Part shown: positions 1 through 49,571 of the stretch, in pieces | Layout: each line of letters opens with the position of its first letter | Numbering within the stretch: the first letter of the stretch is position 1 | From: Tamlana sp. 2_MG-2023 | GTDB taxonomy: Bacteria > Bacteroidota > Bacteroidia > Flavobacteriales > Flavobacteriaceae | DNA length: 49,571 nucleotides | Direction: 5' to 3' | NCBI RefSeq assembly: GCF_030548465.1 | Contig: NZ_JAUOSF010000016.1 | Coordinates: 1 to 49,571, forward strand | Made by a program: the position numbers and the translations under genes | The notes under the pieces: generated by a model | Database searches by the model: none | Told to the model about the DNA's origin: nothing | The model's input: only the letters and a program-made list of their open reading frames with translations

Positions 1-251
1 TAAAACACCTGAAATGGTATATAAATTAACAGCTTAATTTCAATTTTAACCTGTAGCCATATTTCAGGACGAGACATCCCCCATAGAAACCCAAAACTCC
101 TCAGTACGTAGGCTAACGTAAAATTGAGTTTCAAAACTTAAGAGGATATGAGAAATTTGAATATTTTTAAATGACTGATTTTTAGCAACATATTTTTACG
201 TTAGTCAGAATTAAAATCGTACGTTCATTCAAAATTTCGGAGTTTAAATCA
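1..251. other. Left-edge intergenic region with inverted repeats
   Basis: No gene is supported here. An 11-bp inverted repeat (CTAACGTAAAA at 113-123, TTTTACGTTAG at 194-204) encloses about 70 bases. The stretch 29-64 resembles 5634-5667 (an ACAGCTTAA start, an AT-rich middle and TGTAGCCATATTT at the end). The region lies downstream of the minus-strand DoxX gene and may hold its transcript end or a degraded repeat element. Confidence 0.4.
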
Positions 252-644
252 TTATAATATTGCTTTGAAATTTTTATCCGTAACAAGTAAAATAATACCA
301 GCAATACAACAATACAAAGCTGTGTAAAAGTATTTATAATCATTATGTGCGAAATGAACCATTAATGCACCAATTGCGAATGGTAATAGCCATAAAGTTG
401 AAATGTTTTTAACTTGGTGCAACCAGAACCCAACAACTAAACCAATTACACCCACCAATTCACCATAACCAATTAATAGAGTCCATATTTTCCCAAAACC
501 AAAATTGCTCATATTTTCCATCATACTTTCCTTTTGAAAAACTTTGAAAAGACTTGCATAACCAAATGCATAAATTAAATACCCATATGAAATCCAATGG
601 ACTACTTGTACTAAAATCTTCATATCTATTATAATTTTGTTCAA
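252..644 (-). CDS. DoxX-like membrane protein
   Basis: Small integral membrane protein of the DoxX-like type, about 130 residues with four hydrophobic segments (roughly residues 12-30, 52-72, 82-96 and 108-122). The glycine-rich second helix with GYGELVGVIGLVVGF is typical of this family, whose members are linked to thiol and oxidative stress or quinone-dependent membrane redox. The biochemical role here is unproven. A second Met at residue 8 (position 623) is an alternative start. The gene is divergent from an HxlR regulator and shares with it a palindromic operator at 672-696. The same arrangement recurs at 34491-35464, so the HxlR protein probably controls this gene. Confidence 0.8.
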   Translation of the reverse strand: MNKIIIDMKILVQVVHWISYGYLIYAFGYASLFKVFQKESMMENMSNFGFGKIWTLLIGYGELVGVIGLVVGFWLHQVKNISTLWLLPFAIGALMVHFAHNDYKYFYTALYCCIAGIILLVTDKNFKAIL

Positions 645-671
645 AAGTAATAGTTATATTTACAAATTGAA

Positions 672-696
672 AGTACATACAAAATTGTAGGATACT
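672..696. promoter_or_regulatory. Putative HxlR operator, DoxX/HxlR module 1
   Basis: An imperfect palindrome with left half AGTACATACAA and right half TTGTAGGATACT lies between the divergent DoxX and HxlR genes. Its counterpart at 35065-35088, between the second DoxX/HxlR pair, has the same half-sites (AGTAC-n-TACAA and TTGTA-n-GTACT), while the flanking bases have diverged. Conservation limited to the palindrome suggests a binding site for the HxlR protein. Confidence 0.65.
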
Positions 697-712
697 AATA
701 AAAAAGTAAGAT

Positions 713-1066
713 ATGAGAAAGACAGCATCTACAAATACAATTAATAAGGAGCAATTAGAAGCAAATTGTGGAATTGCATATACAAACTCAATCTTAAGCG
801 GTCGATGGAAACTTAGTATTTTAGCATTCTTATTGGATGAAAAAAAATTAAGGTATAGTGAATTAAGAAATAGATTAACCGGAATTTCGGAAAGAATGCT
901 AATAGTAAAACTTAAAGAATTACAAGCGGACGACTTGATAAATCGGATTTCTCATCCCGAAGTTCCACCAAGAGTAGAATATGAACTTTCCAAAAAAGGT
1001 AAGTCATTAGAAAGTATTTTAATAGAAATGTCTAAATGGGGAACGAAAAATGCAACTAAAAAATAA
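713..1066 (+). CDS. HxlR-family winged-helix regulator
   Basis: One-component transcription factor of 117 residues. The HxlR/MarR-like winged helix covers about residues 18-108, with the family signatures LSGRWKLSILAFL, LRYSELRNRLTGISERML, LKELQADDLI and a wing ending PPRVEYELSKKGKSL. The conserved Cys at about residue 19 sits where redox-sensing HxlR proteins (YodB, HypR and QorR types) keep theirs, so electrophile or oxidant sensing is plausible but inferred. It is divergent from DoxX. Its closest relative in this window is the HxlR protein at 35105, also beside a DoxX gene. Confidence 0.88.
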   Translation: MRKTASTNTINKEQLEANCGIAYTNSILSGRWKLSILAFLLDEKKLRYSELRNRLTGISERMLIVKLKELQADDLINRISHPEVPPRVEYELSKKGKSLESILIEMSKWGTKNATKK

Positions 1067-1077
1067 AAATACATAAG

Positions 1078-1209
1078 AACGAGCCGCTGTATAAAATTAA
1101 TTGTTAGTGCAAGTCTACATACGAAAGCCTCTCAGATTTCCATTCGGTATGTATTTACTAAATTAGGTGCTGAAATAAGCAACTAACCTTATATACACGT
1201 TGGCAACAA
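1078..1209. repeat. Long imperfect palindrome, attC-like
   Basis: About 130 bases between the HxlR stop and the Crp-like start fold on themselves. Outer arms pair GCCGCTGTATAAAATTAATTG with the complement of the right end, CAACTAACCTTATATACACG followed by TTGGC. An inner stem pairs TACATACGAA (1116-1125) with TTCGGTATGTA (1143-1153). The next gene starts a few bases after the right end, as in integron cassettes. The exact R-box consensus (RYYYAAC/GTTRRRY) is not perfect, and there is no integrase in the window, so attC-like is descriptive only. Confidence 0.5.
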
Positions 1210-1215
1210 TTTTGA

Positions 1216-1797
1216 ATGAAAGAACAACTAATTAACTCCATTTCAAGACACATTAAATTAAGTCCCGAAGAAAAAAACTTAATTAAGGCTTTTTGGACAG
1301 AGAAAACCCTTGAAAAAGGAGATTATCTTTTGAGAAACGGGGAAACTTGCCGAACTGATAATTTCGTAATTAATGGAATTTTAAAGGCTTTTTACATTAA
1401 CTCCAAAACAGGTAAAGAAGAAATATTATATTTTGCTATAGAAAATTGGTGGGCTTCGGATATTGAGAGCTTTCAAAAACAAAAACCTTCGATTTACAAC
1501 ATTCAAGCCATTGAAAATACTTCACTATTACAAATCCATCACGACTCTTTTCAAGAAATGCTAAAGCAAATTCCAAAGCTTGAACGTTTTTTCAGAATCA
1601 TCCTTGAAAATTACCTTGGCAGTTTACAAAAACGAATAATCTTAAACAACATTCTTGACGCAGAACAACGGTATTCAGATTTCTTAGAAAATTATCCAAA
1701 AATTTCAGAGAAAGCCCCCAACTATCTAATTGCTTCTTATTTAGGAATTACTGCCGAATTTTTGAGTAGAATACGTAAAAAAATCAAATTATCTTAA
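1216..1797 (+). CDS. Crp/Fnr-family transcriptional regulator
   Basis: A 193-residue protein with an N-terminal cyclic-nucleotide-binding-like beta barrel (about residues 20-110; KGDYLLRNGE, FAIENWWASD) and a C-terminal helix-turn-helix (about 155-190; YLIASYLGITAEFLSRIRKK). The classical cAMP phosphate-binding cassette is not recognisable, as is usual in this flavobacterial subgroup, so the ligand is unknown. It lies 57 bp upstream of an azoreductase-like flavoprotein in the same direction, and that gene is the likely target. Similar proteins are at 20189 and 32708. Confidence 0.88.
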   Translation: MKEQLINSISRHIKLSPEEKNLIKAFWTEKTLEKGDYLLRNGETCRTDNFVINGILKAFYINSKTGKEEILYFAIENWWASDIESFQKQKPSIYNIQAIENTSLLQIHHDSFQEMLKQIPKLERFFRIILENYLGSLQKRIILNNILDAEQRYSDFLENYPKISEKAPNYLIASYLGITAEFLSRIRKKIKLS

Positions 1798-1854
1798 ACT
1801 ACATCAATTTTTTTAGCCCTCACAATTCGGAACTTTGTTTCATAATCAAAATTT

Positions 1855-2484
1855 ATGAATATGAATAAAGTATTAATTATCAATGCAAGTGTAAGAAATG
1901 AAAAATCTCACAGTAGAAAACTAACTCAACTTTTTGAAGATAATTGGATAAAGAAAAATCCCAACGATATTTTCACTTATCGAGAAGTTGGATTAGAAGA
2001 AATCCCACCCATAAATGATAAGTGGATTGCTAGTGCATTTATCATACCAAGTGAAAGAACAAATGAAAACCAGTCGAGTGTTAAATTTAGTGACGAATTG
2101 GTAAAAGAATTTAAGGAGCATAATATCTATGTTTTGGGAACACCAATGTACAACTGGTCAATACCAAGCGGACTCAAGTCTTACATCGACCACCTTATGA
2201 GAATTAACGAAACTTGGAAATTCCGCTCAGGCGAACCAGATGGAGACTATGTTGGACTTCTAGAAAACAAAAAAATGTTCATTCTTTCAAGTCGTGGTGA
2301 CACAGGTTATGGAAAAAGTGAGAAAAACGAACATATGAATTTTCAAACAACCTACTTGAAATTCGTTTTTGGAATTATGGGAATAAATGACATTTCTATA
2401 GTCTCATTGGATAATGAAGAATTTGGTGGCAAAATATTTGAGAGCTCTAAAAAGAAAATCTACCAAAGGATAGAACAGTTTTAA
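1855..2484 (+). CDS. NAD(P)H-dependent flavin reductase, AzoR-like
   Basis: A 209-residue flavodoxin-fold oxidoreductase. The N-terminus (KVLIINASVRNEKSHSRKL) is the FMN phosphate-binding strand-loop. GTPMYNWSIPSGLKSYIDH at about residues 99-117 is the hallmark loop of FMN-dependent NADH-azoreductases and quinone reductases, and SSRGD at about 145 corresponds to the second flavin loop. The expected activity is two-electron reduction of quinones or azo compounds in the cytoplasm. A promoter-like GAACTTTG (1830-1837) with a T-run about 20 bases upstream precedes the ATG. It is probably controlled by the adjacent Crp-like regulator. Met3 (1861) is an alternative start. Confidence 0.85.
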   Translation: MNMNKVLIINASVRNEKSHSRKLTQLFEDNWIKKNPNDIFTYREVGLEEIPPINDKWIASAFIIPSERTNENQSSVKFSDELVKEFKEHNIYVLGTPMYNWSIPSGLKSYIDHLMRINETWKFRSGEPDGDYVGLLENKKMFILSSRGDTGYGKSEKNEHMNFQTTYLKFVFGIMGINDISIVSLDNEEFGGKIFESSKKKIYQRIEQF

Positions 2485-2981
2485 AGTTTTAACAACAAAG
2501 AACTTAGTTAAAAGCCTAACGAAGTTAAATACAATACATAGTTTTTAGGATCGTGTCTAAGGTAATTTTAATTTCAATACAGCAAAAGCTGTTTTTTTAA
2601 TATTCCTCAAATGTTAGCTAGTTTGGAATAATTTCATTCACATTAATGTTGGTATAATTTGCCAAATTTACAGTTCCAAATTTCGCTAAATGCATTTGGA
2701 ACCTACCTTCTATTCTATCTATGTTATTGCGATTAATAATTGGATTCAGAATAGAAAAAAGAAAACACAGCAACAGCTAAATTTAATGTAAGTTTGGTCC
2801 TTGTTCATTATATTGTCCATATTAACTAAGTTCTCAAATTTTACTGACATGACTTAATCAAGCAAAAAGTTGCGGCTTATGCGTATTCGAAATCAGTCAA
2901 TCTTCTTCCCTACTAATCCTTTTGGAAGTCGTTAATGAGAAGTCTTATATTGGTTTTTTGTGTATACCAGCAGAAACTTTA
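2485..2981. other. Intergenic region with a 9-bp hairpin
   Basis: About 500 bases between the convergent azoreductase and GlxA-like genes. Apart from the terminator at 2579-2598, it contains a perfect 9-bp inverted repeat (GTTCCAAAT at 2673-2681, ATTTGGAAC at 2694-2702) without a T-run. GCCTAAC near 2511 matches an attC R-box but I found no partner. No gene is supported. Confidence 0.4.
2579..2598 (+). terminator. Weak intrinsic terminator
   Basis: ACAGC, loop AAAA, GCTGT, followed by a run of T residues, about 95 bases after the azoreductase stop. The stem is only 5 bp, so this is a modest candidate. Confidence 0.45.
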
Positions 2982-3962
2982 TTAGACGTACATTTTATTA
3001 TATTTATTCCTATACGCAATCGGTGTTAGCCCAGTAATTTTCTTAAAAATAGTACGAAATGCTTTTGTGTCAGTATAACCGACATCATACATTACTTCAT
3101 TAATATTTTTGCGACTGGTTTCAAAAAACCGTTTGGCAGTTTCAATCTTAACTCTATTAATATATTGCAATACAGAATTGTTAGTGGCCATTTTGAATCT
3201 TCTTTCAAAACTTCGCCTGCCCAATGACACCAAATCGGCCAATTCGTCAACCGTTATTTTTTCTTGAGTATTATTTTCAATAAATTCTTGTACTCGTTTA
3301 ATTAATTCATCAGTATGGTTTTTTTGCCCCTGAAACATTGCAAAAGTGGCTTGGCTATCCCTATCAATATCTATCGCAAAATATTTTGAAGCCAATATGG
3401 CCGTTTCTCTATCCGTGTATTTTTCTGTCAAGTAAAGTAATAGGTTCCAATAGGAATTTGCACCGCCACTTGAGTAAAGTCGATTTTCTTCAGTGATAAT
3501 ATGCCCTTCTACAACTTCAACTTCCGGAAACATTTCACGAAACTCATTTTGAAAACCCCAATGTGTTGAACATTTTTTACCGTTTAGCAAACCCGTGGAA
3601 GCCAATAGAAATGCACCCACGCATAACGAGGCAACTTCTGAACCTTTTTTGTAATGGTCCTTTATCCAAGGTAAAAGGTTGCTATTTGATGTAATAGCAG
3701 TTTTCATATCGCCGAACAGGGCAGGGATTATTATTAAATCTGTTGTTTCAACATCCTTTAGAAGTTGGGAAGTGTTTACAGAAAACAAACCTTCGTTTAA
3801 TTTAACTTCCCTTTTTAAACCAACCAATTGCACATCAAACAATGGCTTTCTGCCACTAACAGCCATAAATTGATTGACTGCCGAAAACAAATATTGTGGA
3901 TCTGCTATGGCCTGCATAACAGAATTTTCAGGAACAAGAATACTGACTTTCTTCATATTCAA
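2982..3962 (-). CDS. GlxA-type AraC-family regulator (DJ-1/PfpI plus HTH)
   Basis: A 326-residue regulator. The N-terminal DJ-1/PfpI-like amidotransferase fold spans about residues 5-190, with the nucleophile-elbow region ASLCVGAFLLASTG (Cys about 115) and CSTHWGF. The C-terminal double AraC helix-turn-helix spans about 220-322, with SLGRRSFERRFKMAT and VMYDVGYTDTKAFRTIFKKITGLTPIAYRNKY. In GlxA proteins the PfpI-like part acts as a sensor domain; its ligand cannot be read here. It is divergent from the AHSA1-PhnB-DoxX-DUF4287 operon at 4091-5519, which is its most likely target. Confidence 0.9.
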   Translation of the reverse strand: MNMKKVSILVPENSVMQAIADPQYLFSAVNQFMAVSGRKPLFDVQLVGLKREVKLNEGLFSVNTSQLLKDVETTDLIIIPALFGDMKTAITSNSNLLPWIKDHYKKGSEVASLCVGAFLLASTGLLNGKKCSTHWGFQNEFREMFPEVEVVEGHIITEENRLYSSGGANSYWNLLLYLTEKYTDRETAILASKYFAIDIDRDSQATFAMFQGQKNHTDELIKRVQEFIENNTQEKITVDELADLVSLGRRSFERRFKMATNNSVLQYINRVKIETAKRFFETSRKNINEVMYDVGYTDTKAFRTIFKKITGLTPIAYRNKYNKMYV

Positions 3963-4090
3963 TCCATTTTAAGTAAAAAATAAAGATAAATTTTATTTTG
4001 TCGTAAATCCCCCTTTTGTTGTCATTTTTAGACATCAATCCTAACTATGTATCTGTGCATCTTTGTAATATCAATTTTAAAAAAAATATT

Positions 4091-4504
4091 ATGTGCAATT
4101 CACAAATTAGGATTCAAGAATTCATTGACGCAGAAGTAGAAAAAGTTTGGACCTATTACAACGAACCCAATCATATTGTAAACTGGAACTTTGCCGACCC
4201 AAGTTGGCATTGCTCATCGGCAGAAAACAATTTGAGTGTAGGTGGTACTTATAAAGCCAGAATGGAAGCCAAAGATGGTAGTTTTGGTTTTGACTTTGAA
4301 GCAGTTTTTACAGAAATTTCAAAAGGCAAAAGCTTTACTTATGAGTTTGGAGGAAGAACTGCTACCGTAGAATTTAATGACATGGGAGGACAAACAGAAG
4401 TCATAATAACATTTGACCCTGAAGAAGAAAATCCTATAGAAATGCAACAAGAGGGTTGGCAAGCAATATTAACAAATTTCAAGAATTATACAGAAAACCA
4501 TTAA
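4091..4504 (+). CDS. SRPBCC/AHSA1-domain protein
   Basis: A 137-residue START-like helix-grip protein. The family pattern is visible: FIDAEVEKVWTYYNEPNHIVNWNF near the N-terminus, a central VGGTYKARMEAKDGSFGFDF strand pair, and a C-terminal amphipathic helix ending GWQAILTNFKNYTENH. Such proteins bind small hydrophobic ligands in a cavity; no catalytic role is evident. The start is set at the ATG preceding CNSQIRI, because the in-frame extension upstream looks like promoter DNA. It is the first gene of a tight operon; the next begins immediately after its stop. Confidence 0.82.
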   Translation: MCNSQIRIQEFIDAEVEKVWTYYNEPNHIVNWNFADPSWHCSSAENNLSVGGTYKARMEAKDGSFGFDFEAVFTEISKGKSFTYEFGGRTATVEFNDMGGQTEVIITFDPEEENPIEMQQEGWQAILTNFKNYTENH

Positions 4505-4936
4505 ATGAAAATCAATCCTTATCTCACATTCAATGGCAATTGCCATGAGGCAATGACATTCTACAAAGAGTGCCTTGGTGGTAACTTAATGCTGCAACCA
4601 ATTGAGGATTCGCCAATGGCATGCAAGATGCCTACGGAAATGAAAGAATGTATTTTACATGCTACATTGACAACACAAAGCTTTGTATTAATGGGTACAG
4701 ATATGACACCTGAAACAGGACTTGTAAAAGGCAATTCAATTTCAATAATGATTAACTGTACAAGTGAAGTTGAAATCAGGGATATTTTTGATAAACTTTC
4801 TGTAAATGGAAAAGTTTATCAGCTCATCGAACCCACATTTTGGGGTACCTTATTGGGGAGCTTAATCGATAAATTTGGAAACAATTGGATTTTAAATTAT
4901 AACAAAAACAATCAACTGAAAAATGAAAAAGAGTAA
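4505..4936 (+). CDS. VOC-superfamily protein, PhnB-like
   Basis: A 143-residue protein with a PhnB/3-demethylubiquinone-methyltransferase-like fold. The opening INPYLTFNGNCHEAMTFYKECLGG is characteristic of the family. A C-terminal FWGTLLGSLIDKFGNNWILN matches the usual motif FWG-x-FG-x-hhDpFGhxW. The family binds metal or small ligands in paired beta-alpha-beta modules; the substrate is unknown. It abuts the AHSA1 gene with no gap and overlaps the following DoxX gene by 14 bases, which indicates translational coupling. Confidence 0.85.
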   Translation: MKINPYLTFNGNCHEAMTFYKECLGGNLMLQPIEDSPMACKMPTEMKECILHATLTTQSFVLMGTDMTPETGLVKGNSISIMINCTSEVEIRDIFDKLSVNGKVYQLIEPTFWGTLLGSLIDKFGNNWILNYNKNNQLKNEKE

Positions 4937-5294
4937 AATTATATTTTGGACTGCGACTATAATAATCGCATTATTTGAAGGAGTAATGCCTATATTAACA
5001 TCTCAAACGGAATTAGCAAAAGAAGGAATTAGGCATTTGGGTTATCCCGAATATTTTGGAAAAGCTTTAGTTGTCTTTAAAGTTTTAGGTGTTTTAGCAT
5101 TGGTAATTCCAAAAGTTCCTAAACGAGTAAAAGAATGGGCTTATGCTGGTTTTACCTTCAATTTTATTTTCGCTGCAATAAGTCACGCAGCCGTGAACGG
5201 AATAAATGGACAAACATTTTTCCCTTTAGCTATTTTAGGGGTTTTAATCGTTTCCTATATCTATCATCATAGATTAAATTCTAACAAAAGTTAA
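4923..5294 (+). CDS. DoxX-like membrane protein
   Basis: A 123-residue membrane protein with four predicted transmembrane helices (about 5-22, 46-64, 70-90 and 98-116). KVLGVLALVIPKVP-x-RVKEWAYAGFTFNFIFAAISH is the signature of the DoxX-like DUF4870/DoxX_2 type that often accompanies AHSA1 genes. A paralogue with the same KEWAYAGF motif is at 46358, also behind an AHSA1 gene. The start overlaps the PhnB-like gene by 14 bases. Confidence 0.85.
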   Translation: MKKSKIIFWTATIIIALFEGVMPILTSQTELAKEGIRHLGYPEYFGKALVVFKVLGVLALVIPKVPKRVKEWAYAGFTFNFIFAAISHAAVNGINGQTFFPLAILGVLIVSYIYHHRLNSNKS

Positions 5295-5300
5295 AATATT

Positions 5301-5519
5301 ATGTTTTTTCAAGCTTACATCGACAACATTCAAGAGAAAACAGGTAAGACACCTGACGATTTTAAAAAACTCGCAGAAGAAAAAGTTTTTTTGAGTAACG
5401 GAAACCTTTTACCTGAAATAAAAGCTTCTGAAATCACGAATTGGCTAAAAGAAGAATTCGAATTAGGACACGGACATGCAATGGCCATCTATGCGACATT
5501 CAAAGGTAAAATCGAATAA
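5301..5519 (+). CDS. DUF4287 small protein
   Basis: A 72-residue soluble protein matching the short DUF4287 family: IQEKTGKTPDDFKKLAEEKVFL in the first half and ITNWLKEEFELGHGHAMAIYATFKG in the second. The function is unknown. Full-length DUF4287 proteins often continue with a second domain related to SRPBCC or DUF5655; this one stops after the core. It is the last gene of the operon, six bases after the DoxX stop. Confidence 0.82.
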   Translation: MFFQAYIDNIQEKTGKTPDDFKKLAEEKVFLSNGNLLPEIKASEITNWLKEEFELGHGHAMAIYATFKGKIE

Positions 5520-5912
5520 TAACACGAAAAAAAACACTAATAACATGGGGCTAGATGTTTCTTGTTTTTAAGGGAACGACGTCAGATTACATTTATTTTT
5601 AGACTTTATAGTAACAAAAATAAAAAATGAATTACAGCTTAAATTTATTTTTAATGTAGCCATATTTAGAAAAAGGCAGTCTCTGAAATTACGCGAACAG
5701 CGTGAAAATTTGATGTAAATATTTAGAACATCATTGTGAAAGAGTATTGCATACTATACTACAGAGAGTTATCTTTATAATTATCAAAAAAACACTTAGA
5801 CTCATAAACATACTGAAAAAAAATTGATAAATAAGAACTCCCAAAGTGTTCCGTACAACCCAGTGAAACTTACAGAATCAATGCGATATAAGATAGAGGC
5901 TAAAAAACATCT
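5520..5912. other. Intergenic region with a repeat shared with the left edge
   Basis: No gene is supported in about 390 bases. 5634-5667 resembles 29-64 (ACAGCTTAA, AT-rich middle, TGTAGCCATATTT). The direct repeat ATGCGATA occurs near 5881 and again over the start of the next gene. Confidence 0.35.
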
Positions 5913-6266
5913 ATGCGATACATGTCAAGACCTATAAAAAAGAATAAAATGTATGGAAAACATTTGCTGAATATTTTAATAATTTTGATTTCTGGATATG
6001 GAATTTATATTATAATAAAAGATAAAAACGAAAGATGGACGGCAGAAAGCGCAAAAATTTTATTAGATAAATGTATTTCTGAATCAAAAGAAATGTTGAA
6101 TCCTGAACTGATTAAAGAGTACTGCAAATGCTCAACCGAAAAAATTCAATTGGAATTTACACAATCAGAATATATTGAGATCTTAAAAATGCCAAGTAAA
6201 AATCAAACCCATAAATTATTTCCAGTCTTTAAAAACTGTTTAACCGAATACAGAGCAAAAAAATAG
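5913..6266 (+). CDS. Hypothetical membrane-anchored protein with Cys motif
   Basis: I do not recognise a named family. The 117-residue product has one N-terminal hydrophobic helix (about residues 17-35, LLNILIILISGYGIYIIIK) followed by a short exported or cytosolic domain with four cysteines: C at about 54, the motif YCKCSTEK at about 70-77 and C at about 109. A single anchor plus conserved-looking cysteines suggests a small envelope protein. Start choice is uncertain: Met1, Met4 and Met13 are all in frame. It stands alone between two gene-poor stretches. Confidence 0.55.
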   Translation: MRYMSRPIKKNKMYGKHLLNILIILISGYGIYIIIKDKNERWTAESAKILLDKCISESKEMLNPELIKEYCKCSTEKIQLEFTQSEYIEILKMPSKNQTHKLFPVFKNCLTEYRAKK

Positions 6267-6563
6267 ATCAAGAGCTGTCCTATGATATGACCAAAACAAA
6301 TATAATTTAAAAAAAATTGGCAAGAATTGGATTAGGATTATAAGTCTAACCATATTCAGATGAAATAACACGAAACAAAAAATCGGAATTATGAACCTGA
6401 TTTACTGGCGTTCAACGCTGAGCTCTGGTATTTTTGACGTCAAAAAAGGACGGTATTGTCTCTTATTGTGAGTCTGAATACTGAAAAGCCCTACTTTTCT
6501 AAATATTTATCTTATAGACACTGAAATTTATCCACACTACAATATAGAACTTGGTGAATATTT
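6267..6563. other. Intergenic region with short perfect palindromes
   Basis: About 300 bases between convergent genes. It contains the 16-bp perfect palindrome TTTTTGACGTCAAAAA (6431-6446) and, just before it, an 11-base hairpin GCGTTCAACGC. No coding capacity is convincing. Confidence 0.35.
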
Positions 6564-7472
6564 TTAATAATACACCTTACACCTAGGTAGCTTTTTTTTT
6601 ATTTTTTCTATTTCCTCTATAGAGAACCGGTTCCCTTTTAAGATTAAGGTTTTTAGATGTTCTAGTTTTGAAATATCATTAGGTAATCTTTTAAGCTCAT
6701 TATTAGATAGAATTAATAACTCTAAGTTTGAAAGAGAAACAATGCTTGTAGGTAATTCTGTAAGGTTATTATCATTTATAATTAGGGTTTCTAAATTGGA
6801 TAGCTTATGTAATTCTACTGGAAGAACTTTAAGACTATTATGCTCCAAATTAAGCGTCTTTAAATTATTAAGTAACAACCAACCCGAATTAAATTCGTAA
6901 AACTGATTGTAGCCTAAATTAAGCGTATTCAATTTCTTTAAACTAGAAAGTTCTTTCGGCAGGAATCTCAATTGATTATGATCCAATTCAAGGACTTCTA
7001 AATTTTCACAACCACTTATGTTATTTGGCAAGGAAGTGATATCATTAAACGACATATGTAAAAACCGAAGATTAAGCAGCTGATCAATTGATTTTGGTAC
7101 TGCTGTAATTTTATTTGCTGATATATTAAATCTTACGAGTTTTTTAAATTTTGAAATTTCATTTGGAATATATTTTAAATCATTTTGTTTTACAATTAAT
7201 ACTTCCAATTGCTTTAACTTAAATATGTCGTAATTCCATGATTCTAAACTATTACCCATCATATTCAAAAAAACAAGTACTTCAAAATCTCCTATCTCTT
7301 TAGGCATATTAAATAGATGCTGATCTCTAAAACTTAGTTGTTTAACACTACTTGGTTGCTCCTTGGCTAAATCAATAGAATTAAAAACTCTAATTTTTTT
7401 AGGATTAGCGTTTTGGGCGTGAACACCAAAGAAAAAACTAAAGACTGCAATTAAAAACGTACAACGTATCAT
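6564..7472 (-). CDS. Secreted leucine-rich-repeat protein
   Basis: About 302 residues. A signal peptide (MIRCTFLIAVFSFFFGVHAQ) is followed by roughly ten leucine-rich repeats of about 23 residues with the consensus LxxLxxLxLxxNxLxxLPxxI, for example LKKLNTLNLGYNQF and LEVLELDHNQLRFLPKEL. These form a curved protein-interaction surface. No enzymatic domain or sorting tail is present. The start is placed at 7472 because the longer in-frame start (7502) falls inside the terminator hairpin of the upstream gene. It follows the giant phosphatase gene on the same strand but is probably transcribed separately. Confidence 0.85.
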   Translation of the reverse strand: MIRCTFLIAVFSFFFGVHAQNANPKKIRVFNSIDLAKEQPSSVKQLSFRDQHLFNMPKEIGDFEVLVFLNMMGNSLESWNYDIFKLKQLEVLIVKQNDLKYIPNEISKFKKLVRFNISANKITAVPKSIDQLLNLRFLHMSFNDITSLPNNISGCENLEVLELDHNQLRFLPKELSSLKKLNTLNLGYNQFYEFNSGWLLLNNLKTLNLEHNSLKVLPVELHKLSNLETLIINDNNLTELPTSIVSLSNLELLILSNNELKRLPNDISKLEHLKTLILKGNRFSIEEIEKIKKKLPRCKVYY

Positions 7473-7489
7473 GGTTTTGTATAAAGAAA

Positions 7490-7517
7490 TAGAAGCAGAC
7501 AAAATTGTCTGCTTCTA
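7490..7517 (-). terminator. Strong intrinsic terminator of the giant gene
   Basis: A perfect 11-bp inverted repeat (TAGAAGCAGAC, loop of 6, GTCTGCTTCTA) lies 27 bases after the stop of the 2636-codon gene, followed on the minus strand by a T-rich stretch. It separates that gene from the leucine-rich-repeat gene. Confidence 0.8.
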
Positions 7518-7543
7518 TAATTATTAATGTGTTTGATTTTATT

Positions 7544-10500
7544 TTAATTCATCAGCACTTTAAATTGCTGCTTCTCATCATTCACTTCAACTGTTAATAA
7601 AAGTATTTGATTTTGTCCTTTAAATTCTCCTAAATCTAATGATAAGTTTTGGTTTCCATCTAGTTTCAAATTATTATAGTTAACCAAATTTCGTCCTAAA
7701 ATATCATTAACCACTACAGAAACTTCCTTATTCTTAATAGAACCACTAAATTGTAGCGTTATATTTCCATCTGTAGGATTAGGATATAATCTAACACCCT
7801 TAATTAATTGTTGATCAATAATACCTAATGTCTTTTCTCCAATATTATCATCTAATGCGAATACTATAGTTGTGGAAGCATTAAACGTAACCTCATTTCC
7901 ACTAGCATCTACTTGAGATGTATTACTTCCGCTTGGATGTTGCACAGAAAAGAAACCATATTTATAGTCTGGAGTAAAGGTTAACCCCGTAGGCTCGGCC
8001 CCAGACGGCATTGATGCAAATAGCTCTACGTTTGGATTACTTTGTGTGTGATCTGGACGCACTATCCAAATATAGTTTTTACCTCCATCTTGAAGTACCC
8101 AAAGGTTTCCTTTATCGTCAAATGTTAAATTATCATTACCATTAGCCCATGCTTCTGATTGTGTTCCTGTTTCTGAGGAAATGTCGTAATTCATTCCACC
8201 CACAAAGGTTTCAAAATCACTTACAGTCTCTTCATTATCTCTGAATCTATATACACGACTTAAACCTTTTGCAGCAAAATAAATTTTACCAGTAATTGGA
8301 TTAATTTCAACATCTTCTACACCATTAAAGGCTGTACCTCCAAGACTACTAGCAATAACATTTAAGTTGTTTCTATCCGATTGTGAGTCGTTAGGAACTT
8401 CAATCCAAGTCCCTTTAGAAGAACTCGGGTCGTTTCCTGATAATGCTATATCCATTTTCAAAACGTATACCGTACCTTCTGTAAGATCGCCAGGTGTATC
8501 CATGACATATTTATATAAACAATGAGTTCCTCCATCTTCTCCGTAATAGGCTGTTGTTCCGTCATCTGAAATGACAACATTTTCATGATTCATTCTTCCC
8601 ATTGCCCATAATTTATCCTTTTTACCATCGTTATCATAATCCAAAACAGTTGCAGTAACTGGGTCAATTTCTACAAACCATCCTACATCTTGATAACCGT
8701 CTCCATTAACATCTCCAGAATTTGTACTTTCTTCTGCTGTCACTACGGTTCCCCAAGGTGTAATACCTCCAGAACAATTACGTGTTGTTGTTACTAAATC
8801 TGTACTGTATAAATCTACAGCCTGACTTTCTTCAACTTCCCAAAGTTGTGTTGTGGTATTTAAACGAATATCTAAAATAGATACACCTCCTGGAGTGTTT
8901 TCATGATTTACTGACAAATAGCCTTCTTCACTACTACCCTCAATAGCCACATAAGCCGTAAAGTCATTTGTTCCAGGCATATTTCCTCCTCCTAAAGAAT
9001 ACGACTCTCCTTCTTTCATAACAACTTGAAAATCATACTCTGGAGACAAAATTAAATTACTTGTTTGTGACGTAGGCGTAATAGATGTCAAACAACCAAT
9101 ATGCTCACCCTCACAATCTATCGCTAAATCTTGTGTATTCTGAATATACAAATCGAATCGTGTATCTGAACTTGACACATTGGCTTGATGAATCTCAACA
9201 GCAATACGGTTGATACCTTCTACAAACATACCTTTTGCAACCGTAGAGGTAAAGTAAATATTTTCATTAATACCGTCAACAGCATTAATAGCAGGGGTTT
9301 GGTAATCTATCGTTCCTGTTGGCATATTACTACGCAGCGCTTCTACACCATTAATATAAATAATAGCACCGTCATCTCTTCGTAGACCTAATTCTACCAT
9401 ATCAGTTAATTCACTTAAAGACACTTCAATATCTTTTATGTAATATGTGGTAATGTATTTATTATTCGAATCAGAACCGTAAGACACTTCTGTATTAACA
9501 GGATCCCCATAGCCAAATGGCGCAAAACCTCTATTCCATGGAATCACATTATAGTCTAAAGCTAGCCAATCTGTTCCCATATCAGTACCTTGATCTAAAA
9601 CATACCACTGCTCATCTTTAAGGATAGGGTATTTTGTAACTTCAAGGGGAGGTAATTCATAATTTACTTCCATATCAAACTGAACATCTGAACTCGTTCC
9701 GTTATTTTGATGTAATTCTACCGCGATAACATTTTCGCCATTTTGAAGCAAATTAGCCGTTTTAATGGTTGTCCAAACACTTTCAGCATCTCCACTTACT
9801 TCTTCTACAGCGTACATATCATAAGTTACTTCACCTTCAGGCATATTTAACCTAAAAGCTTCGCTACCGTTCACATAAACAATAACACCATCATCATAAA
9901 TTACATTGAAAAGTAAATTACCAATTGCAGCGACATCTTCTACATTGAAAATATGACGGAAATAATAGGTTGGATATTTAGTAGAAGCATCGGTACCGAA
10001 ATTTAAAGTTGTACTTTCTTTTCCATCTCCATAACCGAGTATTGCATTTCCAAACAGCCAAGAACTATCGTCAAAAGCTGACTCTTTCCAGTCGGTTCCT
10101 AAATCTTGCCCTAAGTCATTGTATTTCCATAATCCACCCGATACAATCGGAAAGCTTCCTGTGGGATATTCGTTAATGTTTTTCCAAGCTAAATACAGTG
10201 GCTCTTCTTCATTAAAGTCTAAATTAGTAAAGCTAATAATATTGTTTTCCTTTAATCCCGATGCTGCTATTTCAACAGCTGTTGAAGGTTCTCCAGATAA
10301 TAAATAATACTCATTAGCGATAAGTTCAACTTGATTTAAGTTTTCAAATATTTTTGAAACATCTACCATAACTGATCCCGAATTAATAAACAAAGGATCT
10401 ATTTTCCATCGGCTATTTAAGTATAAAACATTTGTTTCTGAAGCGTCTGCAGTAGGCAACACCTCATCTCCAGGTTCCTTTGAAAATATAATATTACTAT

Positions 10501-13500
10501 TGAAATCAGCGATATCCTCTGCATAATACATTCCATTAGAGTTATCATTTTTGAGACTCCAGCTTCCTACAACTTGATTATTAAAAGGAGCTTCAATAAT
10601 ACGTACTGGACTTGTAGCTGGAACAATATCAGCATTCGTGTAAGCGACTTCCAGAACTGTGTTACCAGAATTAACGAGGTACCCACTATCATCTTGATTA
10701 AAAGTATAATTGAATGCTAAATCTCCATCTGTATCAAGAAGTGTTTGGTGCATATCTGCAATAATCTCTTCTTGAGTTTTAGCTTTAGTCCAAATTCTTA
10801 ATTCATCCATTATTGAATTTGATTGACCATTATAATTTATGGTTCTACCTAAGGCAAAATCCCAAGTACTATTAGATGCATAACCATCGAAAGCATTTGT
10901 CGCTTTTAATTCACCATTAACATACAGCTTTAATTCATGGTCTATTAGAGACACAGTAACCGCAATATGATTCCATTCTCCAATTGTTAATGCATCTCTT
11001 GACTCTGCTTTATTCCATCCAGAACCATTATTACCAAACACAGCATTAACAGAATTATTATTAGGGAATTCTAATGAAAAACCAGTAGAATTACCATCGA
11101 CTCTACCGTGGTTAGATAATAAAGGTACATTCTCTCCTGGATCTGACGTTAATTTAGCCCACAACTCTATTGTAAAATCTCCTGCTAAAATAGATTCAAT
11201 TGTATTAGAAGGTATTTGTACCTGATGACCTCCTTCAAGATTAAAAGCTCCGCCTTGAGCAAGAATTGCAGCTGTATTATCCTCCAGGTAAGCAATAAAA
11301 TAAATACCGTTACCAATCTCAACATCATTAAAAGTGACTACATTGTCTGTTGCTGTTGTTGCAGAAGCCACAACTTCATAAGCTACTTGTGGATCTCCTT
11401 TAATTAAGATGTACTCTCCAACAGTTGCAGCTGTCATTCCTACATTTTCAAAAATAGAAGATAATTCAATTGTAATATCAGTGGTGGTAATATTCATGGT
11501 ATTAACATTCCATCCCCCTGCTATATAATACATATCTTCTTCTTCTTCTTCTGCATTAGGTAAATCTAATATTGTTTTATTATTGTCTCTACCAAACACG
11601 ATATTTTCTATAAAACTACTGATGGTTCCTTCTACATACATACCACTAGAGTTCTCAGCTGAGTAACTCCAACTTCCTGATATAATATCATCAAAACCTA
11701 CTACAGATTCTGCAACAGGAGTCGAAGCAGCAATAATAGATGCGTTGGTATAATTAACATCATCTACTTGAATGCCATTATTACCTAACAGTCCATTATC
11801 TTCTTGATCAAACGCATAATAAAACTGCAGATTTTCATCAGTAATATCTAATACACTATGCATACCCGAAACAATTTCTTCTTGAGTTCGTGCTTCCGAC
11901 CAGAAGCGAAATTCATCGACTACAAAAAGGACTTGACCTCCATAATTCAAACTACGTCCAAAAGCAAAATCCCAAGTACTATTTGGCGCATAAGCTGAGA
12001 ATGCTGTACTTCCTTCTAATTGTCCGTTAATATAAAGTTGAACCTCACTTTCTGGTGTGGTACTTATAGCAACATGATTCCATTCACCAATCTGAAGAGC
12101 TGTTGTTGAAATGACTTTCGTCCAACCATCACCATTTGTTCCATAAACCACACTTAAGGTGTTATTACTTTCCAACTCTAAAGTAAATCCTGTAGAGTTC
12201 CCATCTATTCTTCCATGATTAGAAAGTATTGTTTTATCACTAGGATCATCTGGTAAATTTAGCCAAAGCTCCAATGTATGAGCGCCTTCTAAAATATTTT
12301 CAGTTGAAGTATATGGAATTTTAACATCATGATCATTTACCAAGGCTAAAGCCCCTCCTCTTCCTGGAACAAATTCGCCTTCTTCCCATGCTAAGTAGTA
12401 TACAGATTCTTCAATATTTACATTATAAAAACTAATGCTTGTACCGTCGAACGTCCCTTCATCTACCATAGAGAAGTCTGTTTCTCCTTCATTTTTATTC
12501 AGTAAATAATAATGCCCTGCAGCTGCAGAAATAGAACTGGCGGCTGCACCAACGGTAGCTTCCAAATTAAATTTGAAGGTGGCAAATGGTGTATTTAAAG
12601 GATCTATTTTCCAACCACCTTGTAAATATTGAACACCAGACATGTTTGGTGTTTCTGAAATATCTGTATCATTTATTTTACCTGCAATAATATTACTTGT
12701 AAATAAGGCTATATCGTTAGAAAAACTTAAACCATGATTAAGACTGCTATTGTTCTTACTCCATTTCCCTGAAACAAAATCTCTATATGTCATAGGAATA
12801 TTCCCTAAAGGGGAAGTTGCTGATGTTAATGCAGCAGAAGTAATATCCATTTCATAATTTATACTACCAGAACTAGTAATAGTTGTTGCCGTTTCAGATG
12901 TTGGTGCAAAGTTGTAATACAATGCTAAATCTGTTTCATCTCCTGCTAATGAGTAATGTAAAGACCTTGAAATTTCATCGGCAGATAAAACTTTACTCCA
13001 AATTCGCATATCATCGATATCACCTTGAATCGCACTTCCATAATTAGGACTGTATCCTAATCCTAACCCAAACGTATTAGGGGAATATCCGTTATATGCC
13101 ATTTCTGTAACATACTCTCCATTAAGATAATATTTAATACTCCCTCCTACTTCTGCCGAAATGGTTATATGATTCCATTCTCCAATAGTCCAAGCATCGC
13201 CTTTATTATCAATTTTATTCCATCCAGAGCCATTAGTTCCTACGACTACATTTAATTTATTTTCTGATGAAAACTCAAAAGAAAGTCCTGTAGAATTGTT
13301 GTTAACTCTACCGTGAGTAGAAAAAATAGAAGCATTACTTGCAGGATCTGCATTTAATTTTGCCCAAAATTGAACTGTAAAATTATCTGAAAATAAAGCA
13401 TTAGAAATATCAGATGGAATTGCGGTTTGCTGAGCGCCAGATAAGGTTAACATATCTCCACGATTAGATTCTACCTGAGCATTTTCTAAAATATCGTTAT

Positions 13501-15454
13501 CAGAAATTAACCTCGCATATAACTCTAAATTATCGATACTTCCTAAAAACTGTTTACCTTCAATATTATTTCCTATTCTAAAATCTGAGGTAGACGCTGT
13601 AGGAGATGACACATTATTCCATGTTTGAATTAAAAATCCATTATAGTATAACGTTAATTTTTTTCTTACGTTGTCATATTTCCAAGTGATATATGACCAG
13701 TCATTTTCTAAAACGCTATAGTTGCTCTCATGAGTTACACCTGTAGCGTGATCTTTATAATTTAAGTTCCCATTCTTTGAAATCCCAAAAGAAACTCCTG
13801 TAGTCGCAGTAGCATCAGAAACTATTGTTGATCCATTAGAAGGTAAACTACTTGGGTTAATCCAAAAACTTAAGCTATATGCTTTATCATAAAAGTTTAA
13901 TGCTGTAGAAACAGGAATAGTAAGAGTTGTATTTTTAGAAAATACTAAAGCACTATTAACATTATCATCTTTATCTGCACCCAAGCTATAGTTAGAGGCT
14001 TCTAATATATGGCTATAGTCAGAATTATCCACAACGGCATTTGTGAAATCTAAAGATAAATTATGCGCATCAGAATTTTGACTCGTTAACATATCTTGGT
14101 GAACCACTTCTTCAAAAAATGTGGTCCCATCAAAACCTACATATTCGAACTTTATTCTTCTATCTCCTTCTTCTCCATACACATTTGTTCGTACATAACC
14201 ATGCTTCACACCCGTAAGAATATCATTGGAAGCGCTATAATTTACATTATAATTCCCTACTTCACCATTTCCACCAATATCAGAATTAATATTTCCAGAC
14301 ATAATATCGTACATCGGATATTTTGTATCGCTTTCACGTACCATAAAACGTTGGTCGTGTATATCGGCACAATAAGATACAACGCCGTTTATATTATTGT
14401 TTTGGATAAATTGTAAAAATTCATCAGCTTGATTACTGACACTAAAGTTTCTACCACCAACTTCTCTAAAGGTTGGAGTACCATTAATAATAACCTTAAA
14501 CGTTGCTTTAGAATTAAGTAAACCTTGTTTTAACCACTCTAATTGTTCATCACCAAAATGGTCTGCTGTACCATCTCTGTAGCTTCTGTTATCTGTTAAG
14601 AAAAACTCTACATCTTTATATACATAGGAAGAATGCATACCCTCTCCTTCTACCGTGTCCAAATATTCAGGATTTGGCCACCAATCCTTAAATATATCAC
14701 GCATTTCTGGTAACGTAGCCATTGTTTTATCGAACTCATTTGGTCCAGTGTCATGGTTATCTGTTATTGCTAATTGTGGCATAGCCATGGTTAACTGATC
14801 ATGAAACTGTCTATAAAACATGTATCGATCAAACGCCATATCTTTATTTGCCCAATCATCTATAGCATCAGGACATTCTCCATTTGCATGTTGTAATCCT
14901 AATAGGTAAGTGGCATCCCCTAACCAAACCATTAAATCTGCATCTTCTGCAGCCATATGATTAAATAGTTCTGGATTACCATTAATATGCGTTAACGATT
15001 CTGGTGTATCAACACAACGTGACGTATCATATATTCTTCCGCATCCACCTGCCAAAAACTCAAAATTGTCAATAACATTTTGGTCATTTGTAATAGAGGA
15101 TGTTCTTGACGATACATTTCCGTTAATTTGTAAACTAGCAGTATATGTTTCACCTTCCGTTAAATTATTAAATTCATAAGACCTAAGGTAATATCCTAAC
15201 CTGTCATCTGAATTAAAAACTGAGCCACTTAGCTCTGTCGCTTGAGCTTGAGAACCCGTCATAGTTAAAGACAGGGCATCTCCAGATCCTGTGTTACCCT
15301 TAGTAAGCACCCATACTCTAACCTTATTTTCATAAACAGGACTAAACATAGGACCAAATACTAAAGAATCTCCAGGTATGACTGTTTGCGCTTTAAGCTC
15401 AAAACTCATACAGAGAGAAAAAAACAGTAAAATAAATAGTAAACTTTTTTTCAT
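7544..15454 (-). CDS. Giant secreted PhoD-LamG-PhoX phosphatase with T9SS sorting domain
   Basis: A 2636-residue multidomain exoprotein. In order: signal peptide (1-22); PhoD-like metallophosphatase (about 25-450) with WLGDATYL, ITDNHDTGPNE and YCADIHDQR as metal-binding motifs; LamG/concanavalin-like domains at about 468-658, 670-850, 1035-1205 and 1400-1578, the last three each followed by a GSW or GKW-containing module; two jelly-roll-like domains (about 1775-1935 and 1945-2105, each with LGTDW or MGTDW and DDG-IYVNG); a PhoX/DUF839 beta-propeller (about 2110-2545) with VNHENTPGG and CSGGITPWGT; and a type IX C-terminal sorting domain (about 2550-2636, YPNPTDGN). It is probably secreted through T9SS to the cell surface and hydrolyses phosphoesters while binding glycans. 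Activity of either catalytic part is inferred from motifs. Confidence 0.85.
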   Translation of the reverse strand: MKKSLLFILLFFSLCMSFELKAQTVIPGDSLVFGPMFSPVYENKVRVWVLTKGNTGSGDALSLTMTGSQAQATELSGSVFNSDDRLGYYLRSYEFNNLTEGETYTASLQINGNVSSRTSSITNDQNVIDNFEFLAGGCGRIYDTSRCVDTPESLTHINGNPELFNHMAAEDADLMVWLGDATYLLGLQHANGECPDAIDDWANKDMAFDRYMFYRQFHDQLTMAMPQLAITDNHDTGPNEFDKTMATLPEMRDIFKDWWPNPEYLDTVEGEGMHSSYVYKDVEFFLTDNRSYRDGTADHFGDEQLEWLKQGLLNSKATFKVIINGTPTFREVGGRNFSVSNQADEFLQFIQNNNINGVVSYCADIHDQRFMVRESDTKYPMYDIMSGNINSDIGGNGEVGNYNVNYSASNDILTGVKHGYVRTNVYGEEGDRRIKFEYVGFDGTTFFEEVVHQDMLTSQNSDAHNLSLDFTNAVVDNSDYSHILEASNYSLGADKDDNVNSALVFSKNTTLTIPVSTALNFYDKAYSLSFWINPSSLPSNGSTIVSDATATTGVSFGISKNGNLNYKDHATGVTHESNYSVLENDWSYITWKYDNVRKKLTLYYNGFLIQTWNNVSSPTASTSDFRIGNNIEGKQFLGSIDNLELYARLISDNDILENAQVESNRGDMLTLSGAQQTAIPSDISNALFSDNFTVQFWAKLNADPASNASIFSTHGRVNNNSTGLSFEFSSENKLNVVVGTNGSGWNKIDNKGDAWTIGEWNHITISAEVGGSIKYYLNGEYVTEMAYNGYSPNTFGLGLGYSPNYGSAIQGDIDDMRIWSKVLSADEISRSLHYSLAGDETDLALYYNFAPTSETATTITSSGSINYEMDITSAALTSATSPLGNIPMTYRDFVSGKWSKNNSSLNHGLSFSNDIALFTSNIIAGKINDTDISETPNMSGVQYLQGGWKIDPLNTPFATFKFNLEATVGAAASSISAAAGHYYLLNKNEGETDFSMVDEGTFDGTSISFYNVNIEESVYYLAWEEGEFVPGRGGALALVNDHDVKIPYTSTENILEGAHTLELWLNLPDDPSDKTILSNHGRIDGNSTGFTLELESNNTLSVVYGTNGDGWTKVISTTALQIGEWNHVAISTTPESEVQLYINGQLEGSTAFSAYAPNSTWDFAFGRSLNYGGQVLFVVDEFRFWSEARTQEEIVSGMHSVLDITDENLQFYYAFDQEDNGLLGNNGIQVDDVNYTNASIIAASTPVAESVVGFDDIISGSWSYSAENSSGMYVEGTISSFIENIVFGRDNNKTILDLPNAEEEEEDMYYIAGGWNVNTMNITTTDITIELSSIFENVGMTAATVGEYILIKGDPQVAYEVVASATTATDNVVTFNDVEIGNGIYFIAYLEDNTAAILAQGGAFNLEGGHQVQIPSNTIESILAGDFTIELWAKLTSDPGENVPLLSNHGRVDGNSTGFSLEFPNNNSVNAVFGNNGSGWNKAESRDALTIGEWNHIAVTVSLIDHELKLYVNGELKATNAFDGYASNSTWDFALGRTINYNGQSNSIMDELRIWTKAKTQEEIIADMHQTLLDTDGDLAFNYTFNQDDSGYLVNSGNTVLEVAYTNADIVPATSPVRIIEAPFNNQVVGSWSLKNDNSNGMYYAEDIADFNSNIIFSKEPGDEVLPTADASETNVLYLNSRWKIDPLFINSGSVMVDVSKIFENLNQVELIANEYYLLSGEPSTAVEIAASGLKENNIISFTNLDFNEEEPLYLAWKNINEYPTGSFPIVSGGLWKYNDLGQDLGTDWKESAFDDSSWLFGNAILGYGDGKESTTLNFGTDASTKYPTYYFRHIFNVEDVAAIGNLLFNVIYDDGVIVYVNGSEAFRLNMPEGEVTYDMYAVEEVSGDAESVWTTIKTANLLQNGENVIAVELHQNNGTSSDVQFDMEVNYELPPLEVTKYPILKDEQWYVLDQGTDMGTDWLALDYNVIPWNRGFAPFGYGDPVNTEVSYGSDSNNKYITTYYIKDIEVSLSELTDMVELGLRRDDGAIIYINGVEALRSNMPTGTIDYQTPAINAVDGINENIYFTSTVAKGMFVEGINRIAVEIHQANVSSSDTRFDLYIQNTQDLAIDCEGEHIGCLTSITPTSQTSNLILSPEYDFQVVMKEGESYSLGGGNMPGTNDFTAYVAIEGSSEEGYLSVNHENTPGGVSILDIRLNTTTQLWEVEESQAVDLYSTDLVTTTRNCSGGITPWGTVVTAEESTNSGDVNGDGYQDVGWFVEIDPVTATVLDYDNDGKKDKLWAMGRMNHENVVISDDGTTAYYGEDGGTHCLYKYVMDTPGDLTEGTVYVLKMDIALSGNDPSSSKGTWIEVPNDSQSDRNNLNVIASSLGGTAFNGVEDVEINPITGKIYFAAKGLSRVYRFRDNEETVSDFETFVGGMNYDISSETGTQSEAWANGNDNLTFDDKGNLWVLQDGGKNYIWIVRPDHTQSNPNVELFASMPSGAEPTGLTFTPDYKYGFFSVQHPSGSNTSQVDASGNEVTFNASTTIVFALDDNIGEKTLGIIDQQLIKGVRLYPNPTDGNITLQFSGSIKNKEVSVVVNDILGRNLVNYNNLKLDGNQNLSLDLGEFKGQNQILLLTVEVNDEKQQFKVLMN

Positions 15455-15751
15455 TTTGGTTGTGTTAATTTTTTTGAATTTTTGAATTTTTGCTCAAAAG
15501 TATATTGAAGGGACTCTTTGAATTTTAAGTAAACGTAATTTGATTGTTAAAGATAACCGTCTACTTAACAGTTACTTAATAGTTAAATATTGCGAATACA
15601 AAAAAAAAGAGGATATCATAAGAAGAACAAAGTAGACAAAAACTACAAACAACTATGAAACAACAACTTACACTTCCGCCTAATTAAAAAACATAAAGAC
15701 TAGATTAAGGTAGATTTAAGTTCTCTTAATGATTAATTTACAATAAAACAA
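15455..15751. other. Promoter region of the giant phosphatase gene
   Basis: Between the phosphatase start and the peroxidase stop. On the minus strand a Bacteroidota-like -7 box TACTTTTG is at 15495-15502. About 60 bases upstream are direct repeats with an 11-bp period, CTTAACAGTTA (15564-15574) and CTTAATAGTTA (15575-15585), with a weaker third copy at 15553-15563. An 11-bp period is what PhoB-type sites use, but the distance is larger than usual. Confidence 0.35.
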
Positions 15752-17752
15752 TTAGTAAGCTCCTTCTTGAGGAACATCATTTAAAGAATTAATAAAAGCT
15801 ATAACATCTTGTATTTCATCTTGAGTTAAATTCAATGGATCTGGCGATAATGTTTGATTTGGAACCTCATAAGCTAGACCTATGCCCTGCGCACCACCCA
15901 GGTTATAAAACTCTAACACCTCTTCTAATGTATTATAAGCGCCATTGTGAAAATATGGAGCAGTTAATGCCGCATTTCGAATTGTAGTTGTTTTAAATGA
16001 TTTGTTAAAAATTTGATAACGATCTCTACTTAAACCATTCTCTAATCGCCCAGAATCTGAATCCACAATAAAGGTTCCAGGGTCTTGTAAAACACCTAAT
16101 ACTTCACTTTCATTTTCTTGATATAATGGAGGAATTAACCCACTAAAGGTTGGAGCAAAATGGCAGGTTGCACAGTTTGCCTTACCCATAAACAAGTTAA
16201 AACCTCTTTTTGCATCGTCATTAAGATTAGAACTTTCACCACGTATATATTTATCAAAATCACTATTAAAAGACCTTAAGGATATAACGTAGGACGCTAA
16301 AGCTGATGAAAATTGATATCTATTTATGAATTCTGAATTATAAATATCTTTAAATCCATCTCGATATACTTTATCTGCATTTAATTTATTTACAATATCT
16401 GTAATGCTGGTATTAAACTCTAAATGATTATCAATAACATGCTCTGCTTGGTTTTCCAAATCAAATGCTCTTAAATCATAAAAATATCTATCTGAAAAAA
16501 CAGCATTTATTAAAGTTGGCGAGTTTCTGTCTAACCATTGCCCAACAATACCTGATTTGGATGTTTTTTCGCCGTCTGCATAGGCAAGGCTTGGAACATG
16601 ACAAGATGCACAACTTATTCTATTATTATTACTTAAGGTTTTATCAAAAAATAATTTTTCTCCTAACCGTCTTAATTCAGGACTATCTTCTTCTTTTTTT
16701 AGAAGACTATAATAATAAGGATTCAAAAAATCGTTAGAAAAAATATTTTCACTTAAAGCATTCCACGATGGTGTCTCATTAAATTTTTCTGCAGAAGTCG
16801 GTATATCTAATTCCTGTTGCAGAAATAATAGTTCTTTATAAATTGGATTTAAATACGATTTTATAAAAACCAATCTGTCGAATGTTTCAAAATCCTGATG
16901 TTTGTTAAGAAATCGTTGTGCGTCTTTAAATAATTTTTCAATAGACACCTTATGCCTGTTACTTGAATTAATTAAGGGATATAATATTTCTTCTACCCCA
17001 AATAAAGAAAAAGAGGCTTCCTCTATGGCATTTAGAGAACCTGGGGTATCAAAACCTGTAATACCTCTACTTAATACTCGAATTAGTTCTAATCTAGAGG
17101 CCTCAATAATTTCGAAATTAAAATAATACTTTCTTAATGTGATTGTTTGTTTTAATATTTTAAAAGTAGTTTTAAGTTGTGAAGTGAGTTTTAATAATTC
17201 CTCTTTAGCTGTAAATGCTTCTTCTGAAAACAGTAATTCGTCAATACGTTGCAAACCAACAGGTGCCAATATGCTGAATTTCTCACCACTGTAGTGCCCT
17301 GCTTCTAACATATCTAGTGGTAAAGAAGTTTTATAATTTTCTATAGATCCCAGATAGTAATTTCCTCTTTCAAAATCCCGACTCGTGGATAGCGGAGACA
17401 CATGATCTAATGGGGCTCCGTTGATATACGCGTTAATATGTTCAGGGAAATAATACGTCAAGACGCCCTCTACCCGTTTAAAGGCTTTTCTAGTGCTAAG
17501 GATTTGCTCTCGAACGTTATTAATTGATTCCTTAGATGCCTCTAAGTTTATAGCAGCTGCATTTAAAACATCAATTTGCTGTTCTATTTTTTTTAATTCC
17601 GAATCGATAAAAGCCTTGTAATAAGGATCGGAATCATTTACTTCATCGGTGTTATACCCTTCATCAGCATACCCAAGCAGTCCAAAACCTATACCTCCTA
17701 GTATAATTAGGAAACAAAGCGGTTTTTGCAACATTTTAAAAGAGAACTTCAT
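15752..17752 (-). CDS. Di-haem cytochrome c peroxidase with imelysin-like N-domain (copy 1)
   Basis: A 666-residue periplasmic protein with an N-terminal hydrophobic signal (about 8-27). The first half resembles the helical N-terminal domain found in Bacteroidota peroxidases and imelysins (INGAPL, GLQRIDELLFSEE, RGITGFDTPGSLNAIEE). The second half is a CcpA/MauG-type peroxidase with two c-haem sites, CASCH at about 381-385 and CATCH at about 525-529. A conserved TTTIRNAALTAPYFHNGAYNTLEEVLEFYN holds a candidate axial-ligand region. It would reduce hydrogen peroxide with electrons from a cytochrome. It follows its paralogue after only 3 bases, so the two are co-transcribed. Confidence 0.88.
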   Translation of the reverse strand: MKFSFKMLQKPLCFLIILGGIGFGLLGYADEGYNTDEVNDSDPYYKAFIDSELKKIEQQIDVLNAAAINLEASKESINNVREQILSTRKAFKRVEGVLTYYFPEHINAYINGAPLDHVSPLSTSRDFERGNYYLGSIENYKTSLPLDMLEAGHYSGEKFSILAPVGLQRIDELLFSEEAFTAKEELLKLTSQLKTTFKILKQTITLRKYYFNFEIIEASRLELIRVLSRGITGFDTPGSLNAIEEASFSLFGVEEILYPLINSSNRHKVSIEKLFKDAQRFLNKHQDFETFDRLVFIKSYLNPIYKELLFLQQELDIPTSAEKFNETPSWNALSENIFSNDFLNPYYYSLLKKEEDSPELRRLGEKLFFDKTLSNNNRISCASCHVPSLAYADGEKTSKSGIVGQWLDRNSPTLINAVFSDRYFYDLRAFDLENQAEHVIDNHLEFNTSITDIVNKLNADKVYRDGFKDIYNSEFINRYQFSSALASYVISLRSFNSDFDKYIRGESSNLNDDAKRGFNLFMGKANCATCHFAPTFSGLIPPLYQENESEVLGVLQDPGTFIVDSDSGRLENGLSRDRYQIFNKSFKTTTIRNAALTAPYFHNGAYNTLEEVLEFYNLGGAQGIGLAYEVPNQTLSPDPLNLTQDEIQDVIAFINSLNDVPQEGAY

Positions 17753-17755
17753 CTT

Positions 17756-19615
17756 TTATTTTAAAGCAGCAGGATTATCACTCAATGCCTTCATAAATAG
17801 CACTAAATTTTCTTTTTCTTGATCTGTTAACAACAAAGGAGCCGATGGCAAGGTCTGATTTACTACCTCTAGTCCCAATCCAGCACCTCCTCCTTGATTA
17901 TAAAATTCTACAACCTCTTCTAATGAAGTATAGGCACCATTGTGAAAAAATGGCGCTGTGTACATAGTGTTTCTAACTGTAGTTGTTTTAAAGGATTTCT
18001 CATAAATCCAAGCTTCTTCCTTATAAATGCCGTTAAGAACCCTACCTCTATCGGTATCGACACCCTTTTCAGGCACGTTTTCTTCAATTAAGACACCAAG
18101 AATTTCACTTTCATTTTCATTATAAAAAGGTGGTACAAGACCAGAAAATGTTGGTGCAAAATGACAAGTAGCACAATTGGCTTTCCCCATAAATAAATTA
18201 AAGCCTTGCTTAACTCTTTCTGATATATTTTCAGTTTCACCTCTAATATATTTATCGAATTCACTATTAAAAGCACTTAAGGACACTATATACGATGCCA
18301 ATGCTTTAGAAAGATTTTGACGTGTAATACCTTTTTTTCCAAAAATATTTTCAAAATCTTTTTGATATCCATTGTCTTCTGTTTTCAATTTCTCTAAAAT
18401 AGAACTATACCCCGTATTGAATTCTGAAGGGTTAAAAATAACATGCTCAGCTTGTTGCTCTAAGGAATAAGCTCTTAAATCATAAAAATAGCGATCGGCA
18501 TAAACGGCATTTAGTAGTGTTGGTGAATTTCTTAAAACTGTTTTTCCTTGAATACTACTCAATGATTTTGGAAGCCCATCCGTAAATGCTTTATCAGGCT
18601 GATGGCAACTCGCACAACTCATATTATTTTGGCCACTAATACCTGCATCATAAAAAAGTTTTTCTCCAAGATTTTTTAATGCTTCACTATCTTCACTCTT
18701 TGTCAGTTCTGTATAACTGTAAGGGTTTAAAAAGTTAACATCAAAAATAGATTCACTGGATCTATTCCACCCACTTATCTGTTCTAAATTTTTGTCTAAA
18801 TTTTCTGCCTGAAAATATTTCAACTCCTTATATAAAGGATCCATATAGTCTTTTAGAAATTGTAATCTGTCAAAATTTTCAAAATCGTTCTTACCATTTA
18901 AGAATTTGATGGATGAACTAAAAAGCGTTATACATGTGATATAGTTATCTACTGATTGTTGAGGCAAATACAAACTTTTAAAATAAGACTGCATAGCCTC
19001 TAATGAAGCTTTTGTTTCTTCTATAGCATTTAGAGACCCTGGTGTATCAAAACCTGTAAGCCCTAGCGTGTAAAGCCTTACCAATTGCAAACGCATAACA
19101 TCTATGCTGTTCTTTTTTTTAATGGGGTCGTTATAGAGGCGATCAAATAATGTTAAATATTTACTTTTTAATCGTTTGTTAAGGTCATAAATTAAAGGGA
19201 CATTTTTTAAAACCTCCTCTGAATAGACTAATTCATCCAAAACTTGTAGCCCTTCGGGCTCTAATATTGAAGTAGAATTTTCAAACTCTAAACGTAATAA
19301 TGGCGCACCGTTAATGTGTTTTTTAATATATTCAGGATAGTGATATGCTAAATAGAACTCAATCCTTTTGTACTGTAATCTCGACTTAGAGACAGCTTTT
19401 TTCAAATCTTCAATAGTAACAGTTCCGCTTAAATACATTTCTGAAATAGCCTCCATTTCAGAGAAAACCTTATAGGTTTTAAGCAGTTCGTTCCTAACAA
19501 AATCATCACTTTGCAAGAGCTCATCCTTTTGAGAATTGAACGAAAGAAGAATTCCAAGGAGTATAACACCACCCGTTACCATAAAAATTCTTAAAAACCC
19601 TATAGATTTAAACAT
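17756..19615 (-). CDS. Di-haem cytochrome c peroxidase with imelysin-like N-domain (copy 2)
   Basis: A 619-residue paralogue of the following gene, with the same architecture: signal anchor (about 5-25), helical domain with HINGAPLLRLEFE, GLQVLDELVYSEE and GLTGFDTPGSLNAIEE, then the di-haem peroxidase with CASCH at about 333-337 and CATCH at about 479-483. The downstream TTTVRNTMYTAPFFHNGAYTSLEEVVEFYN is nearly the same as in copy 1. It is the first gene of a two-gene unit. Divergence between copies is spread along the length, so this is an old duplication and not a recent one. Confidence 0.88.
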   Translation of the reverse strand: MFKSIGFLRIFMVTGGVILLGILLSFNSQKDELLQSDDFVRNELLKTYKVFSEMEAISEMYLSGTVTIEDLKKAVSKSRLQYKRIEFYLAYHYPEYIKKHINGAPLLRLEFENSTSILEPEGLQVLDELVYSEEVLKNVPLIYDLNKRLKSKYLTLFDRLYNDPIKKKNSIDVMRLQLVRLYTLGLTGFDTPGSLNAIEETKASLEAMQSYFKSLYLPQQSVDNYITCITLFSSSIKFLNGKNDFENFDRLQFLKDYMDPLYKELKYFQAENLDKNLEQISGWNRSSESIFDVNFLNPYSYTELTKSEDSEALKNLGEKLFYDAGISGQNNMSCASCHQPDKAFTDGLPKSLSSIQGKTVLRNSPTLLNAVYADRYFYDLRAYSLEQQAEHVIFNPSEFNTGYSSILEKLKTEDNGYQKDFENIFGKKGITRQNLSKALASYIVSLSAFNSEFDKYIRGETENISERVKQGFNLFMGKANCATCHFAPTFSGLVPPFYNENESEILGVLIEENVPEKGVDTDRGRVLNGIYKEEAWIYEKSFKTTTVRNTMYTAPFFHNGAYTSLEEVVEFYNQGGGAGLGLEVVNQTLPSAPLLLTDQEKENLVLFMKALSDNPAALK

Positions 19616-20188
19616 TCATTTAATTTTATAAACCAACAAAGGTATATGCGCAATAATAATGGGCTATCAACCTTAGGTTAAGAAATCTTTATAAAAAAAT
19701 GAGTTTTACTATTTTCCTAGATTTAAAATTCTAATATTATTTTTATACTTCGTAATTTATTATTTTAAATCTTTAGTAGCGTAGGTTGCGACACATGGTG
19801 GAATGTTACTAATTACCCAAAAAAACAGCAACTGGAACCATGGATATTTTTCCAACAATGATAGATATACTTCCAATCAATATAATTTTTGCACTAGAGA
19901 GTCTTCAATTTTATTATTACTCTCATAAATATTGAGTTGATCTTTGATTTTACAAAGAAATTTTGGACTTTTATTAATTGGTCTGATACTCTTAATTTCA
20001 ACATGACTTGAAAAGGGCATCGTATGAAGTTGAAATAATAAATAAAGATTAGGGGACAGACATTTTGTATCGCCCCAAATGGAATTGACATGAACAATGT
20101 AACTTTCACAGAATCCGAAGATTTAACAGCTCGTCGTTTAGGCATTTATGTTCCTCTTTTTGCTTAGCTTTATACAAAATAAAGAACA
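19616..20188. other. Gene-poor stretch with possible gene relics
   Basis: About 570 bases between divergent units. Two short open stretches on the plus strand look like decayed genes: 19840-19935 (begins MDIFPTMIDILPI, faintly like a sulfatase segment, weak) and 20042-20167. Upstream of the peroxidase start I see no clear promoter or operator. Confidence 0.35.
20042..20167 (+). pseudogene. Possible C-terminal gene relic
   Basis: 41 open codons ending in a stop just before the Crp-like gene, reading QTFCIAPNGIDMNNVTF then TESEDLTARRLGIYVPLFA. The composition is protein-like, yet there is an immediate upstream stop and no good start. I cannot name the family. It may be the tail of a gene lost by recombination at this junction. 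Confidence 0.3.
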
Positions 20189-20782
20189 ATGTCAGATTCC
20201 TTTTTCGAAAAAATATACAATCATCCTAATATTAAAAAAGAAGACTATAAAACGATTATAGATGCACATACTAAAGTTGAGTTTCGTAAAAATGACACCA
20301 TCCTTAAAGAAGGTAAAATAAGCAATGAATATTATTTGATTAAAAAAGGCTTGTTTCGCTCGTATGTTATCGATTATAAAGGTCATGAAATTACTACTGA
20401 TTTTTTTGGACCCAACGAGATTTTAATCGAAGTAGCTTCATTATTTCTTCGTACACCTTCAAAAGAAAACATCCAAGCTTTAACGGATTGCGAAGTCTAT
20501 AAAATTGATTTTAATAATTTTCAAAACCTGTATAGCACTATAGATGGTTTTACAGAATGGGGTCGCAGCTGGATGTCTCATCAACTTTTTATGGCAAAAC
20601 ACCGTGCCGTTACTATGCATACACAAAGTGCTTCCCAACGTTATTTAGAACTAATGAATCAGAACCCACAAATAATCAAAGAAATCCCCTTAAAATACAT
20701 TGCTACTTATTTAGGAATTACGGATACCTCTTTAAGTAGGATAAGAAAAGAAATATTATCTCAAACCGAGAACTTGCCATAA
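20189..20782 (+). CDS. Crp/Fnr-family transcriptional regulator
   Basis: A 197-residue protein: cNMP-like barrel (about 25-115; VEFRKNDTILKEGKISNEYYLIKKGLFRSY, DFFGPNEILIE) and C-terminal helix-turn-helix (about 160-192; YIATYLGITDTSLSRIRKE). The recognition helix differs from classical CRP, so its operator is probably not TGTGA-type. It heads a long plus-strand series of small stress-type genes. Its 3' end is partly repeated at 21771-21805 and a fragment of its 5' end is fused into the mosaic at 30057, so this gene has been a recombination partner at least twice. Confidence 0.88.
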   Translation: MSDSFFEKIYNHPNIKKEDYKTIIDAHTKVEFRKNDTILKEGKISNEYYLIKKGLFRSYVIDYKGHEITTDFFGPNEILIEVASLFLRTPSKENIQALTDCEVYKIDFNNFQNLYSTIDGFTEWGRSWMSHQLFMAKHRAVTMHTQSASQRYLELMNQNPQIIKEIPLKYIATYLGITDTSLSRIRKEILSQTENLP

Positions 20783-20797
20783 GATAAGATTTTATTG
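20763..20797 (+). repeat. 35-bp direct repeat, copy A (end of Crp-like gene)
   Basis: Covers the last codons and stop of the Crp-like gene plus following bases (starts AAACCGAGAACTTGCC). It is matched at 34 of 35 positions by 21771-21805, with weaker similarity continuing into T-rich sequence. The two copies bracket the DinB and NTF2-like genes. Confidence 0.8.
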
Positions 20798-20843
20798 ACT
20801 TCTTTTTTGGAAATTTGTTAATAACACTTATTTAGAAGGAGAT

Positions 20844-21371
20844 ATGACTGATATTAAACAAAAAACATTTAATGAATTTGATAAAACAACTTTAAGGTTA
20901 TTAAAAACACTTATCACCTTATCAGAAGAGCAAATAAACATTTATCCAAAAAAAGGATGGTCAGCAGGTCAATTAGGAGAACACCTTTTAAAATCGTATG
21001 CTTCTGTTGAGACATTGAAGGGCAAAACAAGAAAAACAAATCGACCAATTGACCAAAAATTAGAACCTATTAAAACCCTGTTTTTGGATAATTCTATCAA
21101 AATGGATTCGCCACAGGAAATTTTGCCATTTACGGAAAAAATCATCAAAAAAGATTTAATCAAGGACTTAGAAGATAGAATTGGGCAAATTAAAGAAGTT
21201 ATAAAAATCAAAGATTTATCTGCAACCTGTATTGATTTTTCAATTCCAGAATATGGCGAATTCACAAGGTTTGAATGGATTTGGTTCAATATCTATCACA
21301 CCCAAAGACACGTTTATCAATTAGAGAATATAATCGGGTTAAATACTATTAAAGAGGTACAATCGAAATGA
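20844..21371 (+). CDS. DinB/DUF1569-like four-helix protein
   Basis: A 175-residue helical-bundle protein of the DinB superfamily. GWSAGQLGEHLLKSY at about 33-47 supplies the first metal-binding His, and WIWFNIYHTQRHVYQLENI near the C-terminus supplies the paired His residues of the family's metal site. Many members are thiol-dependent transferases or are uncharacterised stress proteins; no substrate is evident. Unusually for this genome, an AAGGAG sequence lies just 2 bases before the ATG. It is coupled to the next gene by overlap and both sit between the direct repeats at 20763 and 21771. Confidence 0.8.
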   Translation: MTDIKQKTFNEFDKTTLRLLKTLITLSEEQINIYPKKGWSAGQLGEHLLKSYASVETLKGKTRKTNRPIDQKLEPIKTLFLDNSIKMDSPQEILPFTEKIIKKDLIKDLEDRIGQIKEVIKIKDLSATCIDFSIPEYGEFTRFEWIWFNIYHTQRHVYQLENIIGLNTIKEVQSK

Positions 21372-21694
21372 AAATTCAAGATATAATTCAAACTTATTTT
21401 TCTTGTTATGAAAAAAGTGATAAAGAAACATTAGAAAACATTCTTGATAACAGATTTGAAATCAGTAGTCCTCATGACAACAAATTGGATAAATCTTCAT
21501 ATTTGGAAAAGTGTTGGGGATTTAACAAAAGTGTTGAACAGTATCAAATCTTGAAGTTCATAGAAAATACGAATGAAGCTTTTCTAAGCTATAAAGCAAT
21601 ATTGTATGATAAACGTGAAATTGAAAATGCAGAATATTTTAAAATCTTAGGTGGGAGAATTATTAATGTTAAGGTGTATTACGGAAACATTTAA
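21368..21694 (+). CDS. NTF2/SnoaL-like protein
   Basis: A 108-residue cone-fold protein: helix QDIIQTYFSCYEKSDKETLENIL, then FEISSPHDNKLDKSSYLEKC and strands ending AEYFKILGGRIINVKVYYG, the order expected for NTF2/SnoaL-like domains. The family includes ligand-binding and cyclase/isomerase proteins; the role here is unknown. Its start overlaps the DinB stop, so the two are translated together. The pair appears to be an inserted unit. Confidence 0.78.
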   Translation: MKIQDIIQTYFSCYEKSDKETLENILDNRFEISSPHDNKLDKSSYLEKCWGFNKSVEQYQILKFIENTNEAFLSYKAILYDKREIENAEYFKILGGRIINVKVYYGNI

Positions 21695-21770
21695 GAGCAA
21701 TAGAATCATAACACAAAACTAAAGTAATTGCCGACCTACTTTAAATAGATTGAGAAACAAGTCCTAATTT

Positions 21771-21805
21771 AAACCGAGAACTTGCCATAAGACAAGATTT
21801 TATTG
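21771..21805 (+). repeat. 35-bp direct repeat, copy B
   Basis: Matches 20763-20797 at 34 of 35 bases. Here it is non-coding: it is the tail of the Crp-like gene standing alone in front of the VOC gene at 21855. The simplest reading is that the Crp-like gene once directly preceded the VOC gene and the DinB-NTF2 pair was placed between them. Confidence 0.8.
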
Positions 21806-21854
21806 CTTTACTTTTTTCACTTTTGTTAAACTAACTCTTTAAAAGATTCAAAAG

Positions 21855-22238
21855 ATGAAAAAAAATAATCCTGTGGTATGGTTCGAAATCTATGTAAACG
21901 ATATGGATAGAGCTACAACTTTTTACGAAAAAGTACTTCAAACAACATTGGAAGATATGGGCGATCCAACAAATAATTCTATTCAAATGAAATGTTTTCC
22001 AAGCGATATGGAAAATTATGGTGCAGCTGGTGCTTTAGTGAAAATGAAAGCGGTTAAACCTTCTACTAACGGTAGTCTTGTTTATTTTGGTTGTGAGGAT
22101 TGTAAAGTATTAGAAAATAGAGCTGTTGAAAATGGAGCTGAAACTATTCAACCAAAAATGGCTATAGGAGAACACGGTTTTATTTCCATTATCAAAGATA
22201 CAGAAGGGAACTCAATAGGTTTTCATTCGTTGAATTAA
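21855..22238 (+). CDS. VOC-superfamily protein
   Basis: A 127-residue glyoxalase/bleomycin-resistance-fold protein. PVVWFEIYVNDMDRATTFYEKVLQ opens the first beta-alpha-beta module, and a second module ends GEHGFISIIKDTEGNSIGFHSLN with the usual D-x-EGN-x-hGhHS close. The glutamate and histidine ligand positions are consistent with metal binding. The substrate is unknown; relatives include glyoxalases, fosfomycin-type resistance enzymes and dioxygenases. Two bases separate it from the next reading frame, forming a run with the SRPBCC and PhnB-like genes. Confidence 0.85.
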   Translation: MKKNNPVVWFEIYVNDMDRATTFYEKVLQTTLEDMGDPTNNSIQMKCFPSDMENYGAAGALVKMKAVKPSTNGSLVYFGCEDCKVLENRAVENGAETIQPKMAIGEHGFISIIKDTEGNSIGFHSLN

Positions 22239-22248
22239 ATTGATGATT

Positions 22249-22644
22249 ATGGAAAGCATAGAACATGTCAACTACATCAAAGCTCCAATCGGTGTTGTTT
22301 ATAATACTTTAACTACTGAAAAAGGGTTAGGAAACGTTTGGACAAAAAAGCTTAAAGTGAAACCTGAAGTTGATTTTATCAATGAATTTGAATTTGATGA
22401 AGGCTATATTACGAAATTTAAGATTCTTAAACTTGTAGAAAACAGTAAAATCGTTTGGGAATGCATCGCTTCAGATGAAGAATGGGTAGGTACCAAAGTG
22501 TCTTTTGAACTTACTGAGAAAGATAATAAAACAACTGTTATTCTTAAACACTTTAATTGGCGAGAAAGAACCGACTTTTACAGATGGTGTAATTACAATT
22601 GGGCTATGTTTTTATTTCGATTGAAAAATTATTGCGAAAACTAA
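22249..22644 (+). CDS. SRPBCC/AHSA1-domain protein
   Basis: About 131 residues, helix-grip fold: SIEHVNYIKAPIGVVYNTLTTEKGLGNVWT, central strands INEFEFDEGYITKFKILKL, and a C-terminal helix with WCNYNWAMFLFRLKNYCE. Likely a small-ligand binding protein. An ATG 6 bases upstream (22243) is equally possible. It is embedded between two VOC genes in what appears to be one transcript. Confidence 0.8.
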   Translation: MESIEHVNYIKAPIGVVYNTLTTEKGLGNVWTKKLKVKPEVDFINEFEFDEGYITKFKILKLVENSKIVWECIASDEEWVGTKVSFELTEKDNKTTVILKHFNWRERTDFYRWCNYNWAMFLFRLKNYCEN

Positions 22645-22666
22645 ATCAATTTATAATGATAAGTCT

Positions 22667-23065
22667 ATGAAACAACAAATTACCACTTTTCTAACATTTC
22701 AAAAAAACAACGCTGAAGAAGCGATGAATTTTTATATCGACTTGTTCGATAGTTCAAAAGTGATTGAAATACAACGCTACGGAAAAGAGGGGCCTGGTAA
22801 AGAAGGAACAGTTATAAAAGCCATTTTTGAACTGAATGGTAAACAGTTTATTTGTAGCGACAGTTTTATTCAACACGAATGGGGTTTTACGCCAGCGGTA
22901 TCTAACTGGGTGGAATGTGAAACCCAAGAAGAAATTGAGTATTTCCACTCAAAACTTTCAGAAAATGGAGAGGTAAAAATGCCTTTAGATAATTATGGGT
23001 TTAGCAAACAATTTGCATTTGTAGAGGATAGATTCGGGGTTTCTTGGCAATTGAATTTGGGATAG
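22667..23065 (+). CDS. VOC-superfamily protein, PhnB-like
   Basis: A 132-residue protein of the PhnB/3-demethylubiquinone-methyltransferase-like group: ITTFLTFQKNNAEEAMNFYIDLF at the start, a central GKQFICSDS strand, and a C-terminal QFAFVEDRFGVSWQLNLG. The conserved D-RFG-x-SWQ close is diagnostic. No substrate is evident. It directly precedes the sigma-factor gene by 21 bases. Confidence 0.85.
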   Translation: MKQQITTFLTFQKNNAEEAMNFYIDLFDSSKVIEIQRYGKEGPGKEGTVIKAIFELNGKQFICSDSFIQHEWGFTPAVSNWVECETQEEIEYFHSKLSENGEVKMPLDNYGFSKQFAFVEDRFGVSWQLNLG

Positions 23066-23086
23066 ATTTAAAATAAAAAAAACAAT

Positions 23087-23629
23087 ATGAAATGTGATAT
23101 TTATACCATTTGGGAAACCTACCAAAAGGATTTAAAAGCTTATGTACAAAAACGTGTGTCAAATACAGAAGATGCTAATGACATTGTACAATCGGTACTT
23201 ATAAAAGTAACCAACTATTGTACGCATAAAAACAATGTTACACACATAAAAGCTTGGCTTTACAAAATCACTCAAAATACCATTATTGACTATTATAAAA
23301 AGTCGAATCAAACAACATCAAAAGTGAGCTTTGAGAGTCTAGACTTACTTAATCACCAAGCGTATGATGAAAATATTTTTGTATGGCTGCATAATTTTAT
23401 GAACAGACTACCAAAGAAATATGCTTTGCCATTATACCTTTCGGATATTAAAGAATTACCTCAAAAAGAAGTCGCAGCACAATTGGGTTTAACTTTAACA
23501 GCAACCAAGTCAAGAATTCAAAGGGCAAGAAAAATGTTAAAAGAAAAGTTTGAAGAGTGTGGTAAGATTGAAGCATCAGAGCATCAGTTATTGTCATACC
23601 ATATAACCAAAACCTGTTGTTTAAAATAA
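23087..23629 (+). CDS. sigZ: ECF RNA polymerase sigma factor, SigZ type
   Basis: A 180-residue extracytoplasmic-function sigma factor. Region 2 (about 8-70) contains VSNTEDANDIVQSVLIKV and AWLYKITQNTIIDYYKK; region 4 (about 105-155) contains MNRLPKKYALPLYLSDIKELPQKEVAAQLGLTLTATKSRIQRARKML. The C-terminal tail carries C (about 163) and a terminal CC pair before LK, as in SigZ proteins, and may bind metal or sense redox state. There is no anti-sigma factor gene nearby; the downstream DUF2703 gene with its own CxxC is the usual partner. CGTC and GTCTTA elements about 20 bases apart precede that gene and could be its promoter. Confidence 0.82.
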   Translation: MKCDIYTIWETYQKDLKAYVQKRVSNTEDANDIVQSVLIKVTNYCTHKNNVTHIKAWLYKITQNTIIDYYKKSNQTTSKVSFESLDLLNHQAYDENIFVWLHNFMNRLPKKYALPLYLSDIKELPQKEVAAQLGLTLTATKSRIQRARKMLKEKFEECGKIEASEHQLLSYHITKTCCLK

Positions 23630-23701
23630 AAAACAAATTATTGCGTCTTTTTGATGTTTCTAAAGTCTTAGAGGTAAATATTAATTTAAATCAAAAAGAA
23701 A

Positions 23702-24163
23702 ATGGAAACAAAAAAGGTATTAAAAGTAGAATTCATTCAAGTAGAGATGCCTAGCAATGATAATAATTCTTGTTCAGCTTGCGATACAGTTCAAGGCAAA
23801 TTAGTTTCTGCAATTCTGGAAGTACAAAAACTATTTGATAATTTGGATTGCGAAATCTTTTTCAAATCAACATCAGTGAAGACGATTGAGGAAGCTGAAA
23901 AAGTACAAATCGTAGCTTCTCCAACGATAAGAGTGGGTAACCTTGATTTTTACCCTAATCACGCAACCGATAAATCTGAAAAACGAGAATGGACTTGGAA
24001 TGGCTTAACAACATCTGAACCCACAAAAGAAATGTTGATAGAGGTTTTGTTAAAAGGATATTTTGAGCCAAAAAAAGAGTTAGAAAAAAAGGAGATGTCA
24101 ACATACATTCTTCAATACCTAAACAAAGAAAAGGTAACAAGTTCGGACTGTGGGTGTAGTTAA
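23702..24163 (+). CDS. DUF2703 protein with thiol motif
   Basis: A 153-residue DUF2703 protein. The N-terminal strand LKVEFIQVEM leads to CSACDTV (a CxxC motif at about 22-25), then a helix VSAILEVQKLFDNLDCE and IVASPTIRVGNLDF, which looks like a thioredoxin-like fold with the S-P-T cis-proline position. The tail ends SSDCGCS. It is a candidate redox or metal partner of the SigZ protein encoded just upstream; this pairing occurs in other Bacteroidota, and here the mechanism is inference. Confidence 0.78.
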   Translation: METKKVLKVEFIQVEMPSNDNNSCSACDTVQGKLVSAILEVQKLFDNLDCEIFFKSTSVKTIEEAEKVQIVASPTIRVGNLDFYPNHATDKSEKREWTWNGLTTSEPTKEMLIEVLLKGYFEPKKELEKKEMSTYILQYLNKEKVTSSDCGCS

Positions 24164-24205
24164 AAACAAAATATTTAACTTTTATAACTCATTCAAATCA
24201 AAGAG

Positions 24206-24613
24206 ATGAAACAATTACAAAATAAAGAAATAATCAAGGAGATGTATGATGTAATTCTGAACAGAAAGGAAAAAGGAAAAGCTAACAAATATATCGATAA
24301 TGAATATCTTTCAAAATTTAATGATGCAAATAAAACACTCTTTGAATCATTCCCAGATATTTTATTTGAAATAGAAAATATATACGGAGACAATGATAAT
24401 ATCGTTACTTTTTATAATTGGACGGGAACACATAAAAGGGGTTATAAGAACATTGCATCTACAGGAAACAATATTAAAGTTAAAGGGGTAAGTGTTTATC
24501 TGTTGAAGAATGGTAAAGTAATAAATAGTATTGCAATGCCTGATAAGTTGATGTTTTTTCAGCAGTTAGGTTTAATTCCTAAAGATTTGTTAGAGAAAAG
24601 TTTTAACGGTTAA
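24206..24613 (+). CDS. SnoaL-like ester cyclase family protein
   Basis: A 135-residue NTF2-fold protein of the SnoaL/ester-cyclase type: an N-terminal helix pair with IIKEMYDVILNRKEKGKANKYIDNEYL, then SFPDILFEIENIYGDNDNIVTFYNWTGTHKR and VKGVSVYLLKNGKVINSIAMPDKLMFFQQLGLIP, which follows the family ending IxEhwxxxDxxxhhxQLGhhP. The substrate is unknown. It continues the plus-strand series between DUF2703 and a VOC gene. Confidence 0.82.
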   Translation: MKQLQNKEIIKEMYDVILNRKEKGKANKYIDNEYLSKFNDANKTLFESFPDILFEIENIYGDNDNIVTFYNWTGTHKRGYKNIASTGNNIKVKGVSVYLLKNGKVINSIAMPDKLMFFQQLGLIPKDLLEKSFNG

Positions 24614-24637
24614 ACTGTAGTAGATAAATAAAATAGT

Positions 24638-25054
24638 ATGAAAACAAAACAAATTTGGGCAAACCTTGGTGTAGAAAACATAGAGCGAACTAAAAATTTT
24701 TTTAAATCATTGGGCTTTCAGCTAAATGGAAGTCCATCAGATGATTTGGTCAGTTTCTTTTTTGGCCCTGATAATTTTGTGATTCACTTCTTCAAAAAAG
24801 AAAAGTTAGAATCAAGTTTGGAAGGTCAATCTGCTGATTTAAAAAACGGCAATGAAGTGATGTTTTCTATGGCAGCAGAAAGCAAAGAAGAATACAACCA
24901 TTGGGTTACTGAAATAAATAAGGCAGGCGGTGAAATTTTATTCGACTCTAATAAAGACAGGAAAGCTTTTTATGATGATAATGGCTTTTATGTTTGTGTT
25001 TTTACCGACCCAGACGGGCATAAGTTTAACCTATTGTATAATGATAATATGTGA
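24638..25054 (+). CDS. VOC-superfamily protein
   Basis: A 138-residue glyoxalase-like protein: IWANLGVENIERTKNFFKSLGFQLNG at the start, GPDNFVIHFFKKEKLESS in the middle and FYVCVFTDPDGHKFNLLY at the end. This is the lactoylglutathione-lyase-like group often annotated as extradiol dioxygenase family. A degraded relative of its central segment is at 30273-30341. Confidence 0.85.
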   Translation: MKTKQIWANLGVENIERTKNFFKSLGFQLNGSPSDDLVSFFFGPDNFVIHFFKKEKLESSLEGQSADLKNGNEVMFSMAAESKEEYNHWVTEINKAGGEILFDSNKDRKAFYDDNGFYVCVFTDPDGHKFNLLYNDNM

Positions 25055-25071
25055 GTTTAAAAACGATAAAG

Positions 25072-25449
25072 ATGACCAAAATAATAGCTAGTCCCAATTG
25101 CGGTAACTCACCCAAAATGGAATTTTTAAAACAATTTAATATCGCTTTTGCAGAAGGGAATGTTGAGTTCTTAACCGAAGGAGTAACTGACGACATAGTA
25201 TGGAATGTCATCGGGGATAAAAAAATTGAAGGAATAAAAGCTTTCACGGCTGAATTAGAAAAAATGCAATCCGTAAAAGCATCTGAATTGAGAATTGACC
25301 AAATCCTAACTCATGGTAAAGAAGGAGCTGCCAATGGAATGATGGTAATGGTAAACGGAGAGCATTACGCATTTTCAGATTTTTATGTCTTTCAAAGAGC
25401 AAAGGGCGAAAAAATAAAAGCAATAACGTCATACTGTATTAAATTATAA
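25072..25449 (+). CDS. NTF2/SnoaL-like protein
   Basis: About 125 residues. MEFLKQFNIAFAEGNVEFLTEGVTDDIVWNVIGDKKIEGIKAF followed by GKEGAANGMMVMVNGEHYAFSDFYVFQRAKGEKIKAITSYCIKL gives the typical SnoaL order of two helices and curved sheet, with D and W in the ligand cavity. The ATG at 25072 is chosen over a GTG at 25051, which would overlap the preceding gene. The next gene begins 2 bases after its stop. Confidence 0.8.
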   Translation: MTKIIASPNCGNSPKMEFLKQFNIAFAEGNVEFLTEGVTDDIVWNVIGDKKIEGIKAFTAELEKMQSVKASELRIDQILTHGKEGAANGMMVMVNGEHYAFSDFYVFQRAKGEKIKAITSYCIKL

Positions 25450-25451
25450 AT

Positions 25452-25904
25452 ATGAAAACCATTTTTGATATAAATACAAGAGCGCAGTTAATCGGTCGAA
25501 TTGAGAAACTAAACAATGAAAACAAAGGGCAATGGGGTAAAATGAATGTTTACCAAATGCTAAAACACAATACGTATTGGAATGGATGGATACTTGGAAC
25601 AGAAGACCATACTTACAAGCAAGCTTTTATGGGTAAAATATTCGGCAAAATAGCGATGAAAAGAATGATAAAAGACGACAAACCATTTGACAAAAATATC
25701 CCTACCTCAGATCAATTTAAACCACAAGCCAAAGTTGGCGATTTAGAGTCGGAAAAATTGAAATGGATTGATTTGCTAGGTAATTATGAAAATTATAATA
25801 ACCCAAATTTTATTCACGATTTCTTTGGCAAAATGACCAAAAAGCAAATAGGAATATTAGTTTACAAACATACAGACCATCATTTAAGACAATTTGGGGT
25901 TTGA
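25452..25904 (+). CDS. DUF1569 (DinB-like) protein
   Basis: A 150-residue helical protein of DUF1569, a DinB relative. WGKMNVYQMLKHNTYWNGWILG provides the first His and LVYKHTDHHLRQFGV at the C-terminus supplies the HTDHHLRQFG signature of this family. A middle segment KPFDKNIPTSDQFKP matches the usual proline-rich link. Presumed metal-binding; function unknown. Tightly packed behind the NTF2-like gene. Confidence 0.85.
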   Translation: MKTIFDINTRAQLIGRIEKLNNENKGQWGKMNVYQMLKHNTYWNGWILGTEDHTYKQAFMGKIFGKIAMKRMIKDDKPFDKNIPTSDQFKPQAKVGDLESEKLKWIDLLGNYENYNNPNFIHDFFGKMTKKQIGILVYKHTDHHLRQFGV

Positions 25905-25964
25905 ACTTAATCAGATTTTAAAAAACACTAAAATCAAATTCATACAACGAAAAACAAAGTAATC

Positions 25965-26321
25965 ATGCGAAGAATTGTTCCAAATATTTATTCAAACGAC
26001 ATAGAGAAAAGTAAGCAGTTCTATACTGAGTTTTTAGGAATGGACTTAGCGATGGATTTGGGTTGGGTCTTGACTTTCGTGTCAAAAGAAAACACAACTG
26101 CGCAAATTTCAATTTTCAGCAATAACGAAAACAAACCTTTAGATAACTCGGCAATATTTTTATCAATGGAAGTTTCGGACATAGACAACTGGCTTGAACG
26201 TGCCAAAAAGCATAAAATTGAAATCGTATATCCAATAACCAATGAAAGTTGGGGCGTAAGACGATTTTTTGTAAAAGATCCCAATGGAGCTACAATCAAT
26301 TTATTGTCACATTGTGTTTAA
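25965..26321 (+). CDS. VOC-superfamily protein
   Basis: A 118-residue glyoxalase-like protein: RRIVPNIYSNDIEKSKQFYTEFLGMDLAMDLGWVLTF, NKPLDNSAIFLSMEVSDIDNWLERAKKHKIEIVYP, and WGVRRFFVKDPNGATINLLSH. The W-G-x-R-x-FFVKDPNG-x-hN ending is typical of the group that binds metal through His/Glu. A segment of this gene, from about 26128 to 26190, is copied with changes into the mosaic at 30160-30225. Confidence 0.85.
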   Translation: MRRIVPNIYSNDIEKSKQFYTEFLGMDLAMDLGWVLTFVSKENTTAQISIFSNNENKPLDNSAIFLSMEVSDIDNWLERAKKHKIEIVYPITNESWGVRRFFVKDPNGATINLLSHCV

Positions 26322-26348
26322 TTTTTTTAAAAAATAATTAAAAAAGGC

Positions 26349-26372
26349 TGTCAAAGGGTTGTCACAACTCCT
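26349..26372. promoter_or_regulatory. Candidate operator upstream of the WYL module
   Basis: TGTCA occurs at 26349-26353 and again at 26360-26364, exactly 11 bases apart, and the second copy is part of the palindrome GTTGTCACAAC. It lies about 40 bases before the small protein gene at 26411 and the WYL regulator at 26663. Likely autoregulatory, not shown. Confidence 0.45.
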
Positions 26373-26410
26373 AGTTTTCTTTGTTGTATAAAATTAATAA
26401 TGGTTATAAA

Positions 26411-26650
26411 ATGATAGAAGTATATAAAACTAATATCTTAAAAAAGAAACAAGCAAAGGCTATAAAGAAACAAATAAAAAATAAGTTTCCTAATTACGGT
26501 GTTAATTTTGATCTTGAGGATTGTGATCATATTTTAAGAATCGAAACTTTTAACGAAGCATTAGAAAATGATGCTATTATAAAAATCGTTCAAAAACAGG
26601 ATTTTGAAATTGAAATTCTAACGGATGAAATTGCTATATTAAGCGTTTAA
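26411..26650 (+). CDS. Small conserved hypothetical protein preceding the WYL regulator
   Basis: A 79-residue acidic/basic protein: MIEVYKTNILKKKQAKAIKK, FPNYGVNFDLEDCDHILRIE, then AIIKIVQKQDFEIEILTDE. The pattern is a short beta-alpha-beta fold with an FDLEDCD-x-ILR-E core that I recognise as a recurring unnamed Bacteroidota small protein; no function is known to me. An in-frame TTG 30 bases upstream is less likely than the ATG. It is separated from the WYL gene by 12 bases, so the two form an operon and may act together. Confidence 0.65.
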   Translation: MIEVYKTNILKKKQAKAIKKQIKNKFPNYGVNFDLEDCDHILRIETFNEALENDAIIKIVQKQDFEIEILTDEIAILSV

Positions 26651-26662
26651 AATACTATTGTA

Positions 26663-27409
26663 ATGGCATATACAGACAATATTTCAAGACTTTCCCGCTT
26701 AACAGCCATTCATTTAAAATTACAATCCAATTTATACGTATCTGTAGCACAATTATCTAAAGAGTTTAATATTAGCAAACGAACTGTTTATAGAGATTTA
26801 TTGGCTTTAGAACAAGCCAATGTCCCTATTGTGGCTGTAGAGGGGAAAGGGTATACATTAATGGATGGATACAAAATTCCTCCTGTAATGTTTACCGAAA
26901 CGGAAGCAAATGCACTCATTTTTGCCCAAAAGATGATGGCAAAAACCAAAGACGAATCTCTGATAAATGAATTTAATAATGCCATAGATAAAGTAAAAGC
27001 AGTATTGCGAAGTGAAGAGAAATCAAAAGCCGATTTTTTAGCCAATAGAACGTTTATAGGAAAGAATTGGCAAAATGAAAAAACAAGTAATTTTCTTTCT
27101 GTAGTACAACGTGGGTTAACAAATTTTAATGTTTTAAAAATTACCTATAAAAAAGAAACTGACTTAGAACCCATTCCTCGAGACATAGAACCTTTTGCTA
27201 TTTACCATAGTTTTTCAGAAGATTGGATTGTAGTAGCTTGGTGTAGATTGAGAAATGAATTTAGAAACTTTAGAATAGATAGAATCAAAACCATTATTAG
27301 TTTACCCGAAAATTTTACTCCACACAAAATGACAATGGAGGAATATGGTGAAATCCAACGGAAAAAATATTTAGCTGAAAATTATTCACATAAGGATACT
27401 AACAACTAA
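26663..27409 (+). CDS. WYL-domain helix-turn-helix regulator (YafY-like)
   Basis: A 248-residue protein. The N-terminal winged helix (about 5-65) has SRLTAIHLKLQSNLYVSVAQLSKEFNISKRTVYRDLLALEQANVPI, and the C-terminal WYL ligand-binding domain (about 145-225) has IEPFAIYHSFSEDWIVVAWCRLRNEFRNFRIDRIKTI. WYL domains in this family sense nucleotides or other small molecules; the ligand here is unknown. It is followed by a DUF1905 gene 14 bases downstream. A broken copy of its last codons with an internal 69-base deletion is found before the second DUF1905 gene at about 37293-37343. Confidence 0.88.
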   Translation: MAYTDNISRLSRLTAIHLKLQSNLYVSVAQLSKEFNISKRTVYRDLLALEQANVPIVAVEGKGYTLMDGYKIPPVMFTETEANALIFAQKMMAKTKDESLINEFNNAIDKVKAVLRSEEKSKADFLANRTFIGKNWQNEKTSNFLSVVQRGLTNFNVLKITYKKETDLEPIPRDIEPFAIYHSFSEDWIVVAWCRLRNEFRNFRIDRIKTIISLPENFTPHKMTMEEYGEIQRKKYLAENYSHKDTNN

Positions 27410-27423
27410 TATTCTAATATAAA

Positions 27424-27957
27424 ATGAAAAGTCATTCCTTTACAGCAATTATAGAAATGATAGGAATCAATCCATATGTACAAATCCCTGAAACTATTTT
27501 AAAAGAAATTTTTGTGCAAGCGGGTAAAACAAAAGGACATATCCCAATCAAAGGAACTGTTAATAAACAACTCTACACTCAAACCTTGCTAAAATACAGT
27601 GGGCTATGGCGACTTTATATCAATACAACAATGCTAAAAAATTCACCAAAACGCATCGGAGAAGAAATTAATATTACTATTGAGTTTGATCCCTCAGATA
27701 GAACAATAGCACCACACCCTAAGTTTTTAGAAGCATTAAAAAATAACCTAGAAGCAAAATCAAAATTTGATAATTTGTCTCCATCTGCGAAAAAAGAGAT
27801 GGTGCGTTACATTACCTCATTGAAGACCGAAGAAAGTAGAGATAGAATAATAGAAAGAGCCATTACATATTTGTTAGGAAAAAGTACATTTATTGGAAAA
27901 AAAAGTTGGAGTAATGATCAATATACAACATTATATACCTCAAGAACCTCTAAATAG
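27424..27957 (+). CDS. DUF1905/YdeI-OmdA family protein (copy A)
   Basis: A 177-residue protein with a DUF1905 beta-barrel (about 1-95; HSFTAIIEMIG, HIPIKGTVNKQ, YSGLWRLYINTTMLKNSPKRIGEEINITIEFDP) followed by an OmdA/YdeI-type helical tail (about 110-160; FDNLSPSAKKEMVRYITSLKTEESRDRII). The family is annotated as bacteriocin-protection or OmpD-associated; the activity is unproven. Its 3' end runs 44 bases into the AraC-type gene. Copy B at 37354 is nearly identical in the N-terminal half and clearly diverged in the C-terminal half. Confidence 0.85.
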   Translation: MKSHSFTAIIEMIGINPYVQIPETILKEIFVQAGKTKGHIPIKGTVNKQLYTQTLLKYSGLWRLYINTTMLKNSPKRIGEEINITIEFDPSDRTIAPHPKFLEALKNNLEAKSKFDNLSPSAKKEMVRYITSLKTEESRDRIIERAITYLLGKSTFIGKKSWSNDQYTTLYTSRTSK

Positions 27958-28762
27958 CTTTATCAAACATATGGTATATATAAGAGGGAATTCTTCTAAT
28001 TCTTACATTAAAGAACTACCAGAAGGTAGTACAAATTTAGTGATTGAGCTCAATGAAAACACAACAAACACCATTTATGAGGATTCCAACTTAAAGAACA
28101 AAAAAGCAATAAAACATGCTTGGATTTCAGGAATGCAAAAGCAGGCCATTCTTTATGAAAACAATCCAAATTCTGTAATTATAAGTATTCGTTTTACTAT
28201 TGGTGGGTTCTACCAACTTACCGGTATTCCAATATCGTTAATAAAACAAAATGGCATTGAAGCGGAAACCGTTTTAGGAAATTCATTTAGAGATTTGTAC
28301 CAACAGCTTTTAAATACAAAAATAATCTTTAATAAATTTTTGGTGCTGGAAACATATTTTGAAAAGTATACTATTAGTCAAAGCAGAGAAAATAATATTG
28401 TTCCTTTTGTAATAAAAAATTTAGAGAAAAACATCAATTGGTTAGTGCATAAATCTGGTTATTCACAGAAGCATATTATTCAAGTATTAAAAAAACAAAC
28501 TGGTTTTGCGCCAAAATATTTACAAAGGATCGACCGATTTAACCAATTAACACAAGCAATTCAGATACAAAAAGGAAAAATTGACTGGTTTTTTTTGGTC
28601 GAAAAATTTGGTTATCATGATCAAGCTCATTTAATCAAAGATTTTAGTCATTTTTCAGGTTCAAAACCAACCGATTATCAGAAATCTCAAATCCTATTAG
28701 AAGAAAATAGTTTGGTTCCCGATATGATATTACAACCACAAGACCTACAATTAATTATCTGA
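27914..28762 (+). CDS. AraC-family regulator
   Basis: About 282 residues. The N-terminal part (IQHYIPQEPLNSFIKHMVYIRGN, LPEGSTNLVIELNE, VIISIRFTIGGFYQLTGIP) is the DUF6597-type sensor common in flavobacteria. The C-terminal AraC helix-turn-helix pair spans about 175-265 (SGYSQKHIIQVLKKQTGFAPKYLQRIDRFNQL, FGYHDQAHLIKDFSHFSGSKPTDYQKSQ). The ATG at 27914 is preferred over an upstream TTG. It overlaps the DUF1905 gene and precedes the epoxide hydrolase, so it may control either or both. Confidence 0.85.
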   Translation: MINIQHYIPQEPLNSFIKHMVYIRGNSSNSYIKELPEGSTNLVIELNENTTNTIYEDSNLKNKKAIKHAWISGMQKQAILYENNPNSVIISIRFTIGGFYQLTGIPISLIKQNGIEAETVLGNSFRDLYQQLLNTKIIFNKFLVLETYFEKYTISQSRENNIVPFVIKNLEKNINWLVHKSGYSQKHIIQVLKKQTGFAPKYLQRIDRFNQLTQAIQIQKGKIDWFFLVEKFGYHDQAHLIKDFSHFSGSKPTDYQKSQILLEENSLVPDMILQPQDLQLII

Positions 28763-28855
28763 TTTTTTGATATTAAAACTAAAAGGTAAATTTTTTACAA
28801 TGAAAAGAATCGTAATAGTTTGAATTTTGTATCAAACAAATTAAATAGAAAATAT

Positions 28856-29989
28856 ATGAAACCTTTCAAAATTGCAGTACCTCAAGACGTGTTGAATGAT
28901 CTTTCAACACGATTAAAACAAACTAGATGGACTGATGAACCCCAAAGTGCCGATTGGAATTATGGAATCAATCCTACTTATCTAAGAGAATTAGTTTCTT
29001 ATTGGCAAAATGAATACGATTGGAGAAAACACGAAACCATACTTAACGAATTGCCACAGTATACGGTGGAAATAGATGGCGTATCTATCCACTTTATTTA
29101 TGTGAAAGGAAAAGGTAAAAATCCTAAACCCCTTTTACTAACACACGGTTGGCCAGATAGCTTTTATCGATTTCATAAGGTAATTCCAATGCTCACCGAT
29201 CCGTTGAGTTATGGCGGAAATGAAAACGAATCATTTGATGTAATAGTTCCTTCAATACCTGGATTTGGTTTCTCCGATAAAAAACCACAGAGCAGTGATA
29301 AAACGGCAACGTTATGGATGAAATTGATGACAGAAGTTTTAGGCTACCAAACTTTTTTTGCCGCTGGTGGAGATATAGGTTCAACGATTAGCAAATCTTT
29401 AGCAAACCAATATCCATCCTTAATTTCTGCAATTCATTTAACTGATGTGGGCTACCCAAATGGCAAAGAAGATTGGGCTTCCATGTCATCCGAAGAACAG
29501 GAATTTGGACAATTTATACAACAGTGGTTTTTTAGAGAAGGTGCTTTCAACATGATACAATCTACAAAACCCCAAACTTTAGGTTATGGATTGAATGATT
29601 CTCCAGTAGGTTTAGCGGCTTGGATAGTAGAAAAATTTCATGCTTGGTCTGGACAACCCAAAAACCTTGACGAACATTATTCTAAAGACGAACTCATCAC
29701 CAATGTGATGATCTATTGGATTACGCAAACAATCAATTCCTCTATTCGTACCTATGTGGAAGAAAGTCATGCCTCTTGGCAAGAAGGTTTAAAGTCTGAA
29801 CAAAAAGTTGAAGTTCCTACTGGCGTAACTTTGTTTCCCGGAGAAGCTCCTTTTCCTAAAGAATGGGTAGAAAGAAAAGTAAATGTTAAACGATTTAATA
29901 TTTTGGATCAAGGTAGTCACTTTGCAGCTCTTGATGTTCCTGAATTGTTTACTAAAGAACTTAGAGACCTTTTTTACAATAAAGTGTAA
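28856..29989 (+). CDS. Microsomal-type epoxide hydrolase family protein
   Basis: A 377-residue alpha/beta hydrolase with the N-terminal EHN domain (about 1-105; FKIAVPQDVLNDLSTRLKQTRWTDEP, WRKHETILNELPQYTVEIDGVSIHFI). The hydrolase core shows the oxyanion motif THGWPDSFYRF, the nucleophile elbow GGDIGS with catalytic Asp, a candidate epoxide-polarising Tyr in SIRTYVEESH, and the base His in DQGSHFAALDVPELF. The set fits hydrolysis of epoxides to diols. The in-frame extension before the ATG is promoter-like. It lies downstream of an AraC-type gene and upstream of a mosaic of gene fragments. Confidence 0.88.
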   Translation: MKPFKIAVPQDVLNDLSTRLKQTRWTDEPQSADWNYGINPTYLRELVSYWQNEYDWRKHETILNELPQYTVEIDGVSIHFIYVKGKGKNPKPLLLTHGWPDSFYRFHKVIPMLTDPLSYGGNENESFDVIVPSIPGFGFSDKKPQSSDKTATLWMKLMTEVLGYQTFFAAGGDIGSTISKSLANQYPSLISAIHLTDVGYPNGKEDWASMSSEEQEFGQFIQQWFFREGAFNMIQSTKPQTLGYGLNDSPVGLAAWIVEKFHAWSGQPKNLDEHYSKDELITNVMIYWITQTINSSIRTYVEESHASWQEGLKSEQKVEVPTGVTLFPGEAPFPKEWVERKVNVKRFNILDQGSHFAALDVPELFTKELRDLFYNKV

Positions 29990-30056
29990 TGTTTACCCAC
30001 TCCAATTTTAAGATAATAGAAACTCAATATTTTATGTTTTTTAAACAAAAAAATAA

Positions 30057-30225
30057 TTTCAGATCCCTTTTCGAAAAAATATACAATCATCCTAACATTA
30101 TAAAAGAAAATTACAAAACAGTTATAAATGCACACACAAAAGTTGAGTTTCGTAAAAATGAAAACAAACCCTTGGATAACTCGGTAGTGTTTTTATCAAT
30201 TAAGTTTCGGAAATTGACTCTTGAT
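30057..30225 (+). pseudogene. Mosaic of Crp-like 5' end and VOC fragment
   Basis: Bases 30057-30159 match the start of the Crp-like gene at 20189 (LFEKIYNHPNIIKENYK then VINAHTKVEFRKN). At a short AAATGA/AACGA match the sequence switches to the interior of the VOC gene at 25965 (ENKPLDNSVVFLSI), then loses the frame by a one-base deletion. The remaining open frame (29989-30264) overlaps the epoxide hydrolase stop and encodes no coherent domain. This is a relic of recombination between two neighbours that both survive in the window. Confidence 0.75.
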
Positions 30226-30272
30226 ACGCAGAGGCTAATAAATAAAAATATGAAGATTAAGTGAATTAATTA

Positions 30273-30341
30273 TTTGCCGATGATGATTTTATAATTCACT
30301 TTTTGAGTAAGAAAAAACTCACACAAAATCAAAACGTTTAG
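30273..30341 (+). pseudogene. VOC gene fragment
   Basis: About 22 codons reading FADDDFIIHFLSKKKLTQNQNV and stop, similar to the central strand of the VOC protein at 24638 (GPDNFVIHFFKKEKLESS). It has no start and no second module. It continues the graveyard that begins at 30057. Confidence 0.55.
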
Positions 30342-30353
30342 GAACCTATTGAT
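30331..30353 (+). repeat. 23-bp direct repeat, left copy
   Basis: Starts AAAACGTTTAGGA and ends CTATTGAT; matches 30686-30708 at 20 of 23 positions. The two copies flank the single gene at 30368-30682, and the left copy overlaps the end of the VOC fragment. Confidence 0.65.
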
Positions 30354-30367
30354 TTAAAACAAACAAA

Positions 30368-30682
30368 ATGATAACCGTAAAAGTAACTTACACCGTAAAA
30401 CCTGAATTCGTTCAGAAAAACCAAGAAAACATTAATTTGTTTATGGTTGATTTTAAAAAATTGAGTACAAACGACTTTCAATATGTATCCTATTTATGTG
30501 GAGACGGAAAAACCTTTGTCCATCTATCACATTATAAAAATGAGGGAATTCAAAAGCATTTGCTTCAGATTCCCTCATTTCTTTCTTTCCAAAAACATCG
30601 GGATGAGAGCGGTTTGGAAGTTTTACCGCAAATTGAAGTAATGCAGTTAGTTGCTTCTTCACAAGATTTACTTAAACATTAA
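30368..30682 (+). CDS. Hypothetical protein, monooxygenase-like (ABM) fold
   Basis: A 104-residue protein: ITVKVTYTVKPEFVQKNQENINLFMVDFKKL, DFQYVSYLCGDGKTFVHLSHYKNEGIQ, IPSFLSFQKHRDESGL. The strand-helix-strand arrangement and the FVHLSHYKNE segment suggest a ferredoxin-like dimeric alpha/beta barrel of the antibiotic-biosynthesis-monooxygenase type, but I cannot assign a family with certainty. It is a single-gene unit flanked by 23-bp direct repeats. Confidence 0.65.
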   Translation: MITVKVTYTVKPEFVQKNQENINLFMVDFKKLSTNDFQYVSYLCGDGKTFVHLSHYKNEGIQKHLLQIPSFLSFQKHRDESGLEVLPQIEVMQLVASSQDLLKH

Positions 30683-30685
30683 ATT

Positions 30686-30708
30686 AAAACATTTAGGACG
30701 CTATTGAT
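30686..30708 (+). repeat. 23-bp direct repeat, right copy
   Basis: Matches 30331-30353 at 20 of 23 positions (AAAACATTTAGGA...CTATTGAT). It ends 2 bases before the 498-bp duplicated segment that begins at 30711, so two recombination borders coincide here. Confidence 0.65.
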
Positions 30709-30710
30709 AG

Positions 30711-31208
30711 TTGAGTAAACCGAAAATAATTGAATAACCAGAATTAATTTATAAAAAAATAGGAATGGAAAATATCAAATTACGAGGACTTGCCACCATC
30801 AGTTTTTATGCAGACAACCACGAAGTAGCAAAAAAATGGTACAGCGAAATTTTGGGAATGGAACCTTATTTTAATGTACCAGGCTATTCGGAATTTCGAC
30901 TTGGAGATGATCAGCACGAACTTGGAATTATTGACGGTAAATATGCACCGAAAAATTCAACGAAAGAAGTTGGTGGAGCAATCGCCTATTGGCACGTTGA
31001 CGAATTAGAAAAAACACTCGATTTACTGGTTTCTAAAGGAGCTAAATTATTTGAACCAATTATCGACAGAAGTGGTGGAAAAATGGCTTTTGTAACAGCT
31101 TCTGTAATCGACCCATTTGGAAACGTTCTTGGTATCATGACCAATAAACACTATTTAGAAACTTTAAAAAAAAGAGAATAGGAAATGGAAATGAAAGATG
31201 GAAAACCA
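30711..31208 (+). repeat. 498-bp duplicated segment, copy A
   Basis: Begins TTGAGTAAACCG and includes the upstream region, the whole VOC gene (30765) and the first eight codons of the YdeI-like gene. It is repeated at 36795-37292 without visible insertions or deletions and with only scattered base changes. In copy A the sequence continues into an extended YdeI-like gene, so this copy is probably the source. Confidence 0.88.
30765..31181 (+). CDS. VOC-superfamily protein (copy A)
   Basis: A 138-residue glyoxalase-like protein: LATISFYADNHEVAKKWYSEILGMEPYF, FRLGDDQHELGIIDGKYAP, then VGGAIAYWHVDELEKTLDLLVSKGAKLFEPI and VIDPFGNVLGIM. His, Glu and the second-module His are placed as in metal-binding VOC enzymes. 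It differs from copy B (36849) at about five residues. It begins a compact operon with the YdeI-like, AraC and GyrI-like genes. Confidence 0.88.
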   Translation: MENIKLRGLATISFYADNHEVAKKWYSEILGMEPYFNVPGYSEFRLGDDQHELGIIDGKYAPKNSTKEVGGAIAYWHVDELEKTLDLLVSKGAKLFEPIIDRSGGKMAFVTASVIDPFGNVLGIMTNKHYLETLKKRE

Positions 31209-31604
31209 GCCATATACTGTAAAACAAGAAAAGAGTGGCGAAAGTGGTTAAGTGAAAACTGTGAAACAGAAAAAACAGTTTGGCTAATTCTTCATAAAAA
31301 GAATAGTAAAAAAGAGTGTGTAAATTTAATTGAAGCTACTGAAGAAGCGGTATGCTTCGGTTGGATTGATAGCCTTTGCAAGAAACGTGATGAAGAAAGT
31401 TATTACTTGACATTCACGCCTCGAAATATAAAGAGGAGCAATTGGAGCGATAGGAATATTGAACGTGCTGAACGAATGATTGAGCAAGGGTTGATGACTG
31501 AGAACGGACTAAAATTTATAGAAATTGCTAAAGAAAAAGGCAAATGGAAAGAAACTTATACAGATAATCTAGTTGACAGCAGACATTTTAACTTAGATGA
31601 GTAG
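31185..31604 (+). CDS. YdeI/OmdA family protein, C-terminally short
   Basis: A 139-residue protein with the YdeI signature region: YCKTRKEWRKWLSENCETEKTVWLILHKK, NLIEATEEAVCFGWIDSLCKKRDEESYYLTFTPRNIKRSNWSDRNIERAERM. Family members usually run on for another 50-60 residues with a conserved WI-x-x-AK-x-x-T-R tail; this one ends LVDSRHFNLDE soon after GKWKETY, so it appears to lack that tail. Its stop overlaps the AraC-type start by 8 bases. Function is unknown (annotated as bacteriocin protection in relatives). Confidence 0.8.
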   Translation: MEMKDGKPAIYCKTRKEWRKWLSENCETEKTVWLILHKKNSKKECVNLIEATEEAVCFGWIDSLCKKRDEESYYLTFTPRNIKRSNWSDRNIERAERMIEQGLMTENGLKFIEIAKEKGKWKETYTDNLVDSRHFNLDE

Positions 31605-32037
31605 TACTATTGATAAAAATAGAAATCACTATATAGAGCGTCTTAATAAAGTATTTGACTACATAGACGAAAACATTGAATCAGAGTTTAATCTTGACGA
31701 TTTATCAAAAACCTCTAATTTCTCAAAATTTCATTTTTCCAGAGTATTTAATGCTATGGTTGGTGAAACACCTTTTGAATTTATTCAAAGAATAAAACTA
31801 GAGAGAGCAAATATCTTATTAAGGTTAAAACCAAATCTAACGATAACTGAAATCGCTTATGAAAGTGGTTTTAATGATTTATCCGTTTTTTCACGTCAAT
31901 TTACATATCATTTTAAAACCTCACCAACTGCATTTAGAAAGCAGAAAATACAAAAGAGCAATATTAGTCAAACAATTTTTTCAAAGCTAAATACTTTTGT
32001 TCTGAACTTAAAAAATATAACAAAATGGAACAATTAG
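31597..32037 (+). CDS. AraC-type DNA-binding protein (split from GyrI domain)
   Basis: A 146-residue protein containing both AraC helix-turn-helix motifs (about 12-110): LDDLSKTSNFSKFHFSRVFNAMVGETPFEFIQRIKLERANILL and ITEIAYESGFNDLSVFSRQFTYHFKTSPTAFRKQK. In most relatives the same chain continues into a GyrI-like effector-binding domain. Here the frame closes after a short linker and the GyrI part starts 13 bases earlier in another frame. Both halves look intact, so this may be a natural gene fission with translational coupling. Confidence 0.85.
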   Translation: MSSTIDKNRNHYIERLNKVFDYIDENIESEFNLDDLSKTSNFSKFHFSRVFNAMVGETPFEFIQRIKLERANILLRLKPNLTITEIAYESGFNDLSVFSRQFTYHFKTSPTAFRKQKIQKSNISQTIFSKLNTFVLNLKNITKWNN

Positions 32038-32507
32038 TAGAAGCAAACATTAAATCAATGCCAGAAAAAGCTATTGCTTATATAAAGCACGTGGGCTCTT
32101 ATAAGCAAAGTGCAGGAGTTTACGAAAAACTATTTGGTCAATTATTTGAATGGGCGGGCAAAAATGATTTACTAAAACATAATCCTGAATCAATAGTAAT
32201 TCATCATGATGACCCGGATGTGACACCTGACGAAAAACAAAGAATGAGTGTTTGTATTACCATTCCAGAAAACACCAAAACAGATGGTGAAATTGGGAAA
32301 ACTGTAATTTCAGGAGGGAAGTATTATATTGCTAAGTTTAAGATTAAACCTCAAGAAATCGGTCAGGCCTGGAATTGGATATATGGCGAAGGAATTCCTT
32401 CAGCAGGTTATCACCCTATTGACCAAATTCCTTATCAAAATTATCCAGAGGCACCAAAAGATGGAAGTTTTATCATAGAATTTTGTATTCCTGTAGAAAA
32501 AGTATGA
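32025..32507 (+). CDS. GyrI-like small-molecule-binding domain protein
   Basis: A 160-residue SHS2/GyrI (Rob C-terminal type) domain: EANIKSMPEKAIAYIKHVGSYKQSAGVYEKLFGQLFEWAGKNDLL, IVIHHDDPDVTPDEKQRMSVCITIP, and GKYYIAKFKIKPQEIGQAWNWIYGEGIPSAGY. These domains bind amphipathic or hydrophobic drugs and trigger the linked AraC domain. It overlaps the AraC-type gene by 13 bases in a different frame, so the two would have to associate as separate chains unless a frameshift joins them. Confidence 0.85.
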   Translation: MEQLVEANIKSMPEKAIAYIKHVGSYKQSAGVYEKLFGQLFEWAGKNDLLKHNPESIVIHHDDPDVTPDEKQRMSVCITIPENTKTDGEIGKTVISGGKYYIAKFKIKPQEIGQAWNWIYGEGIPSAGYHPIDQIPYQNYPEAPKDGSFIIEFCIPVEKV

Positions 32508-32584
32508 TACAAAAGGAGCAAAAAATTCTACGACTAATTCAATACTACCTTCTTTGAATGTTGATAGAATACAAATATTAAATC

Positions 32585-32618
32585 AAAGCGGTTTGGTAAG
32601 AAATCGAACCGCTTTTCA
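32585..32618 (+). terminator. Intrinsic terminator of the AraC-GyrI operon
   Basis: AAAGCGGTT (32585-32593), a 13-base loop, AACCGCTTT (32607-32615), then T-rich bases, about 80 bases after the GyrI-like stop. Confidence 0.75.
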
Positions 32619-32707
32619 TATTTCCTGATACTGAAAAATGTAAAATCAATTAATATACTCCTCAAAATTAAATAACTTTAATCGGTCTAAACGTAAATTT
32701 ATCAGTT

Positions 32708-33280
32708 ATGAGATTGGAAATAAAACTTAGGTATCACATAGAACAAACCATCACGCTCACTGATGACGAGTTTGAACACGTACTATTATATTTCAAACCA
32801 AAGGTGTTTAAAAAACATCATCTCATTATTCAACAAGGAGATGATGTACGAGAGGAGTACTTTGTGGCCAAAGGATTGATGAAGGCCGCTCAGATCACTC
32901 ATGAAGGTAAAGAGCACATCATGCATTTTGCCATGGAAAACTGGTGGATCACCGATTCCGAAGCTTTTCATAATAGTACTAAAGCAAGCATGTCTATAGA
33001 TTGCTTAGAAGACACTAGTGTTTTTGCTCTAACACTTGAGAATAAGGAAAGAATGTGTCGTGATTTGCAAAAAATGGAATACTTCTTTCGTAAGAAAACA
33101 ACTGCTGGATACATCGCCTTACAAAGAAGGATAATGTGCCTGATCAGCAGTAAAGCAAGCGACCGGTATCATTATTTATTGGAACAATATCCTGATTTGA
33201 TTCAGCGCATTCCTAAAACTATGATTGCTTCATACTTAGGCGTTTCTAGAGAAACACTTAGTCGTCTCCTGCATGCTTAG
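32708..33280 (+). CDS. Crp/Fnr-family regulator with CRP-like recognition helix
   Basis: A 190-residue protein: cNMP-like barrel (about 22-110; FKKHHLIIQQGDDVREEYFVAKGLMKAA, FAMENWWITDSEAF) and C-terminal helix-turn-helix (about 155-190). Its recognition helix is VSRETLSRLL, close to the SRETVGRIL helix of E. coli CRP, retaining the R-E-T-x-x-R positions that read TGTGA. The other two Crp-like proteins in the window lack it. The classical cAMP phosphate-binding cassette is absent. A perfect TGTGA-N6-TCACA site follows its stop codon and precedes an aldo/keto reductase gene, the likely target. Confidence 0.88.
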   Translation: MRLEIKLRYHIEQTITLTDDEFEHVLLYFKPKVFKKHHLIIQQGDDVREEYFVAKGLMKAAQITHEGKEHIMHFAMENWWITDSEAFHNSTKASMSIDCLEDTSVFALTLENKERMCRDLQKMEYFFRKKTTAGYIALQRRIMCLISSKASDRYHYLLEQYPDLIQRIPKTMIASYLGVSRETLSRLLHA

Positions 33281-33323
33281 TGTGACATTTCTCACATCAT
33301 ATCTGTGATAATCCTCCTGTGAT
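33281..33323 (+). promoter_or_regulatory. CRP-consensus operator plus extra half-sites
   Basis: TGTGA-CATTTC-TCACA at 33281-33296 matches the CRP half-site consensus exactly, and two more TGTGA half-sites follow at 33304-33308 and 33319-33323. A -7-like CAACTTTG is at 33341-33348, and no good -33 element precedes it, as expected for an activator-dependent promoter. The aldo/keto reductase ATG is at 33373. Confidence 0.7.
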
Positions 33324-33372
33324 TTGAGCTTTTCATATTTCAACTTTGCTGAATAGAAAAACAATAGAAATA

Positions 33373-34371
33373 ATGGAATACAGAAATTTAGGAAATTCAG
33401 GATTAAAAGTACCTATATTAAGCCTTGGAACAGGTACTTTTGGAGGAACCAACGAATTTTTTCAGCGTTGGGGTCAAACAGATGTAAAAGAAGCTACTAG
33501 ACTTATTGACATTTGTATTGAAAGAGGAGTCAACTTTTTTGATACAGCCAATGTCTATTCTAATGGCGACTCAGAAATTGTTTTAGGTAAAGCATTGAAA
33601 GCCAAAAGAGATAAAACAATCATTTCTACCAAGGCTACTTTTCAAATGGGCGAGCATCCCAATGAAAAAGGCTCGTCTCGATATCACTTAATGAATGCGC
33701 TTGACGATAGTTTAAAACGATTGAATACAGATTATATCGATTTGTTTTTAATGCATGGTTTCGACCAAAACACACCTATTGAAGAAACATTAAGAACTCT
33801 TGATAATATGGTAAAAAGTGGAAAAGTAAGATATATAGGATGCTCAAATTTTGCTTCTTGGCAATTGATGAAATCACTTTCTATTTCAGAGAAGTTAAAT
33901 TTGGAAAAATATATTGTTTATCAAGGCTATTATTCGCTAATCGGTAGGGATTACGAACAAGAATTAATGCCCCTTTTGGAAGACCAAAATATGGGATTGA
34001 TGGCGTGGAGTCCATTAGGTTGGGGAAGATTGACAGGGAAAATAAAAAGAGGAATGGAAATGAAAAGTGGTAGGATAAAGTCTGGTGGAGATATTGGGGC
34101 TCCACCAGTTGATGATGAATTCTTATTTAATGTAGTGGATGTTTTGGAAAAAATTAGTAATGAAATTGGAAAATCTATACCACAAATTGCGATCAATTGG
34201 GTACTTCAAAATAAAAGTGTTTCTAATATAGTTATTGGAGCAAGAAATGAAAAACAGCTACTCTCAAACTTGGATTCTGTAGGATGGCATTTATCAGAAG
34301 AGCATATAAAACAACTTAACGAAATTTCTAAACAACAACTAATTTATCCGCATTGGGTGGGAGAAAGGTAA
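33373..34371 (+). CDS. Aldo/keto reductase
   Basis: A 332-residue NADPH-dependent oxidoreductase with the (beta/alpha)8 barrel of the AKR family. The catalytic tetrad is visible: Asp and Tyr in FFDTANVYSNGDSE (about 50-63), Lys in ISTKATF (about 86) and His in DLFLMHGFD (about 128). IGCSNFASWQL and a C-terminal NIVIGARNEKQLLSNL contribute to cofactor binding. It would reduce aldehydes or ketones in the cytoplasm. The start is the ATG before EYRNLGNSG. A CRP-type site upstream links it to the regulator at 32708. Confidence 0.9.
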   Translation: MEYRNLGNSGLKVPILSLGTGTFGGTNEFFQRWGQTDVKEATRLIDICIERGVNFFDTANVYSNGDSEIVLGKALKAKRDKTIISTKATFQMGEHPNEKGSSRYHLMNALDDSLKRLNTDYIDLFLMHGFDQNTPIEETLRTLDNMVKSGKVRYIGCSNFASWQLMKSLSISEKLNLEKYIVYQGYYSLIGRDYEQELMPLLEDQNMGLMAWSPLGWGRLTGKIKRGMEMKSGRIKSGGDIGAPPVDDEFLFNVVDVLEKISNEIGKSIPQIAINWVLQNKSVSNIVIGARNEKQLLSNLDSVGWHLSEEHIKQLNEISKQQLIYPHWVGER

Positions 34372-34415
34372 ATATAATTTCATACTTATTTAATAAGGAA
34401 TTATGTTTTGCATAG

Positions 34416-34449
34416 TAAAAAATGACGGCTTTGTGTGCCGTCATTTTAG
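34416..34449. terminator. Bidirectional terminator between aldo/keto reductase and DoxX
   Basis: AAAATGACGGC, loop TTTGTGT, GCCGTCATTTT: an 11-bp stem with A-run before and T-run after, placed between two convergent genes, so it can serve both. Confidence 0.85.
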
Positions 34450-34490
34450 TTTAAAGTTCCTTCTAAACACCTGTTATTAGGTATAATGTC

Positions 34491-35006
34491 TTAGAGAGTG
34501 ATTTTTCTAACTCTACCAGAATAATAATCTAAAGAATATTTTCCAGCCCCAGTAAAAAATAGACAAGCTGAGATAGTCAGAAATAACAAAGCGAGTTCGG
34601 AAGAACCTGAACCAAAAGCACTTCTGCCATCAGCTAAAACGAACCATTCAGGGAAAAATAAATATTTAGAACCAATTCCTTCGGAAGTACCTCTAACAGT
34701 CAATCTTAATAACGGATCTGAAGATGTAATATGAAAAACAACAGCAACTGCCATTGTAATTCCAATACCTAAAGAAGCAATAGGAACAAAAAAACCAAAA
34801 ATAAGTACCAAACCACCAATTACCTCAAAAAACACAGCACATAGTTGAAGTAACCCCGGAATGGAATCACCCATCCAGGATGTTGGGAAAAAAACCTTTG
34901 GAAAGCCGTGCATAAATAAAGTAAAGCCTGCAACCAACCTTAATATCAATATTCCCTTTGAACTGTAATTATCAAGATACTCTCTTGTAATAAATATTTT
35001 TCTCAT
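34491..35006 (-). CDS. DoxX-family membrane protein
   Basis: A 171-residue membrane protein with four helices (about 18-36, 50-72, 76-95 and 135-155). ILILRLVAGFTLFMHGFPKVF and LQLCAVFFEVIGGLVLIFGFFVPIASLGIG are the DoxX-family core. A hydrophilic loop of about 40 residues lies between helices 3 and 4, longer than in the small DoxX-like proteins elsewhere in the window. It is divergent from an HxlR gene with a shared palindromic operator at 35065-35088, repeating the layout at 252-1066. Confidence 0.87.
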   Translation of the reverse strand: MRKIFITREYLDNYSSKGILILRLVAGFTLFMHGFPKVFFPTSWMGDSIPGLLQLCAVFFEVIGGLVLIFGFFVPIASLGIGITMAVAVVFHITSSDPLLRLTVRGTSEGIGSKYLFFPEWFVLADGRSAFGSGSSELALLFLTISACLFFTGAGKYSLDYYSGRVRKITL

Positions 35007-35064
35007 TATTTTTTATGTTTTAAATTTTCTTTTACAAAGAAACTCAGTACTTTTGAATTGAGCA

Positions 35065-35088
35065 AGTACCTACAAAATTGTATGTACT
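35065..35088. promoter_or_regulatory. Putative HxlR operator, DoxX/HxlR module 2
   Basis: Palindrome AGTACCTACAA-AA-TTGTATGTACT, symmetric at all positions except the sixth of each half. The same half-sites appear at 672-696. It lies 17 bases before the HxlR start and about 60 bases before the divergent DoxX start. Confidence 0.7.
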
Positions 35089-35104
35089 AACATTAAAGTA
35101 AGAA

Positions 35105-35464
35105 ATGAGAAAAGAAAATTCAACAAATACGCTAAATAAAGAAAATTTAGAATCAAGCTGCGGAATGGCTTACGCCATAGCCATACTTAGCGGGAGATGG
35201 AAATTAAGTATAATAGGGTATCTATTGGCTAATAAAAAACTGAGATATGGTGAGTTAAAGCGAAAAATCGAAGGGATTTCTGAAAGAATGCTGATTTCTC
35301 AACTAAAAGAATTACAAGCTGATAACCTAGTAGAAAGAATTGCATATCCTGAAGTGCCACCAAGGGTCGAATATAAACTTTCAGAAAAAGGTAAATCACT
35401 AGAAAATATCCTGAATGAATTATCAAAATGGGGAAGAATGAATTACAAAGAAAACTATAGTTAG
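35105..35464 (+). CDS. HxlR-family winged-helix regulator
   Basis: A 119-residue regulator closely related to the one at 713: SCGMAYAIAILSGRWKLSIIGYL, LRYGELKRKIEGISERMLISQLKELQADNLVERIAYPEVPPRVEYKLSEKGKSLENIL. The N-terminal Cys at about residue 20 is conserved in both and could be redox-sensing. Target and ligand are inferred from the divergent DoxX gene and the shared operator. Confidence 0.88.
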   Translation: MRKENSTNTLNKENLESSCGMAYAIAILSGRWKLSIIGYLLANKKLRYGELKRKIEGISERMLISQLKELQADNLVERIAYPEVPPRVEYKLSEKGKSLENILNELSKWGRMNYKENYS

Positions 35465-35668
35465 TATAATAAAGTTTTGGTTAACTATGACACCACAAAG
35501 CACACTTACTCGCCTTACACAAATCGATAGCAATAAGCCGAAAAAATGACTTAGAAAGTATTGTCTCAATAATGAAGAGCAAGTAGTCTTTAGGATAGAA
35601 ACTAAAATTATCAAAAAATAATTACTATCATTCTTTATTGGGAAAAACAGATAGTAATAAAGCTATCT
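35465..35668. other. Intergenic region with 9-bp inverted repeat
   Basis: About 200 bases between convergent HxlR genes. ATTACTATC (35621-35629) and GATAGTAAT (35650-35658) form a 9-bp stem with a 20-base loop just downstream of the minus-strand HxlR stop. No gene is visible. Confidence 0.4.
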
Positions 35669-36046
35669 CTATGACAAATTATTCAAAAATTCCCCATTTT
35701 CACTAACAACCTGATTCCCCCATTCCGTAATTGCTACTAAAACCGGAACGAAACTTTTTCCTAAATCGGTTAAACTGTAAATAACTTTTATAGGCGGCTT
35801 TTTTCCATAAACCTTCCTTGATACCAAGCCGTCTTTCTCTAATTTTTTTAGCTGTAAACTTAACGTCATTTCTGTAATAATAGGCATTTCCTTACGAAGT
35901 TCATTATATCTTTTTGCTTCATCTTTTAAATGGTAAAGTATTACGGCTTTCCATTTTCCACCCACCAAATCTAAGGTAAGACTAATGGTACAGGGATACA
36001 CTTTTCCTTTTAATTTTACACAATCACCAATACATTCTGTATTCAT
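35669..36046 (-). CDS. HxlR-family winged-helix regulator
   Basis: A 125-residue HxlR protein: PCTISLTLDLVGGKWKAVILYHLKDEAKRYNELRKEMPIITEMTLSLQLKKLEKDGLVSRKVYGKKPPIKVIYSLTDLGKSF. It carries several Cys residues (in NTECIGDC and YPCT), consistent with a redox or electrophile sensor of the YodB/QorR kind. The start at 36046 is chosen because the longer frame would read through the divergent promoter. It is divergent from the flavodoxin-fold reductase at 36139, a typical QorR-like target. Confidence 0.85.
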   Translation of the reverse strand: MNTECIGDCVKLKGKVYPCTISLTLDLVGGKWKAVILYHLKDEAKRYNELRKEMPIITEMTLSLQLKKLEKDGLVSRKVYGKKPPIKVIYSLTDLGKSFVPVLVAITEWGNQVVSENGEFLNNLS

Positions 36047-36061
36047 TTTTAACTTATTTAA

Positions 36062-36113
36062 ACCTATCCATATTGATAGGTATTGCAGAAGAAAATTACT
36101 AAAATTAGTTTTG
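36062..36113 (+). promoter_or_regulatory. Promoter and operator of the quinone-reductase gene
   Basis: Operator candidate: ACCTATC (36062-36068) and GATAGGT (36075-36081), a perfect 7-bp inverted repeat with 6-base spacer. Promoter: TTG at 36083-36085, 20 bases, TAGTTTTG at 36106-36113 (matches TAnnTTTG). The palindrome abuts the -33 element, so a bound HxlR dimer would hinder polymerase. Confidence 0.65.
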
Positions 36114-36138
36114 TAACTAAAATAAATATAGTATAAAA

Positions 36139-36798
36139 ATGAAAATTCTTGTAATTCTTGCACATCCCGAAGAAAAAAGTTTCAACGCATCCTTGTTTAA
36201 TACAACAATTAATACATTAGAAAACGTTGGTCATGAAGTAAAGTCCTCTGATTTGTATAAAATGAATTTTCAGCCTGTGAGCGGAAAAGATAACTTTAGT
36301 AAATTGGAAAACCCTAATTTCTTTAAACAACAAACAGAAGAGTTATTTGCCGTAAAGAATAATACTTTTTTAGATGATATTGTGTTAGAACAAGAAAAAG
36401 TAGAATGGTGCGACATAATGATTTGGCATTTTCCATTATATTGGTTTTCAGTCCCAGCAATATTAAAAGGTTGGGTTGATAAAGTTTTCACGATGGGAAA
36501 ATTTTATGACAATGGAAGAATTTATGAAAATGGCTATTCGGTTGGAAAAAGAGCCCTTATGTCCTTAACAACTGGCGGACCTAGAAATAATTATACAGCC
36601 GATAAATATGGAGATATAAATTCAATTTTATTTCCTATACATCGTGGTATTTTTGAATTTCTTGGTTTTAAAGCTTTAAAACCAGAAGTCATATATTCAA
36701 CAGAACGATTAACTGAAGAAGAAAGAAAAAACATACTAAAGAATTGGTCTGACAGGCTAACAAAAATTGAAATAGAATTTGCTGCGAATAATAATTGA
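36139..36798 (+). CDS. NAD(P)H-quinone reductase-like flavodoxin-fold protein
   Basis: A 219-residue protein of the NQO1/KefF/MdaB group: MKILVILAHPEEKSFNASL (FMN/FAD phosphate loop), IMIWHFPLYWFSVPAILKGWVDKVFTMGKFYDNG (the PLYW-x-S-x-PA-x-LKGW-x-D signature) and ALMSLTTGGPRNNY. It is expected to reduce quinones by two electrons and protect against redox cycling. It is divergent from the HxlR gene at 35669 and preceded by a good promoter. Its stop codon is the exact left border of the duplicated segment that follows. Confidence 0.88.
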   Translation: MKILVILAHPEEKSFNASLFNTTINTLENVGHEVKSSDLYKMNFQPVSGKDNFSKLENPNFFKQQTEELFAVKNNTFLDDIVLEQEKVEWCDIMIWHFPLYWFSVPAILKGWVDKVFTMGKFYDNGRIYENGYSVGKRALMSLTTGGPRNNYTADKYGDINSILFPIHRGIFEFLGFKALKPEVIYSTERLTEEERKNILKNWSDRLTKIEIEFAANNN

Positions 36799-36848
36799 GT
36801 AAACCGAAAATAAATGAATAACCAGAATTAATTCATAAAAAAATAGGA

Positions 36849-37265
36849 ATGGAAAATATCAAATTACGAGGACTTGCCACCATCAGTTTTTATGCAGACA
36901 ACCACGAAGAAGCAAAAAAATGGTACAGCGAAATTTTGGGAATGGAACCTTATTTTAATGTACCAGGCTATTCGGAATTTCGACTTGGAGATGATCAGCA
37001 CGAACTCGGAATTATTGACGGTAAATATGCACCGAAGAATTCAACGAAAGAAGTTGGTGGAGCAATCGCCTATTGGCACGTTGACGAATTAGAAAAAACA
37101 CTCGATTTACTGATTTCTAAAGGAGCTAAATTATTTGAACCAATTATTGACAGAAGTGGTGGAAAAATGGTTTTTGTAACCACTTCTGTAATCGACCCAT
37201 TTGGAAACGTTCTCGGAATCATGACCAATAAACACTATTTAGAAACTTTGAAAAAAAGAGATTAG
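36849..37265 (+). CDS. VOC-superfamily protein (copy B)
   Basis: 138 residues, nearly identical to the protein at 30765 (differences at about residues 21, 92, 107, 111 and the last). The metal-site pattern and the VIDPFGNVLGIM ending are unchanged, so it is probably functional. It lies inside the composite duplication, 50 bases after the quinone reductase, and may be read from that promoter. Confidence 0.87.
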   Translation: MENIKLRGLATISFYADNHEEAKKWYSEILGMEPYFNVPGYSEFRLGDDQHELGIIDGKYAPKNSTKEVGGAIAYWHVDELEKTLDLLISKGAKLFEPIIDRSGGKMVFVTTSVIDPFGNVLGIMTNKHYLETLKKRD

Positions 37266-37268
37266 GAA

Positions 37269-37343
37269 ATGGAAATGAAAGATGGAAAACCATAGTTAGT
37301 TTACCCGAAAATTATTCACATAAGGATACTAACAACTAATATT
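37269..37343 (+). pseudogene. Fused fragments of YdeI-like start and WYL end
   Basis: Reads MEMKDGKP then stop: the first eight codons of the YdeI-like gene at 31185, cut at AAAACCA and joined to the last codons of the WYL gene, which have a 69-base internal deletion between GAAAATT repeats. Neither fragment can be functional. Confidence 0.85.
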
Positions 37344-37353
37344 CTAATATAAA

Positions 37354-37842
37354 ATGAAAAGTCATTCTTTTACAGCAATTATAGAAATCATAGGAATCAA
37401 TCCTTATGTACAAATCCCTGAAACTATTTTACAACAAATTTTTGTGCAAGCGGGTAAAAACAAAGGACACATTCCAATCAAAGGAACTGTTAATAAACAA
37501 CCGTACACTCAAACCTTGCTAAAATACAGTGGTTTGTGGCGACTCTACATCAATACAACAATGCTTAAAGATTCTCCAAAACGTATTGGTGAAACTATTG
37601 CCTTGACTATTGAATATGACCCAGTAGATAGAACCATTGTTCCCCATCCAAAATTGATAGAAGCTCTAAATAAGAATAAAGAAGCTAAAATTAAATTTGA
37701 TAAAATATCTCCTTCCCTACGAAAAGAAATAGTAAGGTATATTGCATATCTGAAAACAGAAAAAAGTGTTGATTATAACATAACAAGAGCTATCAACTTT
37801 TTGTTAGGTAAGGAACGTTTTATTGGAAGAGATAAACCTTGA
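37354..37842 (+). CDS. DUF1905/YdeI-OmdA family protein (copy B)
   Basis: 162 residues, paralogue of 27424. The N-terminal DUF1905 barrel (HSFTAIIEIIG, YSGLWRLYINTTMLKDSPKRIGE) is almost identical to copy A, while the C-terminal helical part (SPSLRKEIVRYIAYLKTEKSVDYNITRAINFLLGKERFIG) has diverged and ends earlier. The identity gradient suggests recombination or gene conversion limited to the 5' half. It has the same 50-base leader as copy A, including the end of the WYL gene. Confidence 0.85.
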   Translation: MKSHSFTAIIEIIGINPYVQIPETILQQIFVQAGKNKGHIPIKGTVNKQPYTQTLLKYSGLWRLYINTTMLKDSPKRIGETIALTIEYDPVDRTIVPHPKLIEALNKNKEAKIKFDKISPSLRKEIVRYIAYLKTEKSVDYNITRAINFLLGKERFIGRDKP

Positions 37843-37855
37843 TTTCTATTTCTTT

Positions 37856-37983
37856 GTTAGCTATTTTTTCGAACACGGACTAAGCCGAAGCTTTTTGTTT
37901 GGTTTTGTTTCTTTGGTTTTCACAAAGCCAAATCAACAAGATTTTGCGACTTAGTAACTCGCATTAAGTTTAGCTGGTGTTGG
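37856..37983. repeat. Long imperfect palindrome, attC-like
   Basis: About 128 bases between convergent genes. Left arm AGCTA (37859-37863), CGA, CTAAG (37870-37874), CCG pairs in the same order and spacing with the right arm CTTAG (37950-37954), TCG, TAGCT (37971-37975). A T-rich stretch and a TTTGG/CCAAA pair occupy the interior. Similar in scale and position to the elements at 1078 and 39549. Confidence 0.5.
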
Positions 37984-37989
37984 TAGTAG

Positions 37990-38313
37990 TTATTTCTTTA
38001 TTTTCTGATGGTATAATCCAAAATTTTCAAGTTCGTTAATTACAGGCTTTAGTCCATCTGCGTGTTTAGTCAGTCCATATTCAACTGTTGGTGGAATAGT
38101 TGGAAAAACTTCTCTTGTAATAAGATAATTGTGTTCCAATTCTTTAAGTCTTGTTGAAAGTATATTAGGCGAAATTCCGATTATTTCACGTTCCAATTCC
38201 TTAAATCTTTTAGGGCTTTTTTGTACCAAAGCATAAATAATTGGTAACGTCCATTTTTTAGACAGCAAATCAATAGAATAGTCAACTGGACAAATTATTT
38301 TATTTTTTTTCAT
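37990..38313 (-). CDS. HxlR-family winged-helix regulator
   Basis: A 107-residue HxlR protein: CPVDYSIDLLSKKWTLPIIYALVQKSPKRFKELEREIIGISPNILSTRLKELEHNYLITREVFPTIPPTVEYGLTKHADGL. The single Cys at about residue 8 is at the conserved N-terminal position. It is divergent from the esterase-like lipoprotein at 38421 with about 107 bases between them and a palindrome at 38324-38336. Confidence 0.87.
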   Translation of the reverse strand: MKKNKIICPVDYSIDLLSKKWTLPIIYALVQKSPKRFKELEREIIGISPNILSTRLKELEHNYLITREVFPTIPPTVEYGLTKHADGLKPVINELENFGLYHQKIKK

Positions 38314-38323
38314 TACATATATA

Positions 38324-38336
38324 ATTGATAATCAAT
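38324..38336. promoter_or_regulatory. Candidate HxlR operator
   Basis: ATTGATAATCAAT, a 13-base palindrome with one central base, 11 bases upstream of the HxlR start (minus strand) in the intergenic region shared with the esterase gene. AT-rich palindromes arise by chance, so support is modest. Confidence 0.4.
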
Positions 38337-38420
38337 AAAACTACATATTATGTTACTAATTCATAAAATTATAACTACTTGTAAATATGAAGTTAATATA
38401 TTTATTTTACAAACAAAAAT

Positions 38421-39329
38421 ATGAAAAAATTAATTTTACTAATTATAATCATAACAACTGTGAGTTGTGCAGTTAAGAAAACAAAGAAAATGGATAAAAT
38501 TATTTCTACAGAAGAACTTAAAAGTACACGAGAATTTTTTAATGGATTGGGTAAAATTTATAAACCTGATGTTGAAGTTCAACAAGGTCAAGAAATCATT
38601 TCTGGAATAGTATGTTATTCTTTTACTCCTCCAAATATTAATAATAAAAGGTTAGTGTTATATGCTCATGGTGGTTCTTTCGCTCTTGGTGGAATTGAGT
38701 CGCATAAAGCAATGATGACACATTTAGCTAAAACTACCCAAACAAAAATTATCTTTGTCGAATATGCATTAGCTCCTGAAAATCCTTTTCCTAATGGTGT
38801 CAATGATTTTTTTGAAGTTTATAAGGGACTAAAATCTAAAAATGAAAATAAAAAAATATTTGTCTGTGGCGATAGTGCTGGATGTGGTATCATTCTTTCA
38901 TCTATGGGCAAACTACAAAACAAGAAAATTCAGAAGCCTAATGGTGTGATTTTTATTTCACCTTGGTTAAATCTTTATTGCAATTCAGAAAGCTATTTTT
39001 TTAACAAAGAAAATGACCCCATTATAAAGAAAGAAGAGTTGGTTAAATATGCCAACTTATATATCGGAAATTCAGATTTAAAGAATGTAAGTCCTTCAAA
39101 TTTATCTTTTCCAAGTTTTCCACCAAATTTGGTTGCAGTTGGAAAAAATGAAGTTTTGTTGCAAGACAGTAAAGATTTTAATAAAAAATTAAAAAATGTT
39201 CAGTCAAAATCTTTTCTATTGGAATTTGAAAATGTTACACACGTTTGGCCTTTAACCGATATTAATTCGAAGTCAACAAAGAGTTTGTTTACCGAAATAT
39301 CTAATTTTTTGGATAATGAAACTAACTGA
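38421..39329 (+). CDS. Alpha/beta hydrolase (esterase, HSL-like) lipoprotein
   Basis: 302 residues. A lipoprotein signal (MKKLILLIIIITTVSC) with lipobox TVSC is followed by a family IV esterase-like fold: oxyanion motif YAHGGSFALGG (about 74-84), nucleophile elbow CGDSAGCG (about 152-159), and candidate acid and base in the C-terminal third, with His in VTHVWPL. It is expected to hydrolyse short acyl esters at the membrane. It is divergent from an HxlR gene and overlaps a tiny downstream frame by 14 bases. Confidence 0.85.
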   Translation: MKKLILLIIIITTVSCAVKKTKKMDKIISTEELKSTREFFNGLGKIYKPDVEVQQGQEIISGIVCYSFTPPNINNKRLVLYAHGGSFALGGIESHKAMMTHLAKTTQTKIIFVEYALAPENPFPNGVNDFFEVYKGLKSKNENKKIFVCGDSAGCGIILSSMGKLQNKKIQKPNGVIFISPWLNLYCNSESYFFNKENDPIIKKEELVKYANLYIGNSDLKNVSPSNLSFPSFPPNLVAVGKNEVLLQDSKDFNKKLKNVQSKSFLLEFENVTHVWPLTDINSKSTKSLFTEISNFLDNETN

Positions 39330-39417
39330 ACGTCAAGCTAAATTTTGTATTAATCTTACCGTCTCAATCGTAATGTCTGTTTGTATGAGTTTTGGAATGA
39401 TTTTAGAAAAGATGTAA
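39316..39417 (+). CDS. Very short membrane peptide, DUF2798-like
   Basis: 33 codons: MKLTERQAKFCINLTVSIVM then SVCMSFGMILEKM. The start TERQAKF and the helix with SIVMSVCMSFGM resemble the first helix of DUF2798 proteins, which normally have about 75 residues and two helices. It overlaps the esterase stop by 14 bases and the next short frame by one (TAATG). It is either a truncated relic or a coupled micropeptide. Confidence 0.4.
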   Translation: MKLTERQAKFCINLTVSIVMSVCMSFGMILEKM

Positions 39418-39542
39418 TGAGTATAGACAGGGCATTTCAACAACTGCTTAAAAAACCGAATCTTGACCCAAAAGGGTATTGCGTAGAGCAGTATGCAACT
39501 GACAAAGAAGTTGTAACCTGTATGATAAGACTTGATGAATAA
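39417..39542 (+). CDS. Very short hypothetical protein
   Basis: 41 codons: MSIDRAFQQLLKKPNLDPKG then YCVEQYATDKEVVTCMIRLDE. No family recognised. It starts on the last base of the preceding stop (TAATG), so it is coupled to it if translated. It could equally be a fragment of a longer lost gene. Confidence 0.35.
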   Translation: MSIDRAFQQLLKKPNLDPKGYCVEQYATDKEVVTCMIRLDE

Positions 39543-39548
39543 AGCAAC

Positions 39549-39682
39549 GAACGGCTAACAAATATATATATAAATAATAGGCGAAATATCACTAAATTCA
39601 AGGGTTTTTACTTCTATCAAGCTTTGTGCTTTTCGGAAAGTTCTGTACTTCGCAACCGCCTACTTTTCAAGATATACTAACC
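39549..39682. repeat. Long imperfect palindrome, attC-like
   Basis: Starts ACGGCTAACA and ends GATATACTAACC. Left arm ATAGGCGAA (39577-39585) pairs with TTCGC-n-CGCCTA (39649-39662). The interior contains a GCTTTGTGCTTTTCGG stretch. It lies between the esterase unit and a terminator. This element type recurs in flavobacterial intergenic regions, to my recollection; no integrase is present here. Confidence 0.5.
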
Positions 39683-39690
39683 TTAAAAAG

Positions 39691-39722
39691 AAAGAGGTTG
39701 CTAAAAAACAACCTCTTTTAAT
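39691..39722 (-). terminator. Terminator of the PhyH-like gene
   Basis: AAAGAGGTTG (39691-39700), 8-base loop, CAACCTCTTT (39709-39718): a perfect 10-bp stem with T-rich sequence on the minus-strand downstream side and TAAT on the other, 17 bases after the PhyH-like stop. Confidence 0.85.
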
Positions 39723-39738
39723 ATGACTATTTTTATGG

Positions 39739-40518
39739 CTAATCTATTCCTAAGCGAATAGCCTTTTCAACGGGGGAATATCCGATATCAGAATCTGAAA
39801 TAGACAATTCGCCCCTTAACAACAAAGGTGGTTGTGCCATAAATTTAGGCGTACTTCCCCTGTGTGGTTGTCCTGAATGAACCAAAAACGGATGGCATAA
39901 GTAAACTGTACCCGCTTTACCAGTTGCAAACACTTCTTTTCTTTTGGGCAACTCGTCTAACTTGCCTGCAAGTTCCATAAAAGAAATACCTGAATCTCCC
40001 TCTTTATATAATACGCTTGCAACATCAATATGCGAACCCTCATAAATGATTGTCGGAGCATCATTTTCGCTGACATCTGAATACAGAATCAACATTAATA
40101 GTGCTCTTCCTTTCGATTTGACATTAACACGCCATTCAAGAAAATTATTCGGGTCATTTCCCGGAAAACTTGCATCTACGTGTTTACCAGTATCATTAGG
40201 TTGTTGGCTAGATGGAAATCTGACAGGGAATGTTCCTACGTTCCGACAAGGAATCCATTTGTCTTTACCTATTAACTGATTAAAAGCGTTATGTAACTTT
40301 GGAGTATTTACTGAATTAACAAATGGTTCATTTGTGTACATTCCCAAACGAATTACAGGCTCAATCCAAGTTGAAGGGTTTGACCTGTCGCAAGGAAGGT
40401 CATTCCATAGAATATCTAAAGCAGCATCTGCTGTTTCCTTGGAAAATGAATTATCAAGACGAATAAAACCGTTATGGATAAAATGCTCAATTTCCTTTTT
40501 ACTTAGTATATCTGACAT
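39739..40518 (-). CDS. Phytanoyl-CoA dioxygenase (PhyH) family protein
   Basis: About 259 residues. A PhyH-type Fe(II)/2-oxoglutarate dioxygenase fold: the H-x-D metal motif in DTGKHVDASFPG (about 118-129), the distal His in HPFLVHSGQPHRG (about 205-217) followed by an Arg suited to bind 2-oxoglutarate. The substrate is unknown; many bacterial members hydroxylate small metabolites or antibiotics. The start is set at MSDILSKKEIEHF, since the longer frame is non-coding-like. A 7-bp inverted repeat (ACGCTTT/AAAGCGT, 40622-40643) lies about 100 bases upstream. Confidence 0.85.
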   Translation of the reverse strand: MSDILSKKEIEHFIHNGFIRLDNSFSKETADAALDILWNDLPCDRSNPSTWIEPVIRLGMYTNEPFVNSVNTPKLHNAFNQLIGKDKWIPCRNVGTFPVRFPSSQQPNDTGKHVDASFPGNDPNNFLEWRVNVKSKGRALLMLILYSDVSENDAPTIIYEGSHIDVASVLYKEGDSGISFMELAGKLDELPKRKEVFATGKAGTVYLCHPFLVHSGQPHRGSTPKFMAQPPLLLRGELSISDSDIGYSPVEKAIRLGID

Positions 40519-40870
40519 ATTTTTTTTGTTTAAAAAACCAACCACATACAGAAACAAATCCTGTGAACAAGTAGGGCTTGGTTTTAAGATTTTTAATAAA
40601 ATGAGTGAATAATAGAAAACCACGCTTTGTATAAATAAAGCGTATTGCTTAAGACTAAGCTTGAAAGGAATATTATAGCATTACGGTCATTCTCATAGCG
40701 ACAAAATTAAAAAAATATTTCTAAATCAACAAAAAAGAGTATGCACATAACATTGTATAAGCGTAATGGTTGCTGGCACCTAAAATCGAGAAGATAAAAA
40801 TTTTTCTAAAAAAACATTGCGTAACCTGAAAGTTACTTATATATTTACGTAACCTTAAAGTTACATAACA
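40519..40870. other. Divergent intergenic region with half of a palindromic element
   Basis: About 350 bases. Besides the ACGCTTT/AAAGCGT repeat (40622-40643) and the ArsR-type promoter (40817-40864), the stretch near 40748-40780 (AACATTGTATAAGCGTAATG, then GTTGCTGGC) resembles the left arm of the element at 1078 without a right arm. No gene is supported. Confidence 0.4.
40817..40864 (+). promoter_or_regulatory. Promoter with two tandem ArsR-type operators (unit 1)
   Basis: TTG (40817-40819), 20 bases, TATATTTA (40840-40847). Two copies of GTAAC-N6-GTTAC, at 40821-40836 and 40849-40864, lie in the spacer and just after the -7 box. The ATG of the AHSA1 gene is at 40871, so the leader is very short. 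Binding at either site would block initiation. Confidence 0.78.
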
Positions 40871-41299
40871 ATGAAAACAGAAATTAAACACCAATGGTTT
40901 TATAATCAATCTCCCGAAGAAATTTGGGAATATCTCACAAAGTCGGAGTTAATAGAAAAATGGTTGATGCCCAATGATTTTAAGCTAAAATTGGGATATG
41001 AATTTAAGTTTACAACGAATCCAATTCCAAGCTTAAACCTTGACGGAACCTTTTATTGCAAAGTTTTAGAAATTGTTCCTTTAAAAAAACTTGTTTATAG
41101 TTGGAACGGTGGTTTGAGCAAAAATAATCCAACACTTGAAACCATTGTGGAGTGGACTTTAGAAACTAAAGATCATGGAACTGAATTAACCCTTGTTCAC
41201 AGCGGATTTAAAGAAGAGAATAGCTCTATTCTTACTGCCATGTTTGATGGTTGGGACAAAAACATTCAAAAAATGTTTACGAATTTAACCCCGCACTAA
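40871..41299 (+). CDS. SRPBCC/AHSA1-domain protein
   Basis: A 142-residue helix-grip protein: IKHQWFYNQSPEEIWEYLTKSELIEKWLMPNDFKLKLGYEFKF, VLEIVPLKKLVYSW, VEWTLETKDHGTELTLVHSGF and a final MFDGWDKNIQKMFTNL. This is the AHSA1-like group regularly paired with ArsR-type repressors. It probably binds a hydrophobic small molecule. It is first in an operon with the ArsR, DinB and VOC genes, under the double-operator promoter at 40817. Confidence 0.87.
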   Translation: MKTEIKHQWFYNQSPEEIWEYLTKSELIEKWLMPNDFKLKLGYEFKFTTNPIPSLNLDGTFYCKVLEIVPLKKLVYSWNGGLSKNNPTLETIVEWTLETKDHGTELTLVHSGFKEENSSILTAMFDGWDKNIQKMFTNLTPH

Positions 41300-41300
41300 T

Positions 41301-41621
41301 ATGTCAATACCCACTCTTGATGCCTTTCAGGTAATTGCAGACCCAAGCCGTAGGCAAATTTTGGATATGCTTACCAAAAACACCTATAATATAAATGCTT
41401 TAGCAGAAAATTTTGAAATGAGCAGACCGGCCGTATCAAAACATATTAAAATATTGCAATCAGCAGGCTTTATATCAATTCAAGAAATAGGCAGGGAAAG
41501 ACATTGTATTTTAAATCAGCAAGGATTTAATGAGCTAAAAGCTTGGATTAACCATTTTGATGAATTTTGGAATAGTAAACTCCAAAATTTGGAAACTATT
41601 TTAAATACTAAAAAAGACTAA
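41301..41621 (+). CDS. ArsR-family (SdpR-like) repressor
   Basis: A 106-residue winged helix: AFQVIADPSRRQILDMLTKNTYNINALAENFEMSRPAVSKHIKILQSAGFISIQEIGRERHCILN. There are no metal-binding Cys pairs, so it is not a metal sensor of the classic ArsR kind. It lies one base after the AHSA1 stop. The GTAAC-N6-GTTAC pair upstream of the operon is its probable operator, giving autoregulation. Confidence 0.88.
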   Translation: MSIPTLDAFQVIADPSRRQILDMLTKNTYNINALAENFEMSRPAVSKHIKILQSAGFISIQEIGRERHCILNQQGFNELKAWINHFDEFWNSKLQNLETILNTKKD

Positions 41622-41633
41622 AATACCTTAGAA

Positions 41634-42095
41634 ATGCAAAACGAAATTCTATCACAATTATTTGAACAAAACAAAAAGGACTGTTCTCATTTCTGTAAAA
41701 ATATAAACACTGAGAACTCAGCTTATCGCTTAACAGCGGAAACAGCCTCTGTAGGGTTTATTTATAGACATATCGGTGAAACAACAAATTTAATTGGACA
41801 ATTCTTTGGTCACAATACTGATATAGAAGGAACAACCATAGGGAAAAAAGATACAGAAACTGAGTTTGACCTTGAAACTAGTAGAATGTATTTTGAAAAT
41901 GGCTATAATACGCTTGATAAATTAATTGCCAATACCTCAGACCAAGAATGGCTTGAAGAAATTGAGACAACTTGGTTTGGTAAAATAGCACGAATAAAAC
42001 TATTTTCAATTCTACTTAATCATAATACGCATCATTGCGGACAAATATCTTCTGCGATTGTAAAAGGAAAAAAGTTCAAGAAAAACAATGAATAG
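41634..42095 (+). CDS. DinB-family protein
   Basis: A 153-residue four-helix bundle: YRLTAETASVGFIYRHIGETTNLIGQFFG with the first metal His (RHIGE), and LFSILLNHNTHHCGQISSAI with the HNTHHCGQI motif of the DinB superfamily. Presumed metal-dependent and possibly thiol-linked; the reaction is unknown. Twelve bases after the ArsR gene, same transcript. Confidence 0.85.
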   Translation: MQNEILSQLFEQNKKDCSHFCKNINTENSAYRLTAETASVGFIYRHIGETTNLIGQFFGHNTDIEGTTIGKKDTETEFDLETSRMYFENGYNTLDKLIANTSDQEWLEEIETTWFGKIARIKLFSILLNHNTHHCGQISSAIVKGKKFKKNNE

Positions 42096-42127
42096 CCTAA
42101 TATAAACAGTAATTACAAAATCAATAA

Positions 42128-42505
42128 ATGGAACAAAGAATAAGTGTATTAACTATTGGAGCAGATGACCTAAACGCAATGAAAAACTTTTATAGCAAAG
42201 TTTTAGGTTGGACAACAGTTGCAGAAAACAAAGACATAGCATTTTATAAGCTCAATGGTTTTTTATTGAGCATTTGCGACAAGAAAATGCTTGCTGATTT
42301 TATTGGAATTGACCATAAAGGAGAAGGTTTTCGTTCTGTGACAATTGGCTACAATGTAAATAGTAAAGAAGAAGTTTTAAAATTGTATGACCAACTAAAA
42401 AACAAAGTAAAAATATTAAAAGAACCCACAGAACCACCTTTTGGCGGACTCTTTTTTTACTTCACGGACATTGAAGGAAACATAATTGAAATAGCACAGA
42501 ATTAA
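42128..42505 (+). CDS. VOC-superfamily protein
   Basis: A 125-residue glyoxalase-like protein: ISVLTIGADDLNAMKNFYSKVLGWTTVAE, FLLSICDKKMLADFIG, and GGLFFYFTDIEGNIIEIAQN with the D-x-EGN-x-hE ending that carries the metal-binding Glu. Last gene of the ArsR/AHSA1 unit, followed by the AraC-type gene. Confidence 0.85.
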   Translation: MEQRISVLTIGADDLNAMKNFYSKVLGWTTVAENKDIAFYKLNGFLLSICDKKMLADFIGIDHKGEGFRSVTIGYNVNSKEEVLKLYDQLKNKVKILKEPTEPPFGGLFFYFTDIEGNIIEIAQN

Positions 42506-42572
42506 TTTGTAACGCTAGACAACTTAAAAAACGCCATCGACCATAAATCTATTAGTGATTTGTAAAAATACA

Positions 42573-43505
42573 ATGATTGACACAAAAGACATACTCGAAA
42601 ATGTAACACAGCACGACAAGTTGACCATAAGAGTTAGCTCAAATAATAGTGTTCAATTACCAAAGGAAGTTTATCAGAAACTTTTAAAACCACACCGTAA
42701 GCAGCATTATTTTTTTGTTTTTCTCATAAAAGGTCAGTCAACACATTCCGTTGATTTACTAGAAACAACCATTGCGGCAGGTCAAATTCTATTTATTTTA
42801 CCGCACCAAATACACTTGTTGCCTGCAAAGAAAAATGATATTGAATATTTTAAACTTGCTTTTGATAATACTTGTCTGTCACTACTTCCCAAACCTTTGC
42901 TGTTTTTAATCAATCCACTAAATAAACAACAAGTAATCACTTTAGATAAAGATGCCATACAACGGGTAAAAATGATTTTTGAAATGCTAGCTCAACTCTT
43001 GCAAACCGAAAACAATAACACACAATTAATTCTTGCAAACCTAAATACGTTGCTTACAGAATGTAATCATTCCTATTTTATAAACACCAAAGAAGATATT
43101 TCTACCAATAGTAATATTTCAAAATTTATCGAGTTCAAACATATTGTGGAAACAGAATTGACGGAACAAAATAGTATTCAGAGTATTGCTGTTAAATTAG
43201 CTGTTACAAGCAATTACCTTTATAACATTGTAAAAAAGTATTCAGGACTTTCCCCTAAAGAATTTATTACAAATCGATTGATTTTAGAAGCGCAACGAAA
43301 ATTGTATTACGCTGAAACTTCGGTAAAGGAATTAGCTTTTGAATTGGGGTTTTCCGATCCTGCTTATTTTTCTAAACTTTTTAAAAAGAAAACAGGGAAA
43401 AGCATTACCGAATTTGTGGAAAATATTCAAGATTTGTCGGGTCATAAAAGTGATTTGACCAACGCAATAGAAAACCCAATGACAACCTTTGTGGCTCACA
43501 AATAA
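42573..43505 (+). CDS. AraC-family regulator
   Basis: About 310 residues. The N-terminal cupin-like sensor (about 30-120; YFFVFLIKGQSTHSVDLLETTIAAGQILFILPHQIHLL) is followed by C-terminal AraC helix-turn-helix motifs (about 205-290; IAVKLAVTSNYLYNIVKKYSGLSPKEFITNRLILEAQRKL, VKELAFELGFSDPAYFSKLFKKKTGKSITEF). The start is the ATG before IDTKDILENV. The SDR gene begins 10 bases after its stop and is the likely target. Confidence 0.88.
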   Translation: MIDTKDILENVTQHDKLTIRVSSNNSVQLPKEVYQKLLKPHRKQHYFFVFLIKGQSTHSVDLLETTIAAGQILFILPHQIHLLPAKKNDIEYFKLAFDNTCLSLLPKPLLFLINPLNKQQVITLDKDAIQRVKMIFEMLAQLLQTENNNTQLILANLNTLLTECNHSYFINTKEDISTNSNISKFIEFKHIVETELTEQNSIQSIAVKLAVTSNYLYNIVKKYSGLSPKEFITNRLILEAQRKLYYAETSVKELAFELGFSDPAYFSKLFKKKTGKSITEFVENIQDLSGHKSDLTNAIENPMTTFVAHK

Positions 43506-43515
43506 AAATAAGACA

Positions 43516-44238
43516 ATGAAAATCGCATTAGTCACAGGAGCAAACAAAGGAATAGGATTTGAAACGGCTAAAAAATTAGCCGAATTAGGGCATTACGTTT
43601 ATTTAGGTTGCCGCAACTTAGACTTAGGTCAAAAAGCAGTTAACGAACTTCACAAAAATGGACTTAAAAACACAGAGGTAATAGAAATCGACCTGACAAA
43701 ATCCAAGACGATTAAAAAGGCAAAAAACACCATCGAATCAAAATTCGGACTTCTCGATATTTTAGTCAACAATGCCGGAATTTTAGGAACGGTTCCACAA
43801 CCTGCGGTATCGACAAATGTGGAAGAAATCCGCACCATATTCAACACCAATTTTTTCGGTACCATAGAAGTTACTCAAGAATTGTTGCCATTGCTTCAAA
43901 AGTCAGAAGCAGGACGAATTGTAAATGTTACGAGCGACCTTGCTTCGCTGACACTTCATAATGACCCGACTTGGAAATATTATCCGTTCAAATCCGCAGG
44001 ATATAGCGTTTCTAAAACTGCTTTAAACAGTTACACGATTATGTTGGCTTTCGGACTTAAAGAAACTAATATAAAAGTAAATGCCGTAAATCCAGGACAT
44101 ACAGCCACCGATTTTAATAATCATAGAGGCGATAAAAATCCAGAAGAAACAGCTGGAGTTATTGTAAAGTATGCGACTACTGGAAATGATGGGCCAACTG
44201 GGAAATTTTTGAATTCAGATGGAGAAATGCCTTGGTAA
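43516..44238 (+). CDS. Short-chain dehydrogenase/reductase
   Basis: A 240-residue classical SDR: Rossmann motif TGANKGIG (about 8-15), NNAGILG (about 88-94), catalytic Ser in VNVTSDLAS (about 138) and Y-x-x-x-K as GYSVSK (about 161-166), then VNAVNPGHTATDFN. It resembles carbonyl-reductase-type SDRs that act on ketones, quinones or aldehydes with NADPH. The start is the ATG before KIALVTGANKG. It follows the AraC-type gene by 10 bases. Confidence 0.9.
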   Translation: MKIALVTGANKGIGFETAKKLAELGHYVYLGCRNLDLGQKAVNELHKNGLKNTEVIEIDLTKSKTIKKAKNTIESKFGLLDILVNNAGILGTVPQPAVSTNVEEIRTIFNTNFFGTIEVTQELLPLLQKSEAGRIVNVTSDLASLTLHNDPTWKYYPFKSAGYSVSKTALNSYTIMLAFGLKETNIKVNAVNPGHTATDFNNHRGDKNPEETAGVIVKYATTGNDGPTGKFLNSDGEMPW

Positions 44239-44265
44239 AATATAAAAGAATAAAACGTTAGAAAA

Positions 44266-44913
44266 ATGGAAGTTAGAGAAGCATACAATATTTGGGCAAG
44301 CCAATATGACAGTAATAACAACAAAACAAGAGATCTTGAGGGTGTTGCTTTAAAAAACACTCTCTCTAATATCAGTTTTACAAATTGCCTGGAAATTGGT
44401 TGTGGTACAGGCAAAAATACGACATGGTTGCATACAAAAGGAAACAATATAGTGTCAGTGGATTTTTCTGAAGCTATGTTAGCAAAAGCCAAAAGCAAAA
44501 TTCTTTCTGAAAAAGTAAAATTTATACAAGCGGATATTAACAAGAATTGGGATTTTGCAAATCAAGAAAAATTTGATCTAGCAACGTTTAGTTTGGTACT
44601 AGAGCATATTGAAAACTTGAATAGTATCTTTGAAAAATTAAGTAAAGTTATTACACCCAATGGATATGTGTATTTGAGTGAGTTACACCCGTTTAAACAA
44701 TATAGCGGTAGTAAAGCCCGCTTTGAGACAGAAAGTGGAGTACAAATGGTAACTTGTTTTACGCATCACCTCTCTGACTATTGCAATGCAGCATCAACAA
44801 ACGGTTTTAAAATTGTGTTGATGGAAGAGTATTTTGATGAAGACAATAGAACGAATATTCCTAGAATTCTAACAATACTTTTTCAGAAACATCACAATGA
44901 ACTTACAGATTAA
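44266..44913 (+). CDS. Class I SAM-dependent methyltransferase
   Basis: A 215-residue Rossmann-like methyltransferase: motif I LEIGCGTGKNTTWL (about 42-55), the acidic residue after strand 2 in VSVDFSEAMLAKAK, motif II/III FIQADINKNWDF, DLATFSLVLEHIENL and YVYLSELHPF. It belongs to the broad Methyltransf_11/UbiE-like group; the acceptor is unknown. It lies 27 bases after the SDR gene, apparently in the same transcript. Confidence 0.87.
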   Translation: MEVREAYNIWASQYDSNNNKTRDLEGVALKNTLSNISFTNCLEIGCGTGKNTTWLHTKGNNIVSVDFSEAMLAKAKSKILSEKVKFIQADINKNWDFANQEKFDLATFSLVLEHIENLNSIFEKLSKVITPNGYVYLSELHPFKQYSGSKARFETESGVQMVTCFTHHLSDYCNAASTNGFKIVLMEEYFDEDNRTNIPRILTILFQKHHNELTD

Positions 44914-44932
44914 TTAGCAAAAGAGATTGTAG

Positions 44933-44953
44933 GCTTCCCCTTTTTCGGGGAAG
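44933..44953. other. Hairpin between convergent genes
   Basis: CTTCCCC, loop TTTTTC, GGGGAAG: a 7-bp GC-rich stem between the methyltransferase and DUF1330 stops. There is no T-run on either side, so it is not a standard intrinsic terminator, although the position suits transcript end formation. Confidence 0.5.
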
Positions 44954-44964
44954 ATTACACCATT

Positions 44965-45435
44965 CTACAATTGGTCTTTCATTTCTGTAGTTGGTAACAG
45001 TCGTGAATCTTTAAGAGCAGCCTTACGGTGACCTGCATTTTTTAGATAATCCTCACTTTGTGCAAATTCCATAAATTTTAAAACTGATTGATGTTTAACC
45101 AATAAAACAGCATCCCATTTTTCAGTTTCAGGACCAATTAAAAAATCCCTTCCCTTTCCATAATATACAATTTTACTACCTGCTTTTTGAAATTGTGGTT
45201 TAGTAGTATGAAGGTATAACTGATAAGCTTCTTCTCCACTAATTTCTTGTTCGGGTCTTAGATGTTCTAAATTGGTATAGTCAGCTATTTCTTTAAATTT
45301 TAACAAATTAAGCATTACAATTTCCCCTTTACCTTTAAAATTTTGATAAAACTGTTTACCTGCATCTGGAGTCGCTTCCAAAAATATTTCCATAACACTA
45401 TTCATTTTTTTGTCATCTAATTTAATGGAATACAT
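44965..45435 (-). CDS. DUF1330 protein
   Basis: A 156-residue protein of the DUF1330 family, a ferredoxin-like dimeric alpha/beta barrel: GKGEIVMLNLLKFKEIADY, EAYQLYLHTTKPQFQKAGSKIVYYGKGRDFLIGPETEKWDAVLLVKHQSVLKFMEFAQSEDYLKNAGHRKAAL. The KFK and H/E positions are conserved in the family; catalytic function is unknown. It is divergent from the ArsR gene at 45515, so its promoter lies beside the double-operator promoter and it may share that control. Confidence 0.85.
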   Translation of the reverse strand: MYSIKLDDKKMNSVMEIFLEATPDAGKQFYQNFKGKGEIVMLNLLKFKEIADYTNLEHLRPEQEISGEEAYQLYLHTTKPQFQKAGSKIVYYGKGRDFLIGPETEKWDAVLLVKHQSVLKFMEFAQSEDYLKNAGHRKAALKDSRLLPTTEMKDQL

Positions 45436-45464
45436 TTTTTCAAAGCATATTTTTATTTAAAAAA

Positions 45465-45511
45465 TTTGCGCAATCAAATAACTGCATATATATTTACAGT
45501 CAAATAACTGC
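45465..45511 (+). promoter_or_regulatory. Promoter with two tandem ArsR-type operators (unit 2)
   Basis: TTTG (45465-45468), 20 bases, TATATTTA (45489-45496), the same geometry as at 40817. A 15-base repeat CArTCAAATAACTGC occurs at 45471-45485 and 45497-45511; each contains CArT-N6-ACTG. One copy lies in the spacer, the other between the -7 box and the ATG at 45515. Confidence 0.78.
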
Positions 45512-45514
45512 GTA

Positions 45515-45844
45515 ATGAAATTAAGAAGAGACGTTTTTCAAGCCATAGCCGACCCAACAAGAAGAACTATTATCACATTGGTCGCAGCAAGTGCAATGAC
45601 ACCAAGTGCTATTGCCGAAAACTTCGACTATTCCAGACAAACCATTTCCAAACACATTCAAATTCTTACCGAATGTGAAATTTTGGAACAGGAACAAAAA
45701 GGAAGAGAGATTTACTATCAATTAAATCCAAAAGGAATGAAGGAAATAGCTGATTTTATCGAGCCTTTTAGAAAAATGTGGGATGACCGTTTCAATACCT
45801 TAGAAGCTGTTATGAAATCGAAGATTCACGAAAATAAAAAATAA
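45515..45844 (+). CDS. ArsR-family (SdpR-like) repressor
   Basis: A 109-residue winged helix: [72 protein letters not shown]. It is a paralogue of the protein at 41301 but with a different recognition helix ([10 protein letters not shown] versus MSRPAVSKHI), in keeping with the different operator half-sites. It heads an operon with AHSA1, DoxX-like and DUF1801 genes. Confidence 0.88.
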
Positions 45845-45892
45845 AGTGAATAAGAAATTAGTAAAAAACATCAATCAAATACAAAATAAACA

Positions 45893-46357
45893 ATGGAACA
45901 GAAAACAAAAATTGATGCCCAAGAAGGTAAGCAAGAGCTAACCATTACCAGAGCTTTTGACCTTCCAGTAGAATTGGTATATAAAGCCTATACCGAGGCT
46001 GAATTTATAGCACAATGGATGGGGACCAACGTACTAAAGCTAGAAAACAAAAATCACGGGAGTTATGAGTTCGAAACCTCACACGAAGGAAATGTCATGT
46101 TTAAGGCAAATGGAACCATACACAAGCTTATTCCGAACCAAGAAATAGTACGAACTTTTGAAATGGAAAATATGCCCATAGGTGTACAATTGGAGTTTTT
46201 GAATTTTGAAAAAGTTACGGCAGACAAAAGCAAATTAACCATTCAGATAATCTATAAATCAGAAAAACACCGAGCTGAGCAACTAAAATTACCATTTGCT
46301 TATGGTTTAAATATGGCTCACGATAAATTAGAACAAATACTAACAAGCTTAAAATAA
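45893..46357 (+). CDS. SRPBCC/AHSA1-domain protein
   Basis: A 154-residue helix-grip protein: LTITRAFDLPVELVYKAYTEAEFIAQWMGTNVLKLENKNHGSYEFE, IHKLIPNQEIVRTFEMENMP, and a final LPFAYGLNMAHDKLEQILTSLK. It is typical of the AHSA1 proteins next to ArsR genes. The following DoxX-like gene starts on the next base after its stop. Confidence 0.87.
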   Translation: MEQKTKIDAQEGKQELTITRAFDLPVELVYKAYTEAEFIAQWMGTNVLKLENKNHGSYEFETSHEGNVMFKANGTIHKLIPNQEIVRTFEMENMPIGVQLEFLNFEKVTADKSKLTIQIIYKSEKHRAEQLKLPFAYGLNMAHDKLEQILTSLK

Positions 46358-46741
46358 ATGAAAACGAATAAAAGAAACAAAATAATCTATTGGATTGCAA
46401 CCATTTGGCTTTCTTTAGGAATGTTATCTACCGGAATTGTACAATTGTTACAATTAGAAGAGAATATTCAAAGTATGGAACTATTAGGGTATCCTATGTA
46501 TTTGCTAAGTATTCTAGGGATATGGAAAATTCTGGGAGTTATAACCATCTTAATTCCTAAATTCCCATTACTTAAAGAGTGGGCGTATGCAGGGTTTTTC
46601 TTTGTAATGTCGGGTGCTATTATTTCACATGTAGCAGTTGGAGATGAATTAATAACGCTTTTTGGTCCTACCTTACTTTTAGTTCTTACAATTGTTTCTT
46701 GGTATTTTAGACCTGCAAACAGAAAATTAGAAAAACAATAG
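46358..46741 (+). CDS. DoxX-like membrane protein
   Basis: A 127-residue membrane protein with four helices (about 8-28, 46-64, 72-92 and 98-116). IWKILGVITILIPKFPLLKEWAYAGFFFVMSGAIISHVAVGDE is the same signature as in the DoxX-like protein at 4923, also in an AHSA1 operon. It starts immediately after the AHSA1 stop, so the two are coupled. Confidence 0.87.
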   Translation: MKTNKRNKIIYWIATIWLSLGMLSTGIVQLLQLEENIQSMELLGYPMYLLSILGIWKILGVITILIPKFPLLKEWAYAGFFFVMSGAIISHVAVGDELITLFGPTLLLVLTIVSWYFRPANRKLEKQ

Positions 46742-46743
46742 AT

Positions 46744-47106
46744 ATGGCTGATTTAAAACCAAAAACTGTAGATGAGTTTATTGATTTGTCTCCAGAGGAA
46801 GCACAAGAAGTAATGATCAAACTCAAAAAGCTCATTGAAACCACAGCGTCAAATGCAGAAAGTGGAATAAGTTGGAATGTGCCCATTTATAAATACAACG
46901 GAATTCTTGCTGGTTTTTCTTTAGCTAAAAAACACGTGAGCTTTGGTATCGATTCATTAACCGAAGAAATGCGTGAAATTTTAGAAGAAAAAGGATATAA
47001 AACAGGTAAAAAGACCATTCAGATAAAGTTTAATCAAGAAGTTCCAGAAGTAGAATTTAAGCAACTGATTCAAGAACAGGCTAAATTAAATGAATCCAAG
47101 AACTAA
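46744..47106 (+). CDS. DUF1801 protein
   Basis: A 120-residue protein of the DUF1801 (YdhG-like) family: TVDEFIDLSPEEAQEVMIKLKKLIETTASNAESGISWNVPIYKYNGILAGFSLAKKHVSFGIDSLTEEMREILEEKGYKTGKKTIQIKF. The S-W-N-x-P-x-Y-K-Y motif is diagnostic. The function is unknown. A fragment resembling its last 20 residues is found at 47988-48062. Confidence 0.85.
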   Translation: MADLKPKTVDEFIDLSPEEAQEVMIKLKKLIETTASNAESGISWNVPIYKYNGILAGFSLAKKHVSFGIDSLTEEMREILEEKGYKTGKKTIQIKFNQEVPEVEFKQLIQEQAKLNESKN

Positions 47107-47187
47107 TTTTGACAAGAATATGGATTATCCTTTTAATTAATCCACACCAATTTTTTACACCTAAATTATCAATCTAAAACAAATAAA

Positions 47188-47541
47188 ATGAAAAATTTCA
47201 AAGACACGGTAGAAGAGTTTTATTCTTTGATTCAAAAGAACAAGTTCATTGAAGCGGTTGACAAATTTTACGACCCAAACATCATTTCAACAGACAACAA
47301 TAGTGAACCGACAAAAGGCATAGAAAATTTTAGAAAATTGGTTGAGAATTTTATTGCTAATTCAGAAGTTGAAAAACTCGAATTGCTTTCGACTATTGTT
47401 GAAGAAAATTTATCGGTTGCTCATTGGCACTACGTCTTTACGAATAAAATATTTGGGAAACTTGATTACAAACAAATGTCGGTTCAGAGATGGAAGGAAG
47501 GTAAAATCATTCAGGAAAATCACTTTTACAATTTGGGATAA
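47188..47541 (+). CDS. NTF2/SnoaL-like protein
   Basis: A 117-residue cone-fold protein: VEEFYSLIQKNKFIEAVDKFYDPNIISTDNNSEPTKGIENFRKLVENFIANSEVEKLELLSTIVEENLSVAHWHYVFTNK and a final VQRWKEGKIIQENHFYNLG. The W/H-lined cavity and V-x-RW-x-x-GKI-x-x-EHFY close match nuclear-transport-factor-2-like proteins; no substrate known. Its stop overlaps the next start by one base (ATAATG). Confidence 0.83.
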   Translation: MKNFKDTVEEFYSLIQKNKFIEAVDKFYDPNIISTDNNSEPTKGIENFRKLVENFIANSEVEKLELLSTIVEENLSVAHWHYVFTNKIFGKLDYKQMSVQRWKEGKIIQENHFYNLG

Positions 47542-47951
47542 TGAAGGTTCATACTACAAATTATTTTGACACTTTTATCGAAGTAGCAGAAGACACCAAA
47601 GCAGACAGCGGGACAAAACCACCAACTAAAGAAAAGAAGACTATTGCAGAAATGCAGTATGAATTGATAGTAAAAAATCCATACAAATATACTTCTGACG
47701 ATATATTGTTTCAGGTTTTTACAGATCGAAATGATTTGACTAAAGCTGAATATAAACAAGCAAGGGAACAACTTTTCTCAAAGGGACAAGCTTGTTTAAG
47801 AGCTTCATCTTTACCCAAAAGGTATGGCTTCGGAATTCATTTTGACAGTAATGGGAAAATTGCAATTTATGGAATGGAAACACCTGAATACGAAAAGTAC
47901 ACTGCCGACAAGAATTTGAAAAAAATAAAAGCAATACGCTCAAAAAAATGA
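47541..47951 (+). CDS. DUF6157 family protein
   Basis: A 136-residue protein: MKVHTTNYFDTFIEVAEDTK, IAEMQYELIVKNPYKYTSDDILFQVF, and LRASSLPKRYGFGIHFDSNGKIAIYGMETPEYEKYTA. The NYFDTFI-x-hAeD start and LPKRYGFGIH-x-D are constant features of this small uncharacterised family. It is translationally coupled to the NTF2-like gene. Confidence 0.8.
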   Translation: MKVHTTNYFDTFIEVAEDTKADSGTKPPTKEKKTIAEMQYELIVKNPYKYTSDDILFQVFTDRNDLTKAEYKQAREQLFSKGQACLRASSLPKRYGFGIHFDSNGKIAIYGMETPEYEKYTADKNLKKIKAIRSKK

Positions 47952-47987
47952 TTATAGCTAAAACTCAAAAACAATGTACCGCAAACA

Positions 47988-48062
47988 ATGTCTGACCAAA
48001 AAGTTCCAACTGCTCAAATAAAACTACTCACTAAAGAGCAGACAAAACTAAATGAGATTTAA
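47988..48062 (+). pseudogene. DUF1801 C-terminal fragment
   Basis: 24 codons; the part KVPTAQIKLLTKEQTKLNE aligns with the end of the DUF1801 protein at 46744 (EVPEVEFKQLIQEQAKLNE). It has no upstream portion and its stop overlaps the region before the next gene. It is a relic of a second DUF1801 gene, which was diverged from the intact one. Confidence 0.6.
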
Positions 48063-48078
48063 CACACAACACTCAATT

Positions 48079-48492
48079 ATGACTGAACTCACATCACAAA
48101 CACAAGCAACTATTGAAAACTTTCTCAAATTTCTTTCAATAAGAAACTTAAACCAAATCACCAAACTTTTTTCTAATGAAGTGGATTGGTTTATACCAGG
48201 TGACGAAACTAAAGCACCATGGCTTGGAAAAAGAAGCAGTAGAAAAGAGGTTGAGCAATTTTATGATTTATTATGGAGCAGTACAGAACCTATTTCAGCA
48301 CAAATAAGTAATATACTTATTGATCATGAAAATGCAGTAATTACAGGTGAGTTTTCAACTAAAATGCTGCAAACAGGCAAGATTGTAAGCTCTTTATTTT
48401 GTATTGTAATGATTGTTGAAAACAACCTAATCACAAAATATCGTTTGCTTGAAGATAGTTATGCCGTTTCAAAGGCACTTAGTCAACAATGA
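48079..48492 (+). CDS. SnoaL/NTF2-like ketosteroid-isomerase-fold protein
   Basis: About 137 residues: TQATIENFLKFLSIRNLNQITKLFSNEVDWFIPGDETKAPWLGKRSSRKEVEQFYDLLW, then ISNILIDHENAVITGEFSTKMLQTGKIVSSLFCIVMIVENNLITKYRLLEDSYAVSKAL. The W-x-h-PG-x-x-x-x-x-PW-x-GKR-x-x-x-EV-x-x-FY pattern is common in the SnoaL-like group. Function is unknown. The start is the second Met of the frame. Its stop overlaps the DUF4180 start by 4 bases (ATGA). Confidence 0.83.
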   Translation: MTELTSQTQATIENFLKFLSIRNLNQITKLFSNEVDWFIPGDETKAPWLGKRSSRKEVEQFYDLLWSSTEPISAQISNILIDHENAVITGEFSTKMLQTGKIVSSLFCIVMIVENNLITKYRLLEDSYAVSKALSQQ

Positions 48493-48812
48493 TTGATAAT
48501 AAGATGAAAATAGAAGAACATAATATCAATGGATTAAAAACTGCTGAAATCATTTCAAATGAAATTATAATCCAAACCACAGAAGATGCTTTGGATTTAA
48601 TGGGTAACATCTATTATCAAGGTTTTGATAAAATAATTTTACATCAAAAAAATATGACACCAGCATTTTTTGATTTAAAAACGAAGATAGCGGGAGATAT
48701 ACTTCAAAAATTCACTCAATATAAAATGCCTTTAATTATCGTAGGCGATTTTTCAAGCTATACGAGTAAAAATCTAAAAGACTTTATCTATGAAAGTAAT
48801 AAGGGTATGTGA
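48489..48812 (+). CDS. DUF4180 protein truncated by an insertion sequence
   Basis: 107 residues: IEEHNINGLKTAEIISNEIIIQTTEDALDLMGNIYYQGFDKIILHQKNMTPAFFDLKTKIAGDILQKFTQYKMPLIIVGDFSSYTSKNLKDFIYESNKG, the DUF4180 domain. Relatives continue for about 15-20 residues after ESNKG with a final strand and helix. Here the reading frame meets a stop two codons later, where the IS3-type sequence begins. ATG at 48504 is an alternative start. Function unknown; probably damaged. Confidence 0.75.
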   Translation: MIDNKMKIEEHNINGLKTAEIISNEIIIQTTEDALDLMGNIYYQGFDKIILHQKNMTPAFFDLKTKIAGDILQKFTQYKMPLIIVGDFSSYTSKNLKDFIYESNKGM

Positions 48813-48833
48813 GCTTCCCCATATTAGAACTGC

Positions 48834-49571
48834 TTAATTTTCTAAAACTAGTTTAAAATTACTGTTTTTAATTCTCTTGGGGCTAGCCCCAAGAGAATTA
48901 ATTTTTGCATACTTAATTGGAGGAATTTTTCCTAGGGCATCATGTGGCCTGTGGTTGTTATAGTCATCAATCCATATTTGGGTTTGTTCTCTAACCTGAT
49001 TAAGATCCTCGAATATGTATTTGTTTAGTACTCCTCGTCTATAACTTCCATTGAAGCGTTCTATAAAAGCATTTTGAGTTGGTTTTCCTGGTTGAATATA
49101 TTTAAAGTCTATTCCATGCATTTCACTCCATTCTTTGGTAATATTAGCGATAAATTCAGGACCATTATCCATTCGTATCTTCTGAGGTTTTCCCTTCTTA
49201 TTTATTAAGTGGTTAAGCACCCAAACTAACCGATTACTGGTCAGTGAAAAATCTATTTCTATATGAAGGGCTTCTCGGTTAAAATCATCAATTATATTAA
49301 AGGCTCGGAATCGCCTTTTGTTTTCTAATACATCAGTTACAAAATCCATGCTCCAAGTATGGTTGAGTTCTTTTGGCACTTCCAAGGGTTCTTTAACTCG
49401 TGTAGGTAAACGTTTCTTTATTTTTCTCCTCAAAGGAAGTCCCAACGAGACATAGACCCTATGCATGCGTTTGTGGTTCCATAGATTACCTTCCTCTCGT
49501 AAGCGATCATAAGCCTTCCAAAACCCTTCTTCTGAGTGTTCTTGTGCTTTCTGTTGTAAAGCTTGTTCTAT
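48834..49571 (-). CDS. IS3-family transposase OrfB (partial at window edge)
   Basis: 245 codons, open to the right edge. The N-terminal visible part [31 protein letters not shown] is the HTH_21 region, followed by [13 protein letters not shown] with the first catalytic Asp, [12 protein letters not shown] with the second Asp and [19 protein letters not shown] with the catalytic Glu: a complete DDE integrase core. The C-terminus has [19 protein letters not shown]. The apparent ATG at 49466 is internal. The last 40 codons contain a 34-bp perfect palindrome. OrfA and the frameshift region are outside the window. Confidence 0.9.
48868..48901. repeat. 34-bp perfect palindrome inside the transposase gene
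   Basis: TTAATTCTCTTGGGGCT followed by its exact reverse complement (centre CTAG at 48883-48886). It would form a 17-bp stem with almost no loop in RNA or a cruciform in DNA. It encodes the segment [13 protein letters not shown] near the transposase C-terminus, about 30 codons before the stop. Confidence 0.9.

Follow-up and report, generated by a model that had tools for sequence, protein, structure and literature searches.

PhoD and PhoX are described as Fe3+/Ca2+ enzymes exported by the Tat pathway and are believed to receive their iron while still in the cytoplasm, with PhoD cleaving both diesters and monoesters and PhoX monoesters only (PMC4223295). In Flavobacterium johnsoniae, a PhoX-like gene (Fjoh_2478) adjoins a MauG-like gene (Fjoh_2477) (PMC8115612, PMC8812569); the PhoX-like protein is reported to keep nine of ten key residues, both genes to be strongly induced by low phosphate (PMC8115612), and PhoX, from a MauG-phoX operon, to be active at home and inactive in P. 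putida, a cofactor made by MauG being suggested (PMC8812569). BthA of Burkholderia thailandensis, a bis-Fe(IV) di-heme enzyme, is reported to have a putative purple acid phosphatase encoded nearby in every case, and its authors named this phosphatase as a possible oxidation target (PMC6405878). The methanotroph pairs CorA/CorB and MopE/SACCP likewise combine a surface metal-binding protein, whose metal site includes a kynurenine formed by oxidation of Trp, with a nearby di-heme gene of CCP/MauG type, although these proteins bind copper and are described without a phosphatase (PMC3912023).

Here we analyse a locus in a contig of Tamlana sp. 2_MG-2023 (NZ_JAUOSF010000016.1; the window is the whole stretch of 49,571 nucleotides) in which PhoD and PhoX are joined in one protein. 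Like the F. johnsoniae pair, it sets a PhoX-family gene close to MauG-like genes; unlike that pair, which is described without PhoD, with one MauG and as a lipoprotein, it has two phosphatase-family domains and two MauG-type neighbours, a kinship that we draw from the published descriptions. Both domains, the MauG-PhoX operon and the BthA-phosphatase pair are already known. In the open-licence PMC literature we found no publication on a PhoD-PhoX fusion, on a MauG type tied to PhoD and accompanying changed PhoD ligands, or on a MauG link that spans PhoX, PhoD and purple acid phosphatase.

Results

Domain structure of the fusion

The first-pass annotation had described a single unbroken frame of 2636 codons at 7544-15454, which proved exact; the strand, which it left unstated, is minus (Table 1). 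In order, the frame encodes PhoD, four LamG domains, a pair of modules without a name, PhoX and finally a T9SS tail, and it contains all of the motifs that had been read in it (LGDATYL, NHDTGPNE, CADIHD, NHENTPGG and CSGGITPWGT). On the whole protein, Pfam places PhoD (PF09423) at residues 159-399 (E 3.8e-9; 36.6 bits against a gathering score of 27) and PhoX (PF05787) at residues 2218-2507 (E 1.7e-37; 130.2 bits against 24), and Laminin_G_3 matches in four stretches (E 6.3e-91), as the annotation's count of four LamG domains had anticipated. The type IX sorting domain claimed for the end of the chain is matched by Por_Secre_tail (PF18962; 28.0 bits against a cut-off of 27), with the NCBIfam model TIGR04183 sub-threshold (17.9 bits against 23); as the T9SS gene GldK is present in the host genome (597.7 bits against a cut-off of 350), we classify the fusion, on these profile matches, as a predicted T9SS type A cargo. 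Judged by eye, the N-terminus lacks a twin-arginine motif and resembles a Sec signal. The LamG domains are putative modules for the binding of glycans or phosphorylated polymers that the first-pass annotation had inferred, and they may hold the fusion near phosphorylated polymers.

Table 1. Features of the fusion locus, with positions in the window unless residues are given
Feature	Position	Strand	Basis or remark
PhoD-LamGx4-PhoX fusion gene, 2636 aa	7544..15454	-	frame and Pfam
Signal peptide and PhoD block, residues 1-460	14075..15454	-	Pfam PhoD 159-399 = 14258-14980
LamG 1, residues about 509-655	13490..13930	-	segment-wise Pfam scan
LamG 2, residues about 684-829	12968..13405	-	segment-wise Pfam scan
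LamG 3, residues about 1052-1194	11873..12301	-	segment-wise Pfam scan
LamG 4, residues 1408-1564	10763..11233	-	whole-protein Pfam and segment scan
Two unnamed modules N-terminal of PhoX, residues 1735-2115	9110..10252	-	conservation, without Pfam name
PhoX domain, residues 2218-2507	7934..8803	-	Pfam
T9SS type A sorting domain, residue 2556 to C-terminus	7547..7789	-	Pfam
PhoD ligand columns	C138, D180, Y183, D232, N233, H234, N239, E240, D364, H366		alignment to B. subtilis PhoD
MauGa, long MauG/BthA-type di-heme gene, 666 aa	15752..17752	-	PF03150; clade of PhoD loci
MauGb, long MauG/BthA-type di-heme gene, 619 aa	17756..19615	-	PF03150; type of PhoX loci
Leucine-rich-repeat (LRR) protein, 312 aa	6564..7502	-	downstream of fusion
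PHO-box-like direct repeat, period 11, upstream of MauGb	19677..19692	-	TTAAC halves, the one exact and the other 2 mismatches off

Two domains that the first-pass annotation called jelly-roll-like do correspond to conserved modules, at about residues 1735-2115, which show 36-67% identity across relatives and are common to many unfused PhoX proteins; their jelly-roll fold is putative, segment scans having matched no Pfam model to these modules. We considered whether they form a docking site for MauG, an idea prompted by locus L077, which lacks both the modules and MauG, and ruled it out on loci L112 and L113, which have MauG and LRR genes without them.

Occurrence and evolution of the fusion

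A scan for the PhoD block in one genome per species, a set that may not cover the window's own genome, returned 16 loci. PhoD and PhoX share one frame at 13 of these (two Winogradskyella, Pustulibacterium, two Flavobacterium, Mesonia oceanica, Niastella, two Chitinophaga, Cesiribacter, Parachryseolinea, Dawidia and a Crocinitomicaceae MAG), and we therefore reject an assembly or frameshift artefact as the origin of the fusion. At two loci, in Mesonia phycicola and Salegentibacter, PhoD and PhoX are adjacent genes, each with its own sorting domain, and at one, in a Cytophagaceae MAG (L098), PhoD stands without PhoX; a further fused copy, in genome G475, lies outside this set. The two Winogradskyella proteins have the same domain order as the fusion in frames of 2641 and 2644 aa. 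Close relatives of the PhoD block are rare: an even sample of 299 genomes from the family yielded 2 that have one, and an even sample of 395 from the phylum yielded 1 (E 1e-40 or better), both counts including the window's own genome. Between Winogradskyella species, dN/dS is 0.033 for PhoD, 0.045-0.052 for PhoX, 0.11 for LamG and 0.22-0.24 for the tail; the strongest constraint falls on the two catalytic blocks.

In the PhoD tree, much of whose branching order is unsettled and where long branches lead to L098 and to the outgroup, the split pair (L091, L099) sits among fused Flavobacteriaceae, so that a later split is simpler than a split origin of the fusion, which we set aside. Mesonia oceanica (L090:1957-19088) carries, consecutively, MauGb, an unfused PhoX, MauGa, the fusion and LRR, an arrangement that would fit the insertion of a MauGa-PhoD unit into a MauGb-PhoX-LRR operon. 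The window's genome also holds a separate MauG-PhoX-LRR locus (L076, G000:C41) and a canonical PhoD with a twin-arginine N-terminus (L001, G000:C33).

Active sites of the two halves

Against the PDB, the PhoD block finds Bacillus subtilis PhoD (2YEQ) as a weak match (E 7.3e-4; best stretch, i-E 0.027). In an alignment of 16 of the proteins, from which that of L086 and the G475 copy were left out, C138, D180, Y183, D232, H234, N239, D364 and H366 are invariant, and eight of the ten active-site residues listed in PMC5768637, as read through the weak 2YEQ match, are identical in 16/16, the other two changing from Asp to Asn and from Asn/Asp to Glu. The changed columns, D266 of B. subtilis to N233 and N272 to E240, are likewise altered in 16/16 and turn the motif DDH..N into DNH..E. 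In the B. subtilis enzyme, D266A is reported to lower activity strongly and N272A to abolish it (PMC4223295); because these are the columns that have changed, the PhoD half may bind other metals or catalyse other chemistry. DNH..NE is present in all 16 MauGa-linked PhoDs, against DDH in 27/27 and DNH in 0/27 of the other aligned PhoDs, which are those from the family sample (299 genomes) that cover the motif region. Two extra cysteines, C147 and C194, are distributed in the same way (16/16 against 0/27). The PhoD half belongs with B. subtilis PhoD by profile, keeps eight of ten active-site columns, and departs from it in the two substitutions, in the two extra invariant cysteines, in lacking a twin-arginine motif, in being joined to LamG and PhoX, in its T9SS tail and in its MauG neighbour.

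The PhoX domain finds Pseudomonas fluorescens PhoX (3ZWU) at E 3.3e-27, and keeps nine of the ten columns that we checked (C179, E193, E194, H272, E273, D292, E387, D479 and E532), which we take to be metal or phosphate ligands, the ten not being the published paper's own list. C2227 of the fusion aligns with C179, and G2378 with R385. The R385 column is Gly in 31/31 core MauG-linked PhoX rows and in L077; four rows belonging to a third PhoX type have Arg there, as do three classical PhoX proteins. The fusion further differs from 3ZWU in an extra cysteine pair, C2114/C2121, found in 31/31 core rows, and in being a module within a larger T9SS protein. The third type lacks this pair, yet has MauG; about 27% identical, it carries Phe at the H272 column and varied residues at the D479 column, with a long MauG adjoining (L116:5061-6995, L117:4960-6801, L119:5305-7128 and L120:5885-7723). 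A single Trp near the PhoX site was also considered as a MauG target and found no support: W198, W351 and W378 are present in 31/31 core rows, but also in the MauG-free L077, and are missing from the third, MauG-linked type.

Profile matches, PDB alignments and conservation therefore uphold the central claim of the earlier annotation, that one secreted protein carries two distinct phosphatase-family domains. It had also named a propeller without PhoX metal residues, or a loss of key PhoD ligands, as findings that would speak against it, and neither fully occurred: the C-terminal part is of the PhoX family and keeps most ligands, while two PhoD metal-ligand columns and one PhoX active-site column have changed.

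Two di-heme genes beside the fusion

Directly upstream of the fusion lie two MauG/BthA-type di-heme genes that were absent from the first-pass annotation, and we judge that the operon context (these two genes, the LRR gene and the PHO-box-like repeat) matters more than the fusion itself. MauGa and MauGb both match PF03150 well over its cut-off, carry two CxxCH motifs and have Tyr at the six-coordinate heme column; both score under the cut-offs of the models for MauG proper (TIGR03791; 155.7 and 161.9 bits against 443.85) and for MbnH (TIGR04039; 180.8 and 172.7 bits against 362.85). The nearest solved chain to the MauG profile is BthA (6E1C), which shares the Tyr-His heme and the nearby phosphatase gene, and differs in its length of 388 residues against 619 and 666, in its phylum and in the fold of its partner phosphatase, which is not that of PhoX. 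The heme-ligand column is Tyr in 12/12 aligned proteins and in BthA and Met in the classical peroxidases 3o5c, 1nml and 2c1u, as described for the Tyr-His ligation of MauG and BthA and the Met-His ligation of classical enzymes (PMC6405878).

The di-heme proteins divide by partner. In a tree of 41, the MauGa clade (support 100/99) holds 18 rows, one from each of 18 PhoD loci (the window, the 16 of the species scan and G475), and each of the remaining 23 is from a PhoX-bearing locus. In 17 of the 18, the gene immediately upstream of PhoD, in the same orientation, is MauGa; in Flavobacterium J27 it lies on the opposite side and on the opposite strand. At the PhoD-only locus, L098, the MauGa type alone is in view. 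Among 25 unfused core PhoX loci, MauG lies near PhoX at 22; of the other three, L073 is cut by a contig end and L077 and L083 have none nearby. At L111, one gene lies between MauG and PhoX. An LRR homologue is near PhoX at 24 of these 25 loci, and one is present at 14 of the 16 PhoD loci of the one-genome-per-species scan.

To place this pairing in the phylum, we used MauGb as query (E 1e-80 or better) in 345 evenly drawn Bacteroidota genomes, not selected for PhoX, and obtained strong homologues at 62 places in 56 genomes. At 57 of the 62, a PhoX-family gene, a fusion or a purple acid phosphatase lies at most one gene away; without the window's own genome, 54 of 59 lie beside an iron-phosphatase gene. 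Eight of the places are at loci examined previously, and all eight adjoin PhoX or the fusion. Of the 54 places newly examined, 48 are accompanied by a phosphatase-family gene in the same orientation, at a distance of no more than 600 bases in 47 cases; these are 46 PhoX-family and two purple acid phosphatase loci, the 46 comprising 35 recognised by the PhoX HMM, ten recognised as relatives of those at 34-94% identity, several of which Pfam by itself matches weakly or not at all, and L129, where an all-frame scan revealed a PhoX-family gene adjoining MauG (the scan added nothing in 14 control regions). In L173 (L111), PhoX lies one gene further from MauG. Five homologues have no phosphatase neighbour in view (L121, L158, L161, L134 and L153), the flank of L121 reading N and L158 and L161 lying at contig ends; as the phosphatase HMMs were built from the same families, distant relatives could be missed but not invented. 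By comparison, 17 short MauG/CCP homologues (340-426 aa), in 14 regions each about 13 kb long from five genomes chosen because most carry PhoX, have no match to the four profiles nearby (0 of 17).

Two purple acid phosphatase loci, with Metallophos and Pur_ac_phosph_N domains beside a long MauG (L165:2809-7811, two in tandem, and L159:1845-7183), echo the published BthA pair of Burkholderia. Elsewhere (L135-L172, for example L138:4365-5918), PhoX-related lipoproteins of about 500 aa with weak or no Pfam match stand beside long MauGs, and annotation may overlook them as phosphatases.

The pairing has counter-examples. Genome G032 encodes a PhoX with a Sec-type signal (L077) and no long MauG, which counts against MauG dependence and indicates that some PhoX relatives manage without MauG; at L083:6118-9725, PhoX and LRR genes occur with no MauG match nearby. 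A strict rule, under which MauG would accompany Sec and be missing with Tat, was therefore borne out only in part, given the Sec-type signal of L077. MauG-free classical PhoX proteins carry RR motifs in L115 and L118 and RK in L114, and other PhoDs with Sec-type signals exist.

Possible phosphate control

The PHO box of E. coli has a period of 11. TTAAC-like halves at this period, with at most two mismatches, recur in 24 of the 25 regions upstream of the first gene, where 8.2 would be expected and 100 shuffles reached 13 at most; the half-site was picked by eye, the upstreams are mutually related and some of the best matches are probably not the true site. Periods of 8-10, 13 and 14 give 4-6 upstreams and a period of 12 gives 13. 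The only upstream that fails at period 11 is that of L083, the locus without a MauG match. Elsewhere in the window (2982-3962, minus strand) lies the gene of a regulator that combines a DJ-1/PfpI domain and a helix-turn-helix of AraC type. The PstS model TIGR02136 found no match in 6/6 genomes of the window's genus, which therefore probably takes up phosphate by another system.

Discussion

We propose that the fusion is a phosphate-starvation surface enzyme that takes diesters to phosphate at two iron sites, with a separate di-heme enzyme to mature each, a reading whose activity and maturation steps we infer from sequence and to which we give even chances. The MauGb-MauGa-fusion-LRR operon would be under phosphate-starvation control, and its main product would be exported by Sec and then T9SS and be retained on the cell surface. 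As PhoD cuts diesters and PhoX monoesters, a chain with both can take a diester to phosphate: the PhoD half would open phosphodiesters, the PhoX half would release phosphate from the resulting monoesters, and a single chain would run the whole path. Both sites would need Fe(III), and because the fusion has no Tat motif it probably gains iron outside the cytoplasm. MauGa would mature the PhoD half and MauGb the PhoX half in the periplasm, by an oxidative step that may oxidise and seat the iron or modify a nearby residue.

The di-heme proteins might instead be ordinary peroxide scavengers that accompany secreted phosphatases able to mature without them. Their superfamily includes true cytochrome c peroxidases, a PhoX without a long MauG exists (L077), and BthA itself is reported to turn over H2O2 (PMC6405878). 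We nevertheless consider scavenging unlikely, since the heme-ligand column holds Tyr for Met in 12/12 aligned proteins, the MauG clades are partner-specific, and linkage to phosphatases is seen for 57 of 62 long homologues against 0 of 17 short ones. A different objection concerns the substrate end of our proposal, namely that the PhoX half alone is a phosphatase and that the PhoD half has drifted to binding or to another hydrolysis, as the separation of DNH..NE (16/16 MauGa-linked) from DDH (27/27 other PhoDs) could imply. Asn and Glu can each bind Ca2+, however, eight of ten active-site columns are invariant, and PhoD is under tighter constraint than any other block (dN/dS 0.033), which together make such drift improbable in our view.

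The LamG domains could also be taken to mark a glycan-degradation enzyme, in which PhoD and PhoX would strip phosphate from phosphorylated polysaccharides for glycosidases and the gain would be carbon, not phosphate. The PhoD-MauGa pair of L098 does lie directly after SusD, GH38 and GH3 genes, with GH43 beyond on the other strand, and the GH38 alpha-mannosidase within L098:451-13306 hints at phosphorylated mannans or similar as a substrate there. This setting, however, was met at one locus among the few scanned, the other scanned flanks being without such a set, and the PHO-box-like repeat points to phosphate control; a carbon-gaining role for the fusion therefore seems very unlikely.

Beyond a phosphate-starvation enzyme with two matured iron sites, the comparison suggests a more general proposal. 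What PhoX, PhoD and purple acid phosphatase share is not a fold but Fe(III) held by Tyr and/or Cys, and we therefore suggest that it is the iron site or its surroundings that would be matured oxidatively. On this basis we tentatively hypothesize, at somewhat short of even confidence, that long MauG-type di-heme proteins form a general class of maturases, each dedicated to an exported phosphatase that uses Fe(III), whether its fold is that of PhoX, PhoD or purple acid phosphatase, and that they allow export by Sec and T9SS with the iron site completed outside the cytoplasm, with the fusion uniting two clients and its operon the two cognate maturases.

Such a rule would join two puzzles, the Flavobacterium PhoX that stands beside MauG and fails in a foreign host (PMC8812569) and the target of BthA, as these are described by their authors (PMC6405878). 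Reaching across three Fe(III) phosphatase families, it would offer a testable function, iron-phosphatase maturation, for a large unassigned part of the CCP_MauG superfamily, and the fusion with its two cognate partners is a good object for such tests, since either half can be tried with either MauG. If the rule is true, phosphatase activity in Bacteroidota may be misjudged by heterologous tests, and by counts of PhoX and PhoD genes, that omit the partner.
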